Assembly: GCF_014843005.1 (NCBI RefSeq)
Contig: NZ_JACYXM010000001.1
Coordinates: forward strand, 372,001-436,000
DNA from: Rhodanobacter sp. DHG33
GTDB lineage: Bacteria > Pseudomonadota > Gammaproteobacteria > Xanthomonadales > Rhodanobacteraceae
DNA: 64,000 bases
Direction: 5' to 3'
In this document: one piece after another, positions 1 to 64,000 of the stretch
Layout: each line of letters begins with the position of its first letter
Numbering within the stretch: position 1 is the first letter of the stretch
Translations under genes and position numbers: made by a program
The notes under the pieces: model-generated
Told to the model about the DNA's origin: nothing
Seen by the model: only the letters and a program-made list of their open reading frames with translations
The model's database searches: none

Positions 1-1791
1 AACTTCTACATCGCGTTGAGCGACGAGGAAAGCCAGTTCATCAGCTTCCCCTATTCGGTGGACGAGGTGGAAAGCGAACGCCCTCCACGCAGCCATGGCG
101 GCGGTGCCACCGAATACGTGCAACGCACCGGACGCCCGCTGCTCGCCGACGCGGCGACGATCGACCGCCTGCTCGAATGCGGCGAGATCACCCGTTTCGG
201 CTCGCGCTCGGTGTGCTGGCTGGGCGTGCCGCTGAACTGGGGCGATCGGGTGCGCGGCGTGCTGGCGGTGCAGAGCTATAGTCCCGAACACACCTACACC
301 GAACGCGACCAGGAATTGCTGACCTTCGTCAGCTACCACGTCGCCAACGCGCTGCAACGCAAACACGCCGAGGCCGCGCTCAAGCAAGCCTATGCCGGCA
401 TGGAACGGCGCGTGGTGGAACGTACCCGCGCATTGGGCCTGGCCAACCGCGACCTGCGCGAACAGATCGCCGAGCGCGAACGCATCGAACGCCGGCTGAA
501 GTACGAAACCCTGCACGACTCGCTCACCGGCCTACCCAACCGCACCTTGCTGCTGCAGCGGCTGGAACAGTCGCTGCAGCGCTATCGCGCGAATCCGAAA
601 GACCAGTTTGCCGTGCTGTTCGTCGATCTGGATCGTTTCAAGGTGATCAACGACTCGGTCGGCCACCTGGTCGGCGACGACCTGCTGTTCCAGGTCGGCG
701 GCCGCATACGCGCCTGCCTGAAGACCCGAGACGTGGTGGCGCGACTGGGCGGCGACGAGTTCGCCGTGCTGCTGGAGCACGTACCCGACGTCGCCGCCGT
801 ACGGCTCACGGCCGAGCGCGTGCTGAGGGAGCTGCAGACGCCATTCCGCCTGGGAACGCGCGAGATATTCACCTCCGCATCGATCGGCATCGCGATGGCC
901 GACTCGCACTACCGCCAGCCCGAGGAACTTCTCCGCGATGCCGACTCGGCGATGTACCACGCCAAGGACGGCGGCCGTCACCGCGCCTCGCTGTTCGACG
1001 ACGGCCTGCGCCGCGAAGCGCTGTCCCTGCTGCGCATGGAAGGCGACCTGCGCCACGCGCTGGCGCGCCGCGAGTTCGTGCCGTTCTACCAGCCCATCGT
1101 CTCGTTGGCCGATGGCCGGGTCTCCGGCTACGAGGCGCTGCTGCGCTGGAACCACCCCGAACGAGGTCTGCTGCATCCGCAGGATTTCCTGCTGATCGCC
1201 GAAGAGGCCGGCTGCGCCGAAACGATCGACTGGATGATCTTCGAACAAGCCTGCGCCCAGGCCACGCACCTGATCGGCGACAAGGGCACCATCAGCATCA
1301 ACGTCTCCGGCCTGCATTTCCGCTATGCGGATTTCGATACACGCCTGTTGACGCTGCTCGAAAAACATCGCGTGCCGCCGTCCAACATCCGCATCGAAGT
1401 GATCGAGCGCACCCTGCTGGACAACCCCACCCAGGTGAAGCAGATCCTGCAGAACCTGCGGCTCGAGGGCGTGGGTATCGCGCTGGACGATTTCGGCACC
1501 GGCTACTCTTCGCTGAGCTACCTGCACCAGTATCCGTTCGACACGCTGAAGATCGACCGCTCCTTCGTCACCGAGCTCGGCAGCGACCGCGGCGACCAAG
1601 GTACCGCCGTGGTCCGCGCGATCCAGGCGCTGGCCGACTCGCTGGGCATGCAGGTGATCGCCGAAGGCATCGAACAGACCTCCCAGCGGGAAGCCCTGCT
1701 CGACATGGGATGCCGCTACGGCCAGGGCTTTCTGTTCGGACAAGCGCAGACCGCCGAATTCTGGCTGCGCCCGGAAAACCGGCTGCCCTAG
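1..1791 (+). CDS. GAF-GGDEF-EAL c-di-GMP turnover protein (5' truncated)
   Basis: The frame is open from the first base, so the N-terminus lies outside the window; 596 residues are visible. The order is a GAF-like sensor (about residues 1-120), a short coiled-coil linker (about 120-165), a GGDEF diguanylate cyclase domain (GGDEF at residues 250-254) and an EAL phosphodiesterase domain (EAL at about 378). Both active sites look intact. The EAL domain keeps NVSG, the glutamate of IEVIE, DDFGTGYSS and AEGIE. The residues ahead of GGDEF read KTRD, so the inhibitory RxxD site is present only as a conservative KxxD variant. The expected role is to make and/or degrade cyclic di-GMP under GAF control. 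The net direction cannot be told from sequence. The gene converges with hslO. Confidence 0.93.
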   Translation, partial: NFYIALSDEESQFISFPYSVDEVESERPPRSHGGGATEYVQRTGRPLLADAATIDRLLECGEITRFGSRSVCWLGVPLNWGDRVRGVLAVQSYSPEHTYTERDQELLTFVSYHVANALQRKHAEAALKQAYAGMERRVVERTRALGLANRDLREQIAERERIERRLKYETLHDSLTGLPNRTLLLQRLEQSLQRYRANPKDQFAVLFVDLDRFKVINDSVGHLVGDDLLFQVGGRIRACLKTRDVVARLGGDEFAVLLEHVPDVAAVRLTAERVLRELQTPFRLGTREIFTSASIGIAMADSHYRQPEELLRDADSAMYHAKDGGRHRASLFDDGLRREALSLLRMEGDLRHALARREFVPFYQPIVSLADGRVSGYEALLRWNHPERGLLHPQDFLLIAEEAGCAETIDWMIFEQACAQATHLIGDKGTISINVSGLHFRYADFDTRLLTLLEKHRVPPSNIRIEVIERTLLDNPTQVKQILQNLRLEGVGIALDDFGTGYSSLSYLHQYPFDTLKIDRSFVTELGSDRGDQGTAVVRAIQALADSLGMQVIAEGIEQTSQREALLDMGCRYGQGFLFGQAQTAEFWLRPENRLP

Positions 1792-1794
1792 GAA

Positions 1795-1816
1795 CGCGGC
1801 TTGTGCGCGAGCCGCG
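1795..1816. terminator. weak hairpin between converging genes
   Basis: A 7-bp stem (CGCGGCT with AGCCGCG) with an 8-nt loop lies just after the GGDEF-EAL stop and before the hslO stop. There is no T-run, so terminator function is only a suggestion. Confidence 0.3.
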
Positions 1817-1861
1817 CACGCTCCGACCGAGGCGAAAGCAGCGCGCGCAAGCCAGACACTT

Positions 1862-2758
1862 TTACGCGGTGCCGGAGACGCCGCCTGCCCCCGCGTCGCG
1901 CAGCAGGTGCTCCACGTCGATGCGGTCGAACTCGTAGCGCTGCGCACAGAACTCGCAGTTCACCTCGATGCGCTCGCTCTGTTCCGCCAACGTGGTCTCC
2001 AATTCCTCGCGACCCAGCGAGCGCAGCATCGCCGCCACGCGGTCGCGTGTGCAGCTGCAGCCGAAGGCCAGCGGCCGCGGCTCGAACAGGCGCACGGACT
2101 CTTCGTGGTAGAGGCGATACAGCAGCTGCTCCGGCGGGGTGGCCAGCAACTCGGCCGCACCCAGCGTGGCGGTGAGATGCATCACGCGCGTCCATGCATC
2201 CTCGTCCTGCACCGCAGCGTGGCCACCTTCGTCCGGCAGCTTCTGCAGCATCAGGCCCACCGCATGTTCGCCGTCGGCGGCCAGCAGCAGACGCGCCGGC
2301 AATTGCTCGGATTGCGCGAAGTAGTTTTCCAGCACGCCGGCCAGATGCGGCGCGCGCAATTCCACCAGGCCCTGGTAACGCTGGCCGCGCTCCACGTTGC
2401 CGATGGTGATCGCCATCACCGCCTGCGGCAGCGCATCCAGCGACAACGACTCGGGAAACGGCGATTCCCAGCGTGCCAGGCCGCGCAGGCGGCCCTGATC
2501 GGTGCATTCGGCGAACAGCAGGCGTAGCGCACCCGCACTCTTCAGCTGCACCGACAGCTCGCCGTCGAGCTTGATGTTGGCAGTCAGCAGCGCGCTGGCG
2601 GCCAGCGCCTGCCCGAGCAGGTTGCGCAGGTCGGCGGGATAGTCGTCGCGGCCGGCCACTTCACGCCAAGCCGGCCCCAGCCGGACCAGCGCGCCACGCA
2701 CGCCGGCACGCTCGAGCAGGAAGCGGTGCAGCACATCTTCGACAAGTACGGTTTCCAC
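1862..2758 (-). CDS. hslO: Hsp33 redox-regulated chaperonin
   Basis: A cytoplasmic holdase activated by oxidative stress: four zinc-bound cysteines form disulfides and the protein unfolds to bind clients. The protein is 298 residues, normal for Hsp33. The C-terminal zinc centre is visible as CSC (Cys234, Cys236) and CEFC (Cys268, Cys271). The N-terminal part shows the usual Hsp33 pattern (LLGQALAASALLTANIKLDG region). I chose the GTG start (VETVLVEDVL) because GAGGTG sits about 8 nt upstream and the length fits. An upstream ATG would add 38 residues unlike the family. It is divergent from mtgA with about 100 bp between the starts. Confidence 0.95.
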   Translation of the reverse strand: METVLVEDVLHRFLLERAGVRGALVRLGPAWREVAGRDDYPADLRNLLGQALAASALLTANIKLDGELSVQLKSAGALRLLFAECTDQGRLRGLARWESPFPESLSLDALPQAVMAITIGNVERGQRYQGLVELRAPHLAGVLENYFAQSEQLPARLLLAADGEHAVGLMLQKLPDEGGHAAVQDEDAWTRVMHLTATLGAAELLATPPEQLLYRLYHEESVRLFEPRPLAFGCSCTRDRVAAMLRSLGREELETTLAEQSERIEVNCEFCAQRYEFDRIDVEHLLRDAGAGGVSGTA

Positions 2759-2856
2759 GCGAACACCTCGCAAAGCAAACCCGGGAGATGGGGACGAACG
2801 ACCGCCGCGCAATAGGTACGGCCTATACTGCCGCCAGTATCCGCCATCCGCCCGCC

Positions 2857-3567
2857 ATGTTCCGTCGCCCACCCTTTCGCCGCCTGCTGCGCTGGATCAT
2901 GTTCGCCGTGCTGGCCTGGCTGGGTCTCACCTGGCTGATGGTGCTGGTGCTGCGTTTCGTGCCTCCCGTCACCTCGGCGGTCATGCTGGAGCGCCACGTC
3001 GGCGCATGGGTGCACGGCGAGCACGACTTCCACCTGCACCAGCGCTGGGTGCCGTGGTCGCAGGTGTCGCCGTGGGTACCGCTGGCGATGGTGGCCGGCG
3101 AGGACCAGAAATTCCCCTACCACCACGGTTTCGACTTCGACTCCATCCACCAGGCCATCGATGCGGCCGACGATGGCGCACGCCTGCGCGGCGCCAGCAC
3201 GATCAGCCAGCAGACCGCAAAGAACCTGTTCCTGTGGAACGGCCGCAGCTTCGTGCGCAAGGGGCTGGAGGCGTACTTCACCGTGCTGATCGAACTGACC
3301 TGGCCGAAGCAACGCATTCTCGAGGTGTACATGAACATCGCCGAGCTGGGCGATGGCATCTACGGCGTGGGCGCGGCCAGCGACGCCTATTTCCACGAGC
3401 CGCCCGCGCAACTCGGCCCCACGCAGGCGGCGCAGCTGGCTGCAGTACTGCCCAATCCGAGGCGCCTGCGTGCCGACCATCCCAGCGCCTACGTGCAGCG
3501 TCGGGCGGCCTGGATCGAACGGCAGATGCGCCAGCTCGGCGGCCCGTCCTACATCGGGAAACGCTGA
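2857..3567 (+). CDS. mtgA: monofunctional biosynthetic peptidoglycan transglycosylase
   Basis: A GT51 glycosyltransferase that polymerises lipid II glycan strands at the periplasmic face of the inner membrane. The protein is 236 residues, typical of MtgA. One N-terminal membrane anchor (about residues 10-32) precedes the GT51 motifs EDQKF..H.GFD (catalytic Glu82) and RGASTISQQTAKNLFLW. There is no transpeptidase domain. The ATG was chosen at the basic MFRRPPFRR segment before the anchor. A TATACT -10-like hexamer lies at 2824-2829, without a clear -35. Confidence 0.95.
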   Translation: MFRRPPFRRLLRWIMFAVLAWLGLTWLMVLVLRFVPPVTSAVMLERHVGAWVHGEHDFHLHQRWVPWSQVSPWVPLAMVAGEDQKFPYHHGFDFDSIHQAIDAADDGARLRGASTISQQTAKNLFLWNGRSFVRKGLEAYFTVLIELTWPKQRILEVYMNIAELGDGIYGVGAASDAYFHEPPAQLGPTQAAQLAAVLPNPRRLRADHPSAYVQRRAAWIERQMRQLGGPSYIGKR

Positions 3568-3661
3568 CCCCGTCGCCGCTTCACGACACCGCAACACCCG
3601 CCGCGCACTGCAGCGCTAGACTGGCTGCGCCCTCATTCCGGGTTCAATCGGGGAACTGGAT

Positions 3662-4090
3662 ATGCAGCAGGTCAGGCATCTGTTGGAAAGCAAGGGCGGC
3701 AGCCTCTACACCATCGCGCCGGACGCCCCCGTGCTGAACGCGATCAAGCTGATGGCCGAACACCGCATCGGCGCCTTGCTGGTGATGCGCGGCGCGCAAC
3801 TGCTGGGCGTCGTGTCCGAACGCGACTACGCGCGCAAGGTGATCCTGCAGGGCCGTTCCTCGTCGCAAGCGACGGTGAGCGAGATCATGCGCCCCGACCC
3901 GCTCACCGTGGGACCGCAGACCGACGTGCTCGACTGCATGCGCCTGTGCACCGACAGCCGCGTCCGCCATCTGCCGGTGGTCGAAGAAGGCAAGGTGGTG
4001 GGAGTCATCTCGATCGGCGATCTGGTGAAGGCGGTAATCGACGCGCAGGCCGAGCAGATCGAGCATCTGGAGCGCTACATCACGGGGTGA
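3662..4090 (+). CDS. tandem CBS-domain protein
   Basis: A 142-residue protein made almost entirely of two CBS motifs (about residues 10-65 and 75-135). Such stand-alone CBS pairs bind adenine nucleotides and act as regulatory modules; the partner cannot be told here. There is no signal peptide or membrane segment. It lies about 95 nt downstream of mtgA with its own possible promoter (TAGACT at about 3617). Its 3' end faces the transporter gene across a strong hairpin. Confidence 0.85.
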   Translation: MQQVRHLLESKGGSLYTIAPDAPVLNAIKLMAEHRIGALLVMRGAQLLGVVSERDYARKVILQGRSSSQATVSEIMRPDPLTVGPQTDVLDCMRLCTDSRVRHLPVVEEGKVVGVISIGDLVKAVIDAQAEQIEHLERYITG

Positions 4091-4112
4091 GCCGAGCCGG
4101 CAACCGGGAAAC

Positions 4113-4151
4113 GGAAAAGCGCCGAAGCCGCCTCAGGCGATGCGCTTTTCC
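4113..4151. terminator. bidirectional terminator overlapping the transporter 3' end
   Basis: GGAAAAGCGC (4113-4122) pairs perfectly with GCGCTTTTCC (4142-4151), and a small inner CGCC/GGCG helix extends it. A- and T-runs on the two arms suit termination in both directions between the converging CBS gene and the transporter. The right arm lies inside the last codons of the transporter. Confidence 0.7.
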
Positions 4152-5419
4152 TCCGGCGCGAGATCGGGCGACCATCCGGCACGGGCGGACACCCAGGTAG
4201 CCAGCGCGGCCACGCCGGCGCCCGCCAAGGCAAGGCCGCTCACGCCCACGCCGAGCAGGCGCAGGCCGCTCACGGCGCTGGTCACGGCGAGATCGCCGAA
4301 GCGCCACACCGCCGTCTCCACGAAGTTCTTGCCCTTGTAGCGAGTTTCGCGCGGCACCCGCGTATACAGCGCATCCGACGCCGGTTTGGTCATGCCGTAG
4401 GCGAAACCGCGCGTGGTCGCCATCATCACCGCCAGCAGCGACACGCCGTAACCGGATATCACCACGGCGCCGTGGTCGCTCATCGCCACCATCACCAGCA
4501 GCGATACGTTGACCAGCGCAGGAAGAACCAGCGCCCACCCTGCGCCACGGCGGATCAGCAACCACCGGGTCAACGTGAGCTGCAGCAACGCGCCCAGCGT
4601 ATTGGTGGCCAGGTCGAGATTGTTGTAGAACTCGGTGCGCGCCACGTTGCCGACGAAGTTCGCCTTCGCATAATCGGCCACCAGGGCATAGGCCAGCGTG
4701 CCGATGCCGTCGCCGAACAGCATCAGCAGCGCCATGTACCGCAGGAAGGGGCGCGTCCACAGCTCGCGCACGCCTGCCCACATCGAGCCGCCGACCGCAT
4801 CGCCGCCACCCACCCCGGGCCTTGCCTGTTCGTTCCGCGCAGACAGGCTCAACAGCAACGCCATTGCGCAGCCCAATGCCAGTGCCGACACCACCAGCAG
4901 CGGTGCTACGCCCACCAGCCTCACCAGAAGCTTCGTCACGAGAGGGCCGAAGATCGCCCCGGCCATGCCGCCCAATGCGATCAGCGAAAACACCCGCCGC
5001 GCGCGCCCGCTCGTGAAGATGTCGGCCATGAAACTCCAGAACAGCGACACCACGAACAGGTTGAATACGCTGCCCCAGGCGAAAAACATCACGCCCAGCA
5101 GGCGCGCACCGATGCGGTCCTGCGCCGCGAAGGCCGGCACGAAGGCCAGCAGGCAGGCGACGAAGAAGCTGTAGCTCCAGCCCAGCAGGCGCCGTCGCTG
5201 GAAGCGCGCCACCAGCCAGCCGAATGCCGGCGTAAGCAGCAGCATCATGACGAACACCACGCCGTAGAACAGCGGCAGCGACGCCGATCCCACCGCACCG
5301 ATCAACTGGTCGCGCACCGGCCGGATGATGTAGTACGACGTCATCACGAAGAAGAACGCCAGTGCGGACAGCGCGGGCTCGGCACCCTCACGGATCGCGG
5401 CGGCACGGATCGGACTCAC
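4133..5419 (-). CDS. NTP/NDP-exchange (ATP/ADP translocase-like) membrane transporter
   Basis: About 428 residues with some 11-12 hydrophobic segments. The first is the family-typical FFFVMTSYYIIRPVRDQL block, and another conserved segment is FNLFVVSLFWSFMADIF. These match the MFS-fold Npt1/Npt2 (Tlc-related) family, best known as nucleotide exchangers of intracellular bacteria but also common as uncharacterised proteins in free-living proteobacteria. The substrate is therefore not established. Start choice: GTG giving VSPIRAAAIREG. A GTG at 5467 would add 16 residues, and neither has a strong ribosome site. The gene is divergent from the serine hydrolase. Confidence 0.75.
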   Translation of the reverse strand: MSPIRAAAIREGAEPALSALAFFFVMTSYYIIRPVRDQLIGAVGSASLPLFYGVVFVMMLLLTPAFGWLVARFQRRRLLGWSYSFFVACLLAFVPAFAAQDRIGARLLGVMFFAWGSVFNLFVVSLFWSFMADIFTSGRARRVFSLIALGGMAGAIFGPLVTKLLVRLVGVAPLLVVSALALGCAMALLLSLSARNEQARPGVGGGDAVGGSMWAGVRELWTRPFLRYMALLMLFGDGIGTLAYALVADYAKANFVGNVARTEFYNNLDLATNTLGALLQLTLTRWLLIRRGAGWALVLPALVNVSLLVMVAMSDHGAVVISGYGVSLLAVMMATTRGFAYGMTKPASDALYTRVPRETRYKGKNFVETAVWRFGDLAVTSAVSGLRLLGVGVSGLALAGAGVAALATWVSARAGWSPDLAPEEKRIA

Positions 5420-5627
5420 GGGGACATCCAGCGCGGGCAACGCCCGGAAGGGCTGCAAGGCTAGCACGCACCCCCGCCGACAGCGCGTCGCGTGCGTGGC
5501 TGAACCGCAAGGCGGCCGCATTGTTCCTGGGGACGAAGTACCGGAGAATCGACGCTTCCGTGCGGCCAAGGCATCCTGTCCGCGCACTCCGTGGCGACGC
5601 CCCGCGTCGATCAGCCTTGCGAAGAAG

Positions 5628-6974
5628 ATGCGGATTCGATACCTGACCGTTGCCTGCGCCATCAGCCTGGCTTGCACCAACCTCGCTGCCGCGCAGATAC
5701 AGGCACAGCCTCACGCTCCAGCTCCAGCTCCAGCTCCAGCTCCCGCCCAAGCCCAGGCTGTCCCTGCGAAGACCCTGCCACCAGCTAGTGGTCTCATCAG
5801 TACGGAAGAACTCCCGCAGGCGCGCGTACAGGCCACACTCGTGGATTACCAGCGCTGGCTGGATCAGCTCGATGCGCGCCACGGTGCCGCCGGCCTGGCC
5901 ACGGCCGTGGTGGTCGACGACAAGGTGGTGTACGAACATACCCTGGGCTATGCCGATGCCGCCGCCAGGACGCCGGTATCGCCCACCACCGTGTTTCGCC
6001 TCGCGTCGCTCTCCAAGGCCTTCGCCACCGCGGTGACGGGGCTCATGGTGGATCGCGGCAAGCTGCGCTGGAATACCCGCCTGGTGGACGTGCTTCCCTA
6101 CTTCAAGCTCAAGGACGTGCAGGACACCGAGCAAGCTACCGTGGCCGATATCCTCGGCCAGCGCGTGGGCCTGCCGCACAACACCTACGACAACCTGCTC
6201 GAAGACGATGTGCCCTACGACGAGCTGGTGCGAAAGCTGGCCGAAGTGGACAACACCTGCGCGCCGGGTCAGTGCTACGGGTATCAGAACGTGGCCTTCA
6301 GCCTGATCGGCGACGTGCTGTTCGCGCGCACCGGCGACTTCTTCGACAAGCTCGTCGAACGAAACCTCTTCAAGCCGCTGCAGATGCAGACCGCCAGCTA
6401 CGGACTTTCCGCGCTGGAGTCCAGCAAGAACTGGGCGCGCCCGCACCACGCCGGCAAGGGCCATACCTGGGTCCCGTTCGAGCCCAAGGAAACCTATTAC
6501 CGCGTGGCGCCGGCAGCCGGCGTCAACGCCAGCATCCGCGACATGGAGCTGTGGCTGATCGCACAGATGGGCGGCCGCCAGGATGTCCTGCCCACCGTGC
6601 TCCTGGACGTGCTGCACGCGCCGGGCGTGGCCACGCCCACCGAAGTGCGCGCCACGCCGTGGCGGCATGCCAGGCTAAGCGATGCGCAATACGCACTGGG
6701 CTGGCGCGTCTACACCTACAACGGCGAGACGCTGATCTTCCACGCCGGTGCCGTGGCCGGCTACCGCACCATGATCGGCTTCTTCCCGAAATACCACGCC
6801 GGCGTGGTGACGCTATGGAATTCCAGCGGGGCCATGCCCAGCGGCTTGATGCCCATGGTGTTCGATGACCTGCTCGGGCTGCAGCACGTCGACTGGGCCG
6901 GCGTCGAAAGCGATGCACCGGCCAAGGCCGCGCCGCCGCGAAAGAAGAAGCCGCGCAAGGCCAAGCATCGCTGA
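5628..6974 (+). CDS. exported serine hydrolase, class C beta-lactamase fold
   Basis: 448 residues with a signal peptide (about 1-22, cut near AAA-QI). An Ala-Pro-repeat linker (about residues 28-45) follows, then a beta-lactamase/D-aminopeptidase-type domain. Catalytic motifs are visible: SLSK (Ser127, Lys130), Tyr219 in YQN, and a C-terminal HAG triad (HxG). The family contains AmpC-like lactamases, DD-carboxypeptidases and esterases, and the sequence does not decide among them. The C-terminus carries an unusual very basic tail (RKKKPRKAKHR). The ATG was chosen at the start of the signal peptide; it is divergent from the transporter. Confidence 0.88.
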   Translation: MRIRYLTVACAISLACTNLAAAQIQAQPHAPAPAPAPAPAQAQAVPAKTLPPASGLISTEELPQARVQATLVDYQRWLDQLDARHGAAGLATAVVVDDKVVYEHTLGYADAAARTPVSPTTVFRLASLSKAFATAVTGLMVDRGKLRWNTRLVDVLPYFKLKDVQDTEQATVADILGQRVGLPHNTYDNLLEDDVPYDELVRKLAEVDNTCAPGQCYGYQNVAFSLIGDVLFARTGDFFDKLVERNLFKPLQMQTASYGLSALESSKNWARPHHAGKGHTWVPFEPKETYYRVAPAAGVNASIRDMELWLIAQMGGRQDVLPTVLLDVLHAPGVATPTEVRATPWRHARLSDAQYALGWRVYTYNGETLIFHAGAVAGYRTMIGFFPKYHAGVVTLWNSSGAMPSGLMPMVFDDLLGLQHVDWAGVESDAPAKAAPPRKKKPRKAKHR

Positions 6975-6984
6975 CACCGGAACG

Positions 6985-7015
6985 AAAACGGCGCCCGCGT
7001 TACGGGCGCCGTTTT
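6985..7015. terminator. bidirectional rho-independent terminator
   Basis: A perfect 13-bp stem AAAACGGCGCCCG (6985-6997) and CGGGCGCCGTTTT (7003-7015) with a 5-nt loop lies between the converging serine hydrolase and TonB-family genes. A- and T-tracts serve both strands. Confidence 0.85.
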
Positions 7016-7043
7016 CATGCCGCAAGGATGTCAGCCGGCTGGA

Positions 7044-8078
7044 TCAATGCCCGGTGCTGAACTCGATCCGCTGCTGGCTGGTGCTTTCCACCGGATTGCC
7101 ATCGCGCATCGCCGGCGTGAAGCGGTAGCGGCTCACCGCCTCCGTGGCCGCGCGGTCGAACACGTGGCGCGGCTGCGCATCCACCACGTGCACGTCGGAG
7201 GTTCGCCCATCCGCCGTAACCGTGAAGCCCACCAGCACCCAACCGCTCTGGTTTGCGCGCAGCGCCGCCGTCGGGTAGTTCGCCTGGGCCCGCTTGACCA
7301 GCACGGCGCCCGTGGTCTGGCCGGTGGCGGCGGCTGGCGTCGCAGCCTGCGTCGACTGCGGTTGCGTCGACTGCGGCTGCTCGGCAACCTTCTGCTGCTT
7401 GGCCTTGGCCTGCTCGGCAACCTGCGCCTGCTGCGCCTGCTGCTGTTCGGCCTGCTTGGCGGCCTCGGCCTTGTCGGCGGCAGCCTTCTCGGCGGCAAGC
7501 TGCGCCGCCTTCTGCTGGTTCTGCGCCTGCTCCTGCTGCTGGTCGGCCAGCTTGCGCTGCGCATCGAGCTTGGAACGCAGGATGGTCAGCGTGAAGTTCG
7601 CGGGATCGGCCTTGGCCAGCAAGTCGATCTCGCGCTGGGCCTCGTCGAAGCTGCGCGAATTGACCGCCTGCTCGGCATCGGAGGCCGCATACGGGAACGT
7701 CTCGCGCAGGGCGCTGGTCGCCACCGGGTTGCCCGGCTGCTTGGCGAGCACGCGCAGGTAGAACTCGAACGCGTTGTTTCCCGCCGGCGCAAGATAGCGC
7801 TGCTGCTTCAGCGCCTTGCTCGCCTCGTCCAGCAGCTGGTTGACGTCCAGCGCCTGCAAATTGGCGGGCGCGGCAGAAGTGGCAGCCTGCGTGTTGCCCG
7901 CTGCGGGCACCGTCGGCACGCCGCCGGCATCCAGCTGCATCTGCTCCCGGTACGGGCGAACGATCAGGAACCACGCCGCGGCGGCAAGCGCAACGACGAT
8001 GGCAACAATGGCAATGACAACGGGCCTGGCGGCCCCGCGCACACGACGGTGCGCGATGTATGAGTATCGGGTATCCAT
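7044..8078 (-). CDS. TonB-family energy-transducer-like protein
   Basis: 344 residues. A short cytoplasmic N-terminus and one membrane segment (about 20-42) are followed by a periplasmic region rich in Ala and Gln (about 150-245, likely helical) and a C-terminal TonB_C domain (about 255-340, with NYPTAAL, GWVLVGFTVTADGR and RYRFTPA). TonB proteins couple the ExbB/ExbD proton channel to outer-membrane receptors, but no exbB/exbD lies here. The Ala/Gln-rich segment takes the place of the usual Pro-rich spacer. It is the first gene of its strand here, with about 320 bp of non-coding sequence upstream. Confidence 0.82.
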   Translation of the reverse strand: MDTRYSYIAHRRVRGAARPVVIAIVAIVVALAAAAWFLIVRPYREQMQLDAGGVPTVPAAGNTQAATSAAPANLQALDVNQLLDEASKALKQQRYLAPAGNNAFEFYLRVLAKQPGNPVATSALRETFPYAASDAEQAVNSRSFDEAQREIDLLAKADPANFTLTILRSKLDAQRKLADQQQEQAQNQQKAAQLAAEKAAADKAEAAKQAEQQQAQQAQVAEQAKAKQQKVAEQPQSTQPQSTQAATPAAATGQTTGAVLVKRAQANYPTAALRANQSGWVLVGFTVTADGRTSDVHVVDAQPRHVFDRAATEAVSRYRFTPAMRDGNPVESTSQQRIEFSTGH

Positions 8079-8302
8079 GGTCTCTCACCGAGTGTCGACA
8101 GATACCCGCGCTTTTTCCCCCTGTGCATCCAGGAGCAGCAAGTCACCGACTACGCTGCGGCGCGGATGTGGGAAAGGTAACCGCATGCGACGGAGCGTGC
8201 AAATCGCGCAGGTTCCCGTCGCAAGCCGTGACGTGCTTCGCGGCGCCGCGGGCAGCACCGTGCCAGGGGCAGCCAGGGCATTTCCGGGGCCCGGAAACGA
8301 AA

Positions 8303-8323
8303 CGTCCCGGCAATGCCGGGACG
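8303..8323 (-). terminator. hairpin downstream of metJ fusion
   Basis: CGTCCCGGC and GCCGGGACG form a 9-bp stem with a 3-nt loop. Read on the minus strand it is followed by TTTCGTTT, so it is a plausible terminator about 70 nt after the metJ-fusion stop. Confidence 0.6.
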
Positions 8324-8338
8324 AAATTTCGAATCGAT

Positions 8339-8364
8339 CTCCCCGCGCTGGGCACCGCGGGGAG
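8339..8364 (-). terminator. second hairpin downstream of metJ fusion
   Basis: CTCCCCGCG and CGCGGGGAG form a 9-bp stem with an 8-nt loop between the fusion's stop codon and the hairpin at 8303. Without a T-run it may instead protect the 3' end. Confidence 0.4.
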
Positions 8365-8394
8365 GCAAGTCGGTGATGCTTAGTTGTGTGACGC

Positions 8395-8660
8395 TTACTT
8401 CTTCGCGGTCTTGACGGCCTTCACCACCTTGGCGGCGGCAGGCTTCTTCGCAGCAGCTTTCTTGGCTGCCGGCTTCTTGGCAACCTTCTTAGCAGTGGAC
8501 TTCTTCGCAGCCGCCGGCTTCTTGGCGGCAGCCTTCTTCGCCGCCGGCTTCTTGGCGACCTTCTTCACGGCAGCCTTCTTGGCGACCGGCTTCTTAGCGG
8601 TGGACTTCTTGGCGGCCTTCTTGGCAGCCGGCTTCTTTGCAGCGGATTTCTTGGCAGTGG
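8395..8660 (-). repeat. low-complexity AAKK-encoding tandem repeats
   Basis: Imperfect direct repeats encoding variants of [15 protein letters not shown], seen on the plus strand as recurring ttcttggc-type units. They form the Lys/Ala-rich tail of the metJ fusion. Such repeats expand and contract easily, so length may vary between strains. Confidence 0.8.
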
Positions 8661-8898
8661 CCATGGTTCGTCTTAGCTCCTCATCGGTTGGCAGTGGTTG
8701 CCCAGTAAAAGCATGGAGGAACGCCTCGACCAACAAATCGCTGTTGGTGGCGTGCCTCAAATTTTTCACCTGACGCTCAGTGCGCAGGTCGGACAGCGTT
8801 CGCAACACATGGAGCGGAATCGAAACAGTGATCTTGCGTACCGCATTCGCTTTCTCACCGTGCTCCACATAAGGCGTTATGAATTTCGTTGTCGCCAT
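8395..8898 (-). CDS. metJ: MetJ methionine repressor fused to a histone H1-like Lys/Ala tail
   Basis: 167 residues in two clearly different parts. Residues 1-78 match MetJ, the SAM-dependent ribbon-helix-helix repressor of methionine genes. They include the ITPY.EHG N-terminus, the DNA-contacting strand [24 protein letters not shown], and the corepressor-pocket helix [13 protein letters not shown]. The last 20-25 residues of ordinary MetJ are missing. Residues 79-167 are repeats of [10 protein letters not shown] type, as in bacterial histone H1-like and AlgP-like DNA-binding tails. The reading frame is open without a break. Met79 could be an internal start. A GGGGAA ribosome site precedes the ATG. 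Expected role: SAM-responsive repression, probably with added non-specific DNA binding (inference). Confidence 0.88.
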
Positions 8899-8925
8899 GT
8901 TGCCGTTCCCCGTGAACTTGGGCGA

Positions 8926-8954
8926 AAGCTATTCCGTAAGAATTCACCTGTCAA
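8926..8954 (-). promoter_or_regulatory. candidate metJ-proximal promoter
   Basis: On the minus strand a consensus -35 TTGACA (8949-8954) and a weak -10 TAGCTT (8926-8931) are 17 nt apart, close to the metJ ATG. The poor -10 keeps confidence low. Confidence 0.4.
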
Positions 8955-9040
8955 TCGATTTTGTTTGGCGAATCAAACCCTTTTGCCGAGAGGCGACGGA
9001 CGCGCACGCGGAAGGAGCCATCAAACGGTTTTCTCCGACT

Positions 9041-9073
9041 TTTATATTTGGACGTCTATACATCCAAACGTTT
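9041..9073 (-). promoter_or_regulatory. three tandem met-box-like operators upstream of metJ
   Basis: Contiguous octamers GGACGTCT, ATACATCC and AAACGTTT (9050-9073) match the MetJ box AGACGTCT at 7, 5 and 6 of 8 positions. Contiguous 8-bp repeats are how MetJ dimers bind cooperatively. A TATAAA hexamer on the minus strand (9041-9046) abuts the array, so a bound repressor could block a metJ promoter. This suggests autoregulation; no other copy was noticed next to metB or cbs. Confidence 0.55.
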
Positions 9074-9380
9074 ATTTGCATATATTCATGTTCAACCACT
9101 GGAAATCACATGAAACAAGGGGTTTTTCGTTTATCGACGCCATGTCGCAACGAAAACGCACCGAATTCAATGCAACGCGACGCAATGCGCGCGAAGCGCC
9201 CGACCAGGGCTCGTCATGGAGATGAACGGGACGCGACCGGCCACTTCGCCGGATGACTGCCGCGGGGAGGTTTTCGGACCCGAACGGACGCCGAACGAGC
9301 GTCGTCGACGCCTCGACGCCACCCCGAGCGAGACCCGGGCAACCCCGAATCGATCGTCCAATTCGACCGATCGACCTGTG

Positions 9381-9398
9381 CAAATAGACGTCTATTTG
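9381..9398. promoter_or_regulatory. 18-bp perfect palindrome with consensus met box
   Basis: CAAATAGACGTCTATTTG is fully self-complementary and contains AGACGTCT, an exact MetJ box, at 9386-9393. The flanking octamers match poorly, so this is a single box with extended symmetry. It lies about 80 nt after the gcvH stop and about 310 bp upstream of the tandem boxes. Confidence 0.5.
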
Positions 9399-9479
9399 AA
9401 ATGGCGAAGCGACGCGACGGATGCCCCAAACGACGACGACCGCACTAGGCGGCCGTCGTCCAACACGCGGAACGGAAAC

Positions 9480-9875
9480 TCAGTGGTCTTCGTTCTCGAC
9501 CAGCTCCTCGTAGGCGCCGGCATCGAGCAACTGGTCCAGTTCGGCGCGATCGCTTATGCGCACGACATAGATCCAGCCTTCGCCCCAGGCATCCTCGTTG
9601 ATCGTCTCGGGCTTGTCGTTGAGCGTCTCGTTGACTTCGACCACCTCGCCGGACACCGGCGAATAGATGTCCGAGGCAGCTTTCACCGACTCGACCACCG
9701 CGGCGGCGCCGCCGGCCTTCACGCTCGAGCCGATTTCCGGCAGCTCGACGTAAACCAGGTCGCCGAGCTGGCCCTGGGCGTGGTCGGAGATGCCCACGCG
9801 CACCAGGCCGCCGTCTTCGATGCGCGCCCACTCGTGGGATTTGTTGAACTTCAGGTCGCCGGGGATCTCGCTCAT
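9480..9875 (-). CDS. gcvH: glycine cleavage system H protein
   Basis: A 131-residue lipoyl carrier that shuttles the aminomethyl group between the P, T and L proteins of glycine cleavage. The lipoylated lysine is Lys65 in the ESVKAASD motif, followed by the typical [12 protein letters not shown]. It follows gcvT on the same strand after about 70 nt, so the two are likely co-transcribed. gcvP is not in the window. Confidence 0.97.
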
Positions 9876-9946
9876 GGTCGGGTCCTATATCGGGGCTGGA
9901 AAGGGTCGGAGTCGGGCGGCCATTCTAGCCGCAAGGGAATGCGCGG

Positions 9947-11047
9947 TCAGATGCCTTCGCAGGGCTTGCCGTCGCGCACGAAGGGATATTTCACCAGGCG
10001 AACCGGCAATTCGCGGCCGCGGATGTCGACGCGTACCGCACCGGGTTCGCCGGCGGGAATGCGGGCGAAGGCGACGGCCTTCTCCAGCGTGGGCGCAAAG
10101 CTGCCGGAGAGGATCTCGCCCTCGCCGTTGGCGGTGAGCACTTTCTGGCCGTGGCGCAGCACGCCCTTTTCGTCCAGCACCAGGCCCACCATCACGCGCT
10201 TCACGCCGTCGGCCTTCTGCTTTTCCAGCGCGGCGCGGCCGATGAAGTCGCGGCCTTCGTCCAGCGCGATGGTCCAGCCAAGGTTGGCCTCCCACGGCGA
10301 AACGGTTTCGTCCATGTCCTGGCCGTAGAGGTTCATGCCGGCTTCGAGACGCAGCGTGTCGCGGGCACCGAGGCCGGCCGGCACGACGCCTGCCGCGGCC
10401 AACGCTTCCCACAGCGCCACGGCGTGGTTGGCCGGCACGATGATTTCGAAGCCGTCCTCGCCGGTATAGCCGGTACGCGCCACGAACAGCGGCATGCCAT
10501 GTGGGCCCTGCGCGGCGGCGGCGGCGAATTTGCCGAGCTTTTCGATGCGCGGGCGATCCACCTCGTGCAACAGGCCGAGCACCTTGGCGCGGGCGTTCGG
10601 GCCCTGCACCGCGATCATCGCGAACTCGGGGCGCTCCTTCACTTCCACGCCGAAGGCCGCGGCCTGCTTCTCGATCCATGCCAGGTCCTTGGCACGGGTG
10701 GCGGCATTCACCACCAGGCGGTAATGCTCGTCGCCGAGGAAGTAGACGATCAGGTCGTCGATCACGCCGCCCTGCTCGTTCAGCATGCAGGTGTACAGCG
10801 CCTTGCCGTGCGCCTTGAGCTTTTCCACGCTGTTGGCCACGAGGTGGCGCAGGAAATCCTTGCTGCGCGCACCGTGCAGGTCGACCACCGTCATGTGCGA
10901 GACGTCGAACATGCCGGCGTCGCGGCGCACGGCGTGGTGCTCTTCGATCTGCGAGCCGTAGTTGATCGGCATGTCCCAGCCGCCGAAATCGACCATGCGG
11001 GCGCCCAGCGCGCGATGGGTGGCGTTGAGTACGGTCTTCTCGGTCAT
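9947..11047 (-). CDS. gcvT: glycine cleavage system T protein (aminomethyltransferase)
   Basis: 366 residues, normal for GcvT. It transfers the methylene group of aminomethyl-lipoyl-GcvH to tetrahydrofolate, releasing ammonia. The start [27 protein letters not shown] is typical, and [10 protein letters not shown] and [13 protein letters not shown] are conserved family blocks. No glycine-riboswitch-like structure is apparent in the short upstream gap, where the alkB-like gene ends about 70 nt away. Confidence 0.97.
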
Positions 11048-11119
11048 CGCGATGGCGCCCTGCGGGGGAAAGAGACGGCCATTATCCCCTGCCCGCACGA
11101 GGCATTCCAAGCCATGGGC

Positions 11120-11737
11120 TCAGTGCGCGGCCGTATCGATATGGCGGAAAGTGAGGTTGATGCGGGCTTCCGCCAGATTGCGCATGCGCGGCAAGTCATG
11201 TCGGCACAACCGCTGAGTATCGCCGGCCATGCGCAACAGGCTGCCGTGCGGCAGCATCAGTTCGGTGGTGTCGCCAGGCTGCACGCCTTCGCCGCGCGCT
11301 CGGCGGCGGCGAAAGCGGAAGCGCCGCTCCGCCCCCAAGCTCAGCGAAGCGATGACCGGGCGCGCACCCAATTCCGGCTCGTCGTCGCTGTGCCAGCCCA
11401 TCGCGTCGCTGCCATCGCGGTACAGGTTGGCCAGCACGCTGTTGAAGCGCGTCCCGCAGGCTCGCTCGATGCGCGGCCGCAAAGCGGCCAGCGCCACCGG
11501 CCACGGCCGGGGTTCGAAGCGGCGGCGCGAATAGGTATAGGCGGCGTCCGGATCGCCGATCCAGCAACTCAGGCGCGGCGACGCGACCTCGCGGCCGAAC
11601 AGGCTGATGCGATGAACCTCCCACGCGATGGCACGCCGCAGCTCGTCGAGCAGCGCATCCGCCTCCGCCGTGTCCAGCCACTGCGGCCACAGATCCACCT
11701 CGGCACCCGGCAGGGCGATGGGCTGCCAACCGCTCAT
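11120..11737 (-). CDS. alkB: AlkB-like Fe(II)/2-oxoglutarate dioxygenase
   Basis: 205 residues. Iron ligands are visible as HxD in GWHSDDE and a distal His in CRHDLP. The 2-oxoglutarate-binding arginines sit in RINLTFR. The family repairs N-alkylated bases by oxidative demethylation and is closer here to the ALKBH2/3-like short form than to E. coli AlkB. It starts 3 nt after cysNC, so it belongs to the same transcript. That places a demethylase with sulfate-activation genes. The substrate is not certain. Confidence 0.88.
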   Translation of the reverse strand: MSGWQPIALPGAEVDLWPQWLDTAEADALLDELRRAIAWEVHRISLFGREVASPRLSCWIGDPDAAYTYSRRRFEPRPWPVALAALRPRIERACGTRFNSVLANLYRDGSDAMGWHSDDEPELGARPVIASLSLGAERRFRFRRRRARGEGVQPGDTTELMLPHGSLLRMAGDTQRLCRHDLPRMRNLAEARINLTFRHIDTAAH

Positions 11738-11740
11738 GGC

Positions 11741-13621
11741 TCAGACGGGGTAATCGTCGTCCGCCGGCTCGACGATCCGTTCCAGCAGCTGCGCGGTCAC
11801 CTGCTCGGCCAATTGCTCGGCGCGCAGGCCCGCGGTTTGCAGGTGCACTTCGGGCGACTCCGGCTGCTCGTAGGGAGCGTCGATGCCGGTGAAGTTGCGG
11901 ATCTCGCCGGCGCGCGCCTTGCGGTACAGGCCCTTGGGGTCGCGCTGCTCGCATTCCGCCAGCGGCGTGTCCACGAACACCTCCACGAACTCGCCTTCGT
12001 CGAACAGTTCGCGCACCGAACGCCGCTCGCTGCGGTAGGGCGAAATCGCGCTCACCAGCACGATCAGGCCGGCGTCCACCATCAGGTGCGCCACCTCGCC
12101 GATGCGGCGGATGTTCTCCACGCGGTCCTCGGGGGTAAAGCCCAGGTCTTTGTTGATGCCGTGGCGCACGTTGTCGCCGTCGAGCAGGTAAGTGTGATGG
12201 CCAAGCGCGTGCAACCGCTTTTCCACCAGGTTCGCGATGGTGGACTTGCCCGCGCCGGAGAGGCCGGTGAACCACAGGCACAGGGGACGCTGGCCCATGC
12301 TGGCGCCGCGCACCGATTTGTCCACGTCCACGTGCTGCCAATGCACGTTGGCGGCGCGCGTCAGCGCGAAGTCGAGCATGCCGCAGGCCACGGTGGCGTT
12401 GCTCTGACGGTCGACCAGGATGAACCCGCCCAGCGTGCGGTTGGTGGCGTAAGGCTCGAACGCGATCGTTTCGTCCAGGCCCACCGTGCAGTAACCCACC
12501 TCGTTGAGCGAGAGGTGGCGCGCGGCCAGCTTGGCCTGCGTGTTCACGTCCACCTTGTGCTTGATCGACATCACCCGCGCATTGACCGTGCGCGTGCCGA
12601 TCTTCAGCCAGTAGGTACGGTTGGGCAGCAGCGCGTTGTCGCCCAGCCAGACGATGTGGCAGGCGAACTGGTCGGCCACCGGCGCGGGGCGCAGTGCATC
12701 GGCGATCACGTCGCCGCGGCTGGCGTCCAGCTCGCGGTCGAAGCACAGCGTCACCGCCTGCCCTTCGCCCGCGCTTTCCAGGTCGCCGCCGGCGACGGCG
12801 ATGCGTTCGATGCGCGCACGCTGCACGCCCGGCTGCACCACCACTTCATCGCCGCGCGACACGCGGCCGCCGCAGATCGTGCCGGCGTAGCCGCGGAAGC
12901 TCTGGTCGGGCCGGTTCACCCATTGCACGGGCATGCGGAAATCCTCCGCACGCGCCGGCGTGGCGTCGGCGCTTTCCAGCAGTTCGAGCAGGGTCGGCCC
13001 CTGGTACCACGGCAGGCGTGCCGAACGCGTGCCCACGTTGTCGCCGCCCGGCGCGATCACCGGCAGGCAGTCGACCTTGGCGATGCCCAGCGTCCGCGCC
13101 AGCTCGCGATAGGCCTCGGTGATCCCGCGGTAGACAGCCTCGTCGCAACCGACCAGATCCATCTTGTTCACCGCCACCACCACCTGGCGGATGCCGAGCA
13201 GGCTGCAGATATAGGTATGGCGGCGGGTCTGCGGCAGCAGGCCCTTGCGCGCGTCCACCAGCACCACGGCCAGGTCGGCATTGGAGGCGCCGGTGGCCAT
13301 GTTGCGCGTGTACTGCTCGTGGCCGGGGCAGTCGGCCACGATGAAGCTGCGCCGCGCGGTATGGAAATAGCGCCACGCCACGTCGATGGTGATGCCCTGC
13401 TCGCGCTCGGCGTCGAGGCCGTCGGTGAGCAGGGCGAAATCCAGCCCGCCATCCGCCTCGGCATGCAGCTTGCGGCTGTCGCGCTCGAGCGCGGCGAGCT
13501 GGTCGTCCGGCACCATGCCGGCGTCGTACAGCAGGCGCCCGAGCAGGGTGCTCTTGCCGTCGTCCACGCTGCCGCAAGTGATGAAACGCAGCAGACCCTG
13601 GTTGGCGTCGAGGGCGGCCAT
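11741..13621 (-). CDS. cysNC: bifunctional sulfate adenylyltransferase large subunit / APS kinase
   Basis: 626 residues. The N-terminal CysN GTPase (about 1-430) has P-loop [17 protein letters not shown] and NKMDL. The C-terminal CysC kinase (about 440-626) has P-loop GLSGAGKST at about 453. With CysD it converts sulfate to APS and then PAPS. The ATG overlaps the cysD stop (TGATG), implying translational coupling. PAPS feeds assimilatory reduction and any sulfotransferase, including the one fused in the lps cassette. Fused CysNC is common in Xanthomonadales. Confidence 0.97.
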
Positions 13622-14538
13622 CAGAAGTAGCCCTCCTGCTTCTTGCGCTCCATCGAGGCCGTGGGATCGTGGTCGATCACCCGCCCCTGCCGCTCGGAAC
13701 TGCGCGACTCGACCATCTCGTCGATGATTTCGTCCAGCGTGCCCGCGGTGGATTCCACCGCGCCGGTGAGCGGGTAGCAGCCCAGCGTGCGGAAGCGCAC
13801 CATGCGCGTTTCCACCTGCTCGCCTTCGCGCAGGGTGAAGCGTTCGTCGTCCACCATGATCAGCGCGCCGTCGCGCGCCACCACCGGGCGCGGCTTGGCG
13901 AAGTACAGCGGCACCACCGGGATGTTTTCGCGGCGGATGTACTGCCACACATCCATTTCGGTCCAGTTGGAGATCGGAAACACGCGCACGCTCTCGCCCT
14001 TGCGGATCTGCGTGTTGTAGGTGTGCCAGAACTCGGGACGCTGATGCTTGGGGTCCCAGCGGTGCTGCGCATTGCGGAACGAGAACACGCGCTCCTTGGC
14101 GCGGGATTTCTCCTCGTCGCGCCGTGCGCCGCCGATGGCCGCGTCGAACTGGTACTTGTCCAGCGCCTGCTTCAGCCCCTGCGTCTTCATCACGTCGGTG
14201 TGCACGGTGGCGCCGTGGGTGAGCGGCGAGATGCCCTGCCGGAGGCCGTCCTCGTTGATGTGCACCAGCACCTCGACGTCGCCCTGCGCGGCCACCTGGT
14301 CGCGGAAGGCGATCATCTCGCGGAACTTCCAGGTGGTGTCCACGTGCAGCAGCGGAATCGGCGATTTCGCGGGATAGAACGCCTTGCGCAACAGGTGCAG
14401 CAGCACCGAGGAGTCCTTGCCGATGGAATAGAGCATCACCGGCCGACGGAAGCTGGCGGCCACCTCGCGGAAGATGTGGATGCTTTCAGCCTCGAGTTCG
14501 TCGAGGTGATCGGTGCGCGGAGCGAAACGTGCGTTCAT
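13621..14538 (-). CDS. cysD: sulfate adenylyltransferase subunit 2
   Basis: 305 residues, typical of CysD, the ATP pyrophosphatase-type catalytic subunit of ATP sulfurylase. The [14 protein letters not shown]-loop is near residue 40, followed by [14 protein letters not shown]; both are diagnostic. It heads the likely operon cysD-cysNC-alkB, with gcvT-gcvH downstream on the same strand. No cysH, cysI or cysJ is in the window. Confidence 0.97.
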
Positions 14539-14593
14539 GGATTGCCGACTTCGGAAACGGTGCCGGACCCGCTGACCGCCGGGCCGAACGGGC

Positions 14594-14622
14594 ATCCTAC
14601 GCGAGCATGGCCGATTGCCCAA
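14594..14622 (-). promoter_or_regulatory. candidate cysD promoter
   Basis: On the minus strand TTGGGC and TAGGAT are separated by 17 nt, about 55 nt upstream of the cysD ATG. Both hexamers are only partial matches to sigma-70 consensus. Confidence 0.3.
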
Positions 14623-14683
14623 ACAACCATGCCGCCAGGCGAACGCGCCGCACGGCATATGGTCCGGACTGGAATCGTCCGGC

Positions 14684-16081
14684 TCAAGCGGTCGCGGGAT
14701 AGGCCGGATCGGCGTCCAGCGTGGCCGCGCATACCGCCGCCAGCTCCAGCAGACGCAGATCCGAACCGCGCGCACCCACCAGTTGCAGGCCCACCGGCAG
14801 GCCGTTCGGCAGCGTGCCCATCGGGATGCTCACCGCAGGGCAGCCGGCGAGGCTGGCAAAACTGGTGAGGTCGGCGTGGTTGTCCGGCTCCGTTCCGCCC
14901 AGCGGGAAGGCGCCGCATGGCGTGGTGGGCAGCACCAGCACGTCGATCTGCGCGAACAGGCGGCGCATCTTCAGCGTGGCCGCGTCCAGCACGCGATCGG
15001 CCTTGGCGTAATCGGCCGCGCACTTGCGCCCGGCGTAGCCCAACCATTCGCGGAAACGCGGCGACACCGGGTGTGCGGTATCGGCCAGATCCTCGGCAAA
15101 AGTGCCCAGCATCTCGGCCTCCATCAGCAGCAGGCCCGCACGGCGCGTGCGCGCGAAATCCCAGTCGGCGAAGTCCACGGTGCGGCGGCTCCCCAGCGCA
15201 TGCGCGAGCTTTTCCAGAGCCGAACCGAACAGCGCCGCCACGTCCGGCTGCACGCCGATCGCAGCGAGGTCGGGCAGCACGCCGCTGCGCAGCTTGCCCG
15301 GCTCCCAGTCCGGCAGGTCCAGCGCCACGCGGCGGCGGCGCGAGCGCGCGTCGTCGGCGTCGTAGCCGGCCAGCACCTGCAGCAGCACAGTAAGATCGGC
15401 CACGCTGCGCGCGAGCAGGCCCACCGCGTCCAGCCGCCGCGCCGCCGGCACCAGTCCGCGCGCGGAGATTTCGCCGTGGGTGGGCTTGAGCGCGTAGACG
15501 CCGCAATAGCTGGCGGGAATGCGGATGGAACCGAGGCTGTCCGAACCGACGGCCGCCGCGGTCAGACCGGCGGCCACCGCCGCCGCGGCCCCGCCCGAAG
15601 AACCGCCCGCGCTGAAGCCAGGCTTCCACGGGTTGTGGGTAGGCCCGTAATGCGGGTTGTCGGTGGCCGCCCCCAGCGCGCCTTCGTCCATGTTGGTCTT
15701 GCCCACCAGCACCGCACCGGAGGCGCGCAGCCGCGCCACCACGTGCGCATCGTCCTTCGCGGGCGTGCTTCGACCCGGCAGGCCGGCGCGGGTGGGCCAG
15801 CCGGCGATGTCGAGGTTGTCCTTGATCGCCACCGGAATGCCGTCCAGCCGGCCGATCACGCCGTCGCGGCGGCGGTGCCCGGCCGTGCGCGCCTGCTCCT
15901 GCAGCAGCCCCGGGCTCAGGCCCACGTAGGCATTGAGTTGCGGGTTGATCCGCTCGATCGCCTCGGCATAAGCCTCGGCCACGGCCTGCGGGTTGGTGCG
16001 CCCGATGGCCATCCAGTGCAACAGCTGGCATACGGTGGCGCGGCGCAGGTCCAGGTCGGTGATCGGCGGCAGCGAACTCAT
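14684..16081 (-). CDS. amidase signature family amidohydrolase
   Basis: 465 residues. The Ser-cisSer-Lys triad of the amidase signature family is visible: Lys in PVAIKDN, the GGSSGG motif, and the nucleophile block [13 protein letters not shown]. It resembles AtzF/GatA-like enzymes but lacks a gatB/gatC context, so a general amide or carbamate hydrolase is the safest call. The ATG is preferred over an upstream GTG because AAGGAG lies 5 nt before it. It is divergent from the ETF-QO gene. Confidence 0.88.
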
Positions 16082-16208
16082 CGGCACTCCTTAAGTTTGT
16101 GCGTTCCTCCATGAACGCATGAATCAAGCAGCGGCCATCCATAGCCACACTCTTCAAGTAAGCATGGGCGGATTATTGCCATCCCCCGTGAAGCCGGTGC
16201 AAGCAAGT

Positions 16209-16237
16209 TTGCCGCGCAGCGCGCGAAAACGGACAAT
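16209..16237 (+). promoter_or_regulatory. candidate promoter of ETF-QO gene
   Basis: TTGCCG and GACAAT, each matching sigma-70 hexamers at 4 of 6 positions with a 17-nt spacer, lie about 55 nt before the ATG. Confidence 0.35.
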
Positions 16238-16291
16238 ACCGCAACGCATGTGTCGCATTGTCGACACCATCACTGGAATGACGGGGAAGCC

Positions 16292-17896
16292 ATGAGCGAA
16301 CGCGAAACCATGGAATACGACGTCGTCGTGGTCGGCGCCGGGCCGGCCGGCCTGTCGTTCGCGATACGGCTGAAGCAGCTGCAGCCCGACACCACGGTGT
16401 GCGTGATCGAGAAGGCCTCGACCATCGGCGCGCAGATCCTCTCCGGCGCGGTGATCGAACCCGGCCCGCTGGACGCCCTGCTGCCCGGCTGGCGCGACAA
16501 TCCGCCCCCGATCTGCGTACCCGCCACCGAGGACGAATTCTGGCTGCTGAGCAAGACCGGCGGCCGCAAGCTGCCGGTGCCGCCGGGCATGCACAACCAC
16601 GGCAACTTCATCGTCTCGCTGGGGGCGATGTGCGCGTGGCTGGCGCCGCAGGCCGAGGCGCTGGGCGTGGACGTGTTCCCCGGCTTCGCCGCCGCCGACA
16701 CCATCTTCAATGACGACGGTTCCGTCGCCGGCGTGCGCATCGGCGACATGGGCGTGGCGAAGGACGGCACGCACAAGGCCGGCTACACCCAGGGCATCGA
16801 CATCAAGGCCAAGGTCACCGTGCTGGCCGAGGGCGCGCGCGGCAGCCTCACCAAGCAGCTGGTCAAGCGCTTCGGGCTGGACAAGGACAGCGACCCGCAG
16901 TCCTATTCCATCGGCATCAAGGAGCTGTGGCAGGTACCGGCCGGCCGCGTCACGCCCGGCAAGATCGTGCACAGCTTCGGCTGGCCCGCCGACAACCACA
17001 CCTACGGCGGCAGCTTCCTCTACCACCTGGACAAGGACCGGATCGCGCTGGGCTACGTCAGCGGCCTCGACTACAGCGACCCGAACTACCAGCCGTGGGA
17101 AGCCTTCCAGCAGTGGAAGAACCATCCGCACGTGAAGGACCTGCTCGAAGGCGGCACGATACTTTCCGCCGGCGCGCGCGCCATCGTCACCGGCGGCTGG
17201 CAATCGCTGCCGAAGGTGGACATGCCGGGCGCCCTGCTGATCGGCGACAGCGCCGGCCTGCTCAACGTGCCGAAGGTGAAGGGCACCCACCAGGCCATCC
17301 GCAGCGGCATGCTGGCCGCCGAGCACCTCGCCACGAGCGGACTCGCCCCGGCCGGCTTCGACGCCAAGCTGCGCGACTCCGAGGCGATGGCCGAACTGAA
17401 GAAAGTGCGCAACATCAAACCCGCCTTCAAGAAGGGCCTGTGGTTCGGCCTGTTCAACGCCGCGTGGGAAACCGTCACCGGCGGCCGTTCGCCGTGGACG
17501 CTGAAGAACAAGGCCGACTGGTCGTCGCTGCACAAGCTCGGCCAGTGCGAGGAACCGAAGCGCGACTATGTGCAGCCGCGCGAACTGCAGCCGCGCGATC
17601 GTCTCGCCGCGGTCTACTTCGCCGCCACCGAGCACGACGAGGACCAACCCATCCACCTGCACGTGGCCGACACCAGCGTGTGCGTGGACAAGTGCGCCAC
17701 GGAATACGGCAATCCCTGCACCCGCTTCTGCCCCGCCAACGTCTACGAGATCGTGCAGGACGAAGCGGGCAAGCGCCTGCAGATCAACGCCGCCAACTGC
17801 GTGCACTGCAAGACCTGCGACATCAAGGACCCGTACCAGATCATCAACTGGGTGACGCCGGAAGGCGGTTCGGGGCCGAATTACCAGAACCTGTGA
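16292..17896 (+). CDS. etfD: electron transfer flavoprotein-ubiquinone oxidoreductase
   Basis: 534 residues. It passes electrons from ETF (fatty-acid and amino-acid dehydrogenases) to ubiquinone at the inner membrane. The N-terminal FAD-binding motif VVVGAGPAGLSFAI is at about residues 12-25. The C-terminal ferredoxin-like 4Fe-4S region has cysteines in CVDKC, CTRFC and CVHCKTC. Its partners etfB and etfA follow about 2.2 kb downstream on the same strand, separated by a glycosyltransferase gene. Confidence 0.95.
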   Translation: MSERETMEYDVVVVGAGPAGLSFAIRLKQLQPDTTVCVIEKASTIGAQILSGAVIEPGPLDALLPGWRDNPPPICVPATEDEFWLLSKTGGRKLPVPPGMHNHGNFIVSLGAMCAWLAPQAEALGVDVFPGFAAADTIFNDDGSVAGVRIGDMGVAKDGTHKAGYTQGIDIKAKVTVLAEGARGSLTKQLVKRFGLDKDSDPQSYSIGIKELWQVPAGRVTPGKIVHSFGWPADNHTYGGSFLYHLDKDRIALGYVSGLDYSDPNYQPWEAFQQWKNHPHVKDLLEGGTILSAGARAIVTGGWQSLPKVDMPGALLIGDSAGLLNVPKVKGTHQAIRSGMLAAEHLATSGLAPAGFDAKLRDSEAMAELKKVRNIKPAFKKGLWFGLFNAAWETVTGGRSPWTLKNKADWSSLHKLGQCEEPKRDYVQPRELQPRDRLAAVYFAATEHDEDQPIHLHVADTSVCVDKCATEYGNPCTRFCPANVYEIVQDEAGKRLQINAANCVHCKTCDIKDPYQIINWVTPEGGSGPNYQNL

Positions 17897-17930
17897 GGAT
17901 GCCTCGCTGATCGGCAAGCTCTCATGGCGA

Positions 17931-20021
17931 ATGAAGCGCCTCGGTTATCTGGCGCAGCGCACCCGCGCCAGCGTGGCATTGCGCGGATGGCGCGGCACCC
18001 TGGCGCGCATGCGGCAGGAATTCCAGTCGCGTCCCGAGCACGACGACACGCTGGAACTGCTGCCGCTGGACGAAGCGTTCGCGCCGTTCGCGTTGCCCGT
18101 ATCGGACACGCCGTACGTCTCCATCGTGATCCCGATACACGGCAAGCTGGCGTATACCTTGGCCTGCCTGCGCTCGCTGGCGCGGCACGGTGCGCAGGCA
18201 CCGTTCGAAGTCATCGTGATGGACGACGCCTCGCCTGACGAAAGCGCCGAGACGCTGGCGCAGATCGGCGGCCTGCGCCTGCTGCGCAATACGGAGAACC
18301 TTGGCTTCGTGGGCAGCTGCAACGCCGGCGCGGCGGCGGCGCACGGCGAGTTCCTGGTGTTCCTCAACAACGACACCCAGGTGACGCCCGACTGGCTCGA
18401 CGCGCTGCTCGCCTGTTTCGCCGAGCGCACCGATTGCGGCATCGCCGGCAGCCGGCTGGTCTATCCGGATGGCCGTCTGCAGGAAGCCGGCGCCCTGGTG
18501 TTTTCCGACGGCAGCGGGTGGAACACCGGGCGCTTCGAGTCGCGCAACGCCGCGGCCTTCCGCTATCGCCGCGAAACCGACTACGTTTCCGGTGCGGCCC
18601 TGATGATCCGCCGCGAGGTATTCCAGCGCGTCGGCGGATTCGACATGCGCTATGCACCGGCCTACTACGAAGACACCGACCTCGCCTTCGCCGTGCGCCA
18701 ACTTAGCCTGCGTGTGTACTACGAACCGGCCAGCACGGTGATCCACTGCGAAGGCATCAGCGCCGGCACCGACACCGACAGCGGCATGAAGCGCTTCCAG
18801 TGCATCAACCAGGCGAAGTTCGCCGACAAATGGAAGGTCGAGCTCGACAGGCAGCCACCCTCCGGTACGCCACTGGAGCGTGCGATCCGCTGGCGTCGCC
18901 GCGGCCGCGTGCTGGTAGTGGATGCCATGACCCCGGATCCGAGCCGCGACTCCGGCTCGCTGCGCCTCACCGCGATCCTGCGCATACTCGACGAGCAAGG
19001 CTGGAGCGTGACCTTCTGCCCCGACGACGGCCGCGCCTCGGCCAGCGAAATCGCCGCGTTGGGCGCACTGGGTTGCGAAGTGCTGTGCAAACCGGAAACC
19101 GCCAACTTGCCCGATTGGCTGCGCCTTCACGGCAGCGAGCTGCATGCCGTGATGCTCTGCCGGCACACCGTGGCCGGCCAGTACGAGGCACTGGTGCGCC
19201 GCCATGCGCCGCAGGCGATCCTGCTGTTCGACACCGTCGATCTGCACTTCCTGCGCGAGCAGCGCGCCGCGGAATTGGCCGACAGCGACGCCATGCGGCA
19301 ACAGGCCGAAAGCTCGCGCCGCAGCGAATTGAAACTGATCGAACAGGCCGACATCAGCTTCGTGGTCAGCGCGCACGAACAGGCGCTGCTGAGACAGCTG
19401 TTGCCCGCGGCGCGCGTGGAGCTGCTTTCCAACATCCATGAAGTGCATGCCTGCCATCGTCCGCACGCGGAACGCCGCGACCTGGTCTTCATCGGCGGCT
19501 ACGGCCATCCGCCGAACAGCGACGCGATGCGCTGGATCGCCCACGAAATCCTGCCCCGGATACGGCGCTCCCTGCCCGACATGCAACTGCATGTGCTGGG
19601 CGACGTTCCCGATGCTGTACGCCACGAACTGGCCACGCCCGGCCTCGAGTTCCATGGCCGCGTACCCGACCTTGGCCCATGGCTGGAAAGTTGCCTCGCC
19701 TCGCTTGCCCCGCTGCGCTTCGGCGCCGGTGTGAAGGGCAAGGTGAATATGGCGATGAGCCATGGCGTACCGGTGATAGCCACGCTGCTTGCTGCCGAAG
19801 GAATGCAACTCATCGACGGGCGCGATGTGCTGCTGGCCGATGACGCGGAAGGCTTCGCCTCCACCGTCCTTCGCCTGTATGGCGATGAGGCGCTATGGTT
19901 CAGGCTGTCTGAACGCGGCCTTGCGAACGTCCGCGAACATTTCTCGTTCGATGCGGCAAGTGAAACGCTGCGTCGTGTGATGTCCGCCGGCATCGTCCCT
20001 ATGCACGCGCAGTCGCGATGA
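17931..20021 (+). CDS. two-domain glycosyltransferase (GT2 plus GT4-like)
   Basis: 696 residues. The N-terminal GT-A domain (about 60-290) has VSIVIPIHGK, the MDDAS acidic motif and the LNNDT metal-binding-type motif, typical of rhamnosyl- or hexosyl-transferases of O-antigen assembly. The C-terminal GT-B half (about 330-690) has FIGGYGHPPN, GRVPDL and GAGVKGK..MAMSHGVPVI, typical of GT4-like proteins. It has no signal peptide, so it acts in the cytoplasm. It starts 34 nt after the ETF-QO stop and ends about 100 nt before etfB. It most likely belongs with the nearby surface-polysaccharide genes; the sugar is not predictable. Confidence 0.85.
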   Translation: MKRLGYLAQRTRASVALRGWRGTLARMRQEFQSRPEHDDTLELLPLDEAFAPFALPVSDTPYVSIVIPIHGKLAYTLACLRSLARHGAQAPFEVIVMDDASPDESAETLAQIGGLRLLRNTENLGFVGSCNAGAAAAHGEFLVFLNNDTQVTPDWLDALLACFAERTDCGIAGSRLVYPDGRLQEAGALVFSDGSGWNTGRFESRNAAAFRYRRETDYVSGAALMIRREVFQRVGGFDMRYAPAYYEDTDLAFAVRQLSLRVYYEPASTVIHCEGISAGTDTDSGMKRFQCINQAKFADKWKVELDRQPPSGTPLERAIRWRRRGRVLVVDAMTPDPSRDSGSLRLTAILRILDEQGWSVTFCPDDGRASASEIAALGALGCEVLCKPETANLPDWLRLHGSELHAVMLCRHTVAGQYEALVRRHAPQAILLFDTVDLHFLREQRAAELADSDAMRQQAESSRRSELKLIEQADISFVVSAHEQALLRQLLPAARVELLSNIHEVHACHRPHAERRDLVFIGGYGHPPNSDAMRWIAHEILPRIRRSLPDMQLHVLGDVPDAVRHELATPGLEFHGRVPDLGPWLESCLASLAPLRFGAGVKGKVNMAMSHGVPVIATLLAAEGMQLIDGRDVLLADDAEGFASTVLRLYGDEALWFRLSERGLANVREHFSFDAASETLRRVMSAGIVPMHAQSR

Positions 20022-20067
20022 AATACCGCCCAGACCATACGCATCCGCATGGCTTGCCGGGACAGGT

Positions 20068-20073
20068 TACAAT
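20068..20073 (+). promoter_or_regulatory. candidate -10 element of etfB
   Basis: TACAAT (5 of 6 to TATAAT) in the gap between the glycosyltransferase and etfB suggests that etfBA has its own promoter. No good -35 is visible. Confidence 0.35.
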
Positions 20074-20127
20074 CGCAGATTGCACCGCTATTCCCCGCGC
20101 CTGAAGGCGCCTGGTAGAGGAACCCAC

Positions 20128-20874
20128 ATGAAGATTCTGGTCGGCTACAAGCGCGTCGTGGACTACAACGTGCGCATCCAGGTGAAGTCCGATGGCACAG
20201 GCGTGGTGACCGACGGTGTGAAGCTGTCCGCCAATCCCTTCGACGACATCGCGCTGGAAGAAGCCCTGCGCCTGCGCGAAAAAGGCATCGCCGAAGAAGT
20301 GGTGGTGGTGGGCATCGGCCCGGCCGACCTCACCGCGCACCTGCGCAATGGCTTGGCGATGGGCGCCAATCGCGCCATCCACGTCACCACCACGGACGCC
20401 GTACAGCCGCTCACCGCCGCGCGCGCCTTCCTCAAGCTGGTCGAGAAGGAACAGCCGGGGCTGGTGCTGCTGGGCAAGCAAGCCATCGACGACGACGCCA
20501 ACCAGACCGGCCAGATGCTGGCCGCGCTGTGGGATCGCCCGCAGGCCACCTTCGCCAGCAAAGTAGAGATCGCCGACGGCAAGGCCACCGTGACGCGTGA
20601 AGTGGACGCCGGCCTCGAAACCATCGAAGTGGAACTGCCCGCGGTCGTCACCAGCGACCTGCGCCTCAACGAACCGCGCTTCATCAAGCTGCCGGACATC
20701 ATGAAGGCCAAGAGCAAGCCCATCGACGTGGTGGAACTGGCTTCGCTCGGCGTGGACAGCGGCGACCATCTCAAGACCACCCACTACGCCGCGCCGGCCA
20801 AGCGCAGCAAGGGCGTGATGGTGAAGGACGCGGCCGAGCTGGTCGCGGCGCTGAAGCAGAAGGGACTTTTGTGA
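20128..20874 (+). CDS. etfB: electron transfer flavoprotein beta subunit
   Basis: 248 residues, standard length. It forms the AMP-binding subunit of the ETF heterodimer with EtfA. The family blocks MKILVGYKRVVDYNV, NPFDDIALEEALRL and LLGKQAIDDDANQTGQM are clear. etfA starts 80 nt downstream. In Xanthomonas etfA/etfB form one border of the lps locus, and the same arrangement is seen here. Confidence 0.97.
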   Translation: MKILVGYKRVVDYNVRIQVKSDGTGVVTDGVKLSANPFDDIALEEALRLREKGIAEEVVVVGIGPADLTAHLRNGLAMGANRAIHVTTTDAVQPLTAARAFLKLVEKEQPGLVLLGKQAIDDDANQTGQMLAALWDRPQATFASKVEIADGKATVTREVDAGLETIEVELPAVVTSDLRLNEPRFIKLPDIMKAKSKPIDVVELASLGVDSGDHLKTTHYAAPAKRSKGVMVKDAAELVAALKQKGLL

Positions 20875-20954
20875 TCGTTTCTGATCGAACCACGGCCGCC
20901 TGCGGCCGGACATCCAAATAAAACCCTCTGCACCAAGTTTTGAGGAAACATGAC

Positions 20955-21899
20955 ATGAGCAAGATCCTCGTCATCGCCGAACATCTGGACGGCAAGCTGA
21001 ACTCTTCCACCGCCCGCGCCGTGAGCGCCGCCGTTGCGGTGAAACCTGACGCCGTCGACGTGCTGGTGCTGGCCGACAATGTCGCCACCCTCGCCGCCGA
21101 AGCCGCCAAGATCGACGGCGTGAGCCGCGTGCTCACCGTGGAGCGCGCCGAAAACGCGCACCCGCTCGCCGCCGTGCTGGCTCCGCAGATCGCCAAGGCC
21201 GCTGCGGACTACAGCCATGTGTTCGCGCCCTCCACCACCTTCGGCAAGGACGTGACGCCGCGCGTCGCCGCGTTGCTTGGCGTGGCCCAGGTCAGCGACG
21301 TGATGAGCGTGGAAAGCGCGCACACCTTCAAGCGCCCGATTTACGCCGGCAACGCCATCGTTACCGTCGAAGCCGAGCCCTCGCATACCGTGGTCGCCAC
21401 CGTGCGCACCGCGTCGTGGCCGGCAGCCTCGGCCGGCGCAAACAGCGCACCGGTTGAAGCGCTTGCGCTCGATGTGACGTTGCCCAGCCACACCCGCTAC
21501 GTCGGTCTGCAGTCGGGCAAGAGCGACCGCCCTGACCTGCAGAGCGCCAGCAAGGTGGTTTCCGGCGGCCGCGGCGTGGGCTCGAAGGAAAACTTCGACA
21601 TCATCTTCAAGCTTGCCGACAAGCTCGGCGCCGCAGTGGGCGCCTCGCGCGCCGCGGTGGATGCCGGCTATGTGCCCAGCGACCTGCAGGTAGGCCAGAC
21701 CGGCAAGATCATCGCCCCCGAGCTGTACATGGCCATCGGCATCTCCGGTGCCATCCAGCATCTCACCGGCATCAAGGATGCGGGCACCATCGTCGCCATC
21801 AACAAGGATGGCGAGGCGCCGATCTTTGAGATTGCGGACTTTGGTCTGGTGGGCGACCTGTTCAAGATCATCCCGGAGCTGGAACAGGCGCTGGGCTGA
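20955..21899 (+). CDS. etfA: electron transfer flavoprotein alpha subunit
   Basis: 314 residues. The FAD-binding C-terminal domain carries [19 protein letters not shown] followed by [16 protein letters not shown], the family signature. GAGGAAACATGAC precedes the ATG. It converges with the LTA-synthase-like gene only 39 nt away, with no strong terminator visible. It marks the conserved left border of the lps cassette. Confidence 0.97.
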
Positions 21900-21938
21900 A
21901 ACCAGCGGCCAGACCGCCATTCGCCAAACCTGCCGCCA

Positions 21939-24206
21939 TCAAGGCCAGGCGGACTTGGTTTCCCCAGCCTGGGCATGCGCCAAGGTGCGCGAAGGCAACA
22001 TGGCAGTCGCGGGGGGTGTGGACGGCCCTGGGCTGTCGCACTCGGCCGCATAGCAAAGCAATTGAGCGATGCGCACATGCACGCCATCGCAAGTCTGGCT
22101 GGACGCCCCCTCGGCGCGGAGAACCAGCCTGCGCGTGCCACGCAGATCGAGCGTAGCCAACCGCAAGGCACTCGCCTGCAGTGATGTCCGGTAAAGCACG
22201 CGACCATCACCGGATACGGTGAAGCGCAGTGGATCAGTAGCCGTGGCCAGGCATCCAGGGGCCAGATAGGGGCGCAGGCTGATCGAGGCCACCCCCAAGC
22301 CGACATCGAAATCGAATTGTGCCGGCTGCCCTGGCACCGCGCGCATGAACAGATCCCTGTCCCCCGTGATGCCCGTAGCCTGCCTGTTGTCCGGCGCAGC
22401 AAGCTGACGCACGACGCCAGCCAGATGATCGTGACCGATGAAGATCGTGCCCGCATTGATGCCGCGTGGAGGTACGGGTTTCGCCACATTTGCGGCAGCG
22501 ATGTTTGCGTATTCGTCCAGCACACGCCGCTTGTCGGCGGCTGACACCGTGGCGTCGACGGCAACCGCTCCGGCTAGGTAGTTGGCCAGCTCATGCCCCT
22601 TCAGCGGCAACCCGGCGGCATGCAGCAGCCACCCTTGCAACAGATAAGCCGAGGTGGTGGGCGGTGGCTCGGGAATCGGAAAATTGGCCCAGACCCTGTA
22701 TGGCGGATTGTGCTCCTGAGCCGGCTTGCCGTCCTTGAAACCCAGCTTCCGGTACACATCCGCCAGACCGGGCAGGTGATCGCCATAAATCAGCACGATG
22801 GTGGGACGACCGCTGGCCCGCAACGCATCAAGTAAGTACGCATAGGCCTGATCCGCAGCGATCGCATGCTGCACGTAGTCCGCGAGCTCACTACGTGCTT
22901 TGCCGTGCAGCTCGACAGGTAGGCCCAGGGCACTTTCGTCCGCAGGCGGGGACTCCCCCCAGGGACCGTGATTCTCGATACTGATTGCATCGACGAACGC
23001 CGGACGGTTCGAGGCATCGAGTTCGGCCAGGACCGCATTCGTCATCGCCATGTCGCTGACGTAATAGATGCGGTCCGAGTAGTCCTGGGGCTTCAGAAAA
23101 CTGCCGATGTCCTGGAACGTGGCGAAGCCCATTTCAGGTATGACCGTGGCCCGGCTCCAGAATCCACGCTGGTTGGGGTGTATCAGGGTTGTGGCGTAGC
23201 CCTGGTCAGCCAGCACGCGCGGCAGGGCATCGATCGAATGCCGTCCCATCAATTCGAAATACGCGAACATCGACCCCGGATAGAACGAAGTCGGCGTACC
23301 GGTCAGCACCTCGAACTCGGTCTGCAAGGTCCGGCCACCAAACACCGGAACGTGCAGATTGCTAGGTGCGTCAGGCTTTTCCTGGGCGATACGCCGCAAT
23401 ACGGGCGTATCGGAAAAACCGCGCAGCATGGATGGCTCGAACAAGGACTCGCTTTGTACGATCACGATGTCCGGTCGCCGGTCATGTACGTCAGCAGCGG
23501 CTTTTTGCATCGCGTTCTGCACCAGCGGCTCGCGCCAGAACGCCTGCTCAGTTGCCGGATCGGCGAAACGGGAGACATTGTGGGCGGCCATCCGGCCAAG
23601 CACGATGTTGCCGGCCACCCCCACGCTTTTTTCTCCGGTCTGCTGGTTCCAGATGCTCCAAGCCAAGCCCGGCACGTTGGCCTGAATGTGCACGCGACCG
23701 ATCAACACCAGCAAAGCGGCGGCCAAGACAATGCAACCCACACGGAAGCGTACCCCGACAGGGCGGCTGCGCCGGAACCACCACGCCGCCAGACCAGCGA
23801 AGAACAATACGACAGCGATGCCCACTGCCTCCCTGGCATCCGGGCGGATGAACCCGAGAATCAAGCGGGGCTCGCGCAAAAGGCCGGGAATTACCGCGAA
23901 ATCCGCGTATACCACTCCCGTGTTTAGATAGATCAGTTTCACATGGTCGGCATAGCGCAATACGCCAAGCAACATCACTTCACAACCAAGCGCCACCCAC
24001 CACCTGCCGCTGAATCCCCATGCCAGCAGCATCAGGATCAGCGGCAAAGCCGCATTCACGGCTTGCGCAGCGATTGGGCTGCGGAAGCCCAGGGCGGGAT
24101 CGAGCACGGTGGGAAGCAGAATGGCCAGCAGCAGTGGAAAGGCCAATTCCAACCATAACCGTCGCCAACGGGATCCGTCAGTAGGCAATTCCTGCCGAGC
24201 CGGCAT
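21939..24206 (-). CDS. LTA-synthase-like phosphoglycerol transferase (sulfatase fold)
   Basis: About 755 residues. Four to five N-terminal membrane segments (to about residue 180) are followed by a periplasmic alkaline-phosphatase/sulfatase-fold domain. Motifs: [22 protein letters not shown] (the Thr is the predicted nucleophile), SIENHGPW and [13 protein letters not shown]-terminal extension of about 150 residues is not part of the core family. Such enzymes add phosphoglycerol or phosphoethanolamine to periplasmic or lipid-linked glycans. As the last gene of the cassette it may decorate the O-chain. The start is chosen at the second ATG (AAGGGGAG just before it); the ATG at 24242 would enlarge the overlap with the upstream gene. 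Confidence 0.82.
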
Positions 24207-25638
24207 TTCTCCCCTTCGTTTGATCAGATGGATTCGATCCATGCCCAGGTGCGGCCGCTGCGCTGAAATCGAAGATCGATCTCATCACGCTGGGCATTCC
24301 CGATGCGCCGCCGATGTTGAGGCTGATCGTTTTGTCGTAGGTATTCTGATAGGTGAAGAACATTAGGCCCGCAGTATAGGAAGACCGATGTGCCGTGAAG
24401 AATTTCTCGGCACGGTGCACTTCATCCAGCACCCTCGCCTCGACGAGCAACGACGGCTGCTTCTGTTTGGGGCTGCCATCGGAATAGAACTCCAAGACAC
24501 CGTTATTGCTCGATTCGGAAATCATAAGCAACTGAAGCGGGCGCCCCTGCGGAAGATCGCGCTGCAGCATTGTCGTAGTCGCCTGCATCCGGCATTCATA
24601 GATGGCGTCAAGCAACGCACGATCGGCATCCTGTGTGCCAGGCTGCATGGACCTATGATCGAAGAATGACAATTTCGAATGTATCTGCGTCATCGTCTGA
24701 TTCGCAAAGCGATCGCAACCTGCGCCGGGATAGTGAGCAGCGAACCAAGACAGAGTGTCCTGATGAAGCCCGTCGAGGAGCATGGTCGACAAATAGAAAT
24801 CGAAGCCGACGACATCAAACCCTTTCGGAATGCCGCCGCCGGTATACATGTTCCCGGCGGAATCATAGGTGGAGAGACGCGAAGTCCTCATCGTCTCGAC
24901 CCACTGCGCCGGAGCTTGGCCGGTACGGTAGTAATCGTCGATGCGCTTCGCATATTCACCGGCCTGGCGATCGATCATCGTCGCGAAGTCAGAGTCGAAC
25001 ATGCCACTCGCGAAAATGACACCGAGCTTGACTGACTTCAACCCACGCACATCGAGCTCATGCCGGGCGACGACGCCGACTCGTTCCATTTCGGACTTCG
25101 GGATGCCGTTCAGATATGGCTCGTCGGCCAGGAAAACGATCCCAACGTTGGGCGCATAACGCTTGAGTACATCGAAATACGGAGCCAGTAGCGTCTTGAG
25201 TTGATCGTTCACCGGAAACTGGCGCAACTTTGTCTGCGAAAGCGGAGCAAATGCCTTTGTACGCAGCACGCCAGCCAGATCCCGGTAGGTCGTCTTGATG
25301 ATGGACTTGTCAGATGGCCTGGCGATGACCGGGCCGAAATCCACGTTGACCTTGAATGGCGTCCCCTTGGCCATCCGGAGATTTGCGGCAAGTTCATCCG
25401 GGCTGTGCACATTCACCATGCCGAACTGGGTCTTGCTGACGAGTTCGGCGTGTGAACCTTCCGGTGTAAAGAATCCCACACCCGGTTGCGCAGAAGTTAC
25501 CGTCCTCGAATACGCGCCCCCGAGACCAGGCAGGCAGGCCGAGGCAACAAACAGTACGGCAGTCAATCCTTTGGCAAGGGCGCCCCCAAAATTTGGAGCC
25601 CTGCGAATATCGCCTTTAACTTTCACGACCGCACCCAT
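24178..25638 (-). CDS. exported protein of unknown function
   Basis: About 486 residues. An N-terminal hydrophobic segment after basic residues (LAKGLTAVLFVASACLPGLG) looks like a signal peptide or anchor. The body is mixed alpha/beta with FLADEPYLNG and GFDVVGFDFYLS, which recall TIM-barrel glycoside hydrolases where such acidic residues are catalytic. I cannot name a family. The 3' end overlaps the start of the LTA-synthase-like gene by about 29 nt, so the two are translationally linked. The start is uncertain (a TTG lies 5 codons upstream). The position in the lps cassette suggests work on an exported glycan. Confidence 0.7.
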   Translation of the reverse strand: MGAVVKVKGDIRRAPNFGGALAKGLTAVLFVASACLPGLGGAYSRTVTSAQPGVGFFTPEGSHAELVSKTQFGMVNVHSPDELAANLRMAKGTPFKVNVDFGPVIARPSDKSIIKTTYRDLAGVLRTKAFAPLSQTKLRQFPVNDQLKTLLAPYFDVLKRYAPNVGIVFLADEPYLNGIPKSEMERVGVVARHELDVRGLKSVKLGVIFASGMFDSDFATMIDRQAGEYAKRIDDYYRTGQAPAQWVETMRTSRLSTYDSAGNMYTGGGIPKGFDVVGFDFYLSTMLLDGLHQDTLSWFAAHYPGAGCDRFANQTMTQIHSKLSFFDHRSMQPGTQDADRALLDAIYECRMQATTTMLQRDLPQGRPLQLLMISESSNNGVLEFYSDGSPKQKQPSLLVEARVLDEVHRAEKFFTAHRSSYTAGLMFFTYQNTYDKTISLNIGGASGMPSVMRSIFDFSAAAAPGHGSNPSDQTKGRNAGSAGIAY

Positions 25639-25805
25639 CGTCAAATTGCACAATTCAGACCCTTACCGCTCTCGCGACTGCGCCATCAACCATTTTCATC
25701 ACCAAGTACCGCCCACCAACAGGATGCATGCATAGAAACCGCCTTAACATCGCATATCGGTGTAGCATGGATTCGAATGAGTGCACAATCGCGCATCCGT
25801 TTAGA

Positions 25806-26225
25806 TCAATTATTACAAGGCAATGCCGCCTCTGTGTAACTTGCGAGCACGCCTCCTGTATCGGCGTCGTACAAATGGAAGGTCACGCCAGGCACAACCC
25901 AGTCGCCAGCTTTCGCCGACCCGCCAAACCCACCAGTCGCGAACAATTTTTCATCGGAACTACCGGGTGTACTAACTGTCACCTTGGTATTTTTAATCGC
26001 GACGTCAATCCGTTGCCACGTAACCTCGGGATTGACATGCGCGCCTGCATTGCAGGTACTCACCCCACTTGGCGTCACGGTGAGCGTAGCCCGTGCCCCC
26101 TTTTGAACAGATGCCCCGCCGCTATCTGACGCAGACGCCTGCCGCCCCGACTGCTGCGAACCACCACACCCCGCGACTGAAAACGAGACAATTGTCATTA
26201 CGGCAATCAAAGCTTGTCTTTTCAT
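25806..26225 (-). CDS. small lipoprotein of unknown function
   Basis: 139 residues with a clear lipobox (SVAGC, Cys near residue 20) after a basic start and hydrophobic core, so it is predicted to be a lipid-anchored envelope protein. A Ser/Gly/Gln-rich linker follows, then a small beta-rich domain with two cysteines (STCNAG and LPCNN at the very end) that could form a disulfide. GGAAGGACC precedes the ATG. No family recognised. It lies between the large transferase and the unknown exported protein; local base composition is AT-richer than the flanking housekeeping genes. Confidence 0.72.
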   Translation of the reverse strand: MKRQALIAVMTIVSFSVAGCGGSQQSGRQASASDSGGASVQKGARATLTVTPSGVSTCNAGAHVNPEVTWQRIDVAIKNTKVTVSTPGSSDEKLFATGGFGGSAKAGDWVVPGVTFHLYDADTGGVLASYTEAALPCNN

Positions 26226-26311
26226 GGTCCTTCCTCGATTTAAGTCACAGAACGAGTCCATGCGTAACATAGAAACATTCACGCCCTGCATTCACTAGCA
26301 CTATCGGGTGA

Positions 26312-29300
26312 TCACTTTGCTTGGCGTTTGCGCCATCGATTATGCTTGGCATACCAAGCATCAACCTTTTCACGCATCAGCGCTTCGCTTTTGGAAATAA
26401 GCGCCGAATAGATAGTGTTCTGCCCACCCCAGAGCGTGGAATGTAGATCCTCCTTGTGTCCAACCATGAAAGGGGACGTCGTCATCACACGAAGCCGGCT
26501 ATGCCGCTCCAGATAGCGGTCAATGGTGTTGGTCGTGACGTCCCGATTACGTTCGTCCCAACCATCGATCAAGTCGTAACATGACGCGTTGTAGACATTG
26601 AAGACCATGCTTATCAGGCGATCGATCAATATCAGCTCCCTCTCGCCGACACGCTCCGCGGCAATCACGCGCGTATCCTCATGTAGATCGGCGAGTACAC
26701 CGGAAAAAACATCCCAGCGTAACGGGTCTTTCGACAGGATTTCCCACACCTGCGCCCATATCCTTTCGAAACCTTCTGGAAACTCCACATCGTCTTCGCA
26801 TATGACCATCGAGGGCGCGCCACATTGACGCGCCAGGCGCAGGATGTATTTGTAACTCATGGCTGCGCCCAGCCAACCCTTTTCGTGACGCAGCCCCGGA
26901 AAGCGCTGGAAGCCGTAACGGTTATCGCGATCGAAACTTGCTGAGCGATCCACGTATTCGGGCAGGTTGAGACATAACCGCTCGCATTCCAATGGGTACG
27001 CCGAGCCCACCAACTGCCAGAAATCCTCGAAGCCAATGTTGTCAGTGGCCAGCAGGAACCGGTAGAAGAAGTAGTCGAACCGGTTGAACATCAACGCCAT
27101 GCGAGCTGCGTTCCCTGCCAACTTCTCCTGCCGCAGGTCCTCATGCTCAAGCCAGTACCGCACGCGATTCGCCATGCCGACGAAATCGCCTTCGTCAACA
27201 AAATCCACCAGCGGCAGTAATTCCTCGTGCCGCGGCATGTCTGAAGCCCCCTCCGACACCACCAGCCGCCCCAGCGACAGGCACTCCCACAAGCGCGTCG
27301 ATTCCAGCAGCGCACCCGGGTAGTAATGGATGTTCACGATGACCTTGGCCTTGCGCAGCTCGTTGAGCATGTCCTGGCCAAAAAGGTTGCTGACTACCTT
27401 GACCTTGCACACCTTCTCCAGCTCATGGATACAGGCACGACGTCTCTCATTGTTGATGTCGCCATAGAAAAGTACGTCGTAACACTCATCTACCAGCGGC
27501 AGCTCACGCCCATAATCCGGCAGATAGCTGATCGGCAAATAGTAGAACTGCTTCGAATAGAGGCCCATCGATACCAGTTTTGCGATGTTCTCGATCGAGT
27601 AATCGAAAACGGCATACGAGTTTTCCAGGCGATTGACGTATTCCTTGGTGAACCAGCGCGAGCTGACCGACTGCTCCATCTGGAAGGAAACATACAACCC
27701 AGGCATGCTGTCGAACATCTGTGGGCAAATCACGAAGTGAGGAACGTTCGCATACCCACCGACCGGCCGCTCATGGATGATGCTGCTGGCGATGCCCACG
27801 CGTTCGAGCGCATGCGCAATGGCCTCGGCCACAAAGCGGCAATGCAGGGTGCTCAGGATCACCACGGGCACGTCGCCCGCAATGCGCAGGTTGAATACGC
27901 AAGCGAGCAAACCACCGCCCGGGGTTGGCGAGGGACCGCCTCGGCGCATGAAACGTAGCATCTGGCGCAATGCACCCCATGGACCGAGCTGCTTGGCCAA
28001 TACCCAATAGCGGCTACGCGCCTGACCATCCGATAGCACCCGCCACGCGGAAGACGCCGCGCGGCGCATCCCGCGTGCGGCACGGCGCGCCGATGTACTC
28101 GTCATACGCAACAACGCCGTGGATCGCCAGGAATGGGAGGACAACATCTGCCTGATTTGCTCGTCCCGCTCGGCGATCAGCGCGTTCAATTGACCGATAT
28201 GCGATTCCAGGTCGCCCGTTCGCGCATTGGCAACCTGGCGCTGCTCCTCCACGGATTGAATCCGGGCACCGAGCTGTTCGATCTCGCGGTTTTTGTAGTC
28301 GACGAGCAGGCTGCTCGCCTCCAGCGCCATTTTCATGGATTGCCGAAGCTCATCTTGTTGGCGCGCAGCATCGGCCAATCGTTGTTCGGCCCCCTGCCAT
28401 CGGGCTTCTGCCTCTGTCAACCGGTGTTGTGCCGTCTCCCCTTCTCCCTGCAGACGCTCGACCTCGGCCTGATAAGCCATCTTGGCCCGTTCCGTTTCGA
28501 CCAGTTGTCCCATTACCCGCTCCGTGAGTGATGCTGGTTGCAAATCCGCAATGATCGGTTCTGCGAACGCAAAGCGCGCCAGCGCCTCCTGCAATGTCGT
28601 TTCAAGGCCGCCCCAGTCATGGGCATCGCATACCAAAGTCCGTGCCTCACCATGGACTTCGAGCAGCATGTTGCGCCATGCTACGGGCAGCAAATCCCGG
28701 GCTACCGTTGCATGTTGATGCTGCAGATCATTCTGCAAATGGGCCCCAACCTCCGCTGCACACTCCGACGACAGCTTGGGCCATGCCACCCCTAGATTGG
28801 CGGCAATGCGATCCATGCACGACTTCCAGTTCCCCAGAAGCTCGTCATAATCGATGGCGCACCGGCGCAGGCCATGCGCTGCATGCACGGGCTCGGCCAG
28901 ATGCCGCAGCCACAACAACGACCCTGTCGCCGCCGACAGCCCATTGCGCCGCATCAGCGAACCGACGACCTCTCCCGGATCGCGCAAGGCAAAGATCAGC
29001 TTGGGCTCGATACGCAAGGAAGCAAGGGCGCGAAGCCAGAGAGGCAGCAATCGGCAAAGACGCGGATCTTTGACCGCCCAAAGTCCGGACGCGCCGAACT
29101 CCACCTCCAGGAGTGCAACAAGCTCATCAAGAAAGCCACCGGCAATTGCCATCTCAAGCCAGTCACCACGCAGCTCGCGCGGGTCGTCCCAACTCGAATC
29201 CAGCACGGCAAGCAATCGCTCGTGGAAATCCACTATTCGCCGGTTCTCCCAGAAGCCAGCCTGGTTGTCAGCTGCTGCATCCAGCAAATCTCCTCCAAGG

Positions 29301-29404
29301 GCCACGCCATGCAGATTGAGCACTCTGGTCAGCGCCGAGGTGCCGCTGCGGTGCATCCCGACGACCAGTAACGCCTGCCCGCCATCGCGACGCCCCTGCG
29401 TCAT
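26312..29404 (-). CDS. sulfotransferase / glycosyltransferase / GT25-like fusion
   Basis: 1030 residues in four parts. (1) A sulfotransferase-like P-loop domain (about 1-270) with PAPS-binding HRSGTS at residues 18-23 and FALRDPGEVV. (2) A coiled coil (about 320-435). (3) A GT-B-like glycosyltransferase domain (about 490-770) with FYGDINNERR and ESTRLWECLSLG. (4) A C-terminal GT25-like domain (about 790-1030) with RFPGLRHEKGWLG, the acidic CEDDVEFP motif and MVGHKEDLHSTLWGG. No membrane segment, so it is cytoplasmic. The ATG overlaps the wzt stop (ATGA), linking its translation to the O-chain exporter. Predicted role: building and possibly sulfating or capping the O-chain; the chain-length-control idea is inference. 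Confidence 0.85.
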   Translation of the reverse strand: MTQGRRDGGQALLVVGMHRSGTSALTRVLNLHGVALGGDLLDAAADNQAGFWENRRIVDFHERLLAVLDSSWDDPRELRGDWLEMAIAGGFLDELVALLEVEFGASGLWAVKDPRLCRLLPLWLRALASLRIEPKLIFALRDPGEVVGSLMRRNGLSAATGSLLWLRHLAEPVHAAHGLRRCAIDYDELLGNWKSCMDRIAANLGVAWPKLSSECAAEVGAHLQNDLQHQHATVARDLLPVAWRNMLLEVHGEARTLVCDAHDWGGLETTLQEALARFAFAEPIIADLQPASLTERVMGQLVETERAKMAYQAEVERLQGEGETAQHRLTEAEARWQGAEQRLADAARQQDELRQSMKMALEASSLLVDYKNREIEQLGARIQSVEEQRQVANARTGDLESHIGQLNALIAERDEQIRQMLSSHSWRSTALLRMTSTSARRAARGMRRAASSAWRVLSDGQARSRYWVLAKQLGPWGALRQMLRFMRRGGPSPTPGGGLLACVFNLRIAGDVPVVILSTLHCRFVAEAIAHALERVGIASSIIHERPVGGYANVPHFVICPQMFDSMPGLYVSFQMEQSVSSRWFTKEYVNRLENSYAVFDYSIENIAKLVSMGLYSKQFYYLPISYLPDYGRELPLVDECYDVLFYGDINNERRRACIHELEKVCKVKVVSNLFGQDMLNELRKAKVIVNIHYYPGALLESTRLWECLSLGRLVVSEGASDMPRHEELLPLVDFVDEGDFVGMANRVRYWLEHEDLRQEKLAGNAARMALMFNRFDYFFYRFLLATDNIGFEDFWQLVGSAYPLECERLCLNLPEYVDRSASFDRDNRYGFQRFPGLRHEKGWLGAAMSYKYILRLARQCGAPSMVICEDDVEFPEGFERIWAQVWEILSKDPLRWDVFSGVLADLHEDTRVIAAERVGERELILIDRLISMVFNVYNASCYDLIDGWDERNRDVTTNTIDRYLERHSRLRVMTTSPFMVGHKEDLHSTLWGGQNTIYSALISKSEALMREKVDAWYAKHNRWRKRQAK

Positions 29405-30816
29405 GCACGCGCCTCGCTGCCGCTCGCCACAGCGACTTCTGAACTCACACAGAAATCGATCACGCCCGTGGCTAGACGCTCCGGCTGGGGCATGACGCGG
29501 AACATGGCCGCGTCGATCAACCTGTCGATGTAGGTTTCCTCCTCCGCAATGTGCGCGAGCACACCCGCATTGCAGAAATAGGTCCCTCCATCGAGCAGGC
29601 AACGAAAGCGGAAACGCACCTCGATGGTCTGCCCCGCCTCGACCAACGGCAACGAATCCTGCGGCAGGCTGCTCGCGGCGCCACCAAGTTCAACCCCCGT
29701 CAAGGTCTTGATCAGCATACCGAAGCGCACGCCTACCGCATTTTCCTGGAAGCTCACCCGGTACACGTAGACGTAATCGTCGCCTGCGCGCAGCACGTTC
29801 ACCCTGCGTCCATCCGGTGTCTCGACGCAAGGCATGGAGATGGTGGCACCCCGCTTGTCGTAACGCACGGTGCTCTGGGGAACCAGCCCCTCGTCGAACC
29901 AGCCTTGTGAAAGGCCGGTCGCGCACGGACTCGGCAACGCCGTTGCCGAGGCTACCAGCCGCTCGTCATCCTGATTGACCGACGACATGCTGAGCACAGG
30001 CTTGGCAGTGGGGACGCCTCCATCATCGCGATCATTGCGGATCTCGTCCCTGATCGCGTCGATGCGACCCGGTGGGGCATACAGCATCTTGTGGTAGCGC
30101 GAGACCACGAACTTCGGCGAGCCATCCAGAAGCAGCTCCCCGCGATCCAGCAGCACCGCCCGATCGCACAACTGGGTGACGATACCCGCGGAATGCGAGA
30201 CAAACAGCACCGTGGCGCCATCGTCACGGATGCGATTGATACGCGCAAAACACTTGCGCTGAAAAGCTTCGTCCCCCACCGACAATGCCTCGTCCACCAC
30301 GAGGATATCCGGCGTCACGTTGATAGCAACGGCAAACGCAAGGCGCACATACATGCCACTGGAATAGTTTTTCACCGGCTGATCGATGAACTCGCCGATA
30401 TCGGCGAACGCGGCAATATCGTCAAAACGTTCCTGTACTTGCTGTCGCGTCAGGCCCAGCACCGTGCCATACAGGAACACGTTCTCGCGACCGGTAAACT
30501 CCGGATTGAACCCAGAGCCCAGCTCCAGCAAAGCCGCGATGCGGCCATCGACCCGTACTTCGCCGGATGACGGCGTCAAGGTGCCGCAGATAACCTGCAA
30601 CAAGGTGGACTTGCCGGAACCATTGCGCCCCACTACGCCCAACGTTTCGCCCTTTCGAATCGTCAAGCTGATGTTCTTGAGCGCCTGGAACTGCCTGAAC
30701 CAGCGCTGCTTGTGCGCCTGTGGCGACAGCATCTGGTAGAGGCGGTGCATGGGCTTTTCATAGATCGGGAACGATTTGTTCAGCCCATCCAGACGGATGA
30801 TCGGATCAGACGACAT
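29401..30816 (-). CDS. wzt: O-antigen ABC transporter ATPase with carbohydrate-binding C-terminus
   Basis: 471 residues. The N-terminal ABC ATPase (about 1-245) has Walker A GRNGSGKST, the signature YSSGMYVRLAF, Walker B ILVVDEAL and the H-loop SHS. The C-terminal half (about 290-460) is a beta-sandwich Wzt_C-like domain that recognises the capped end of the O-polysaccharide. With Wzm it exports completed chains to the periplasm. Its start overlaps the wzm stop by 11 nt. In Xanthomonas wzm and wzt also lie next to metB in the lps locus. Confidence 0.94.
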   Translation of the reverse strand: MSSDPIIRLDGLNKSFPIYEKPMHRLYQMLSPQAHKQRWFRQFQALKNISLTIRKGETLGVVGRNGSGKSTLLQVICGTLTPSSGEVRVDGRIAALLELGSGFNPEFTGRENVFLYGTVLGLTRQQVQERFDDIAAFADIGEFIDQPVKNYSSGMYVRLAFAVAINVTPDILVVDEALSVGDEAFQRKCFARINRIRDDGATVLFVSHSAGIVTQLCDRAVLLDRGELLLDGSPKFVVSRYHKMLYAPPGRIDAIRDEIRNDRDDGGVPTAKPVLSMSSVNQDDERLVASATALPSPCATGLSQGWFDEGLVPQSTVRYDKRGATISMPCVETPDGRRVNVLRAGDDYVYVYRVSFQENAVGVRFGMLIKTLTGVELGGAASSLPQDSLPLVEAGQTIEVRFRFRCLLDGGTYFCNAGVLAHIAEEETYIDRLIDAAMFRVMPQPERLATGVIDFCVSSEVAVASGSEARA

Positions 30817-31651
30817 CGGCGAATCCCCGTCGCGTCAAGCGGAACACGCTATAGCCCAAATACACCGCGACCAGCGAAATCACCGTATAAATGCCCAGGC
30901 CAGTCCAGTCGGGAAGCTCGCCCCACAAGGCGACGGCACGCGCCTGATCGATGATGAAAGTGAGCGGATTCACGAGCAAAAGCCAACGATATTGTTGCGG
31001 CAACGAGTCAATCGGGAACAATGCCGTGGACAGGAACAACAACGCCGTTGTCAGCACCCCCGTGATCTGCCCGATGTCGCGAAAATAGACACCAATGGCT
31101 GCAAGAAACCATGCAACGCCCAGCGCAAGCAGCACGAGCGGCAGCATCACCAAGGGCATGAAGATCGTGGTCCAGGCCAAGGTGTGGTCAAAATAGGCAT
31201 GCAATGCCAGAAACACGATGATGTTCATCAAGGCATGAAACAGCGCCGAGGCCACCATGGGCCAAGGCAGTATCTCCAGCGGAAATATGACCTTTTTCAC
31301 GAAATTCACATTGCCCGTCACCAAGTACGGGGAACGGTTTATGCATTCCGCAAAAAAACCATGGACGATGAGGCCCATGAACAAAATCACCGAATAATTG
31401 GCAGGTCCGTGATTGCCTTGCGGCCAACGCGCCTTCATGACGAAACCGAAGGAAAACGAATACACCATTAGCATCAAGAACGGACTGATCAGCGACCACA
31501 GCAGTCCGAAACTGGCTCCCCGATAGCGGCCAAGCACATCGCGCTTGGCCAGCTCGATGGTCAAGGAGCGATGGCGGGTCAGGGCGCTGAATGGGCCAGG
31601 CGTCGGTAGTGCCCCCGTTGCGGCAGGAAGTCCCATGTTCATGCGCTCCAT
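30806..31651 (-). CDS. wzm: O-antigen ABC transporter permease
   Basis: 281 residues with about six membrane segments and the ABC-2 permease pattern (ELAKRDVLGRYRGASFGLLWSLISP near the N-terminus). It forms the membrane channel for O-chain export with Wzt. It starts 9 nt after metB and is therefore probably on the metB transcript. The first of three close ATGs was used. Confidence 0.93.
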   Translation of the reverse strand: MERMNMGLPAATGALPTPGPFSALTRHRSLTIELAKRDVLGRYRGASFGLLWSLISPFLMLMVYSFSFGFVMKARWPQGNHGPANYSVILFMGLIVHGFFAECINRSPYLVTGNVNFVKKVIFPLEILPWPMVASALFHALMNIIVFLALHAYFDHTLAWTTIFMPLVMLPLVLLALGVAWFLAAIGVYFRDIGQITGVLTTALLFLSTALFPIDSLPQQYRWLLLVNPLTFIIDQARAVALWGELPDWTGLGIYTVISLVAVYLGYSVFRLTRRGFADVV

Positions 31652-31660
31652 TTCGCCAAC

Positions 31661-32827
31661 TTAACCAAGTGCCACCGCCAACTCATCGCGTAGATCCCGC
31701 ACGTCCTCCACACCCACCGACAGCCGCACCAGTCCATCGCTGATCCCCAGTCGTTTGCGGTTGACTGCCGGCACAGAGGCGTGGGTCATGATGGCCGGGT
31801 GCTCGATCAGGCTTTCCACACCGCCCAGCGATTCGGCCAGCGCGAACAGTTCGCAGCGCTCCAGCATGCGTCGCGCCTTCTTCAGCCCCCCCTTGACCTC
31901 GATGCTGATGATGCCGCCGAAGCCTTGCATCTGGCGCTTGGCCAGCGCGTGTTGCGGGTGGCTCTTGAGGCCCGGGTAAATCACGCGCTCGACGGCCGGA
32001 TGCTTTTCCAGCCAGGTCGCCAGCTCCAGCGCACTGACACAGTGCTGGCGCATGCGCAGATGCAGCGTCTTCAGGCCACGCATGGCCAGGAAGGCGTCGA
32101 ACGGGCCGGCCACCGCACCCACCGAGTTCTGCAGGAAGGCCATACGTTCGGCCAGCTCCGCGTTGGCCGCCACCACGATGCCACCAACCATGTCAGAGTG
32201 GCCATTGAGGTATTTGGTAGCCGAATGCAGCACCAGGTCCGCACCAAGTTCCAGCGGCCGCTGCACCATCGGCGAACAAAAGGTGTTGTCCACCACCAGG
32301 GTCAAACCATGCTTCCTCGCGAACGCAGCGACCTTTGCCAGGTCGACCAGCTTGAGCATCGGATTGGTGGGCGTTTCCGCCCATATCATCCGCGTATTCG
32401 GCCTCAGCGCCGCTTTCAGCGCTGTGCCATCGTTGAGGTCGATGAAGCTGAAATCCAGCCCTGCCGAACGCCGGCGAACCCGCTCGAACAGGCGGTAGCT
32501 GCCACCGTAGAGGTCATCCATCGCGATCACGTGGCTGCCGGAATCCAGCAGATCCAGCGTAGTGGCTGCCGCGGCCAGGCCCGAGGCAAAAGCAAACCCG
32601 GCCACGCCGCCTTCGAGATCCGCCACGCAGCGCTCGTAGGCCATGCGCGTGGGATTTTGCGTGCGCGAGTACTCGTAGCCCTTGTGCTTGCCAGGGCTTT
32701 CCTGCACATAGGTGGACGTGGCGTAGATCGGCGTCATGATCGCGCCGGTCGAGGGATCGGGGTGCTGGCCGGCGTGGATGGCACGGGTACCGAGTCCGAG
32801 GCTTGCGACAGGCGTCTTCTTGGGCAT
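31661..32827 (-). CDS. metB: cystathionine gamma-synthase/gamma-lyase type PLP enzyme
   Basis: 388 residues of the Cys/Met-metabolism PLP family. The PLP lysine is in SATKYLNGHSD; GLAAAATTLDLL and PTNPMLKLVDL are family blocks. Sequence alone does not separate cystathionine gamma-synthase from gamma-lyase. The name metB follows the Xanthomonas lps locus, where a metB-annotated gene is the border opposite etfA. With the cystathionine beta-synthase gene at about 50 kb it could serve reverse transsulfuration. It leads the minus-strand cassette. Confidence 0.9.
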   Translation of the reverse strand: MPKKTPVASLGLGTRAIHAGQHPDPSTGAIMTPIYATSTYVQESPGKHKGYEYSRTQNPTRMAYERCVADLEGGVAGFAFASGLAAAATTLDLLDSGSHVIAMDDLYGGSYRLFERVRRRSAGLDFSFIDLNDGTALKAALRPNTRMIWAETPTNPMLKLVDLAKVAAFARKHGLTLVVDNTFCSPMVQRPLELGADLVLHSATKYLNGHSDMVGGIVVAANAELAERMAFLQNSVGAVAGPFDAFLAMRGLKTLHLRMRQHCVSALELATWLEKHPAVERVIYPGLKSHPQHALAKRQMQGFGGIISIEVKGGLKKARRMLERCELFALAESLGGVESLIEHPAIMTHASVPAVNRKRLGISDGLVRLSVGVEDVRDLRDELAVALG

Positions 32828-33138
32828 GTTGGGAACCGTGCTGGGCGGTTCGCCGAAATCGGCCACCGCAGTGTCAGGGATCGTGCATTGTACCTACGCC
32901 ACCTCTGCTTGCCTTAACGAAGAGATGTGCACAAGCCCAAGAACTCGCGACTAGAGGTACAGCTAGATCCTATGGTGATAAAGGGGGCGAATGGCGAAAA
33001 CTAGCCGGACCGCACGTCCGCTACAAAAGATGGTGACTCGCTTCGAGTTACGCCAGCCACTTGTTGTACCAACCACTTGATTCGAACTGATTATCTACAG
33101 ATAAGTCTTCAGACCACAGAACAAGAGCCTCCACGGAT
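32828..33138. other. intergenic region upstream of metB
   Basis: No gene recognised. A TACAAT -10-like hexamer on the minus strand (32887-32892) may belong to metB. No AGACGTCT-type met box is seen. A short CGGAC/GTCCG hairpin near 33004-33018 is a weak terminator candidate for neither gene in particular. The segment is AT-richer than the flanking metabolic genes. Confidence 0.5.
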
Positions 33139-35346
33139 TCAGCGCCGGGCCAGAGCATCCGAAATCATGAGCATCGGGTGAAAGGCAAATATCAGCTGGT
33201 GGGTTCCAGCAGGTACGCAAACCGCGCGAAAGAGAACGTTGGCGCGATGGATCGGCACATTTTTCCCGTCAATTGATGCGCGCCACCCCGGCGCATCCAA
33301 ATCGCCGAGGACAATCCAGCCCGGGCTATCAGCCCGCGTAGTGATGGTGGTTTTTGTGAGCGTGGCATACGCCATGACTGCAGCTTTGCCACTGCAGGCC
33401 GAAACCTTGGCACCCTCTGCATCACGCTCGTCCCTAGGTGTCAGCCACATCACATCACGAAAATCAGTTGCGTTGAATGCAGCGGGATCAGGCACCTCAT
33501 TGATACGGAGCTGTATCACCTTGCGTGGGGTCAATACACGAGGGTAAGCGCCATCGTTGCGCCAAATGTCCACATCACCGTCGCTATAGACATGCGCGTA
33601 ATCCGATGGTGGCGACCAAGCCGGGACATCCTTGCGGTGTCCAACGACTACAAGGCGCACGCTCAGCAACCGATCAAGCGTGTACGTCGGAGCTGCGTTT
33701 AACGGATTCTCGGGATTGGGATCATTGCTGCTTTGGCGCGGCTTGTATAATTCTGCATACGTGTCCAATCGAAGCGGATTGTAGCCCTGCGTCGATGCGA
33801 CTCCGAGCAGCATCCCGCCGTTGTCCCATACGGGATCAGCGGCATGCGTGGTGAATCGATACGAAAGACCCCCATCCACGTCATCGAGATGGCTTGTTAA
33901 ATATCTGGCCGAGGGCCGCGCGTGGAAACGACTTACGTGTGATATGTCCGTTTCATTGAAATGTCCATTGAGGTTGTAACAGGCGTAGTCCACAGCCAGC
34001 ACCAGAGACAGCCACACTGCCACACGCCACACGCCCTGCTTTTTCCACACCCCCCAAAGGGCTACCACAGCCGCCGCAGCAGCAAGCAGCGGCAATCCGT
34101 GTGGATCGTGCATTTGTACCGCGGCAAGCGCCAGCCAAATCGCAGCCACTGCAAGAATAACCACTGGCTCGCGACGAGATTGTAGATTGAGTTGGCTGGC
34201 GCAGATACCGACTCCAATCGCAAAGACATAATTGACGAGATAGGCTGCATCTGCCGGCCGCCTGAAGTGCGTCAAACCAGGAAGCCATGAATAAAGCCAC
34301 GGATAGAATCGCGTGTGAATACCCATCATGTATAACGTGGAAAAAACACCGACCACGGCAAAAAATGCCAGCGGACCACGATTTACAGGTTGCTGCCAAG
34401 CCCGCCAGAGCAGGGCAAGCATCAGCAACGGGATGATACCGATGTACATGTACGACTCGATAAAGTCGACTGGCCCCGTAAAACCGCCACCTTGGAATGT
34501 GTGATACACGTTCGGAGCCAACATGATCAGGAAGGCACGCAAATCCAGCGAAGCCCCTCCCGCGGCATCCAGAGGTACGGCGGTGCGATTGGATATCGCC
34601 ATGAAAGCCGAGCTGAACAGCAGTTGCGGCACGGCAATGACGGCAGCGATACCTCCAGCCAAAACCATACCAACAAGCCAGCACAACCGATCTTTCTTAG
34701 TGTAGGCAGCCCACCGTGCCGACGTACCAACGATTGCGTAGGCGACGAACATCAGGACAAACAGATAAGTGACCTGCACCAGGTTCGCAGCCATGACACC
34801 CGCAGCGATACCAACTAGACAGCCGCCGCGCAAGGTCGGCGACGCAAGAAAGCACTGCAGGGACAACATAACCACGGGGACATACGCATACGCCACCACA
34901 ATTGGCGTATGTTCCAGGCGGGAGGCGGCGACACCTCCTGCCATGAAAACCATGGCACCAAGCAGAGCCCCCACTGCATTGGCACGATACCGGCGCAGAA
35001 CACCAAGCATGGCAGCGCCGCCCATCAGCAAATGCAGCAAGACACCCCAATCGAACCACACGGGCCCTGGCGATTTCTTCAACAGCATCCATGCCATCAA
35101 CAACGGCGAAAACATCATCCCTTGCGGATCGGCGATGGCCGGCGTCCCGCTATAGATATATGGATTCCACCATGGAGCAAGGCCCAGCCTGAGGCTATGG
35201 GCGTTGAAATAGACGGTCGGATAGAATTCGTCGATGGCATCCCAAGGCAGCGCCCTGTAACCGAGCAAAACGGTGGCGTTCAATGCGAACCAAATGACGC
35301 AAAGAACGAAGAACAATCGACGGTAAGATAATGTTTCGGTATTCAA
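33139..35346 (-). CDS. YfhO-like multi-spanning membrane protein
   Basis: 735 residues with about 12-13 membrane segments over the first 460 residues and a C-terminal soluble periplasmic domain (about 480-735). The pattern RALPWDAIDEFYP...PWWNPYIYSGTPAIADPQG is characteristic of the YfhO/GT-C-like family, thought to transfer sugars from undecaprenyl-phosphate carriers to exported polymers. It follows the GtrB-like glycosyltransferase on the same strand, a pairing that fits a periplasmic glycan-modification route. No catalytic assignment beyond family level. Confidence 0.85.
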   Translation of the reverse strand: MNTETLSYRRLFFVLCVIWFALNATVLLGYRALPWDAIDEFYPTVYFNAHSLRLGLAPWWNPYIYSGTPAIADPQGMMFSPLLMAWMLLKKSPGPVWFDWGVLLHLLMGGAAMLGVLRRYRANAVGALLGAMVFMAGGVAASRLEHTPIVVAYAYVPVVMLSLQCFLASPTLRGGCLVGIAAGVMAANLVQVTYLFVLMFVAYAIVGTSARWAAYTKKDRLCWLVGMVLAGGIAAVIAVPQLLFSSAFMAISNRTAVPLDAAGGASLDLRAFLIMLAPNVYHTFQGGGFTGPVDFIESYMYIGIIPLLMLALLWRAWQQPVNRGPLAFFAVVGVFSTLYMMGIHTRFYPWLYSWLPGLTHFRRPADAAYLVNYVFAIGVGICASQLNLQSRREPVVILAVAAIWLALAAVQMHDPHGLPLLAAAAAVVALWGVWKKQGVWRVAVWLSLVLAVDYACYNLNGHFNETDISHVSRFHARPSARYLTSHLDDVDGGLSYRFTTHAADPVWDNGGMLLGVASTQGYNPLRLDTYAELYKPRQSSNDPNPENPLNAAPTYTLDRLLSVRLVVVGHRKDVPAWSPPSDYAHVYSDGDVDIWRNDGAYPRVLTPRKVIQLRINEVPDPAAFNATDFRDVMWLTPRDERDAEGAKVSACSGKAAVMAYATLTKTTITTRADSPGWIVLGDLDAPGWRASIDGKNVPIHRANVLFRAVCVPAGTHQLIFAFHPMLMISDALARR

Positions 35347-35468
35347 GCGCTTCTCATTGAATTCGTGTCGAAGCCGGCGTCGTTCAATCTTCGCAGGCTG
35401 GATGCATCAATTGGCTGTGTTATTGCCTTCGCGCGCGATCGGTCTGAACTCGATCGGTACGAGCCCCG

Positions 35469-36434
35469 TCACGATTTTTCTGGCTTCTGGAAAACATGCC
35501 TGATGACGTATACGGGCCTGCGCTTGGATTCAATGTAGATACGTCCGATGTATTCGCCGATGACCCCAATGCCAATCAACTGGATACCCCCCAGGAAAAG
35601 CACGGCCGTTATGATAGATGCGTAGCCGGGAAGATCTCGGCCATGTACAACGGTTCTGGCCACCAGGTATATGGCATACAGCATCGACACCAATGCACTC
35701 ACTGTGCCGAGGTATGTCCAGACACGCAAAGGCAAGGTGCTGAAGCTGGTGACGCCTTCAAGCGCGAAATTCCACAACCGCCAACCCGAAAATTTCGTTT
35801 TTCCGGCCACGCGTGGCTGCCTGACGTAATCCACATAGGTCTGGGTGAAGCCTACCCAGGCAAACAACCCCTTCATGAAGCGTCGACTCTCCGGCAATCG
35901 CTTCAATTCGTCCACTACCTGGCGCGCCATGAGCCTGAAATCGCCGGCATTTTCGGGAATCTTGACGTCAGCTATCGCATTGTGGAAACGGTAAAACAGA
36001 GCCGCGGTCAACCGTTTCGCATAGGTATCGCTGCTGCGCTCGATGCGACGGGCGATGACGACATCGAACCCCTCCTGCCACTTTCGCACGAGTTCGGGTA
36101 TCAACTCCGGCGGATCTTGTAGGTCCGCGTCGAACGGAATCACGGCATCACCTTTCGCAATGTCGATTCCGGCAGTCATCGCGGCCTCCTTGCCGAAGTT
36201 GCGCGACAGGTCGACAACCCTGATCCGCGAATCCGTGTGCGCTGCGGCGCACAGCAGCGCGAGCGTATCGTCCTTGCTGCCATCGTTCACACAGACAATT
36301 TCGTAGTCGACGCGCTCGATCGATGCCAATACCGGAGGAACCGCGTGAAAGAAATCCTCGATGACGGCGGACTCGTTGTAAAAGGGCACAACCAATGAAA
36401 TCAGCCGCGTTGAATGCCGTGCTTGTGCTTCCAT
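35469..36434 (-). CDS. GtrB/DPM1-like polyprenyl-phosphate glycosyltransferase
   Basis: 321 residues. A GT2 domain (about 10-235) has SLVVPFYNES, CVNDGSKDDT and FDADLQDPPE. Two membrane segments near the C-terminus (about 240-305) follow LPLRVWTYLG, and GEYIGRIYIESKRRP closes the family pattern. Such enzymes load glucose or another sugar onto undecaprenyl phosphate on the cytoplasmic side for later periplasmic transfer. The start at MEAQARHS fits the family; the longer upstream frame is not family-like. It precedes the YfhO-like gene by about 120 nt and is divergent from rmlB. Confidence 0.9.
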   Translation of the reverse strand: MEAQARHSTRLISLVVPFYNESAVIEDFFHAVPPVLASIERVDYEIVCVNDGSKDDTLALLCAAAHTDSRIRVVDLSRNFGKEAAMTAGIDIAKGDAVIPFDADLQDPPELIPELVRKWQEGFDVVIARRIERSSDTYAKRLTAALFYRFHNAIADVKIPENAGDFRLMARQVVDELKRLPESRRFMKGLFAWVGFTQTYVDYVRQPRVAGKTKFSGWRLWNFALEGVTSFSTLPLRVWTYLGTVSALVSMLYAIYLVARTVVHGRDLPGYASIITAVLFLGGIQLIGIGVIGEYIGRIYIESKRRPVYVIRHVFQKPEKS

Positions 36435-36756
36435 GAAAACTCCCAGATTTACCTGCCGCGACCCGACCACTCGACCGGGGCGGCACAACAGCAGCCCTCT
36501 GCCAGCCTCGCCCCCGCCTCCCATGCTCGATACACCACTCACCCAGCACCGCGCACACCCCAAATCACCCCACTCTCCGCGCCCCAGAAAACCATGATGG
36601 ACCATGAGGCCAAGCGCGGGCGAACGATGCAGCATTGTACTTGCATGGGGCGCCTCCCTTAACAACACACTGCTATCGGGGCTATGCACGTCCCCGGATG
36701 TCGACAGCCTCGTGCGACAATTGGCTCTCTACCAGTCACACGGACCACGTGCCTCC
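36435..36756. other. divergent promoter region of gtrB-like gene and rmlBACD
   Basis: 322 nt between the two starts, C-rich on the plus strand, with no gene. On the plus strand TTGTAC and CTTAAC with a 17-nt spacer (about 36636-36664) is a weak promoter candidate for rmlB. No JUMPstart/ops element was seen. Confidence 0.4.
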
Positions 36757-37806
36757 ATGGAAACCCTCCTCGTCACCGGCGGCGCCGGTTTCATCGGCGC
36801 GAATTTCGTGCTGCAGGCGGTGGCCGACGGCCTCACCGTAGTGAATCTCGACAAGCTCACCTACGCTGGCAACCTCGACACGCTGACCTCGCTCGAAGGC
36901 AACAACCGCCATGTTTTTGTGCAGGGCGACATCGGCGACCGCAACCTGGTGGCCACCCTGCTTGCAGAGCACAAGCCTGATGCCATCGTGAATTTCGCCG
37001 CCGAGTCGCACGTGGACCGCTCCATCGACGGCCCTGCCGAGTTCGTGCAGACCAACGTGGTGGGGACGCTGGGCCTGCTGGAATGCGCCCGCGACTACTG
37101 GCGCAGTCTTGAGGGAGACACGCGCGAAAATTTCCGCTTCCTACATGTCTCCACCGACGAGGTCTACGGCTCGCTGGGCGAGACCGGCATGTTCACCGAG
37201 ACTACGCCCTACGCTCCGAATTCGCCCTATTCCGCGTCGAAGGCCGCCTCTGACCATCTGGTGCGCGCCTTCCACCACACCTACGGCTTGCCGGTGCTCA
37301 CCACCAACTGCTCGAACAACTACGGGCCGTTCCAGTTCCCCGAGAAGTTGATCCCGCTGGTGACCGCCAAGGCGCTGGCCGGCGAGGCGCTGCCGGTGTA
37401 CGGCGACGGCCTGAACATCCGCGACTGGCTGTTCGTGGGCGACCACTGCAGCGCGATCCGCCGCGTGCTGGAAGCCGGCCGCGTCGGCGAAACCTACAAC
37501 GTAGGCGGCAACGCCGAACGCACCAATATCACCGTGGTCAAGACGATCTGCGCCCTGCTGGACGAGCGTCGCCCGCTGGCCGATGGCCGCAAGCGCGAGT
37601 CGCTCATCACCTACGTGAAGGACCGCCCCGGCCACGACCGCCGCTACGCCATCGATTCCTCCAAGCTGCAGCGCGAGCTGGGTTGGAAACCTTCGCAGAC
37701 CTTCGAGAGCGGCATCGCCGCTACCGTCGACTGGTACCTTGCGAACCAGCCATGGGTACAGCGCGTGCTGGACGGCAGCTACCGCATGGAGAGGCTAGGC
37801 CAATGA
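36757..37806 (+). CDS. rmlB: dTDP-glucose 4,6-dehydratase
   Basis: 349 residues, short-chain dehydrogenase fold. The NAD-binding motif [11 protein letters not shown] is near residue 8, followed by the catalytic block [14 protein letters not shown] (Tyr, Lys) and [15 protein letters not shown]. It is the second step of dTDP-L-rhamnose synthesis. It overlaps rmlA by 4 nt (ATGA). The sugar feeds O-chain and possibly exopolysaccharide synthesis. Confidence 0.97.
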
Positions 37807-38687
37807 CCACCAAGGGCATCATCCTCGCCGGCGGCTCCGGCACCCGCCTGCATCCGATCACCCGTGCAGTGAGCAAGCAGCTGCTGCCGGTGTACGACAA
37901 GCCAATGATCTATTACCCGCTGGCCACGCTGATGCTGGCCGGCATCCGCGAGATCCTGGTCATCAACACGCCGCACGAGCAGGCCATGTTCCAGCGCCTG
38001 CTGGGTGATGGCTCGCAATGGGGCATCGATATCCAATATGCGGTGCAGCCCTCGCCAGACGGCCTGGCACAGGCTTTCACCATCGGCCGCGAGTTCGTCA
38101 ATGGCCAGCCGAGCTGCCTGGTGCTGGGCGACAACATCTTCTACGGCCACGGTTTCACCAAGCGGCTGACGCGCGCCGCTTCGCGCGAGCATGGCGCCAC
38201 CGTATTCGGCTACTGGGTGAAGGACCCGGAACGCTACGGCGTGGCCGAGTTCGATGCCGCAGGCAAGGTCGTCGGACTGGAAGAAAAGCCAGCAAAGCCG
38301 AAGTCGCACTACGCCGTCACCGGCCTGTATTTCTATGACGGCCGCGTCTGTGACTACGCCGCATCGCTCAAGCCGTCCCCGCGCGGCGAATTGGAAATCA
38401 CCGACCTCAACCGCTGCTACCTCGACGACGGCTCGCTGCATCTGGAGCAGCTCGGCCGTGGCTTCGCTTGGCTGGACACCGGCACGCACGAGTCGCTGAT
38501 GGAAGCGGGCAACTACATCCAGACCATCGAGAACCGCCAAGGCCTCAAGGTCTGCTGCCCCGAGGAGATCGCCTTCCTCAACGGCTGGATCAACACGGAG
38601 CAGCTGCTGGCATTGGCCGCACCCTTGGCCAAGACCGGCTACGGCCAGTATCTGCAACAAGTCGCAAAGGAGGGCGTGGCCCGATGA
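37803..38687 (+). CDS. rmlA: glucose-1-phosphate thymidylyltransferase
   Basis: 294 residues. It makes dTDP-glucose from dTTP and glucose-1-phosphate. The nucleotidyl-binding signature [19 protein letters not shown] is at the N-terminus and GDNIFYGH follows. It overlaps both neighbours by 4 nt (ATGA), so rmlB, rmlA, rmlC and rmlD are translationally coupled. Confidence 0.97.
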
Positions 38688-39241
38688 AGGTGATCGAGAC
38701 GCGCCTGCCGGGCGCCGTGGTGATCGAACCGCAGGTGTTCGGCGACACGCGTGGCTTCTTCTACGAGAGCTACAACGAGGCCAAGTACCGCGAAGCCGGC
38801 ATCGACCGCCGCTTTGTGCAATCCAACGTGTCGCGCTCCGCGCGCGGCGTGCTGCGCGGCCTGCATTATCAGTGGCCGAACCCGCAAGGCAAGTTGGTCA
38901 GCGTGCTGGAAGGCGAGGTGTACGACGTGGCGGTGGACATCCGCCATGGCTCACCCACCTTCGGCCAGTGCGCCGGCGTGATGCTCACCGCGGAGAACCA
39001 CCGCCACTTCTGGATACCGGAAGGTTTCGCGCACGGCTTCTGCGTGGTTTCCGAATTCGCCACCTTCGCCTACCAGTGCACTGCGCTATACGACGCCAAG
39101 GCCGATGCCGGCATCCGTTGGAACGATGCGGCGCTGGGCATCGACTGGCCGATAGGCGAACCGTTGCTTTCCGATAAGGATGGCAAGGCGCCGTTACTGG
39201 CCGACGTACCCGCCGATCGACTGCCGACGTATACGGCATGA
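38684..39241 (+). CDS. rmlC: dTDP-4-dehydrorhamnose 3,5-epimerase
   Basis: 185 residues, cupin fold. Catalytic-site block [10 protein letters not shown] and IPEGFAHGF are visible, with [15 protein letters not shown] typical of RmlC. It is the third step of dTDP-L-rhamnose synthesis. It has 4-nt overlaps with rmlA and rmlD. Confidence 0.97.
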
Positions 39242-40173
39242 AGATCCTGCTATTGGGCGCCAACGGTCAGCTGGGCCGCAGTTTCATTGAGGACGGTGGT
39301 CTCGCCGCGCGCGGCGCACTGGTCGCCGCCACTCGTGACGGACAGCGTTACGACGGCACCAGTATCGAAATCGCCGACCTTGCCGCACCGGACAGCCTGC
39401 CCGCCCTGCTCGACCGCGTGCGCCCCGACGTGATCGTCAACGCCGCCGCCTACACGGCCGTGGATCGCGCCGAGCAGGAAGAGGCCTTGGCAACCCGCGT
39501 CAATGGCGAGGCGGTCGGCATACTGGGCCGCTGGGCCGCCACGCATGGCGCGCTGGTGGTCCACTATTCCACTGACTACGTGTTCGACGGGGCAGCCGCT
39601 GCACCCTACCCGGTCGATGCGCCCACCGCGCCGCTCGGCGCCTACGGTCGCAGCAAGCTGGCGGGCGAGCAGACGCTGCGTGACAGCGGCGCCGCACATT
39701 TCATCTTCCGTACCGCATGGGTGTACGCGCCGCACGGCCACAATTTCCTGCGCACCATGCTGCGCGTGGGTGCCGAGCGCGACGAGTTGCGAGTGGTGGC
39801 CGATCAGTTGGGCGCACCTACCAGCACCGCACTGATCGTGGCCGGCACGCTGGCCGCACTGGATGCGTGGCAAGCCGCGGATGCCGGACAACGTCAAGCA
39901 TTCATCGGCACGCACCACCTCGTCGCCAGCGGCCATACCAGCTGGCATGGCTTTGCCAACGCGATCTTCGCCGGTGCCGTGGAACGCGGCCTGATCGCCC
40001 GTGCACCACACGTGGCTGCCATCGGCACCTCCGATTACCCCACGCCGGCGCAGAGACCCGCCTGGTCGGTGCTGGACAACGCAGGGTTTCAGCAGGGCTT
40101 CGGCTATGCTCTTGGCGATTGGCAGACCGGCCTGGACGACGTGCTGGATGTGCTCGCGCGCGAGCGCGCCTGA
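39238..40173 (+). CDS. rmlD: dTDP-4-dehydrorhamnose reductase
   Basis: 311 residues. The NAD(P)-binding motif LLGANGQLGRSF is at the N-terminus, with STDYVFDG and the catalytic YGRSKLAGE (Tyr, Lys). It is the final step of dTDP-L-rhamnose synthesis. It is followed 60 nt later by xanB on the same strand. Confidence 0.96.
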   Translation: MKILLLGANGQLGRSFIEDGGLAARGALVAATRDGQRYDGTSIEIADLAAPDSLPALLDRVRPDVIVNAAAYTAVDRAEQEEALATRVNGEAVGILGRWAATHGALVVHYSTDYVFDGAAAAPYPVDAPTAPLGAYGRSKLAGEQTLRDSGAAHFIFRTAWVYAPHGHNFLRTMLRVGAERDELRVVADQLGAPTSTALIVAGTLAALDAWQAADAGQRQAFIGTHHLVASGHTSWHGFANAIFAGAVERGLIARAPHVAAIGTSDYPTPAQRPAWSVLDNAGFQQGFGYALGDWQTGLDDVLDVLARERA

Positions 40174-40233
40174 CACATCCAACAACCAGGCCGCGATGCC
40201 GCAGGCAAACGCACACTTGCAGGCTGATGCACC

Positions 40234-41646
40234 ATGCTCATTCCCCTGATCCTCAGCGGCGGCAGCGGCACCCGGTTATGGCCCGTCTCGCGCAGGAACC
40301 TGCCCAAGCAGTTCCTGTCGCTGACCGGCCACGGCACGCTGTTCCAGCAGACCGTCGAACGCACGCGCTCCTTGCCCGAGATCGCCGCGCCCATCGTGGT
40401 GGCCAGCGAGGATCACCGTTTCCTCGCTGCGGAGCAGTTGCAGGAGGCTGGTGTCGAAGGCGCCGCCATCGTGCTGGAACCGCTGGCACGCAACACCGCG
40501 CCGGCGATCGCGCTGGGAGCGCTGGAAGCGCTGAAGCGCGACCCGGATGCATTGCTGCTGGTACTGCCGGCAGATCATCTGATCGGCGATACCGATACCT
40601 TCACCGCCGCGGTCGCACAGGCGCTCCCGCTGGCGAAGCAGGGCTGGCTGGCCACCTTCGGCATCCGACCTGATCGCGCGGAGACCGGCTTCGGCTACAT
40701 CCGCCGCGGCGAGGCGCTGGGCAATGCCACGTTCCAGGTCGAACGCTTCGTGGAGAAGCCCGACCTCGCTACCGCCGAACGCTATCTCGCCGACGGCGGC
40801 TACGACTGGAATTCCGGCATGTTCCTGTTCCGCGCCGACCGCTACCTGGAAGAGCTCGGCCAGCACGCGCCCGCGATGCTGGCCGCCGTGCGCGCCGCGC
40901 ACGCCGCCGCGCACGCCGACCTCGACTTCGTGCGCGTGGACAGGGAAGCCTTCGCCAAGGTGCCGGAAGATTCCATCGACTACGCCGTGATGGAAAAGAC
41001 CGCACGCGCCGCGGTGGTGCCCGTCTCCTGCGGCTGGAGCGACATCGGCTCCTGGTCGGCGCTGTGGCTGGCCGGCGAACGCGACGCGGATGGCAACCTG
41101 CGCGAGGGCGACACGCTCACCGTGAACACGCGCAACTCGCTGCTGCGTTCGCATGGCCGCCATCTCGTGGCCGCCGTGGGCGTGGAGGATCTGGTCGTGG
41201 TCACCACGCCCGACGCCACCCTCGTCGCGCATCGCGACGCCGCGCAGGACGTGAAGAAGATCGTCGACCAGCTCAAGGCCGGCGGCCGCAGCGAACATTC
41301 CTTCCATCGCGTGGTGCATCGCCCCTGGGGCAGCTACGACTCGCTGGAAGCAGGCGAACGCTTCCAGGTGAAGCGCATCGTGGTGAAGCCCGGCGCCAGC
41401 CTCAGCCTGCAGATGCACCACCATCGTGCCGAACACTGGATCGTGGTCTCCGGCACCGCCGAGGTCACCTGCGACAACAAGGTGTTCCTGCTCGGGGAAA
41501 ACCAGAGCACCTACATCCCGCTGGGCAGCACGCACCGCCTGCGCAACCCCGGCAAGGTGCCGGTGGAACTGATCGAAGTGCAGTCGGGCAGCTATCTTGG
41601 CGAGGACGACATCGTGCGCTACGACGACGTGTACGGGCGAGCGTAG
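40234..41646 (+). CDS. xanB: mannose-6-phosphate isomerase / mannose-1-phosphate guanylyltransferase
   Basis: 470 residues, type II bifunctional enzyme. The N-terminal guanylyltransferase has GGSGTRLWPVSR and FVEKPD. The C-terminal cupin isomerase has PWGSYDSLE, QMHHHRAEHW and STYIPLGSTHRL. It supplies mannose-6-phosphate and GDP-mannose for polysaccharides. In Xanthomonas xanB and xanA are paired beside the rml genes; xanA (phosphomannomutase) is not in this window. Alternative names are manC, cpsB or algA. Confidence 0.94.
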   Translation: MLIPLILSGGSGTRLWPVSRRNLPKQFLSLTGHGTLFQQTVERTRSLPEIAAPIVVASEDHRFLAAEQLQEAGVEGAAIVLEPLARNTAPAIALGALEALKRDPDALLLVLPADHLIGDTDTFTAAVAQALPLAKQGWLATFGIRPDRAETGFGYIRRGEALGNATFQVERFVEKPDLATAERYLADGGYDWNSGMFLFRADRYLEELGQHAPAMLAAVRAAHAAAHADLDFVRVDREAFAKVPEDSIDYAVMEKTARAAVVPVSCGWSDIGSWSALWLAGERDADGNLREGDTLTVNTRNSLLRSHGRHLVAAVGVEDLVVVTTPDATLVAHRDAAQDVKKIVDQLKAGGRSEHSFHRVVHRPWGSYDSLEAGERFQVKRIVVKPGASLSLQMHHHRAEHWIVVSGTAEVTCDNKVFLLGENQSTYIPLGSTHRLRNPGKVPVELIEVQSGSYLGEDDIVRYDDVYGRA

Positions 41647-41693
41647 GAAACGCCTCCGCTCCCCTCCTCAGGCGCTGGCCAGGTAGCAGCCCG

Positions 41694-42470
41694 CTACCGC
41701 CGTGATTTCAGTCGCTTGCGCAGCCGGTACTCGTCGCGCGCCACGTAACCTGCTGCACCCAGCACCATCAGCGCCAGCAAGTACCAGGTGATCAGGTAAT
41801 TGAGGTGATGGTTGGGAAACTGGACCACCGTCAGGCCGCCACGCGGCCATGCCGATGCGTCCGCACCTGCATCCGCATCCACGAAGTACGGCGCCACGTT
41901 GGCCAGGCCGCGTGCCTTGGCGATGACCGGCACGTCGCGGGTGTACCAGGTATCGGTGGCGGCATCGTTGTGGGGAATCCAGCCGGAGGGTTCGCTGATG
42001 CGCAGCAGCCCCGTCACCGTGACTTCGCCGCTCGGCGCGGCAGGGCAATCGCCCTTGAAGTTGCACCAGCCCTCCGGCGCGAAACCGCGGTTCACCAGGA
42101 CGATGCTGCCGTCATCGCGGCGCAACGGCGCGAGTATCCAGTAGCCGCTGCCGGCGGCGGTAGCGGTCCATACCCGCACCTGGCGTCCGGGCAGCCATGT
42201 GCCGGTGAGCAGCACATGGCGGTAGGCGTCATCGGCTTCGGTGATGCGTGGCCACTCCGCCGGCCCGGGCGCAGGTACCGGCGGCGCATGCACGCGCTCG
42301 TCGACGTGCGCGATCAGCGCGGTCTTCCACGCCAGCCGATGCACCTGCCAGGAGCCCAGCGCCACGAAGGCGGAAAACAGCGCGACGCCGAGCAAGGCCA
42401 GCAGCGTGAGCGCCACCGGGCCGCGCACGTGGCGTTCGTTGCCTTCGAAGGAAAGAGAGGTGTCAGGCAT
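41694..42470 (-). CDS. SURF1 family oxidase assembly protein
   Basis: 258 residues with two membrane segments (about 20-40 and near 230-250) flanking a periplasmic domain. The family patterns LGSWQVHRLAWK near the N-terminus and IVLVNRGFAPEGW in the middle are clear. SURF1 assists haem insertion in haem-copper oxidases. Its neighbour is a quinol oxidase operon (cyoABCD), which makes it a likely assembly factor for that enzyme. It converges with xanB and is followed on its strand by nothing in common. Confidence 0.9.
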   Translation of the reverse strand: MPDTSLSFEGNERHVRGPVALTLLALLGVALFSAFVALGSWQVHRLAWKTALIAHVDERVHAPPVPAPGPAEWPRITEADDAYRHVLLTGTWLPGRQVRVWTATAAGSGYWILAPLRRDDGSIVLVNRGFAPEGWCNFKGDCPAAPSGEVTVTGLLRISEPSGWIPHNDAATDTWYTRDVPVIAKARGLANVAPYFVDADAGADASAWPRGGLTVVQFPNHHLNYLITWYLLALMVLGAAGYVARDEYRLRKRLKSRR

Positions 42471-42527
42471 GGCGCGGCATGATCGCCTGCCGCGTGATGT
42501 GCGGCAGGCGATGGACGACATCGTTCG

Positions 42528-43853
42528 TCAGTCGTTGGGCAGGCCGGATTGGCGGCTGAACCACAAGGCCGCCAGCGTGCCCACGGCACCCGTCAGCAGG
42601 TACAGGCCCACGTACGGCACACCCGCATAGATGGCGAGCGACAGCGCAACCAGGGGCGCGAAGCCCGCGCCGATCAGCCAGCCAAAATCCGAAGTGATCA
42701 TGGCGCCGGAGTAGCGGAATTCCGGAAGGAAGTTCGCGCTCACCGCACCGGCCGCCTGCGCATGCGTGAAACCGAGCAAGGCATAACCGACGATGACGAA
42801 CAGGTAGCTGTTCACCACGCCGCCCGAAAGCAGCAACGCGGTCCAGCCGCTGTAGACGGCGATCAACACACCGCCCACACCGAGCGTGGTGCGACGGCCG
42901 AAGCGGTTCGCCACCTTGCCCGAGATGATCATGCAGGGCATCGCCACGAAGGCGCCGACCACCTGCACCAGCAGGAAGCTGGTCACCGACTGCTGCGTAT
43001 AGAGCAGCGCCCACGACAGCGCGAAGATGGTCACCAGGTGGAACAGCGCGTAGCTCGCCAACGGAGCGAAGGTGCCCAGGGCGACGTTGCGGCCCTGCTC
43101 GCGCATCAGCAGACGCATCGAGGTGGGCTCCAGATCGCGCTCCTTGAGCTGCTCGGCGTAGCGCGGCGCGACCACCATGCGCAGGCTGGCGAACAGCGAC
43201 ACCACGTTGATGGCGAACGCCGCGAAGAACGGATAGCGCCAGCCCCAGTCGATGAACTCCTGCGGCGTGAGCGCGGACCAGATGTAGGCGAACAGGGCGG
43301 CGGCAAGAATGAAGCCGATCGGATCGGCCAGCTGCGGCAGCATGGCGTACCAGCCGCGCTTGTTCTTCGGCGCCTTGAGCGCGGCCAGCGAAGCCAGGCC
43401 GTTCCAGCTGCCACCCAGCGCAAAACCCTGGCCGAAGCGCAATATCGCCAAGGCAAGGATGGCCGCCCAACCCAGCGTCGTGTATCCGGGCAGGAAGGCC
43501 GTGCCGGCAGTGGCCATACCAAGCAGGAACAGCGAGATGGTCAGCTTGGCGGCGGCACCGAACTGGCGCTGCAGCACCACGAAAAACATCGAGCCCAGCG
43601 GGCGCGCGACGAAGGCCAGCGCAAACAACACGAACGAATAGAACACGCCGTCCATGTGGCTGGCGAACGGGAAGAACACTTCCGGGAACGCCAGCACGCA
43701 GCCCAGGCCGAACACGAACAGATCGAAGGACTGGCAGATGCGACCAATCACCACACCGATGGCGAGGTCGCCCGAGGTGAGCTGGTCGTGGGGATTCGCG
43801 CCGTGCGCTAGGGAAGCCGGGTGGCCGGCCGACTGGACGTTGCTGATTGACAT
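42528..43853 (-). CDS. MFS permease, metabolite:H+ symporter family
   Basis: 441 residues with about 12 membrane segments. The MHS-type signatures VIGRICQSFDLFVFG and FVARPLGSMFF, plus RFGQGFALGGSWNGLASLA, are clear. Relatives move citrate, 2-oxoglutarate, proline/betaine or shikimate; the substrate here is unknown. It lies between SURF1 and cyoABCD: on the same strand as SURF1 (57 nt upstream of it) and divergent from cyoA. Confidence 0.87.
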   Translation of the reverse strand: MSISNVQSAGHPASLAHGANPHDQLTSGDLAIGVVIGRICQSFDLFVFGLGCVLAFPEVFFPFASHMDGVFYSFVLFALAFVARPLGSMFFVVLQRQFGAAAKLTISLFLLGMATAGTAFLPGYTTLGWAAILALAILRFGQGFALGGSWNGLASLAALKAPKNKRGWYAMLPQLADPIGFILAAALFAYIWSALTPQEFIDWGWRYPFFAAFAINVVSLFASLRMVVAPRYAEQLKERDLEPTSMRLLMREQGRNVALGTFAPLASYALFHLVTIFALSWALLYTQQSVTSFLLVQVVGAFVAMPCMIISGKVANRFGRRTTLGVGGVLIAVYSGWTALLLSGGVVNSYLFVIVGYALLGFTHAQAAGAVSANFLPEFRYSGAMITSDFGWLIGAGFAPLVALSLAIYAGVPYVGLYLLTGAVGTLAALWFSRQSGLPND

Positions 43854-44090
43854 GGGGATTCCGTGGAAAAGCGCGTGCAACGGGGATTGTCGAACAAAAC
43901 CGGTGTCGGCGTGGCGGAACGCGGCTGGCCGGCTCCATACGGCCATCCAAATCCCTTCACGGCACCGAACCACACCTGGACGAACCCGTCCAGCCGGGGA
44001 AACTCGACGACATAGGGAGTATTATAGGCGCTCCCTGCGGGAGCAGTGTAAGCAGCTCCCCGTTGCCTCCCTACATAGATACATGTGTCC

Positions 44091-45077
44091 ATGACAGTGA
44101 AACGCCTCCGCGGCTTGCTGCTGCTCCCTCTCGTGCTGCTTTCGGGCTGTCACCTCGCGCTGCTCGATCCCTCCGGCGACGTCGCCCGCCAGCAAAGCGA
44201 CATCATGATCGTCACCACGCTGATCACCCTGCTGATCGTGGTGCCGGTGCTGGTCGCCATTGGCATCATCGGCTGGCGCTACCGCGCCTCCAACAAGCAG
44301 GCCCATTACGACGCCCATTGGGATCACTCGCCCAGCCTGGAACTGCTGGTGTGGGCCGCGCCGCTGGTCATCATCATCGCCGTCGGCGCCATCAGCTGGA
44401 TCGGCACCCATCAGGTCGACCCCTACCGCCCGCTCACCCGCGTCGCGCCCGGCCAGCCCGTGGCGGCGGACGTCAAGCCGCTCGAAGTGGACGTGGTGTC
44501 GCTGCGCTGGAAGTGGCTGTTCTTCTATCCGCAGTACGGCATCGCCACGGTGAACCAGCTGGCGGCCCCGGTGGACCGGCCGATCCGCTTCAAGCTCACC
44601 TCGGACGAAATGATGGATGCGTTCTCCATTCCGGAGCTGGCGGGCATGATCTACACCATGCCCGGCATGCAGACGATGCTGCACGCGGTCATCAACAAGC
44701 CCGGGCAGTACCAGGGCTTTTCGGCCAACTACAGCGGCGCCGGCTTCACCGACATGCGCTTCACCTTCGAAGGCATGAGCCCGCAGGACTTCGACAGCTG
44801 GATCGCCAAGGCCCGTGCCGCCGGCGGCACACTCGACCTGCAGGCCTACGAGCAGCTGCGCCAGCCGGAGCGCGATGCCGGCACGCATGCCTGGGCCAGT
44901 TTCGAGCCCGACCTCTATACGCGCATCCTCGAACGCTGCGTCGACGCCAGCCAGACGTGCATGAGCCAGACCATGTCCGCCGACACCCATGCCGGTGACG
45001 CCATGCAGGACATGCCCGGCATGCACGACGACCATGCCGCCAAGCCTGCCGCCATGCAGGCTGCCGAGACGCACTGA
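44091..45077 (+). CDS. cyoA: cytochrome bo3 quinol oxidase subunit II
   Basis: 328 residues, a lipoprotein with lipobox LLSGC and two membrane segments (about 40-62 and 82-105). The periplasmic domain has WKWLFFYPQYGIATVN and ELAGMIYTMPGMQT. The CuA-binding cysteines of cytochrome c oxidase are absent, so this is a quinol oxidase. The C-terminal tail is unusually rich in Met and His (MSQTM...MQDMPGMHDDH). It heads cyoABCD. Confidence 0.95.
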   Translation: MTVKRLRGLLLLPLVLLSGCHLALLDPSGDVARQQSDIMIVTTLITLLIVVPVLVAIGIIGWRYRASNKQAHYDAHWDHSPSLELLVWAAPLVIIIAVGAISWIGTHQVDPYRPLTRVAPGQPVAADVKPLEVDVVSLRWKWLFFYPQYGIATVNQLAAPVDRPIRFKLTSDEMMDAFSIPELAGMIYTMPGMQTMLHAVINKPGQYQGFSANYSGAGFTDMRFTFEGMSPQDFDSWIAKARAAGGTLDLQAYEQLRQPERDAGTHAWASFEPDLYTRILERCVDASQTCMSQTMSADTHAGDAMQDMPGMHDDHAAKPAAMQAAETH

Positions 45078-45113
45078 CCTGCGCACACCGATCTGTTTTC
45101 CGGGATCCACACC

Positions 45114-47141
45114 ATGCTTGAACCGACCAACCACCCCGCCGCCAGGAGTTTCCTGTTCGGCCGGCTAACGCTCGACTCGTTGCCGTTCCTGCAACCCGAC
45201 CTCGAAGGCCGCATCGTCCTCGTCACCCTCTGCGCGGTGATGCTCGGCGGCCTCGCCGTGCTCGGCCTCATCACCAAGAAGCGCCTTTGGGGCTACCTGT
45301 GGAACGAGTGGTTCACCAGCGTGGACCATAAGAAGCTCGGCATCATGTACATGATTCTCGGCACGGTGATGCTGCTGCGCGGCTTCGCCGACGCGATCAT
45401 GATGCGTGCGCAGCAGGCGATCGCCTTCGGCCCGAACATGGGCTACCTGCCGCCCGAGCACTACGACCAGATCTTCACGGCGCACGGCTCGATCATGATC
45501 TTCTTCGTGGCGATGGCCTACATCGTGGGGTTGATCAACTACGTGATGCCGCTGCAGATCGGCTCGCGCGACGTGGCGTTCCCGTTCCTCAACAACCTGA
45601 GCTTCTGGTTCACGTTCTGGGGCGCGATCACCTTCATGGTGTCGCTGTTCGTGGGCGACTTCTCCACCGCCGGCTGGCTGGGCTATCCGCCCGTCTCCGA
45701 GCTGCAGCAGGGCCCCGGCGTCGACTACTACATCTGGGGCCTGCAGCTGTCCGGCGTGGGCACCCTGCTCAGCGGCGTCAACTTCGTGGTCACCATCATC
45801 AAGATGCGCGCGCCCGGCATGACGATGATGAAGATGCCGGTGTTCACCTGGACCTCGCTGTGCACCAGCGGCCTGATCATCGCCACCTTCCCGGTACTCA
45901 CCGCCACCCTGCTCCTGCTCTCGCTGGACCGCTACATCGGCACGCACTTCTTCACCAGCGACTTCGGCGGCAACGTGATGATGTACATCAACCTGATCTG
46001 GGTGTGGGGCCACCCGGAGGTGTACATCCTGATCCTGCCGATCTTCGGCATCTACTCGGAGATCGTGCCCACCTTCTCGGGCAAGCCGCTGTTCGGCTAC
46101 TCGTCGATGGTGTACGCCACCTGCGCGATCATGATCCTGTCGTACCTGGTGTGGCTGCACCACTTCTTCACGATGGGCTCGGGTGCGGACGTCAACTCGT
46201 TCTTCTCGCTGACCACGATGATCATCTCCATCCCCACGGGCGTGAAGATCTTCAACTGGCTGTTCACCATGTACCGCGGCCGCGTGCACTTCACCGTGCC
46301 GATGCTGTGGACGATGGGTTTCCTGTTCACCTTCACCATCGGCGGCATGACCGGCGTGATGCTGTCGGTGGCGCCGGCGGACTTCCTGCTGCACAACAGC
46401 CTGTTCCTGATCGCGCACTTCCACAACGTGATCATCGGCGGCGTGGTGTTCGGCGTGTTCGCGGGCGTCAACTACTGGTTCCCCAAGGCGTTCGGCTTCA
46501 AGCTCGACGAGTTCTGGGGCAAGGCCAGCTTCTGGTTCTGGCAGATCGGCTTCTGGCTCGCGTTCGGCCCGCTGTACATCATGGGCCTGATGGGCGTGAC
46601 CCGCCGCCTGAGCCACTTCGACAACCCGGCGCTGCAGCCGTACTTCATCGTCGCCGGTATCGGTGCCGCGCTGATCGCGCTGGGCATCGGCAGCTTCATC
46701 ATCCAGATCGGCATCAGCATCCTGCGCCGCAAGCAGTACGCAGTGGGCGGCGATCCGTGGAACGGCCGCACGCTGGAATGGGCCACCTCGTCGCCGCCGC
46801 CGGATTACAACTTCGCGTTCGTCCCTAACGTGCACGAGCGCGACGCCTGGATGGACATGAAGAAGCACGGCTACCAGCGCCCGCTGACGGGCTTCAACGA
46901 CATTCACATGCCGAAGAACACCGCCACGGGCGTGGTCATCGGCGTGCTGTCCTTCGCCTGCTGCTTCGGCCTGGTCTGGTACATCTGGTGGCTGGCCGCG
47001 GTGTGCTTCGTCGGCGTCATCGTCGCGAGCATCGCCCACACCTACAACTACCACCGCGACTACCACATCCCCAAGGCTGAGGTGGACTCGTTCGAACACA
47101 GCGGCAACTGGCAGGACGCAGCCCAGGGAGCAAACGCATGA
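45114..47141 (+). CDS. cyoB: cytochrome bo3 quinol oxidase subunit I
   Basis: 675 residues with about 15 membrane segments. Haem and copper ligands are visible: His in [11 protein letters not shown] (low-spin haem), WGHPEVYI (His-Tyr crosslink region, CuB), WLHHFF (CuB), and IAHFHNV (haem o3 and low-spin haem). It reduces O2 to water with ubiquinol electrons and pumps protons. It overlaps cyoC by 4 nt. Confidence 0.97.
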
Positions 47142-47755
47142 GCAGCATGGCTGTCGATACCGCACAGTCGCGATTCCTCTGCCTGAAGGAGCCGCACGCG
47201 CACAACGGAACCCTGCTCGGGTTCTGGATCTACCTGATGAGCGACTGCTTCATCTTCGCGTCGCTGTTCGCCTGCTACGCCGTGCTGGGCACCAGCACCG
47301 CGGGCGGTCCGACGGCGGCGCAGGTGCTCGACCTGCACGGCCTCGCGATCAACACGGCCCTGCTGCTGGTTTCGTCGGTGACCTTCGGCTTCGCCATGCT
47401 GGAAATGGCGCGCAAGAACAAGGGCGCCGTGATGCTGTGGCTGGCCGTGTCCGGCCTGCTGGCGGCGGGCTTCGTGACGCTGGAAATCCACGAGTTCCTC
47501 GGCATGATCGCCGACGGCGCCGGCCCCGGCCGCAGCGCCTTCCTGTCCTCGTTCTTCACCCTGGTCGGCACGCACGGCCTGCACGTGTCCGTCGGCATCC
47601 TGTGGCTGATCGTGCTGATGACGCAGCTGGGCAAGTTCGGCCTGACCGATGCCAACATCCGGCGCATGCAGTGCCTGAGCATGTTCTGGCACTTCCTCGA
47701 CCTGGTGTGGGTCGGCGTTTTCAGCTTCGTCTATCTGACAGGTGTGCTGCGATGA
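47138..47755 (+). CDS. cyoC: cytochrome bo3 quinol oxidase subunit III
   Basis: 205 residues with five membrane segments, typical of CyoC ([27 protein letters not shown]). It overlaps cyoB and cyoD by 4 nt (ATGA), which suggests stoichiometric coupled translation. Confidence 0.96.
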
Positions 47756-48138
47756 GCAACTCCAACGACCACGCTGCGCATGGCCACGAGCACGGCCATG
47801 ACGAGCACGCAAACCACGGCAGCCTGCGCAGCTACCTGACCGGCTTCGTGCTGGCGAGCATCCTCACTATCATCCCGTTCTGGCTGGTGATGGGCCACGT
47901 GTTCCAGAGCCACTGGGTGACCATCACTCTCGTGCTGCTGCTGGCGGTGGTGCAGATCCTGGTGCACGTCGTGTACTTCCTGCACCTCGACACGCGTTCG
48001 GAGGGCGGCTGGAACATGCTGTCCTTCGTCTTCACCATCGTGCTGGTGGTGATCGTGCTGGGCGCATCCATCTGGGTGATGTACAACGAAAACGCCAACA
48101 TGATGCCGATGTCGCCGCAGTATCAGCACAACGAGTGA
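47752..48138 (+). CDS. cyoD: cytochrome bo3 quinol oxidase subunit IV
   Basis: 128 residues with three membrane segments in the CyoD pattern (LTGFVLASILTIIPFWLV, QILVHVVYFLHLD). The N-terminus is unusually His-rich (AAHGHEHGHDEHANH). The operon ends here in a strong terminator; cyoE (haem o synthase) is not adjacent. Confidence 0.95.
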   Translation: MSNSNDHAAHGHEHGHDEHANHGSLRSYLTGFVLASILTIIPFWLVMGHVFQSHWVTITLVLLLAVVQILVHVVYFLHLDTRSEGGWNMLSFVFTIVLVVIVLGASIWVMYNENANMMPMSPQYQHNE

Positions 48139-48202
48139 CTTTTGCGATCATCCTTGATCGCGAAGATCACACGGGCAGCCATCCATGGCTGCACTTCTCA
48201 GG

Positions 48203-48228
48203 AAAAAGCCGGCAATAGCCGGCTTTTT
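48203..48228. terminator. bidirectional rho-independent terminator
   Basis: A perfect 11-bp stem AAAAAGCCGGC/GCCGGCTTTTT with an AATA loop lies between converging cyoD and glmS. Confidence 0.88.
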
Positions 48229-48268
48229 CGTTTCTTCGATTTCGATGGGCTTGTCGCGAATCGGCGAC

Positions 48269-50098
48269 TTACTCCACCGTCACCGACTTGGCGAGATTGC
48301 GCGGCTGGTCCACATCGGTGCCGCGCAGCACGGCCACGTGATAAGCCAGCAGTTGCAGCGGCACGGTGAACACCGCCGGGGCGATGAAGTCGCCGCCGGC
48401 ATCGATACGCAGCAGGTGGCCGCGCGCAGCGTTGCCGTCCATCGGCGCGGCGCTGTCGGCGAACACGATCAATTCGCCGCCGCGTGCGCGCACTTCCTGC
48501 AGATTGGATTTCAGCTTGTCCAGCAGCGGACCGTTCGGCGCCACCGCCACCACCGGCATGTCCTCGTCCACCAGCGCCAGCGGACCGTGCTTGAGTTCGC
48601 CTGCCGGATAGGCCTCGGCGTGGATGTAGGAGATTTCCTTGAGCTTGAGCGAACCCTCCAGCGCCACCGGGTACTGCGCGCCACGCCCCAGGAACAGCGC
48701 ATGATGGCGGTGGATGAAGTGCTCGGCCAGCTCCACGATCGCCGGTTCCAGCTTCAGCGCCTGCTCGATCACGCGCGGCAGGCTCTGCAGTTGCGCGCAC
48801 AGCTCCGCATGGCGTGCCGACTCCAGGCCGCGCTGCTGCGCCAGCTGCAGCGCGAACAACGCCAGCGCGGTGAGCTGAGTGGTGAACGCCTTGGTGGAGG
48901 CCACGCCGATCTCGGGACCGGCGCGCGTCATCAGCTTGAGGTCGGCCTCGCGCACCACCGAGGATTCCGGCACGTTGCAGATCGCCAGCGTGCCGAGGTA
49001 GCCGCGGCGACGCGACTCGCGCATCGCGGCCAGCGTGTCGGCGGTTTCGCCGGACTGGGAGATCGCCACGAACAGGGTGCCTTCCGGCACCACCGCCTCG
49101 CGGTAACGGTATTCGCTGGCCACTTCCACGCTCACCGGCAGGCGCGCGTAATCCTCGATCCAGTACTTCGCCACCATGCCGGCGTGGTAGCTGGTGCCGC
49201 AGGCGACGATATGCACGCCGCGCACCTTCGCCAGCAGCTCGTCGCCGCCGACGCCGAAGATGTTGGGCAGCACGCCGTGCGGGCCGAGCCGCGATTCCAG
49301 CGTGTCGGCCACCGCACGCGGCTGTTCGAAGATTTCCTTCTGCATGTAGTGGCGGTATTCGCCGCGCTCCACCGCATCGGCGGACAGCTCGCTCTCGTGT
49401 ACCGTGCGCTCCACCGGCTGGCCGTCGAGGCCGAACACCTGTGCGCGCTCGCGGGTGATCTCGACGACGTCGTCCTCTTCGAGGTACATCATCCGGTTGG
49501 TGACCTGGATCAGCGCCTGCGCGTCCGATCCCAGGAAATGCTCGCCGATGCCCACGCCCACCAGCAGCGGCGCGCCGCGGCGCGCGCCGACCACGCGGCC
49601 CGGCTCGTCGCGGCTGATCGCGGCGATCGCATACGCGCCTTCCAGCCCGCGCACCACCGCCAGCACGGCTTCGCGCAGGCCGAGGCCGCCCGCGAGGCGT
49701 TGCTCGATCAGCGCCGCGATGACCTCGGTATCGGTTTCGGAAGTGAACACGTGGCCCAGCGCCTTCATTTCCTCGCGCAGGCTGGCGTAGTTCTCGATGA
49801 TGCCGTTGTGCACGATGGCGACGCGGCCGGCGACGTGCGGATGCGCGTTCGCCTCGTTCGGCACGCCATGGGTGGCCCAGCGCGTGTGCGCGATGCCGGT
49901 GCCGCCGGGGAACGGCGCGGCCAGGTACTGCGCCTCCATCTCGCGCACCTTGCCCTTGGCGCGCACGCGGCGGATCTCGCCGCCTTCCAGCACGGCCAGG
50001 CCGGCCGAATCGTATCCGCGGTATTCCAACGCCTTGAGGCCTGCGATCAGCAAGGGGGCCACATCACGCTGGGCAGCGGCGGCAACGATTCCACACAT
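48269..50098 (-). CDS. glmS: glutamine-fructose-6-phosphate aminotransferase (isomerizing)
   Basis: 609 residues, normal length. It makes glucosamine-6-phosphate, the first committed step toward UDP-GlcNAc for peptidoglycan and lipopolysaccharide. The N-terminal glutaminase begins MCGIVA with nucleophile Cys2. Two SIS sugar-isomerase domains follow (SQSGETADTL), and the C-terminus ends LAKSVTVE as in the family. The ATG was chosen because Cys must be residue 2. No glmS ribozyme is visible upstream. Confidence 0.97.
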   Translation of the reverse strand: MCGIVAAAAQRDVAPLLIAGLKALEYRGYDSAGLAVLEGGEIRRVRAKGKVREMEAQYLAAPFPGGTGIAHTRWATHGVPNEANAHPHVAGRVAIVHNGIIENYASLREEMKALGHVFTSETDTEVIAALIEQRLAGGLGLREAVLAVVRGLEGAYAIAAISRDEPGRVVGARRGAPLLVGVGIGEHFLGSDAQALIQVTNRMMYLEEDDVVEITRERAQVFGLDGQPVERTVHESELSADAVERGEYRHYMQKEIFEQPRAVADTLESRLGPHGVLPNIFGVGGDELLAKVRGVHIVACGTSYHAGMVAKYWIEDYARLPVSVEVASEYRYREAVVPEGTLFVAISQSGETADTLAAMRESRRRGYLGTLAICNVPESSVVREADLKLMTRAGPEIGVASTKAFTTQLTALALFALQLAQQRGLESARHAELCAQLQSLPRVIEQALKLEPAIVELAEHFIHRHHALFLGRGAQYPVALEGSLKLKEISYIHAEAYPAGELKHGPLALVDEDMPVVAVAPNGPLLDKLKSNLQEVRARGGELIVFADSAAPMDGNAARGHLLRIDAGGDFIAPAVFTVPLQLLAYHVAVLRGTDVDQPRNLAKSVTVE

Positions 50099-50187
50099 GG
50101 CCAAACTCCTTGTCGATTGCGGCAAGTAAAGGCGGAGACTGTGCCGCCTGTTCGTTTCAACCGTCTTTCGACACCGTTGTCAGCCGG

Positions 50188-51558
50188 TCAGTTCACCTTG
50201 CGCCGCAGCCAGTTCAGCAAGTCGATGCGGGTGATCAGGCCCAGGAATTGTTCACCGTCCATCACGATGGCCACGTGGCCACGTTCGAACACCGGCAGCA
50301 GCGATTCGATGGGCGAGCGCATGTCGAGCATCTGCAAATCCGAGATCATCGCCACGGACACCGGGTCGCGGAAGCGCGACTCGTCGGCATGCACGTGCAG
50401 CAGCACATCGGACTCGTCGACGATGCCCACCAGCTTGTTGCCATCCATCACCGGCAGTTGCGACACGTCGTAAAGCTTCATGCGCGTGTAGGCGGTGATC
50501 AGTAGTTCGTTCGGACCGATCACCACGGTGTCGCGCTTGGCGAATGGACGCAGCAAGAGGTCGCGCAGATCGCCGTGCTGCTCGCGTTCCAGGAAGCCGT
50601 TGTCCAGCATCCAGTAGTCGTTGTAGAGCTTGGACAGATACTTGTTGCCGGTGTCGCAGACCAGGGTAACCACGCGTTTCGGGCTGGTCTGCTCGCGGCA
50701 ATACTTCAGCGCCGCGGCCAGCAGGGTGCCGGTGGAGGAGCCGCCCAGCACACCCTCTTTCGCCAGCAGTTCGCGCGCAGCCAAGAAGCTCTCCTTGTCG
50801 GAGATCGCGTAGGCCTTCTTCACCCGGCTGAAATCGCTGATCGACGGCAGGAAATCCTCGCCGATGCCTTCCACCAGCCAACTGGACGACTTGGTGGAGA
50901 GCGTACCTTCGTTGATGTACTGGGCCAGGATGGAACCCACCGGATCGGCCAGCACGATCTCGGTCTGCGGCGAAGCCTTGGCGAAGTACTGCGACAGGCC
51001 GGTCATCGTGCCGGACGAGCCGCAGCCCACCACCACCGCGTCGATCCGGCCGTCCATCTGCTCGAGGATCTCCGGCCCGGTGGTCTCGATGTGCGCGCGC
51101 GGGTTGTCCGGGTTGCCGAACTGGTTGATGAAATACGCCCCGGGCGTTTCGCGAGCGATGCGCTCGGCCATGTCCTGGTAATACTCGGGATGGCCCTTGG
51201 CCACGTCCGAGCGCGTGAGCACCACTTCGGCACCCATCGCCTTGAGGTTGAAGATCTTCTCGCGGCTCATCTTGTCCGGCACCACGAGGATCAAGCGGTA
51301 ACCCTTGGCCTGCGCCACCAGCGCCAGGCCCAGGCCCGTGTTGCCGGCGGTGCCTTCGACCAGGATCGCGCCGGGCTTGATCTTGCCGGCCTTTTCCGCG
51401 CCTTCGATCATCGACAGGCCGATGCGGTCCTTGATCGAGCCGCCGGGATTGGCGCTCTCCAGCTTCAGGAACAGTTCGCACGGCCCGGTGTCGAGGCGCT
51501 GCGCGCGCAGCATCGGCGTATGGCCGATCAGTTCGAGGACGCTTTTCTGCACCGCCAT
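50188..51558 (-). CDS. cbs: cystathionine beta-synthase with CBS domain pair
   Basis: 456 residues. The PLP fold-type II domain (about 1-320) has the lysine in GGSIKDRIGLSM and GTAGNTGLGLAL. A C-terminal tandem CBS module (about 335-456) follows. It condenses homocysteine with serine to cystathionine, the entry to reverse transsulfuration; SAM regulation through the CBS pair is known for some relatives. The ATG at MAVQKSV has GGAAG 8 nt upstream. Its likely partner is the metB-type gene at about 32 kb. Confidence 0.92.
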   Translation of the reverse strand: MAVQKSVLELIGHTPMLRAQRLDTGPCELFLKLESANPGGSIKDRIGLSMIEGAEKAGKIKPGAILVEGTAGNTGLGLALVAQAKGYRLILVVPDKMSREKIFNLKAMGAEVVLTRSDVAKGHPEYYQDMAERIARETPGAYFINQFGNPDNPRAHIETTGPEILEQMDGRIDAVVVGCGSSGTMTGLSQYFAKASPQTEIVLADPVGSILAQYINEGTLSTKSSSWLVEGIGEDFLPSISDFSRVKKAYAISDKESFLAARELLAKEGVLGGSSTGTLLAAALKYCREQTSPKRVVTLVCDTGNKYLSKLYNDYWMLDNGFLEREQHGDLRDLLLRPFAKRDTVVIGPNELLITAYTRMKLYDVSQLPVMDGNKLVGIVDESDVLLHVHADESRFRDPVSVAMISDLQMLDMRSPIESLLPVFERGHVAIVMDGEQFLGLITRIDLLNWLRRKVN

Positions 51559-51631
51559 GGACGCTACTTCCATCACCGGAAAGAGGCCAATGATAGCCGA
51601 GCGCAACGAATCAGCTGGCCAGAAACGTCAT

Positions 51632-51669
51632 GGCCCCGGTCGGCTTCCATGGCGGAAGCTGCCGGGGCC
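51632..51669 (-). terminator. long hairpin after the YdcH-like gene
   Basis: GGCCCCGG pairs with CCGGGGCC and an inner GCTTCC with GGAAGC, giving a long interrupted stem just downstream of the minus-strand YdcH-like gene. No strong U-tract, so function is probable rather than certain. Confidence 0.5.
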
Positions 51670-51699
51670 GTCGTGGCGCGGAATCAGGGAATCAGCGGA

Positions 51700-51927
51700 T
51701 CAACTGGACAATTGCCGGCGCCCTTCCCACATGCGCTCGAGGCGCGCCTTGGCGTGCAGCTTTTCCTTCTTCATGCTGGCAAGGGTGAAGTCATCGAGCG
51801 GGAGCACGCCGATTTCGGCATCGTGCACCTTGCTGTCGAGTTCCCGGTGGTGCTGATAAAGGCGGCGGAACTCCGCATTGGCCTTCATCAATGCCTCGAC
51901 GTCATCACGCTGCTGGTTTTCGAACAT
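51700..51927 (-). CDS. YdcH/DUF465 family small helical protein
   Basis: 75 residues, entirely helical in pattern (LYQHHRELDSKVHDAE, MKKEKLHAKARLERM). This matches the YdcH (DUF465) family of short coiled-coil proteins of unknown function. GAGGTTGAATC precedes the ATG. It stands alone on its strand between cbs and the DUF4398 pair. Confidence 0.85.
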   Translation of the reverse strand: MFENQQRDDVEALMKANAEFRRLYQHHRELDSKVHDAEIGVLPLDDFTLASMKKEKLHAKARLERMWEGRRQLSS

Positions 51928-52361
51928 GATTCAACCTCCTCGTGAGTGAGCATGCGGGCGCACGGGCGCGCCCATCTACCGACCAGTGACACAGGCGCAC
52001 GCTCCCGCCCGCCCGCACCGGCAGACCGGTTGGCGGGCGGAAACTGGCAAGAAAGTGGGCATGGTTCGGTGATCGGCAGGCATGGAGCGGAACGGCTCCA
52101 TGGGTTCGACCCTACTCCCCCGCGAAAAGTGCCGCAAGCCTTCCCGATGGCGGCAGTCACGGGGAGCCGAAGCGGCGTGAAATCCGCATGAAAACCGCCG
52201 AAACAGCTTGTTTTGCCCACGGCAACGCGGCACTGCTCCCACGACGCCGCGTTGCTTTAATCGCGTTGCCTCGGAGGTGGATCGCTAACGGCTTTTATTG
52301 AAAAGGGCGGCCATGAATGGCCGCCCTTTTGATCTTCACCATCCGGGATGCTCGCAATAGC
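51928..52361. other. intergenic region upstream of the YdcH-like gene
   Basis: 434 nt without a recognised gene. It holds the terminator at 52301 and a second perfect hairpin: GCAACGCGGC (52222-52231) pairs with GCCGCGTTGC (52246-52255), 14-nt loop, followed on the plus strand by TTTAA. The latter would end a plus-strand transcript, yet no plus-strand gene precedes it, so a small RNA is conceivable. Confidence 0.4.
52301..52330. terminator. rho-independent terminator
   Basis: A perfect 13-bp stem AAAAGGGCGGCCA/TGGCCGCCCTTTT with a TGAA loop lies just downstream of the minus-strand DUF4398-type operon. Confidence 0.88.
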
Positions 52362-52976
52362 TCAGGGATTGCCGCTGCTTTCCTGCTGCATCTGGGCACG
52401 CATGGCCTTGGCAGCCTTGGCAGCCAAATCGGCCTCGCGCTTGGCGGAGCGCGCCACCCGGCTCTGCGCCTCGGCCAGCTTCTTGGCCTTGGCCGCCTCT
52501 TCCTGCGCCTGCTGGGCCGCCTGCGAATAGGCCTGACCCTGTTCCTGCAGGCGCTGCGCCTCTTCCTGCGCCATCTGGTTCAGCAGCTTCTGGCGTTCCA
52601 GCTCGCGCTGCGCCGTCTCCGCCTCGCGACGGGTGTTTTCCAGCTGGATCTGGTCGTGTTCGCGGTCGAGCTGGGCCAGCTTCTGCTGGGCATCCTGCAA
52701 CTGGGCGGAGGCCCGGGCCAGGTCAACCTGCCGATCGGCCATGTACAGGGCATGCGGTCGATCGTGCGAATCGGCCTGCGCCAGCTGGGCGATGGCGTTG
52801 CGGGCCAGCGACTGCTCGGCCTGGGCATAGTTGCCCAGCACCGGGTCACTGGCCAGCTGGTTGAGGTTGTTGGTCAACCGGCTGACGTCGATGTCGTCAC
52901 CGCGCCGCGCCTGGGCGGTACCGACCATGCCCAGCGCCAGCAGGCTGGTGACAAACACGGTGGAGACGCGCTTCAT
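52362..52976 (-). CDS. exported coiled-coil protein, DUF4398-like
   Basis: 204 residues. A signal peptide (about 1-23, cut after AQA) is followed by an almost continuous helical, coiled-coil body with many Ala, Gln, Glu and Lys (QLDREHDQIQLEN, RQKLLNQMAQEEAQRLQ). It resembles the DUF4398 region often found N-terminal to OmpA-like domains, but no OmpA domain is present. The ATG overlaps the upstream lipoprotein stop by 4 nt, so the two form a coupled pair, probably an envelope assembly. Function unknown. Confidence 0.78.
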   Translation of the reverse strand: MKRVSTVFVTSLLALGMVGTAQARRGDDIDVSRLTNNLNQLASDPVLGNYAQAEQSLARNAIAQLAQADSHDRPHALYMADRQVDLARASAQLQDAQQKLAQLDREHDQIQLENTRREAETAQRELERQKLLNQMAQEEAQRLQEQGQAYSQAAQQAQEEAAKAKKLAEAQSRVARSAKREADLAAKAAKAMRAQMQQESSGNP

Positions 52977-53620
52977 GGCTGGCCTCCTGCGGGCTGGAAG
53001 CCCTGTGTGGCGTTGGAATCCTGGTTCTGCGACGGCGCCTGCGGCGTGGTCTGGAAGCCCTGACCGGGCGGCGGCGCCAATGCCGAAGCCGAAGGTGCCG
53101 GCATGTCTTCCACCGGCGCGGCAGGCGGCAAGATTCCCTGGTTGGGGGCCGGCATCGCAGCGGAACTAGCCGGCGCCGGCGCCGAACTGCCGTAGGACGG
53201 CACCGGCAGAGGCTTGGCGAACTCGGCGGCGGCGGCCGCAGCGGCCTCGGCACCCTGCTGGCGCAGTTCGGCGTTGGTGTTCATCTTGGACTGGATCTTC
53301 GAGCGGGCCGCACCGAGGTTGGCCTTGGTCCGCGCCAGGTCGGCATCGGCTCCCGACTCGGCGGCCAGATCGGCGGCCAGCGCGTACTTGCGGTCGGCCA
53401 TCGCCGCCTGCGCCTGCTGGAACTTGTCCTGGGCAAAGCCCAGGTCCACCGGGTCGTAATCGGCCGCGCCGGCGTCGTGCGCCGCCTGCAACCGTGTCTG
53501 CGCCTGATTCATCGCGTCGTTCGGCGGGGGCACGCTGGCGCACCCGGCCAAGGCCAGCAGGCCGGCCAGCAAGCCGGCCATGGCCGCCCGCCGGGTTGAA
53601 AAAAGAGAGATGTGCACCAT
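52973..53620 (-). CDS. DUF4398 lipoprotein
   Basis: 215 residues with lipobox LALAGC (Cys near 27), so membrane-anchored. The N-terminal half (about 30-140) is helical DUF4398 type (DAMNQAQTRLQAAHDAGAAD, FAQDKFQQAQAAMAD). The C-terminal 75 residues are Pro/Ala/Ser/Gln-rich and probably disordered. It forms an operon with the exported coiled-coil protein and is divergent from pilU. Role unknown; an envelope-spanning or peptidoglycan-linked scaffold is only a guess. Confidence 0.82.
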   Translation of the reverse strand: MVHISLFSTRRAAMAGLLAGLLALAGCASVPPPNDAMNQAQTRLQAAHDAGAADYDPVDLGFAQDKFQQAQAAMADRKYALAADLAAESGADADLARTKANLGAARSKIQSKMNTNAELRQQGAEAAAAAAAEFAKPLPVPSYGSSAPAPASSAAMPAPNQGILPPAAPVEDMPAPSASALAPPPGQGFQTTPQAPSQNQDSNATQGFQPAGGQP

Positions 53621-53703
53621 CACGCATTCCTGATTAAGCTCTGCGCGTATTGTGTGCGTGCGCAATAGGTCATTGCAACGAGCGCAACCAGGGGGATTTT
53701 GGT

Positions 53704-54828
53704 GTGGATATTGGTTACTTCCTCAAATTGATGGTCGACAAGGGTGCCTCGGACATGTTCCTGTCCACCGGCGCCCCGGTGAACATCAAGGTCGAGGGCA
53801 AGCTTTACCCGTTGGGCAACACCGGTTTGCCCGGCGGCATGGTGAAAAAGATCGCCTACTCGCTGATGGACGAGGGTCAGGTGCCGCAGTTCGAGCGCGA
53901 TCTCGAGCTCAACATGGCGCTGGCGGTGAAGGAGGCCGGGCGCTTCCGCATCAACGTGTTCAAGCAACGCGGCGAAGTGGGCATGGTGATCCGCGCGATC
54001 AAGAGCGAGATCCCCAACGTCGAGCAGTTGCAGCTGCCGTCGATCTTCCGCGACCTGATCATGGAGCCGCGCGGATTGATCCTGGTGGTGGGCGCCACCG
54101 GTTCAGGCAAGTCCACCACGCTGGCTTCGATGATCGATCATCGGAATACCAACTCGGCGGGCCACATCCTCACCATCGAGGATCCGATCGAATACCTGCA
54201 CCGGCACAAACGCTCCATCGTCAACCAGCGCGAGGTGGGGCTGGACACCCACACCTACCACGAGGCGCTGAAGAACGCGATGCGCGAGGCGCCGGACGTG
54301 ATCATGATCGGCGAGATCCGCGACACCGACACGATGGAAGCGGCGATCGCCTTCTCCGAAACCGGCCATCTCTGCCTGGCCACCCTGCACTCCAACAGCG
54401 CCGACCAGACGCTGGAGCGCATCCTGAACTTCTTCCCCGAATCGGCGCACAAGAACGTCTTGATGAACCTGGCCTTGAACCTCAAGGCCGTCATCAGCCA
54501 GCGCCTGGTGATCGGCAAGGACAACCGCCGCATACCCGCGGTGGAAGTGCTGCTTAACACCCCGCTGATCCGCGACATGATCCGCCGCGGCCAGATCCAC
54601 GAGGTGAAGGAAGCGATGGATCGCAGCCTGCAGGAAGGCATGCAGACCTTCGACCAGTCGCTGTACCGGCTCTACAAGGAAGGCCGCATCGACCTGGAAG
54701 AGGCGCTCAACAAGGCCGATTCCCGCGACGGCCTGTCGCTGAAGATCCGCCTCGCCGAAGGCGGCGGAAATTCAACCGGCAATGCCCTGATCGGCGGCAG
54801 CAACGATCCGTATGGGATGGGCTTCTAG
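53704..54828 (+). CDS. pilU: type IV pilus retraction ATPase PilU
   Basis: 374 residues, PilT/PilU family hexameric ATPase. Walker A is GATGSGKST (about residues 130-138), the Asp box ILTIEDPIEYLH, Walker B MIGEIRDTDTME and the His box ATLHSNSA. Length and the C-terminus (GGSNDPYGMGF) fit PilU rather than PilT; pilT is usually adjacent but not here. The GTG start (VDIGYFLKLM) is supported by GGGGG about 8 nt upstream and by the family N-terminus. Confidence 0.88.
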   Translation: MDIGYFLKLMVDKGASDMFLSTGAPVNIKVEGKLYPLGNTGLPGGMVKKIAYSLMDEGQVPQFERDLELNMALAVKEAGRFRINVFKQRGEVGMVIRAIKSEIPNVEQLQLPSIFRDLIMEPRGLILVVGATGSGKSTTLASMIDHRNTNSAGHILTIEDPIEYLHRHKRSIVNQREVGLDTHTYHEALKNAMREAPDVIMIGEIRDTDTMEAAIAFSETGHLCLATLHSNSADQTLERILNFFPESAHKNVLMNLALNLKAVISQRLVIGKDNRRIPAVEVLLNTPLIRDMIRRGQIHEVKEAMDRSLQEGMQTFDQSLYRLYKEGRIDLEEALNKADSRDGLSLKIRLAEGGGNSTGNALIGGSNDPYGMGF

Positions 54829-54850
54829 CCGATCACCGGAGCACGGCGAA

Positions 54851-54882
54851 TCTTGAGGGTGCGGGACACCGCACTCTCAAGA
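54851..54882. terminator. hairpin between converging pilU and maiA
   Basis: A 14-bp stem (one G-U pair on the plus strand) between TCTTGAGGGTGCGG and CCGCACTCTCAAGA with a GACA loop. It fits termination between converging genes although T-runs are short. Confidence 0.6.
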
Positions 54883-54934
54883 TCACCGGCAACCCGCTCC
54901 CGTTTGCGGCACTCCAGCGACCAGGCTGCGCCGC

Positions 54935-55597
54935 CTAGCCCACCGGTGCATCCGGCTGCGCCTCCGGTGCGGCCGCCCGGAACGCCTCCAACGCATTGCA
55001 TGCCGCATCGATGCGGCGGATGGTCGGGTAGTCGTCCAGCGACAGCTTCCAGCGCCGTGCGTTGTACACCTGAGGCACCAGGCAGGCGTCGGCCAGGCCT
55101 GGCGCGTCGCCATGGCAATAGCGGCCGGTGGCCGCATCGCTTGCCAGCATCGCCTCCATTGCCGCGAAGCCGGCAGCGATCCAGTGCCGCGACCAGCCGC
55201 CACGCTGCGCCTCGTCGGCTCCCAGTTCGCGTTCCAGGTACTGCAGCACACGCAGGTTGCCCAGTGGATGGATGTCGCAGGCGACCAGCTGCGCCAACGC
55301 CCGCACCCGCGCCCGGCCTTGCGCATCGGCCGGCAGCAGCGGCGACTGCGGGCGCGTTTCATCGAGGTATTCCATGATCGCCAGCGACTGGGTCAGCACC
55401 TGCTCGCCGTCACGCAGGCTGGGCACCAGCTCTTGCGGGTTCATCGCGGCGTAGGCCGGGGCGTGCTGCTCGCCGCCGTCCTTCACCAGGTGTACGGGGC
55501 GGTTCTCATAGCCCAGCCCCTTGAGGTTGAGCGCGATGCGCACGCGATAGGCGGCGCTGGAGCGCCAGTACCCATACAGCACGAGTCCGGAAGCCAT
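54935..55597 (-). CDS. maiA: maleylacetoacetate isomerase (zeta-class GST)
   Basis: 220 residues. The thioredoxin-fold N-terminal domain has [20 protein letters not shown] with the zeta-class SSxxxRVR glutathione site and [11 protein letters not shown]-terminal helical GST domain follows. Known role of the family: isomerisation of maleylacetoacetate in tyrosine/homogentisate breakdown. No other homogentisate-pathway gene is in the window, so a related GST role is possible. Confidence 0.88.
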
Positions 55598-55712
55598 TGG
55601 CGCCTGCCCATTGCGGAAAACCTGCAGTGTAATTTGCATCCCCTCCCGGCGGGCGGGAAAATGGGCGATTCCAGCCGCCGCCGCGGCCCATCGTTACCAC
55701 CGGAGCCTTGAT

Positions 55713-56894
55713 GTGACCGTCCTGCGCATGAGCGACCTCGACCTCCACGGCCAGCGCGTGCTGATCCGCGAAGACCTCAACGTGCCGATCGACGATCACG
55801 GCCACATCACTTCCACCCAGCGCCTCGACGCCGCGCTGCCGACGATCAAGGCCGCGCGCGATGCCGGCGCGAAGGTCATGGTGCTCTCACACCTGGGGCG
55901 TCCGAAGGAAGGCCAGTTCGACGAAGCGTCTTCGCTCGCGCCGGTGGCCACGTGGCTGGGCGCGAAGCTGGGCAAGCCGGTGCGTCTCGTGCGCGACTAC
56001 CTGGACGGCGTGGACGTGGCCGACGGCGAGGTGGTGGTGCTGGAGAACTGCCGCATGAACGTCGGCGAAGGCAAGGACGACGAAACCCTGTCGAAGAAGT
56101 ACGCCGCGCTGTGCGACATCTTCGTGATGGACGCCTTCGGCACCGCGCACCGCGCACAGGCTTCCACCCACGGCGTGATCAAGTACGCGCCGGTGGCTGC
56201 CGCCGGCCCGCTGCTATGCGCCGAATTGGATGCGCTGGGCAAGGCGCTGGAAAACCCCGCGCACCCGCTGCTGGCGATCGTGGCCGGCTCCAAGGTTTCC
56301 ACCAAGCTCACCCTGCTCGACAACCTGATCGGCAAGGTCGACCAGTTGATCGTGGGCGGCGGCATCGCCAACACCTTCATCGCCGCGCTGGGCCATTCGG
56401 TGGGCAACTCGCTGGTCGAACCCGACCTGCTCGATGCCGCGAAGAAAGTGCTGGCCGACGCCAAGCGCCGCGGCGCCGAAGTGCCGCTGCCGGTGGACGT
56501 GGTGGTGGCGCCGGAGTTCTCTGCCAACGCACCTGCCACGGTGAAGGCGGTGGACCAGGTGCGCGAGGGCGAGATGATCCTCGACATCGGCCCGGAGACA
56601 GCGAAGCAGTACGCCGCGCTGATCGCCAAGGCCGGCACCGTGGTGTGGAACGGCCCGGTCGGCGTGTTCGAGTTCGATGCCTTCGGCAAGGGCACCGAAA
56701 CGCTGGCGCGCGCCATCGCCGCCTCCAAGGCGTTCTCCATCGCTGGCGGCGGCGACACGCTGGCCGCGGTGGACAAGTACGGCATCGAGAACGACGTCTC
56801 CTACATCTCCACCGGCGGCGGCGCGTTCCTCGAGTTCCTCGAAGGCAAGGAGTTGCCCGCGGTGGCCGCGCTCAAGGCGCGTGCCGGCCAGTGA
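55713..56894 (+). CDS. pgk: phosphoglycerate kinase
   Basis: 393 residues. Family blocks: [35 protein letters not shown] and the C-terminal nucleotide-binding [16 protein letters not shown] start ([11 protein letters not shown]) is chosen because GGAG lies 7 nt upstream and xanthomonad Pgk proteins begin similarly; an ATG five codons later is the alternative. The stop overlaps the HAD gene (GTGA). Confidence 0.96.
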
Positions 56895-57526
56895 CGCTCT
56901 GCCTGTTCGACCTCGACGGCACGCTGATCGATTCCGAACCCGGGATCACCGCATGCATCCGCTACGCCTTCGACAAGCTGGGCGTACCGGCGCCCGCCGA
57001 CCTGCGCCCGTGGATCGGTCCCCCGCTGCGGCACGGCTTCGCGCCGCTGCTGGAGCATGACGCCGAGCGCGTCGAGGCTGCCGTGGATTACTACCACGAA
57101 CGCTTCGCCACACTGGGCTGGCGCGAGCACGCGGTCTACCCCGGCATCGCGGCGACCATCGAGCGCCTGCAGGCGGCCGGGCACACCCTGGCCGTGGTCA
57201 CCAGCAAGCCCGAACACCATGCGCGGCCGATCGTCGAACACCTTCCGTTCGGCCAGGCATTCACGCGCCTCTACGGCCCCGACCCGTCCAGCCCGCACAG
57301 CGAGAAGGCGTCGATGATCGCCGCGGCCCTGGCCGATTTCGGCATCCAGCCGCAGCAGACCGCGATGATCGGCGACCGCCGCTTCGACATCGAAGGCGCC
57401 CTGGCCAACCGCGTGCATGCCATCGGCGTGCTGTGGGGCTTCGGCAGCCGCGAGGAGCTGGAGCTGGCCGGCGCACAGGCGTTGGCGCGCGATCCGGAAC
57501 ATCTCGCCGAATTGCTGGCGGCGTGA
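56891..57526 (+). CDS. HAD family hydrolase, phosphoglycolate phosphatase-like
   Basis: 211 residues. HAD motif I is [14 protein letters not shown] at the N-terminus (nucleophile Asp), motif II is VVTSKP, and motif III/IV is the C-terminal [12 protein letters not shown]. An alpha-helical cap lies between. It resembles Gph; the substrate could also be another phosphomonoester. The GTG start overlaps the pgk stop, so it is co-translated with pgk. Confidence 0.88.
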
Positions 57527-57540
57527 CGTCTTCGCAGCAA

Positions 57541-57575
57541 ACAAAAGCGCCGCGGAATTTCCGCGGCGCTTTTGT
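57541..57575. terminator. bidirectional rho-independent terminator
   Basis: A perfect 15-bp stem ACAAAAGCGCCGCGG/CCGCGGCGCTTTTGT with a 5-nt loop separates the converging HAD and tkt genes. Confidence 0.9.
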
Positions 57576-57593
57576 TCGGGAACAGCCTGCGTA

Positions 57594-59594
57594 TCAGCCG
57601 ACGACGCGCTTCACCGCATCGACCACCTTGGTCGTGGTGATGCCGAAGTAGTCGAACAGCTGCTCGGCCGGAGCCGAGGCGCCGAAGGTGGTCATGCCGA
57701 TCACTTCGCCGTCCAGGCCCACGTACTTGCGCCAGAAATCGGTGATGGCGGCTTCCACCGCCACGCGTGCGCGGCACCAGCCGGGCAGCACGCCTTCGCG
57801 GTATTCCAGCGGCTCGGCATCGAAGATCTCGGTGCACGGCATCGACACCACGCGCACCGGCACACCCTGCTGCGCCAGCGTGCGCATCGCCTCCATCGCC
57901 AGCTCCACTTCGGAACCGGTGGCGATCAGAATGGCCTTGAACTTCGTATCCGCCGGGTCCGACAGCACGTAAGCGCCGCGCGCGATGTCGGCCAGCTGCT
58001 GTGCGCTGCGCTGCTGGTGCTTCAGCGTCTGGCGCGAGAACACCAGGCAGGACGGACCGTCCTTGCGCTCGATCGCCGCCTTCCACGACACCGCCGATTC
58101 CACCGCGTCGCAGGGACGCCACACACGGTTGTTCGGGATGTAGCGCAGGCTGGCCAGGTGCTCCACCGGCTGATGGGTCGGGCCGTCTTCGCCCAGGCCG
58201 ATCGAGTCGTGGGTATAGACGTGGATGGAGTGCGCCGGGATCAGCGCGCTCATGCGCACCGCGTTGCGCGCGTAGTCGGAGAACACCAGGAAGGTGGCGT
58301 CGTAGGGGATGAAGCCACCGTGCAGTGCCAAGCCGTTGCCGATCGCGGTCATGCCGAACTCGCGCACGCCGGAATGGATGTAGTTGGCGTTGGGGCTGGT
58401 TTCGGTGACGCTCACCGAGCCCTTCCAGATCGTAAGGTTGGAGCCGGCGAGGTCGGCCGAACCGCCGATCAGTTCCGGCAGCAGCGGGCCATAGGCGTCC
58501 AGCGTCATCTGCGACGCCTTGCGGCTGGCCACGTCGGGGCCTTCGGCCTGCAGCTTGTCGATCCAGGCCTGCGACTTCGCAGCCCAGTCCGCAGGCAGCT
58601 CGGCGGCAAGGCGGCGCTTCAGTTCGGCCGCCAGGTCGGGGTGCGCCTTGGCGTAGGCATCGAACAGGGCATTCCACTCGGCCTCGCGCTTCGCGCCGGC
58701 CGGCTTCGCGTCCCAGCCGGCATAGGTTTCGGCGGGAATCTCGAACGGCGGGGAACGCCAGTCCAGCATGTCGCGTGCGGCGGCCACTTCGTCCTTGCCC
58801 AGCGCCGAGCCGTGGCAGGCTTCGGTGCCCTCCTTGTGCGGGGCGCCGAAGCCGATGATGGTCTTGCACATCACCAGCGTGGGCTTGGCGGTTTCCGCCT
58901 TGGCGGCGGTCAGGGCGGCCTTGATCTTGTCGGCGTTGTGGCCGTCCACGTCGCGGATCACGTGCCAGCCGCAGGCCTCGAAGCGCATCGCGGTGTCGTC
59001 GGTGAACCAGCCCGGCACTTCGCCGTCGATGGAGATGTTGTTGTCGTCGTAGACCAGGGTGAGCTTGCCGAGCTTCCAAGTGCCGGCCAGCGAGATCGCT
59101 TCCTGGGAGATGCCTTCCATCAGGCAGCCGTCGCCGCAGAACACCCAGGTGTGATGGTCGACGACGTCGAAGCCCGGACGGTTGAAGCGCTCGGCCAGCA
59201 CCTTCTCGGCCAGCGCGAAGCCCACGCCGTTGGCGATGCCCTGGCCCAGCGGGCCGGTGGTGGTTTCAATACCTACCGTGTGGTGCGCCTCGGGGTGACC
59301 CGGGGTCTTCGAATGCAGCTGGCGGAAACGCTCCAGCTCGCTCATCGGCAGGTCATAGCCGGACAGGTGAAGCACGGCGTACTGCAGCATCGAGCCGTGA
59401 CCGTTGGAGAGCATGAAACGGTCGCGGTTGAACCAGTGCGGATTGGCCGGGTTGTGGCGATGGAAGTCGTTCCACAACACCTCGGCGATGTCGGCCATAC
59501 CCATCGGCATGCCCGGATGGCCGGAATTGGCCTTCTGCACGGCATCCATGGCAAGGGCTCGCACGGCGTTGGCGAGTTGGCGGCGGGTGGTCAT
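57594..59594 (-). CDS. tkt: transketolase
   Basis: 666 residues, standard transketolase. Thiamine-diphosphate binding motif [13 protein letters not shown]...[11 protein letters not shown]-terminal [10 protein letters not shown], and the transketolase signature near [14 protein letters not shown]. It transfers two-carbon units in the non-oxidative pentose phosphate pathway. The ATG at [17 protein letters not shown] fits the family; longer upstream frames do not. Confidence 0.97.
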
Positions 59595-59676
59595 GGGGAA
59601 GCTCCGGGCGGCGACGGAAAACGCGCATTGTCGCCGATCCCGCCGGTGCTGTCGCGACGGCGCCTGTCGCCTCGAC

Positions 59677-59728
59677 ATTAACTGGAACTTAATTCTGTAC
59701 TTACAGGTATTGAATTCCTTCAGGTGGG
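59677..59728 (+). promoter_or_regulatory. shared upstream element, copy 1
   Basis: About two thirds identical without gaps to the segment 60641-60692 upstream of the second barrel gene. It begins with the inverted repeat ATTAA-N7-TTAAT and ends with GTATTGAAT and a G-rich run. It starts 155 nt before the first barrel-protein ATG. It is a candidate operator/promoter. Confidence 0.6.
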
Positions 59729-59831
59729 GGGCGATGTAATGACACGGCACCGCATCCCATTGGGTGCCCTTTGGCGTTCAACCGTCCCCGCGGAGCGCTG
59801 ATGGATTCAAAAAAACAGGAGTACTCCCCTC

Positions 59832-60554
59832 ATGAAAAAGAATTTGTTCGCGATTGCTTGTATTTCCGCCGGCTTGGCATTGGCTCCCGCGGCGTTCGCG
59901 CAAGACACGCAGCCCAGCGATGGCAACTACCAGTCCAGCCAGCCCATCGGTAGCGGCAACTGGCTGATCGATCTTGGCGTAGGCCGCACAGACAACTACA
60001 ACAAGAACAGCGGCTTCGGCAGCGGCTTCGGCAATGGCTCCGGCAACCTGTTCAGCAACAAGAATGGCCGCCGCACCGGCTACAACGTGCTCGCCGGCTA
60101 TCGCTGGAAGGTCGGTCCGGATCTGGGCCTGGGCCTTGAGGCGGGTTATGCCGACCTGGGCAACTACAAGCTGAGCAATATCGGCAGCGGCAATTCAGTC
60201 AACCAGAGCAGCACGGTGAATGCCCTGCGCGGCTGGACGCTGGGTGCCAACGGTCGCATCAACCTGCTGCCGCAGTGGTACATCAGCGCGCACGCCGGTT
60301 ACTTCCATGCCAACAACAATGGCGGCGCTTACAACGACAGCCTGCACCAGGTTCTCTTTCACGGTGGCGACAGCGGCGGCTACTACGGCGGCGTGGGCAC
60401 CGGTTGGGACATCAACAACCATTTCGGTCTGGGCCTGAAGTACGACTACTACCACGCCTCGGCTGGCAACCTGCACAACGTGGCGTCTGATTCGGACCTT
60501 GCGGTGCGTCGCTCGACGGGCATCGTGTCGCTCGATGCCGAGTACCGCTTCTGA
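59832..60554 (+). CDS. outer-membrane beta-barrel protein, paralogue 1
   Basis: 240 residues. A signal peptide (about 1-23, cut AFA-QD) precedes a small porin-like/OmpA-type eight-strand barrel: alternating aromatic-Gly strands (GYNVLAGYRWKVG, LGLGLEAGYADLG, YGGVGTGWDINN) and a C-terminal Phe (SLDAEYRF), the BAM-recognition end. A Gly/Asn/Ser-rich loop (about 50-75) is distinctive. GGAG about 10 nt upstream supports the start. The tandem paralogue follows about 240 nt later. Confidence 0.88.
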   Translation: MKKNLFAIACISAGLALAPAAFAQDTQPSDGNYQSSQPIGSGNWLIDLGVGRTDNYNKNSGFGSGFGNGSGNLFSNKNGRRTGYNVLAGYRWKVGPDLGLGLEAGYADLGNYKLSNIGSGNSVNQSSTVNALRGWTLGANGRINLLPQWYISAHAGYFHANNNGGAYNDSLHQVLFHGGDSGGYYGGVGTGWDINNHFGLGLKYDYYHASAGNLHNVASDSDLAVRRSTGIVSLDAEYRF

Positions 60555-60593
60555 ACCATTTTGTCTTGGTCCGGCAGGACAACGTACGACAAG

Positions 60594-60620
60594 CGGGCGC
60601 CGCAAGGCGCCCGTTCTATT
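60594..60620 (+). terminator. terminator after barrel protein 1
   Basis: An 8-bp stem CGGGCGCC/GGCGCCCG with a GCAA tetraloop followed by TTCTATTT. Confidence 0.8.
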
Positions 60621-60640
60621 TGTGCGGACAGAAATGGCGG

Positions 60641-60692
60641 ATTAACCGTTACTTAATAATGAACTAATCAGTATTGAATCTTTTTGGGAGGC
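60641..60692 (+). promoter_or_regulatory. shared upstream element, copy 2
   Basis: The counterpart of 59677-59728, with the same ATTAA-N7-TTAAT inverted repeat and GTATTGAAT. It starts 152 nt before the second barrel-protein ATG, almost the same distance as copy 1, and lies just after the terminator of gene 1. Confidence 0.6.
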
Positions 60693-60792
60693 ACCCATCT
60701 AACGGTATGTGCCTGACGTATCCCCAACCTCCGGCATGCGGCACCGCCCTCCTGCAGGCTCCGGCGCCGCTTCCCATAACAGGAGAATCTCC

Positions 60793-61389
60793 ATGAAAAA
60801 GACTTTGCTCGCCCTTGCCCTCGCCACCACCGGCCTGCTGGCCGTCCCCGCCGCCTTCGCGCAGACCGCGCCGAACGACAGCGGCAATTGGTTCATCAAC
60901 GGCAACGTCGGCCGCACCGCTATCAACCAGGGTCCGTACGACAATGGCCACGACACCGGTTACGCCCTGAATGGCGGCTACCGCTGGGCGCTGTCGCCGA
61001 ACTTCCAGCTGGGTGCGGAAGTGGGCTACAACGACCTGGGCAACATCCGCGCCAAGAACATCTTCAACAGCCAGCCGGTGATCGCCCCCGGCAAGTCGCA
61101 GCTGCACGGCTGGACCGCCGGTGCCAACGCCCACCTGGATCTGAGCCCGAGCTGGTACCTCAGCGGTCGCGCCGGCCTCTACAGCTGGACCGGCCACGGC
61201 ATGAGCAACGACGTCAATCCCGTCAACAAGGGCCTGAGCGACAACAGCTGGTACGCCGGTGCGGGCGTCGGCTACAACATCACGCAGAACGTGAGCGTCG
61301 GCCTGAACTACGACTATTTCGACGCCAAGAAGCACAACGTCGACCTCAGCACCGACATGATCTCGGCCAGCGCGGAATTCCGCTTCTGA
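60793..61389 (+). CDS. outer-membrane beta-barrel protein, paralogue 2
   Basis: 198 residues with a signal peptide (about 1-23, cut AFA-QT) and an eight-strand barrel pattern (GYALNGGYRWAL, FQLGAEVGYNDLG, WYAGAGVGYNI) ending ISASAEFRF. It is clearly homologous to the preceding gene (shared GNW, GYRW, GYxDLGN, LxGWTxGAN) but lacks its Gly/Asn-rich loop. AGGAGAATCTCC precedes the ATG. It carries its own promoter element and terminator, so the pair are separate transcripts. Confidence 0.88.
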   Translation: MKKTLLALALATTGLLAVPAAFAQTAPNDSGNWFINGNVGRTAINQGPYDNGHDTGYALNGGYRWALSPNFQLGAEVGYNDLGNIRAKNIFNSQPVIAPGKSQLHGWTAGANAHLDLSPSWYLSGRAGLYSWTGHGMSNDVNPVNKGLSDNSWYAGAGVGYNITQNVSVGLNYDYFDAKKHNVDLSTDMISASAEFRF

Positions 61390-61415
61390 TCGGATCGTCG
61401 ATAGCCGTGAAAAAC

Positions 61416-61446
61416 GAAACGGGCGCCGCGAGGCGCCCGTTTCTTT
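61416..61446. terminator. terminator between barrel protein 2 and fba
   Basis: A 12-bp stem GAAACGGGCGCC/GGCGCCCGTTTC with a GCGA tetraloop and a T-rich end between converging genes. Confidence 0.87.
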
Positions 61447-61506
61447 GAGCGGTACCGCCAGCGGCGGCTACCCGTTCGACTTTGCGATCGCAGGCGACCG
61501 CAAAGT

Positions 61507-62511
61507 TCACCCGTTCCAGCGACCCAGCGCGGCCAGGCCGTTGTCCTTGGCGCGTGCGTGCACAGTCTTCTGCGCCTCGGCGTAGTTGGCCTTCATGTCC
61601 TTGGCCCACAGCTTGAGCGCGGCCTGCTGCATGGCACGGCCGTAGGAGAACGACAGCGGCCACGGGTGCGGCCCGATGCGGTTCATCGCGTTGAGGTGCG
61701 CGGTGCTCTGCTCGTCGGTCTGACCGCCGGAGAGGAACACGATGCCCGGCAGCGAAGCCGGCACGCAGGTCTTGAGCACGCGCACGGTGGCTTCGGCCAC
61801 TTCCTCGACGTCGGCCTGCTCGGACGATTCCTTGCCCGGGATCACCATGCTGACCTTGAGGATGGTGCCTTCCAGCATCACGTTCTGCTCGTACAGCGCG
61901 TTGAACAGGCTACGCAGCACGGCTTCGTGCACTTCATAGCTGACTTCGATGCTGTGGTCGCCGTCCATGATCACTTCCGGCTCGACCATCGGCACCAGGC
62001 CGGCTTCCTGGCACAGCGCAGCGTAGCGGGCCAGCGCGTGGCAGTTGGCCTCGATGGCGGTGGAGGACGGGTTGTCCTCGCTGATATTGATGACGGCGCG
62101 CCACTTGGCGAACTGCGCGCCCAGCTTCACGTATTCGGCGAGGCGCTCGCGCAGCCCGTCGAGGCCTTCGGTGACCACGTCGCCCGGGAAGCCGGCCAGC
62201 GGCACCGGGCCCTTGTCGACCTTGATGCCGGGGATGATGCCGGCCTTCTTCATCACCTGGGTGAACGGCACGCCGTCCTTGGTGGACTGGCGGATGGTCT
62301 CGTCGTACAGGATCGCGCCGGAGATGTGCTCGCCCAGGCCCGGCGTGGTGAGCAGCAGCTCACGGTAGGCGCGGCGGTTCTCTTCCGAGTTCTCGATGCC
62401 GACGGCCTCGAAGCGCTTCTTGATGGTGTTGGTCGACTCGTCGATGGCGATGATGCCCTTGCCGGGGGCGACCATGGCCAGGGCAACGCTTTCGAGATCT
62501 TCGATACTCAT
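61507..62511 (-). CDS. fba: class I fructose-bisphosphate aldolase
   Basis: 334 residues, eukaryote-like class I aldolase. Blocks GKGIIAIDESTNTIKKRF, the Schiff-base lysine in GTILKVSMVIPGK, and FLSGGQTDEQ. It cleaves fructose-1,6-bisphosphate without a metal. Class I enzymes of this type are normal in Xanthomonadales. It lies with pgk, tkt and pyk, forming a loose central-carbon cluster. Confidence 0.95.
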   Translation of the reverse strand: MSIEDLESVALAMVAPGKGIIAIDESTNTIKKRFEAVGIENSEENRRAYRELLLTTPGLGEHISGAILYDETIRQSTKDGVPFTQVMKKAGIIPGIKVDKGPVPLAGFPGDVVTEGLDGLRERLAEYVKLGAQFAKWRAVINISEDNPSSTAIEANCHALARYAALCQEAGLVPMVEPEVIMDGDHSIEVSYEVHEAVLRSLFNALYEQNVMLEGTILKVSMVIPGKESSEQADVEEVAEATVRVLKTCVPASLPGIVFLSGGQTDEQSTAHLNAMNRIGPHPWPLSFSYGRAMQQAALKLWAKDMKANYAEAQKTVHARAKDNGLAALGRWNG

Positions 62512-62618
62512 GACGGCTCCATACAACGAGGCGTAATCGCCCGTTCGAGGGTGATGCCGCCCCGGGGCGGCAGGATGAAAGGCCTCGAATTATAGCGAAA
62601 CCGCCTGAGGGGCGCCGA

Positions 62619-63062
62619 TTACTGCCCGTAACCGGGCAGTTTGCAGGGCTCCATGACCTTCTGCATGCCATCCGCACCGTCGGGCGCGTTGAACGGCACG
62701 ATGTAATAGGTGTCGATGGGCTGGCCGATGCGATTGGTGAGGGAGGGGCCGTAACGGAAGTTCTTCACCGCGGTCACTGCGGCGTTGCCCAGGTCGCTCT
62801 TGGGGACCAGTTTGACCAGCTGCACGTTCATCGGCACGCCATCGGAACCTATGGTGTAGGTCACCGCCGCGCAGCCGGGCTTGTCCAGGTTGAGACCCGA
62901 GTTGGGCAGATCCGTATTCACCTGGGTATTGAGGCGAATCCAGTAGTGATACAGGTTCTCCGGCCCCACCCGATGGGCCGACTGCGCCCACGCGGATGCG
63001 GCGCAAGCCAGTGCCGGTACCAACAACAGGGAACGGATCAGACGGGGGGCGCGCGGGTTCAT
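62619..63062 (-). CDS. small exported TonB_C-like protein
   Basis: 147 residues with a signal peptide (about 1-26, ending AWA-QS) and a domain resembling the TonB C-terminus (CAAVTYTIGSDGVPMNVQLVKLVPKSDLGNAAVTAVKNFRYGP in part). Unlike TonB it has no retained N-terminal anchor and no Pro-rich spacer. Two cysteines (GCAA, EPCK) could pair. Function unknown. It lies between fba and pyk on the same strand. Confidence 0.75.
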   Translation of the reverse strand: MNPRAPRLIRSLLLVPALACAASAWAQSAHRVGPENLYHYWIRLNTQVNTDLPNSGLNLDKPGCAAVTYTIGSDGVPMNVQLVKLVPKSDLGNAAVTAVKNFRYGPSLTNRIGQPIDTYYIVPFNAPDGADGMQKVMEPCKLPGYGQ

Positions 63063-63134
63063 GGCGGATGCTCCGGTGGGGTTGGGGACGACAACAGTCT
63101 AGTCGCGCGACGTCCTGTTGGCGTCCCCTACCAC

Positions 63135-64000
63135 TCAGAGATCGCGCATGCTGTCCACAGCGCCGCCGGCCCCTACCGAAAGCAGCTTCAGCGTGTTGGT
63201 GCCGCCGACGTGGCCCACGCGGTCGCCATAGGTGATGACCACGCTGTCGCCCTCGAGCAGCTTGCCCTGCCCGAACAGCAGGCGCACCGCGGCACGGGTG
63301 GAGGAAGCCATGCTCTGGTTCTCGCCATGGCTGAACTCCACCGCGCGCACGTCGCGCAGCACCTGCATGCGGCGGCGCGCGGCGGCGAACGGCGACAGGC
63401 CATAGATCGGCACCGCGCTGCGGTAGCGCGACAGCCATTGCGCGGTGGCGCCGGATTCGGTGAGCGCCACGATCGCGCGCACGCCCAACTGGGCGGCCAG
63501 CACCATGGCGGCCAGGGCGATCGCCTGGTCGGTGCGGCTGAGGTGGTGGCCGGCGCTGGCCAGGTCTTCCTTCGGCTCGAACTGGCGCTCGGCACCGAGG
63601 CAGATGCGCGCCATCGCCGCCACCGCCTTGTCGGGATGGGCGCCGGCGGCGGTTTCCTCGGACAGCATCACCGCATCGGTGCCGTCGATCACCGCGTTCG
63701 CCACGTCCAGCACTTCGGCGCGGGTGGGGATGGGCGAGCGCACCATCGACTGCAGCATCTGGGTGGCGGTGATGACGGCGCGATTGCGCAGCACCGTCTC
63801 GCGGATGATCTTCTTCTGCAGGCCGGGCAGCTCGGCATCGCCGATCTCCACGCCCAGGTCGCCGCGCGCCACCATCACCACGTCGGAGGCGTCGATGATC
63901 TCGCCCAGCACGGGGATGGCATCGGCGCGCTCGATCTTGGACACCAGCGCCGCGCTGCCGCCGGCCTCTTCCAGCAACCGCCGCGCAAGGTGCATGTCAT
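63135..64000 (-). CDS. pyk: pyruvate kinase (5' part outside window)
   Basis: The C-terminal about 288 residues of pyruvate kinase, reading in from the window edge. KIERADAI, MVARGDLGVEIG and ITATQMLQSM (active-site region) are present. They are followed by the C-terminal regulatory domain (VVITYGDRVGHVGGTNTLKL). It converts phosphoenolpyruvate to pyruvate with ATP formation. The start lies beyond the right end. Confidence 0.96.
   Translation of the reverse strand, partial: DMHLARRLLEEAGGSAALVSKIERADAIPVLGEIIDASDVVMVARGDLGVEIGDAELPGLQKKIIRETVLRNRAVITATQMLQSMVRSPIPTRAEVLDVANAVIDGTDAVMLSEETAAGAHPDKAVAAMARICLGAERQFEPKEDLASAGHHLSRTDQAIALAAMVLAAQLGVRAIVALTESGATAQWLSRYRSAVPIYGLSPFAAARRRMQVLRDVRAVEFSHGENQSMASSTRAAVRLLFGQGKLLEGDSVVITYGDRVGHVGGTNTLKLLSVGAGGAVDSMRDL

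Follow-up and report, generated by a model that had tools for sequence, protein, structure and literature searches.

MetJ of E. coli (PF01340, NF003622, structure 1cma) is the closest described relative of the protein examined here, and the two have in common the core, the DNA strand, most SAM-pocket residues and tandem AGACGTCT-type operators at methionine genes. They differ in that our protein ends in an H1-like stretch and not in the E. coli C-terminal region, that Glu takes the Arg42 position in this lineage, and that metX is also equipped with a SAM-I riboswitch. AlgP and PhaF of Pseudomonas, as described in an excerpt of PMC9239181, likewise combine an N-terminal part with a disordered Lys/Ala/Pro C-terminal domain of KPAA repeats; the KPAA stretches of AlgP bind DNA, and PhaF is thought to do so (PMC9239181, same excerpt). 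The present protein differs in having a sequence-specific repressor as its N-terminal part and a tail with its own probable start. One gene with two in-frame products through internal initiation in its last third has been described for SpaO/SpaO-short (PMC13059759, excerpt); in that system the short form acts together with the long form, whereas here it is predicted to be an independent DNA-binding protein that stands alone in relatives.

Families of the order carry arbitrary labels in this study (f1, f2 and so on); f1 would correspond to the Rhodanobacteraceae, which include Rhodanobacter, Dyella, Luteibacter, Frateuria and Fulvimonas, and f2 to the Xanthomonas family. In the excerpts available of earlier work, MetJ was found in 0 of 4 Xanthomonadales genomes (PMC4239095), metJ is called "missing" in X. 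campestris 8004 (PMC6230763), and MetR/MetJ control is described as apparently conserved across many Gram-negatives, Xanthomonas among them (PMC7270179). The SAM-I riboswitch of the Xanthomonas met operon (PMC7270179, excerpt) has its likeness in f1, f2 and f3, where SAM-I also stands before metX. The f1 riboswitch differs in being preceded by a MetJ operator, which would place one gene under the control of two SAM sensors. Four "Histone H1" genes are given for X. campestris in an excerpt of PMC8578834. No report of a MetJ with an H1-like tail was found in the literature searched, judged mostly by titles and the openings of abstracts.

The window is the whole 64,000-nucleotide stretch of the Rhodanobacter sp. 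DHG33 genome (G000) that was analysed (Table 1). Comparison of its sequence with relatives makes it quite likely that one gene lies nested inside another at this locus, giving a MetJ-H1 fusion and a free H1-like protein from an internal ATG at 8664, and that f2 and f3 lost metJ and kept the leader.

Table 1. Features of the metJ-H1 locus in window coordinates
Feature	Position	Strand	Remarks
Terminator-like hairpin 3′ of the metJ-H1 stop codon	8303..8323	minus	Hairpins in the region no more numerous than in shuffles
metJ-H1 open frame, full-length fusion product, 167 aa	8395..8898	minus	ORF, MetJ matches, kept across f1
Nested H1-like ORF (putative), 89 aa	8395..8664	minus	Internal ATG (Met79) at 8664-8662; free-standing counterpart in f2/f3
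Frozen nucleotide element	8647..8712	minus	Last 16 MetJ codons and first H1-like codons; Shine-Dalgarno-like GAGGAG 12 nt ahead of the internal ATG
MetJ core, residues 1-78	8665..8898	minus	KITVSI beta strand and RHATNS turn; SAM-pocket residues other than at the E. coli Arg42 position (Glu41)
Promoter-like TTGACA-N17-TAGCTT of metJ-H1	8926..8954	minus	Such a site at about -57 in 68/68 full-length named loci; missed by consensus scan
metJ-upstream met boxes, a tandem of three imperfect 8-bp units	9050..9073	minus	
Second met box, perfect 8 bp	9386..9393	no strand	Only 4/68 named loci have an exact box at about -490 to -500
gcvH	9480..9875	minus	Anchor for the f2/f3 H1-like gene

The MetJ core and its H1-like tail

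A single 167-residue reading frame joins the MetJ core, residues 1-78, to an H1-like stretch, in agreement with the original prediction. The window protein matched Pfam MetJ PF01340 over residues 5-89 (119 bits, cut-off 25), the NCBIfam MetJ equivalog NF003622 over residues 4-92 (126 bits, cut-off 110) and the solved E. coli MetJ 1cma over residues 5-89 (E 2.9e-30). At the positions that we take to be the DNA contacts and SAM pocket of MetJ (E. coli numbering), R43, S54, E59, H63, F65 and L70 were kept in all 130 f1 loci read, and N53 was Asn in 128 and Ile in 2. The R42 position was R in 59 loci, H in 40, Y in 17, E in 13 and S in 1, and the window protein has Glu41 there. These counts come from a scan of 131 f1 loci with rows picked by the beta-strand motif, in which L143 was not found; in another set of 126 rows, the row filter itself forced N53 and F65. 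An AlphaFold model of the fusion (21 rows) was too poor for use (mean pLDDT 50.8, pTM 0.15), and Rfam gave four weak sub-threshold matches across 8300-9500, none accepted as real.

The tail (residues 79-167, 89 residues) is made of Lys/Ala/Pro repeats. Among 123 closed f1 loci it is Lys/Ala/Pro-rich, ranging from 42 to 311 residues (median 101) with about 40% K+R and a median of 0 acidic residues. The repeats had been called typical of H1-like/AlgP-like proteins, which holds for the composition and the near lack of acidic residues but not for the curated models: PF07382 (HC2) gave the window protein 23.4 bits, under its cut-off of 40, and NF038053 gave 25.5 bits, under its cut-off of 80, with an alignment from profile position 1. 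"H1-like" is therefore used here as a label of composition only. Judging by this composition and by AlgP and PhaF, the tail may serve in DNA bridging, compaction or DNA affinity. A search of 10 genomes for a second H1-like paralogue, with the tail as query, recovered only the window's own copy; it says little, since the query overlooked known H1-like genes elsewhere.

The normal C-terminal end of MetJ had also been thought replaced by the tail. A tail of 89 residues is indeed present, but the E. coli C-terminus is rather absent in near relatives, and because the tail-less MetJ of f12 already stops at about the position where the f1 H1-like part starts, "replaced" needs correcting.

Distribution of the fusion

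MetJ was found in 145 of the 398 genomes of the order (125 f1, 13 f9, 6 f12 and 1 f8), and no f1 genome is among the 20 listed genomes without a MetJ match (233 further genomes were unmatched). The frames in f1 are 137-399 residues long except in G382, with a contig-end match of 89 residues and a second partial match of 104. Outside f1 they measure 80-106 residues, except for G050 with 143, where the extra residues lie N-terminal to the core. In a class-wide sample MetJ occurred in 5 of 369 genomes, namely the window genome, one other f1 genome and three from other families (frames of 112-118 residues).

Within f1, 78 of 80 named relatives have an in-frame tail, and the other two end at a contig edge just past the core; every f1 locus readable beyond the junction has a tail. 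The 123 closed-frame loci count some genomes twice (named and unnamed); six rows open at a contig end were left out, none for a short tail, and L128 and L151 were read separately. A stop separating MetJ from the H1-like frame through a junction error had been named as what would overturn the fusion, and about 120 related loci run through the junction without one. An internal TGA does occur in the MetJ core of G392 (L143, f1), where the downstream H1-like part stays open. A 16S tree sets f1, f2, f3 and f6 apart from f8 and f9 with an inner order that is not fixed, and f12 is absent from the tree. In an f12 genome (L115, G021), a tail-less metJ lies about 1.4 kb from gcvH.

Conserved codons and a putative start at the junction

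A start codon stands at the junction in 123/123 closed f1 loci (122 ATG, 1 GTG). Codon use was read in 44 diverse f1 loci, selected out of 122 at <92% identity. Over the 16 codons before Met79 (Ala63-Thr78), 12 are at least 86% uniform, many of them rare: Thr65 is ACT in 44/44 loci (background 0.042) and Arg76 is AGA in all 41 loci with Arg there (background 0.008). At the remaining four the commonest codon reaches 55-75%. A few earlier codons such as Ser53 AGC are uniform too, but these are common codons. In tail-less metJ of f12, f9 and f8 the corresponding residues have mixed codons (15 of the 20 loci found).

The region from -33 to +18 around the inner start is less structured than synonymous recodings, with a median z of +2.07 and 42/43 loci positive (L033 was dropped from the 44), compared to +0.45 and 38/43 in control windows; since the sequences are related, the p-value of this test is not to be taken literally. 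No conserved RNA fold was predicted over the junction element with alifold (43 rows). Anti-SD pairing in 62 loci had a median of -8.6 at the inner start versus -5.7 at the metJ start. The SD-to-ATG gap at the inner start is 12 nt in f1 (9 in some), longer than the 6-9 nt of f2, and the free-standing f3 genes have 11-12.

Apart from one exception, L138, the internal start and its ribosome-binding region are conserved beyond what the amino acids need. The junction also has the appearance of a conserved start region belonging to a separate H1-like gene, so a free H1-like part is probably produced as well. The earlier reading of the locus was right about the fusion but overlooked this probable inner start, together with the independent H1-like gene where MetJ is absent. 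Among the f1 loci read, only L138 (G238) shows GTG and ordinary codons at the junction, and it keeps the fusion.

The H1-like gene near gcvH in f2 and f3

Downstream of gcvH and on the same strand, all 15 f2/f3 loci have an H1-like ORF free of acidic residues, two of which run off the locus end. The distance from gcvH is 377-451 bp in f3 and 733-1276 bp in f2. No H1-like gene was found within 1.5 kb on each side of gcvH in 9 loci of f4, f8, f9, f10 and f12. In the 12 f2 loci the interval between gcvH and the H1-like gene contains ORFs, but in no case is their codon make-up gene-like, and the f2/f3 loci contain no tRNA genes.

The leader of the f2/f3 H1-like gene resembles the f1 junction. A CTGGGC element lies 19-29 nt before GAGGAR in 12 of the 15 f2/f3 loci, farther away in two, and is missing in one. 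A pattern of leader plus start matched 66/76 f1, 55/78 f2 and 2/3 f3 genomes against 1/142 others, the reversed-pattern control giving 0; the single f4 match looks like chance. The window genome misses the strict pattern by one base, and 9 other f1 genomes fail to match it too. When a DNA profile of f1 metJ was run against 24 gcvH loci, the top six matches were f2/f3 H1 leaders, at the 3′ end of the profile, each of them weak (E 0.0098-0.049); 8 of the 15 f2/f3 leaders had no match, and the seventh match reached only E 1.7. The f2 locus L211 reads KPTDEELTM in frame. In our interpretation the f2/f3 leader is a remnant of metJ, because its peptide belongs to MetJ in families where no neighbouring H1-like gene was seen.

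All 10 closed free-standing f2 H1-like proteins (L209-L213, L215-L217, L220, L223) end in a Pro-rich, largely hydrophobic stretch, e.g. APVALPATPAPLI, a feature that most f1 tails lack. Upstream of the H1-like gene, a reading LGFAQ.. recurs in f2 loci L212, L216, L218, L220 and L221 with no gene-like ORF there; it is possibly a conserved promoter or leader.

Proposed model and alternatives

In the model that we favour, the outer frame would encode a SAM-dependent MetJ repressor permanently bearing the H1-like tail, since translation from the metJ start would meet no stop. The final 16 codons of MetJ would double as leader and ribosome-binding region of the inner in-frame H1-like gene, so that internal initiation at Met79 would give a free H1-like protein of about 89 residues from the same DNA. 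The tail would probably add sequence-independent DNA affinity. In f2 and f3, MetJ and the metX operator were probably lost and the H1-like gene survived, with the last ~50 nt of metJ as its leader. For the model as a whole, with one gene yielding a SAM-switchable tailed repressor and a free histone-like protein, and with the repressor lost in sister families where ~50 nt stay on as leader, we judge the case evenly balanced.

The junction could also be explained without a second product, Met79 being an ordinary residue, the tail giving extra non-specific affinity or bridging, and the frozen codons reflecting some other constraint. In the loci read, no break interrupts the frame from core to tail, which agrees with this, as do the DNA-binding KPAA stretches of AlgP-type proteins (PMC9239181, excerpt) and the retention of the fusion without the frozen element in G238. 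We consider it very unlikely, given that the frozen, often rare codons stop at the start codon and resemble the leaders of the free-standing f2/f3 genes, and that RNA structure around Met79 is low. It is somewhat unlikely that the free H1-like protein comes from a transcript of its own started inside metJ, with the frozen element mainly a promoter or 5′ leader. The position of the CTGGGC-type sequence before the SD in most f2/f3 loci would fit such a transcript, and since the f2 interval after gcvH holds no gene-like ORF, the H1-like gene may have its own promoter nearby. A simple scan of the window locus finds no sigma-70-like minus-strand promoter inside metJ, however, and the element sits directly on the SD and ATG and is unstructured. 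A separate transcript would be compatible with dual products.

The main alternative to metJ loss in f2 and f3 is the reverse history, in which an H1-like gene with its leader already stood 3′ of gcvH when f1 alone acquired metJ, in frame, in front of it. The H1-like gene lies 3′ of gcvH in f1, f2 and f3 with MetJ only in f1 of these, and the 16S tree does not settle the inner branching, both of which would suit a capture. We nevertheless hold it unlikely, as the leader resembles the codons for TGQ..PTDEEL, residues present also in the tail-less MetJ of f8, f9 and f12, and as the peptide of L211 is in frame. An assembly or sequencing artefact at the junction is practically impossible and was ruled out: nothing was found in its favour, and the same junction recurs in independently sequenced genomes of many genera.

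If the nested-gene model with loss of metJ is true, a metabolite-sensing repressor and a chromatin-like protein are joined in one gene, and the MetJ-H1 and the free H1-like protein could share one SAM control. It would also mean that a gene nested in frame can persist after its host is gone, with coding sequence of the host becoming a leader or regulatory element. Through the tailed MetJ, the SAM state of the cell may act on nucleoid structure.

Met boxes, promoters and the SAM-I riboswitch

MetJ-H1 would repress metX and itself through tandem met boxes, and possibly hom and aspartokinase. At metX, three tandem met boxes abut the TTGAC of the -35 (within 1-2 bases) in 15/15 f1 genomes and lie about 60 bp before the SAM-I riboswitch, scoring 16-21 of 24 matches with 0/200 shuffles reaching each score. 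They are absent in 14/14 f2/f3 genomes, where the best score is 11-12 and was reached by 106-190 of 200 shuffles. This set covers 29 of 30 genomes, G075 being excluded as no riboswitch-linked metX was found. Upstream of metJ, 84 of 117 loci have significant met-box arrays (≤5/100 shuffles), which lie mostly at -165 to -195, and the other 33 fail the box test, among them Luteibacter-like and several Dyella loci. By the score used, no met boxes were seen upstream of metJ in L110, L133 and L148 (Luteibacter-like) or in L083, L084, L092, L109, L129 and L142 (Dyella-like).

Candidate tandem boxes also precede hom, aspartokinase and a cysB-type/cysG pair, as read in the window genome only, where the genome-wide met-box count was no higher than the control. 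The operator case rests on the metX and metJ footprints, because the genome-wide pattern shows no excess. From these sequences, MetJ is probably still active as a repressor in f1. A consensus scan of 8250-9500 gave no minus-strand promoter. About 100 bp separate the metJ met boxes from the promoter-like hexamers downstream of them, unlike at metX, where the boxes touch the -35; the metJ spacing could reflect an additional promoter or regulation from a distance.

The SAM-I riboswitch was found in 31 of 36 genomes (16/16 f1, 11/12 f2, 3/3 f3, 0/3 f12 and 1/2 f9). The presence of MetJ in 125 f1 genomes, with SAM-I in all 16 tested, bears on the view that Xanthomonadales are without MetJ. At the metX locus of the window genome (L249, G000:C1:55496-55748), the MetJ operator stands directly before the SAM-I riboswitch.
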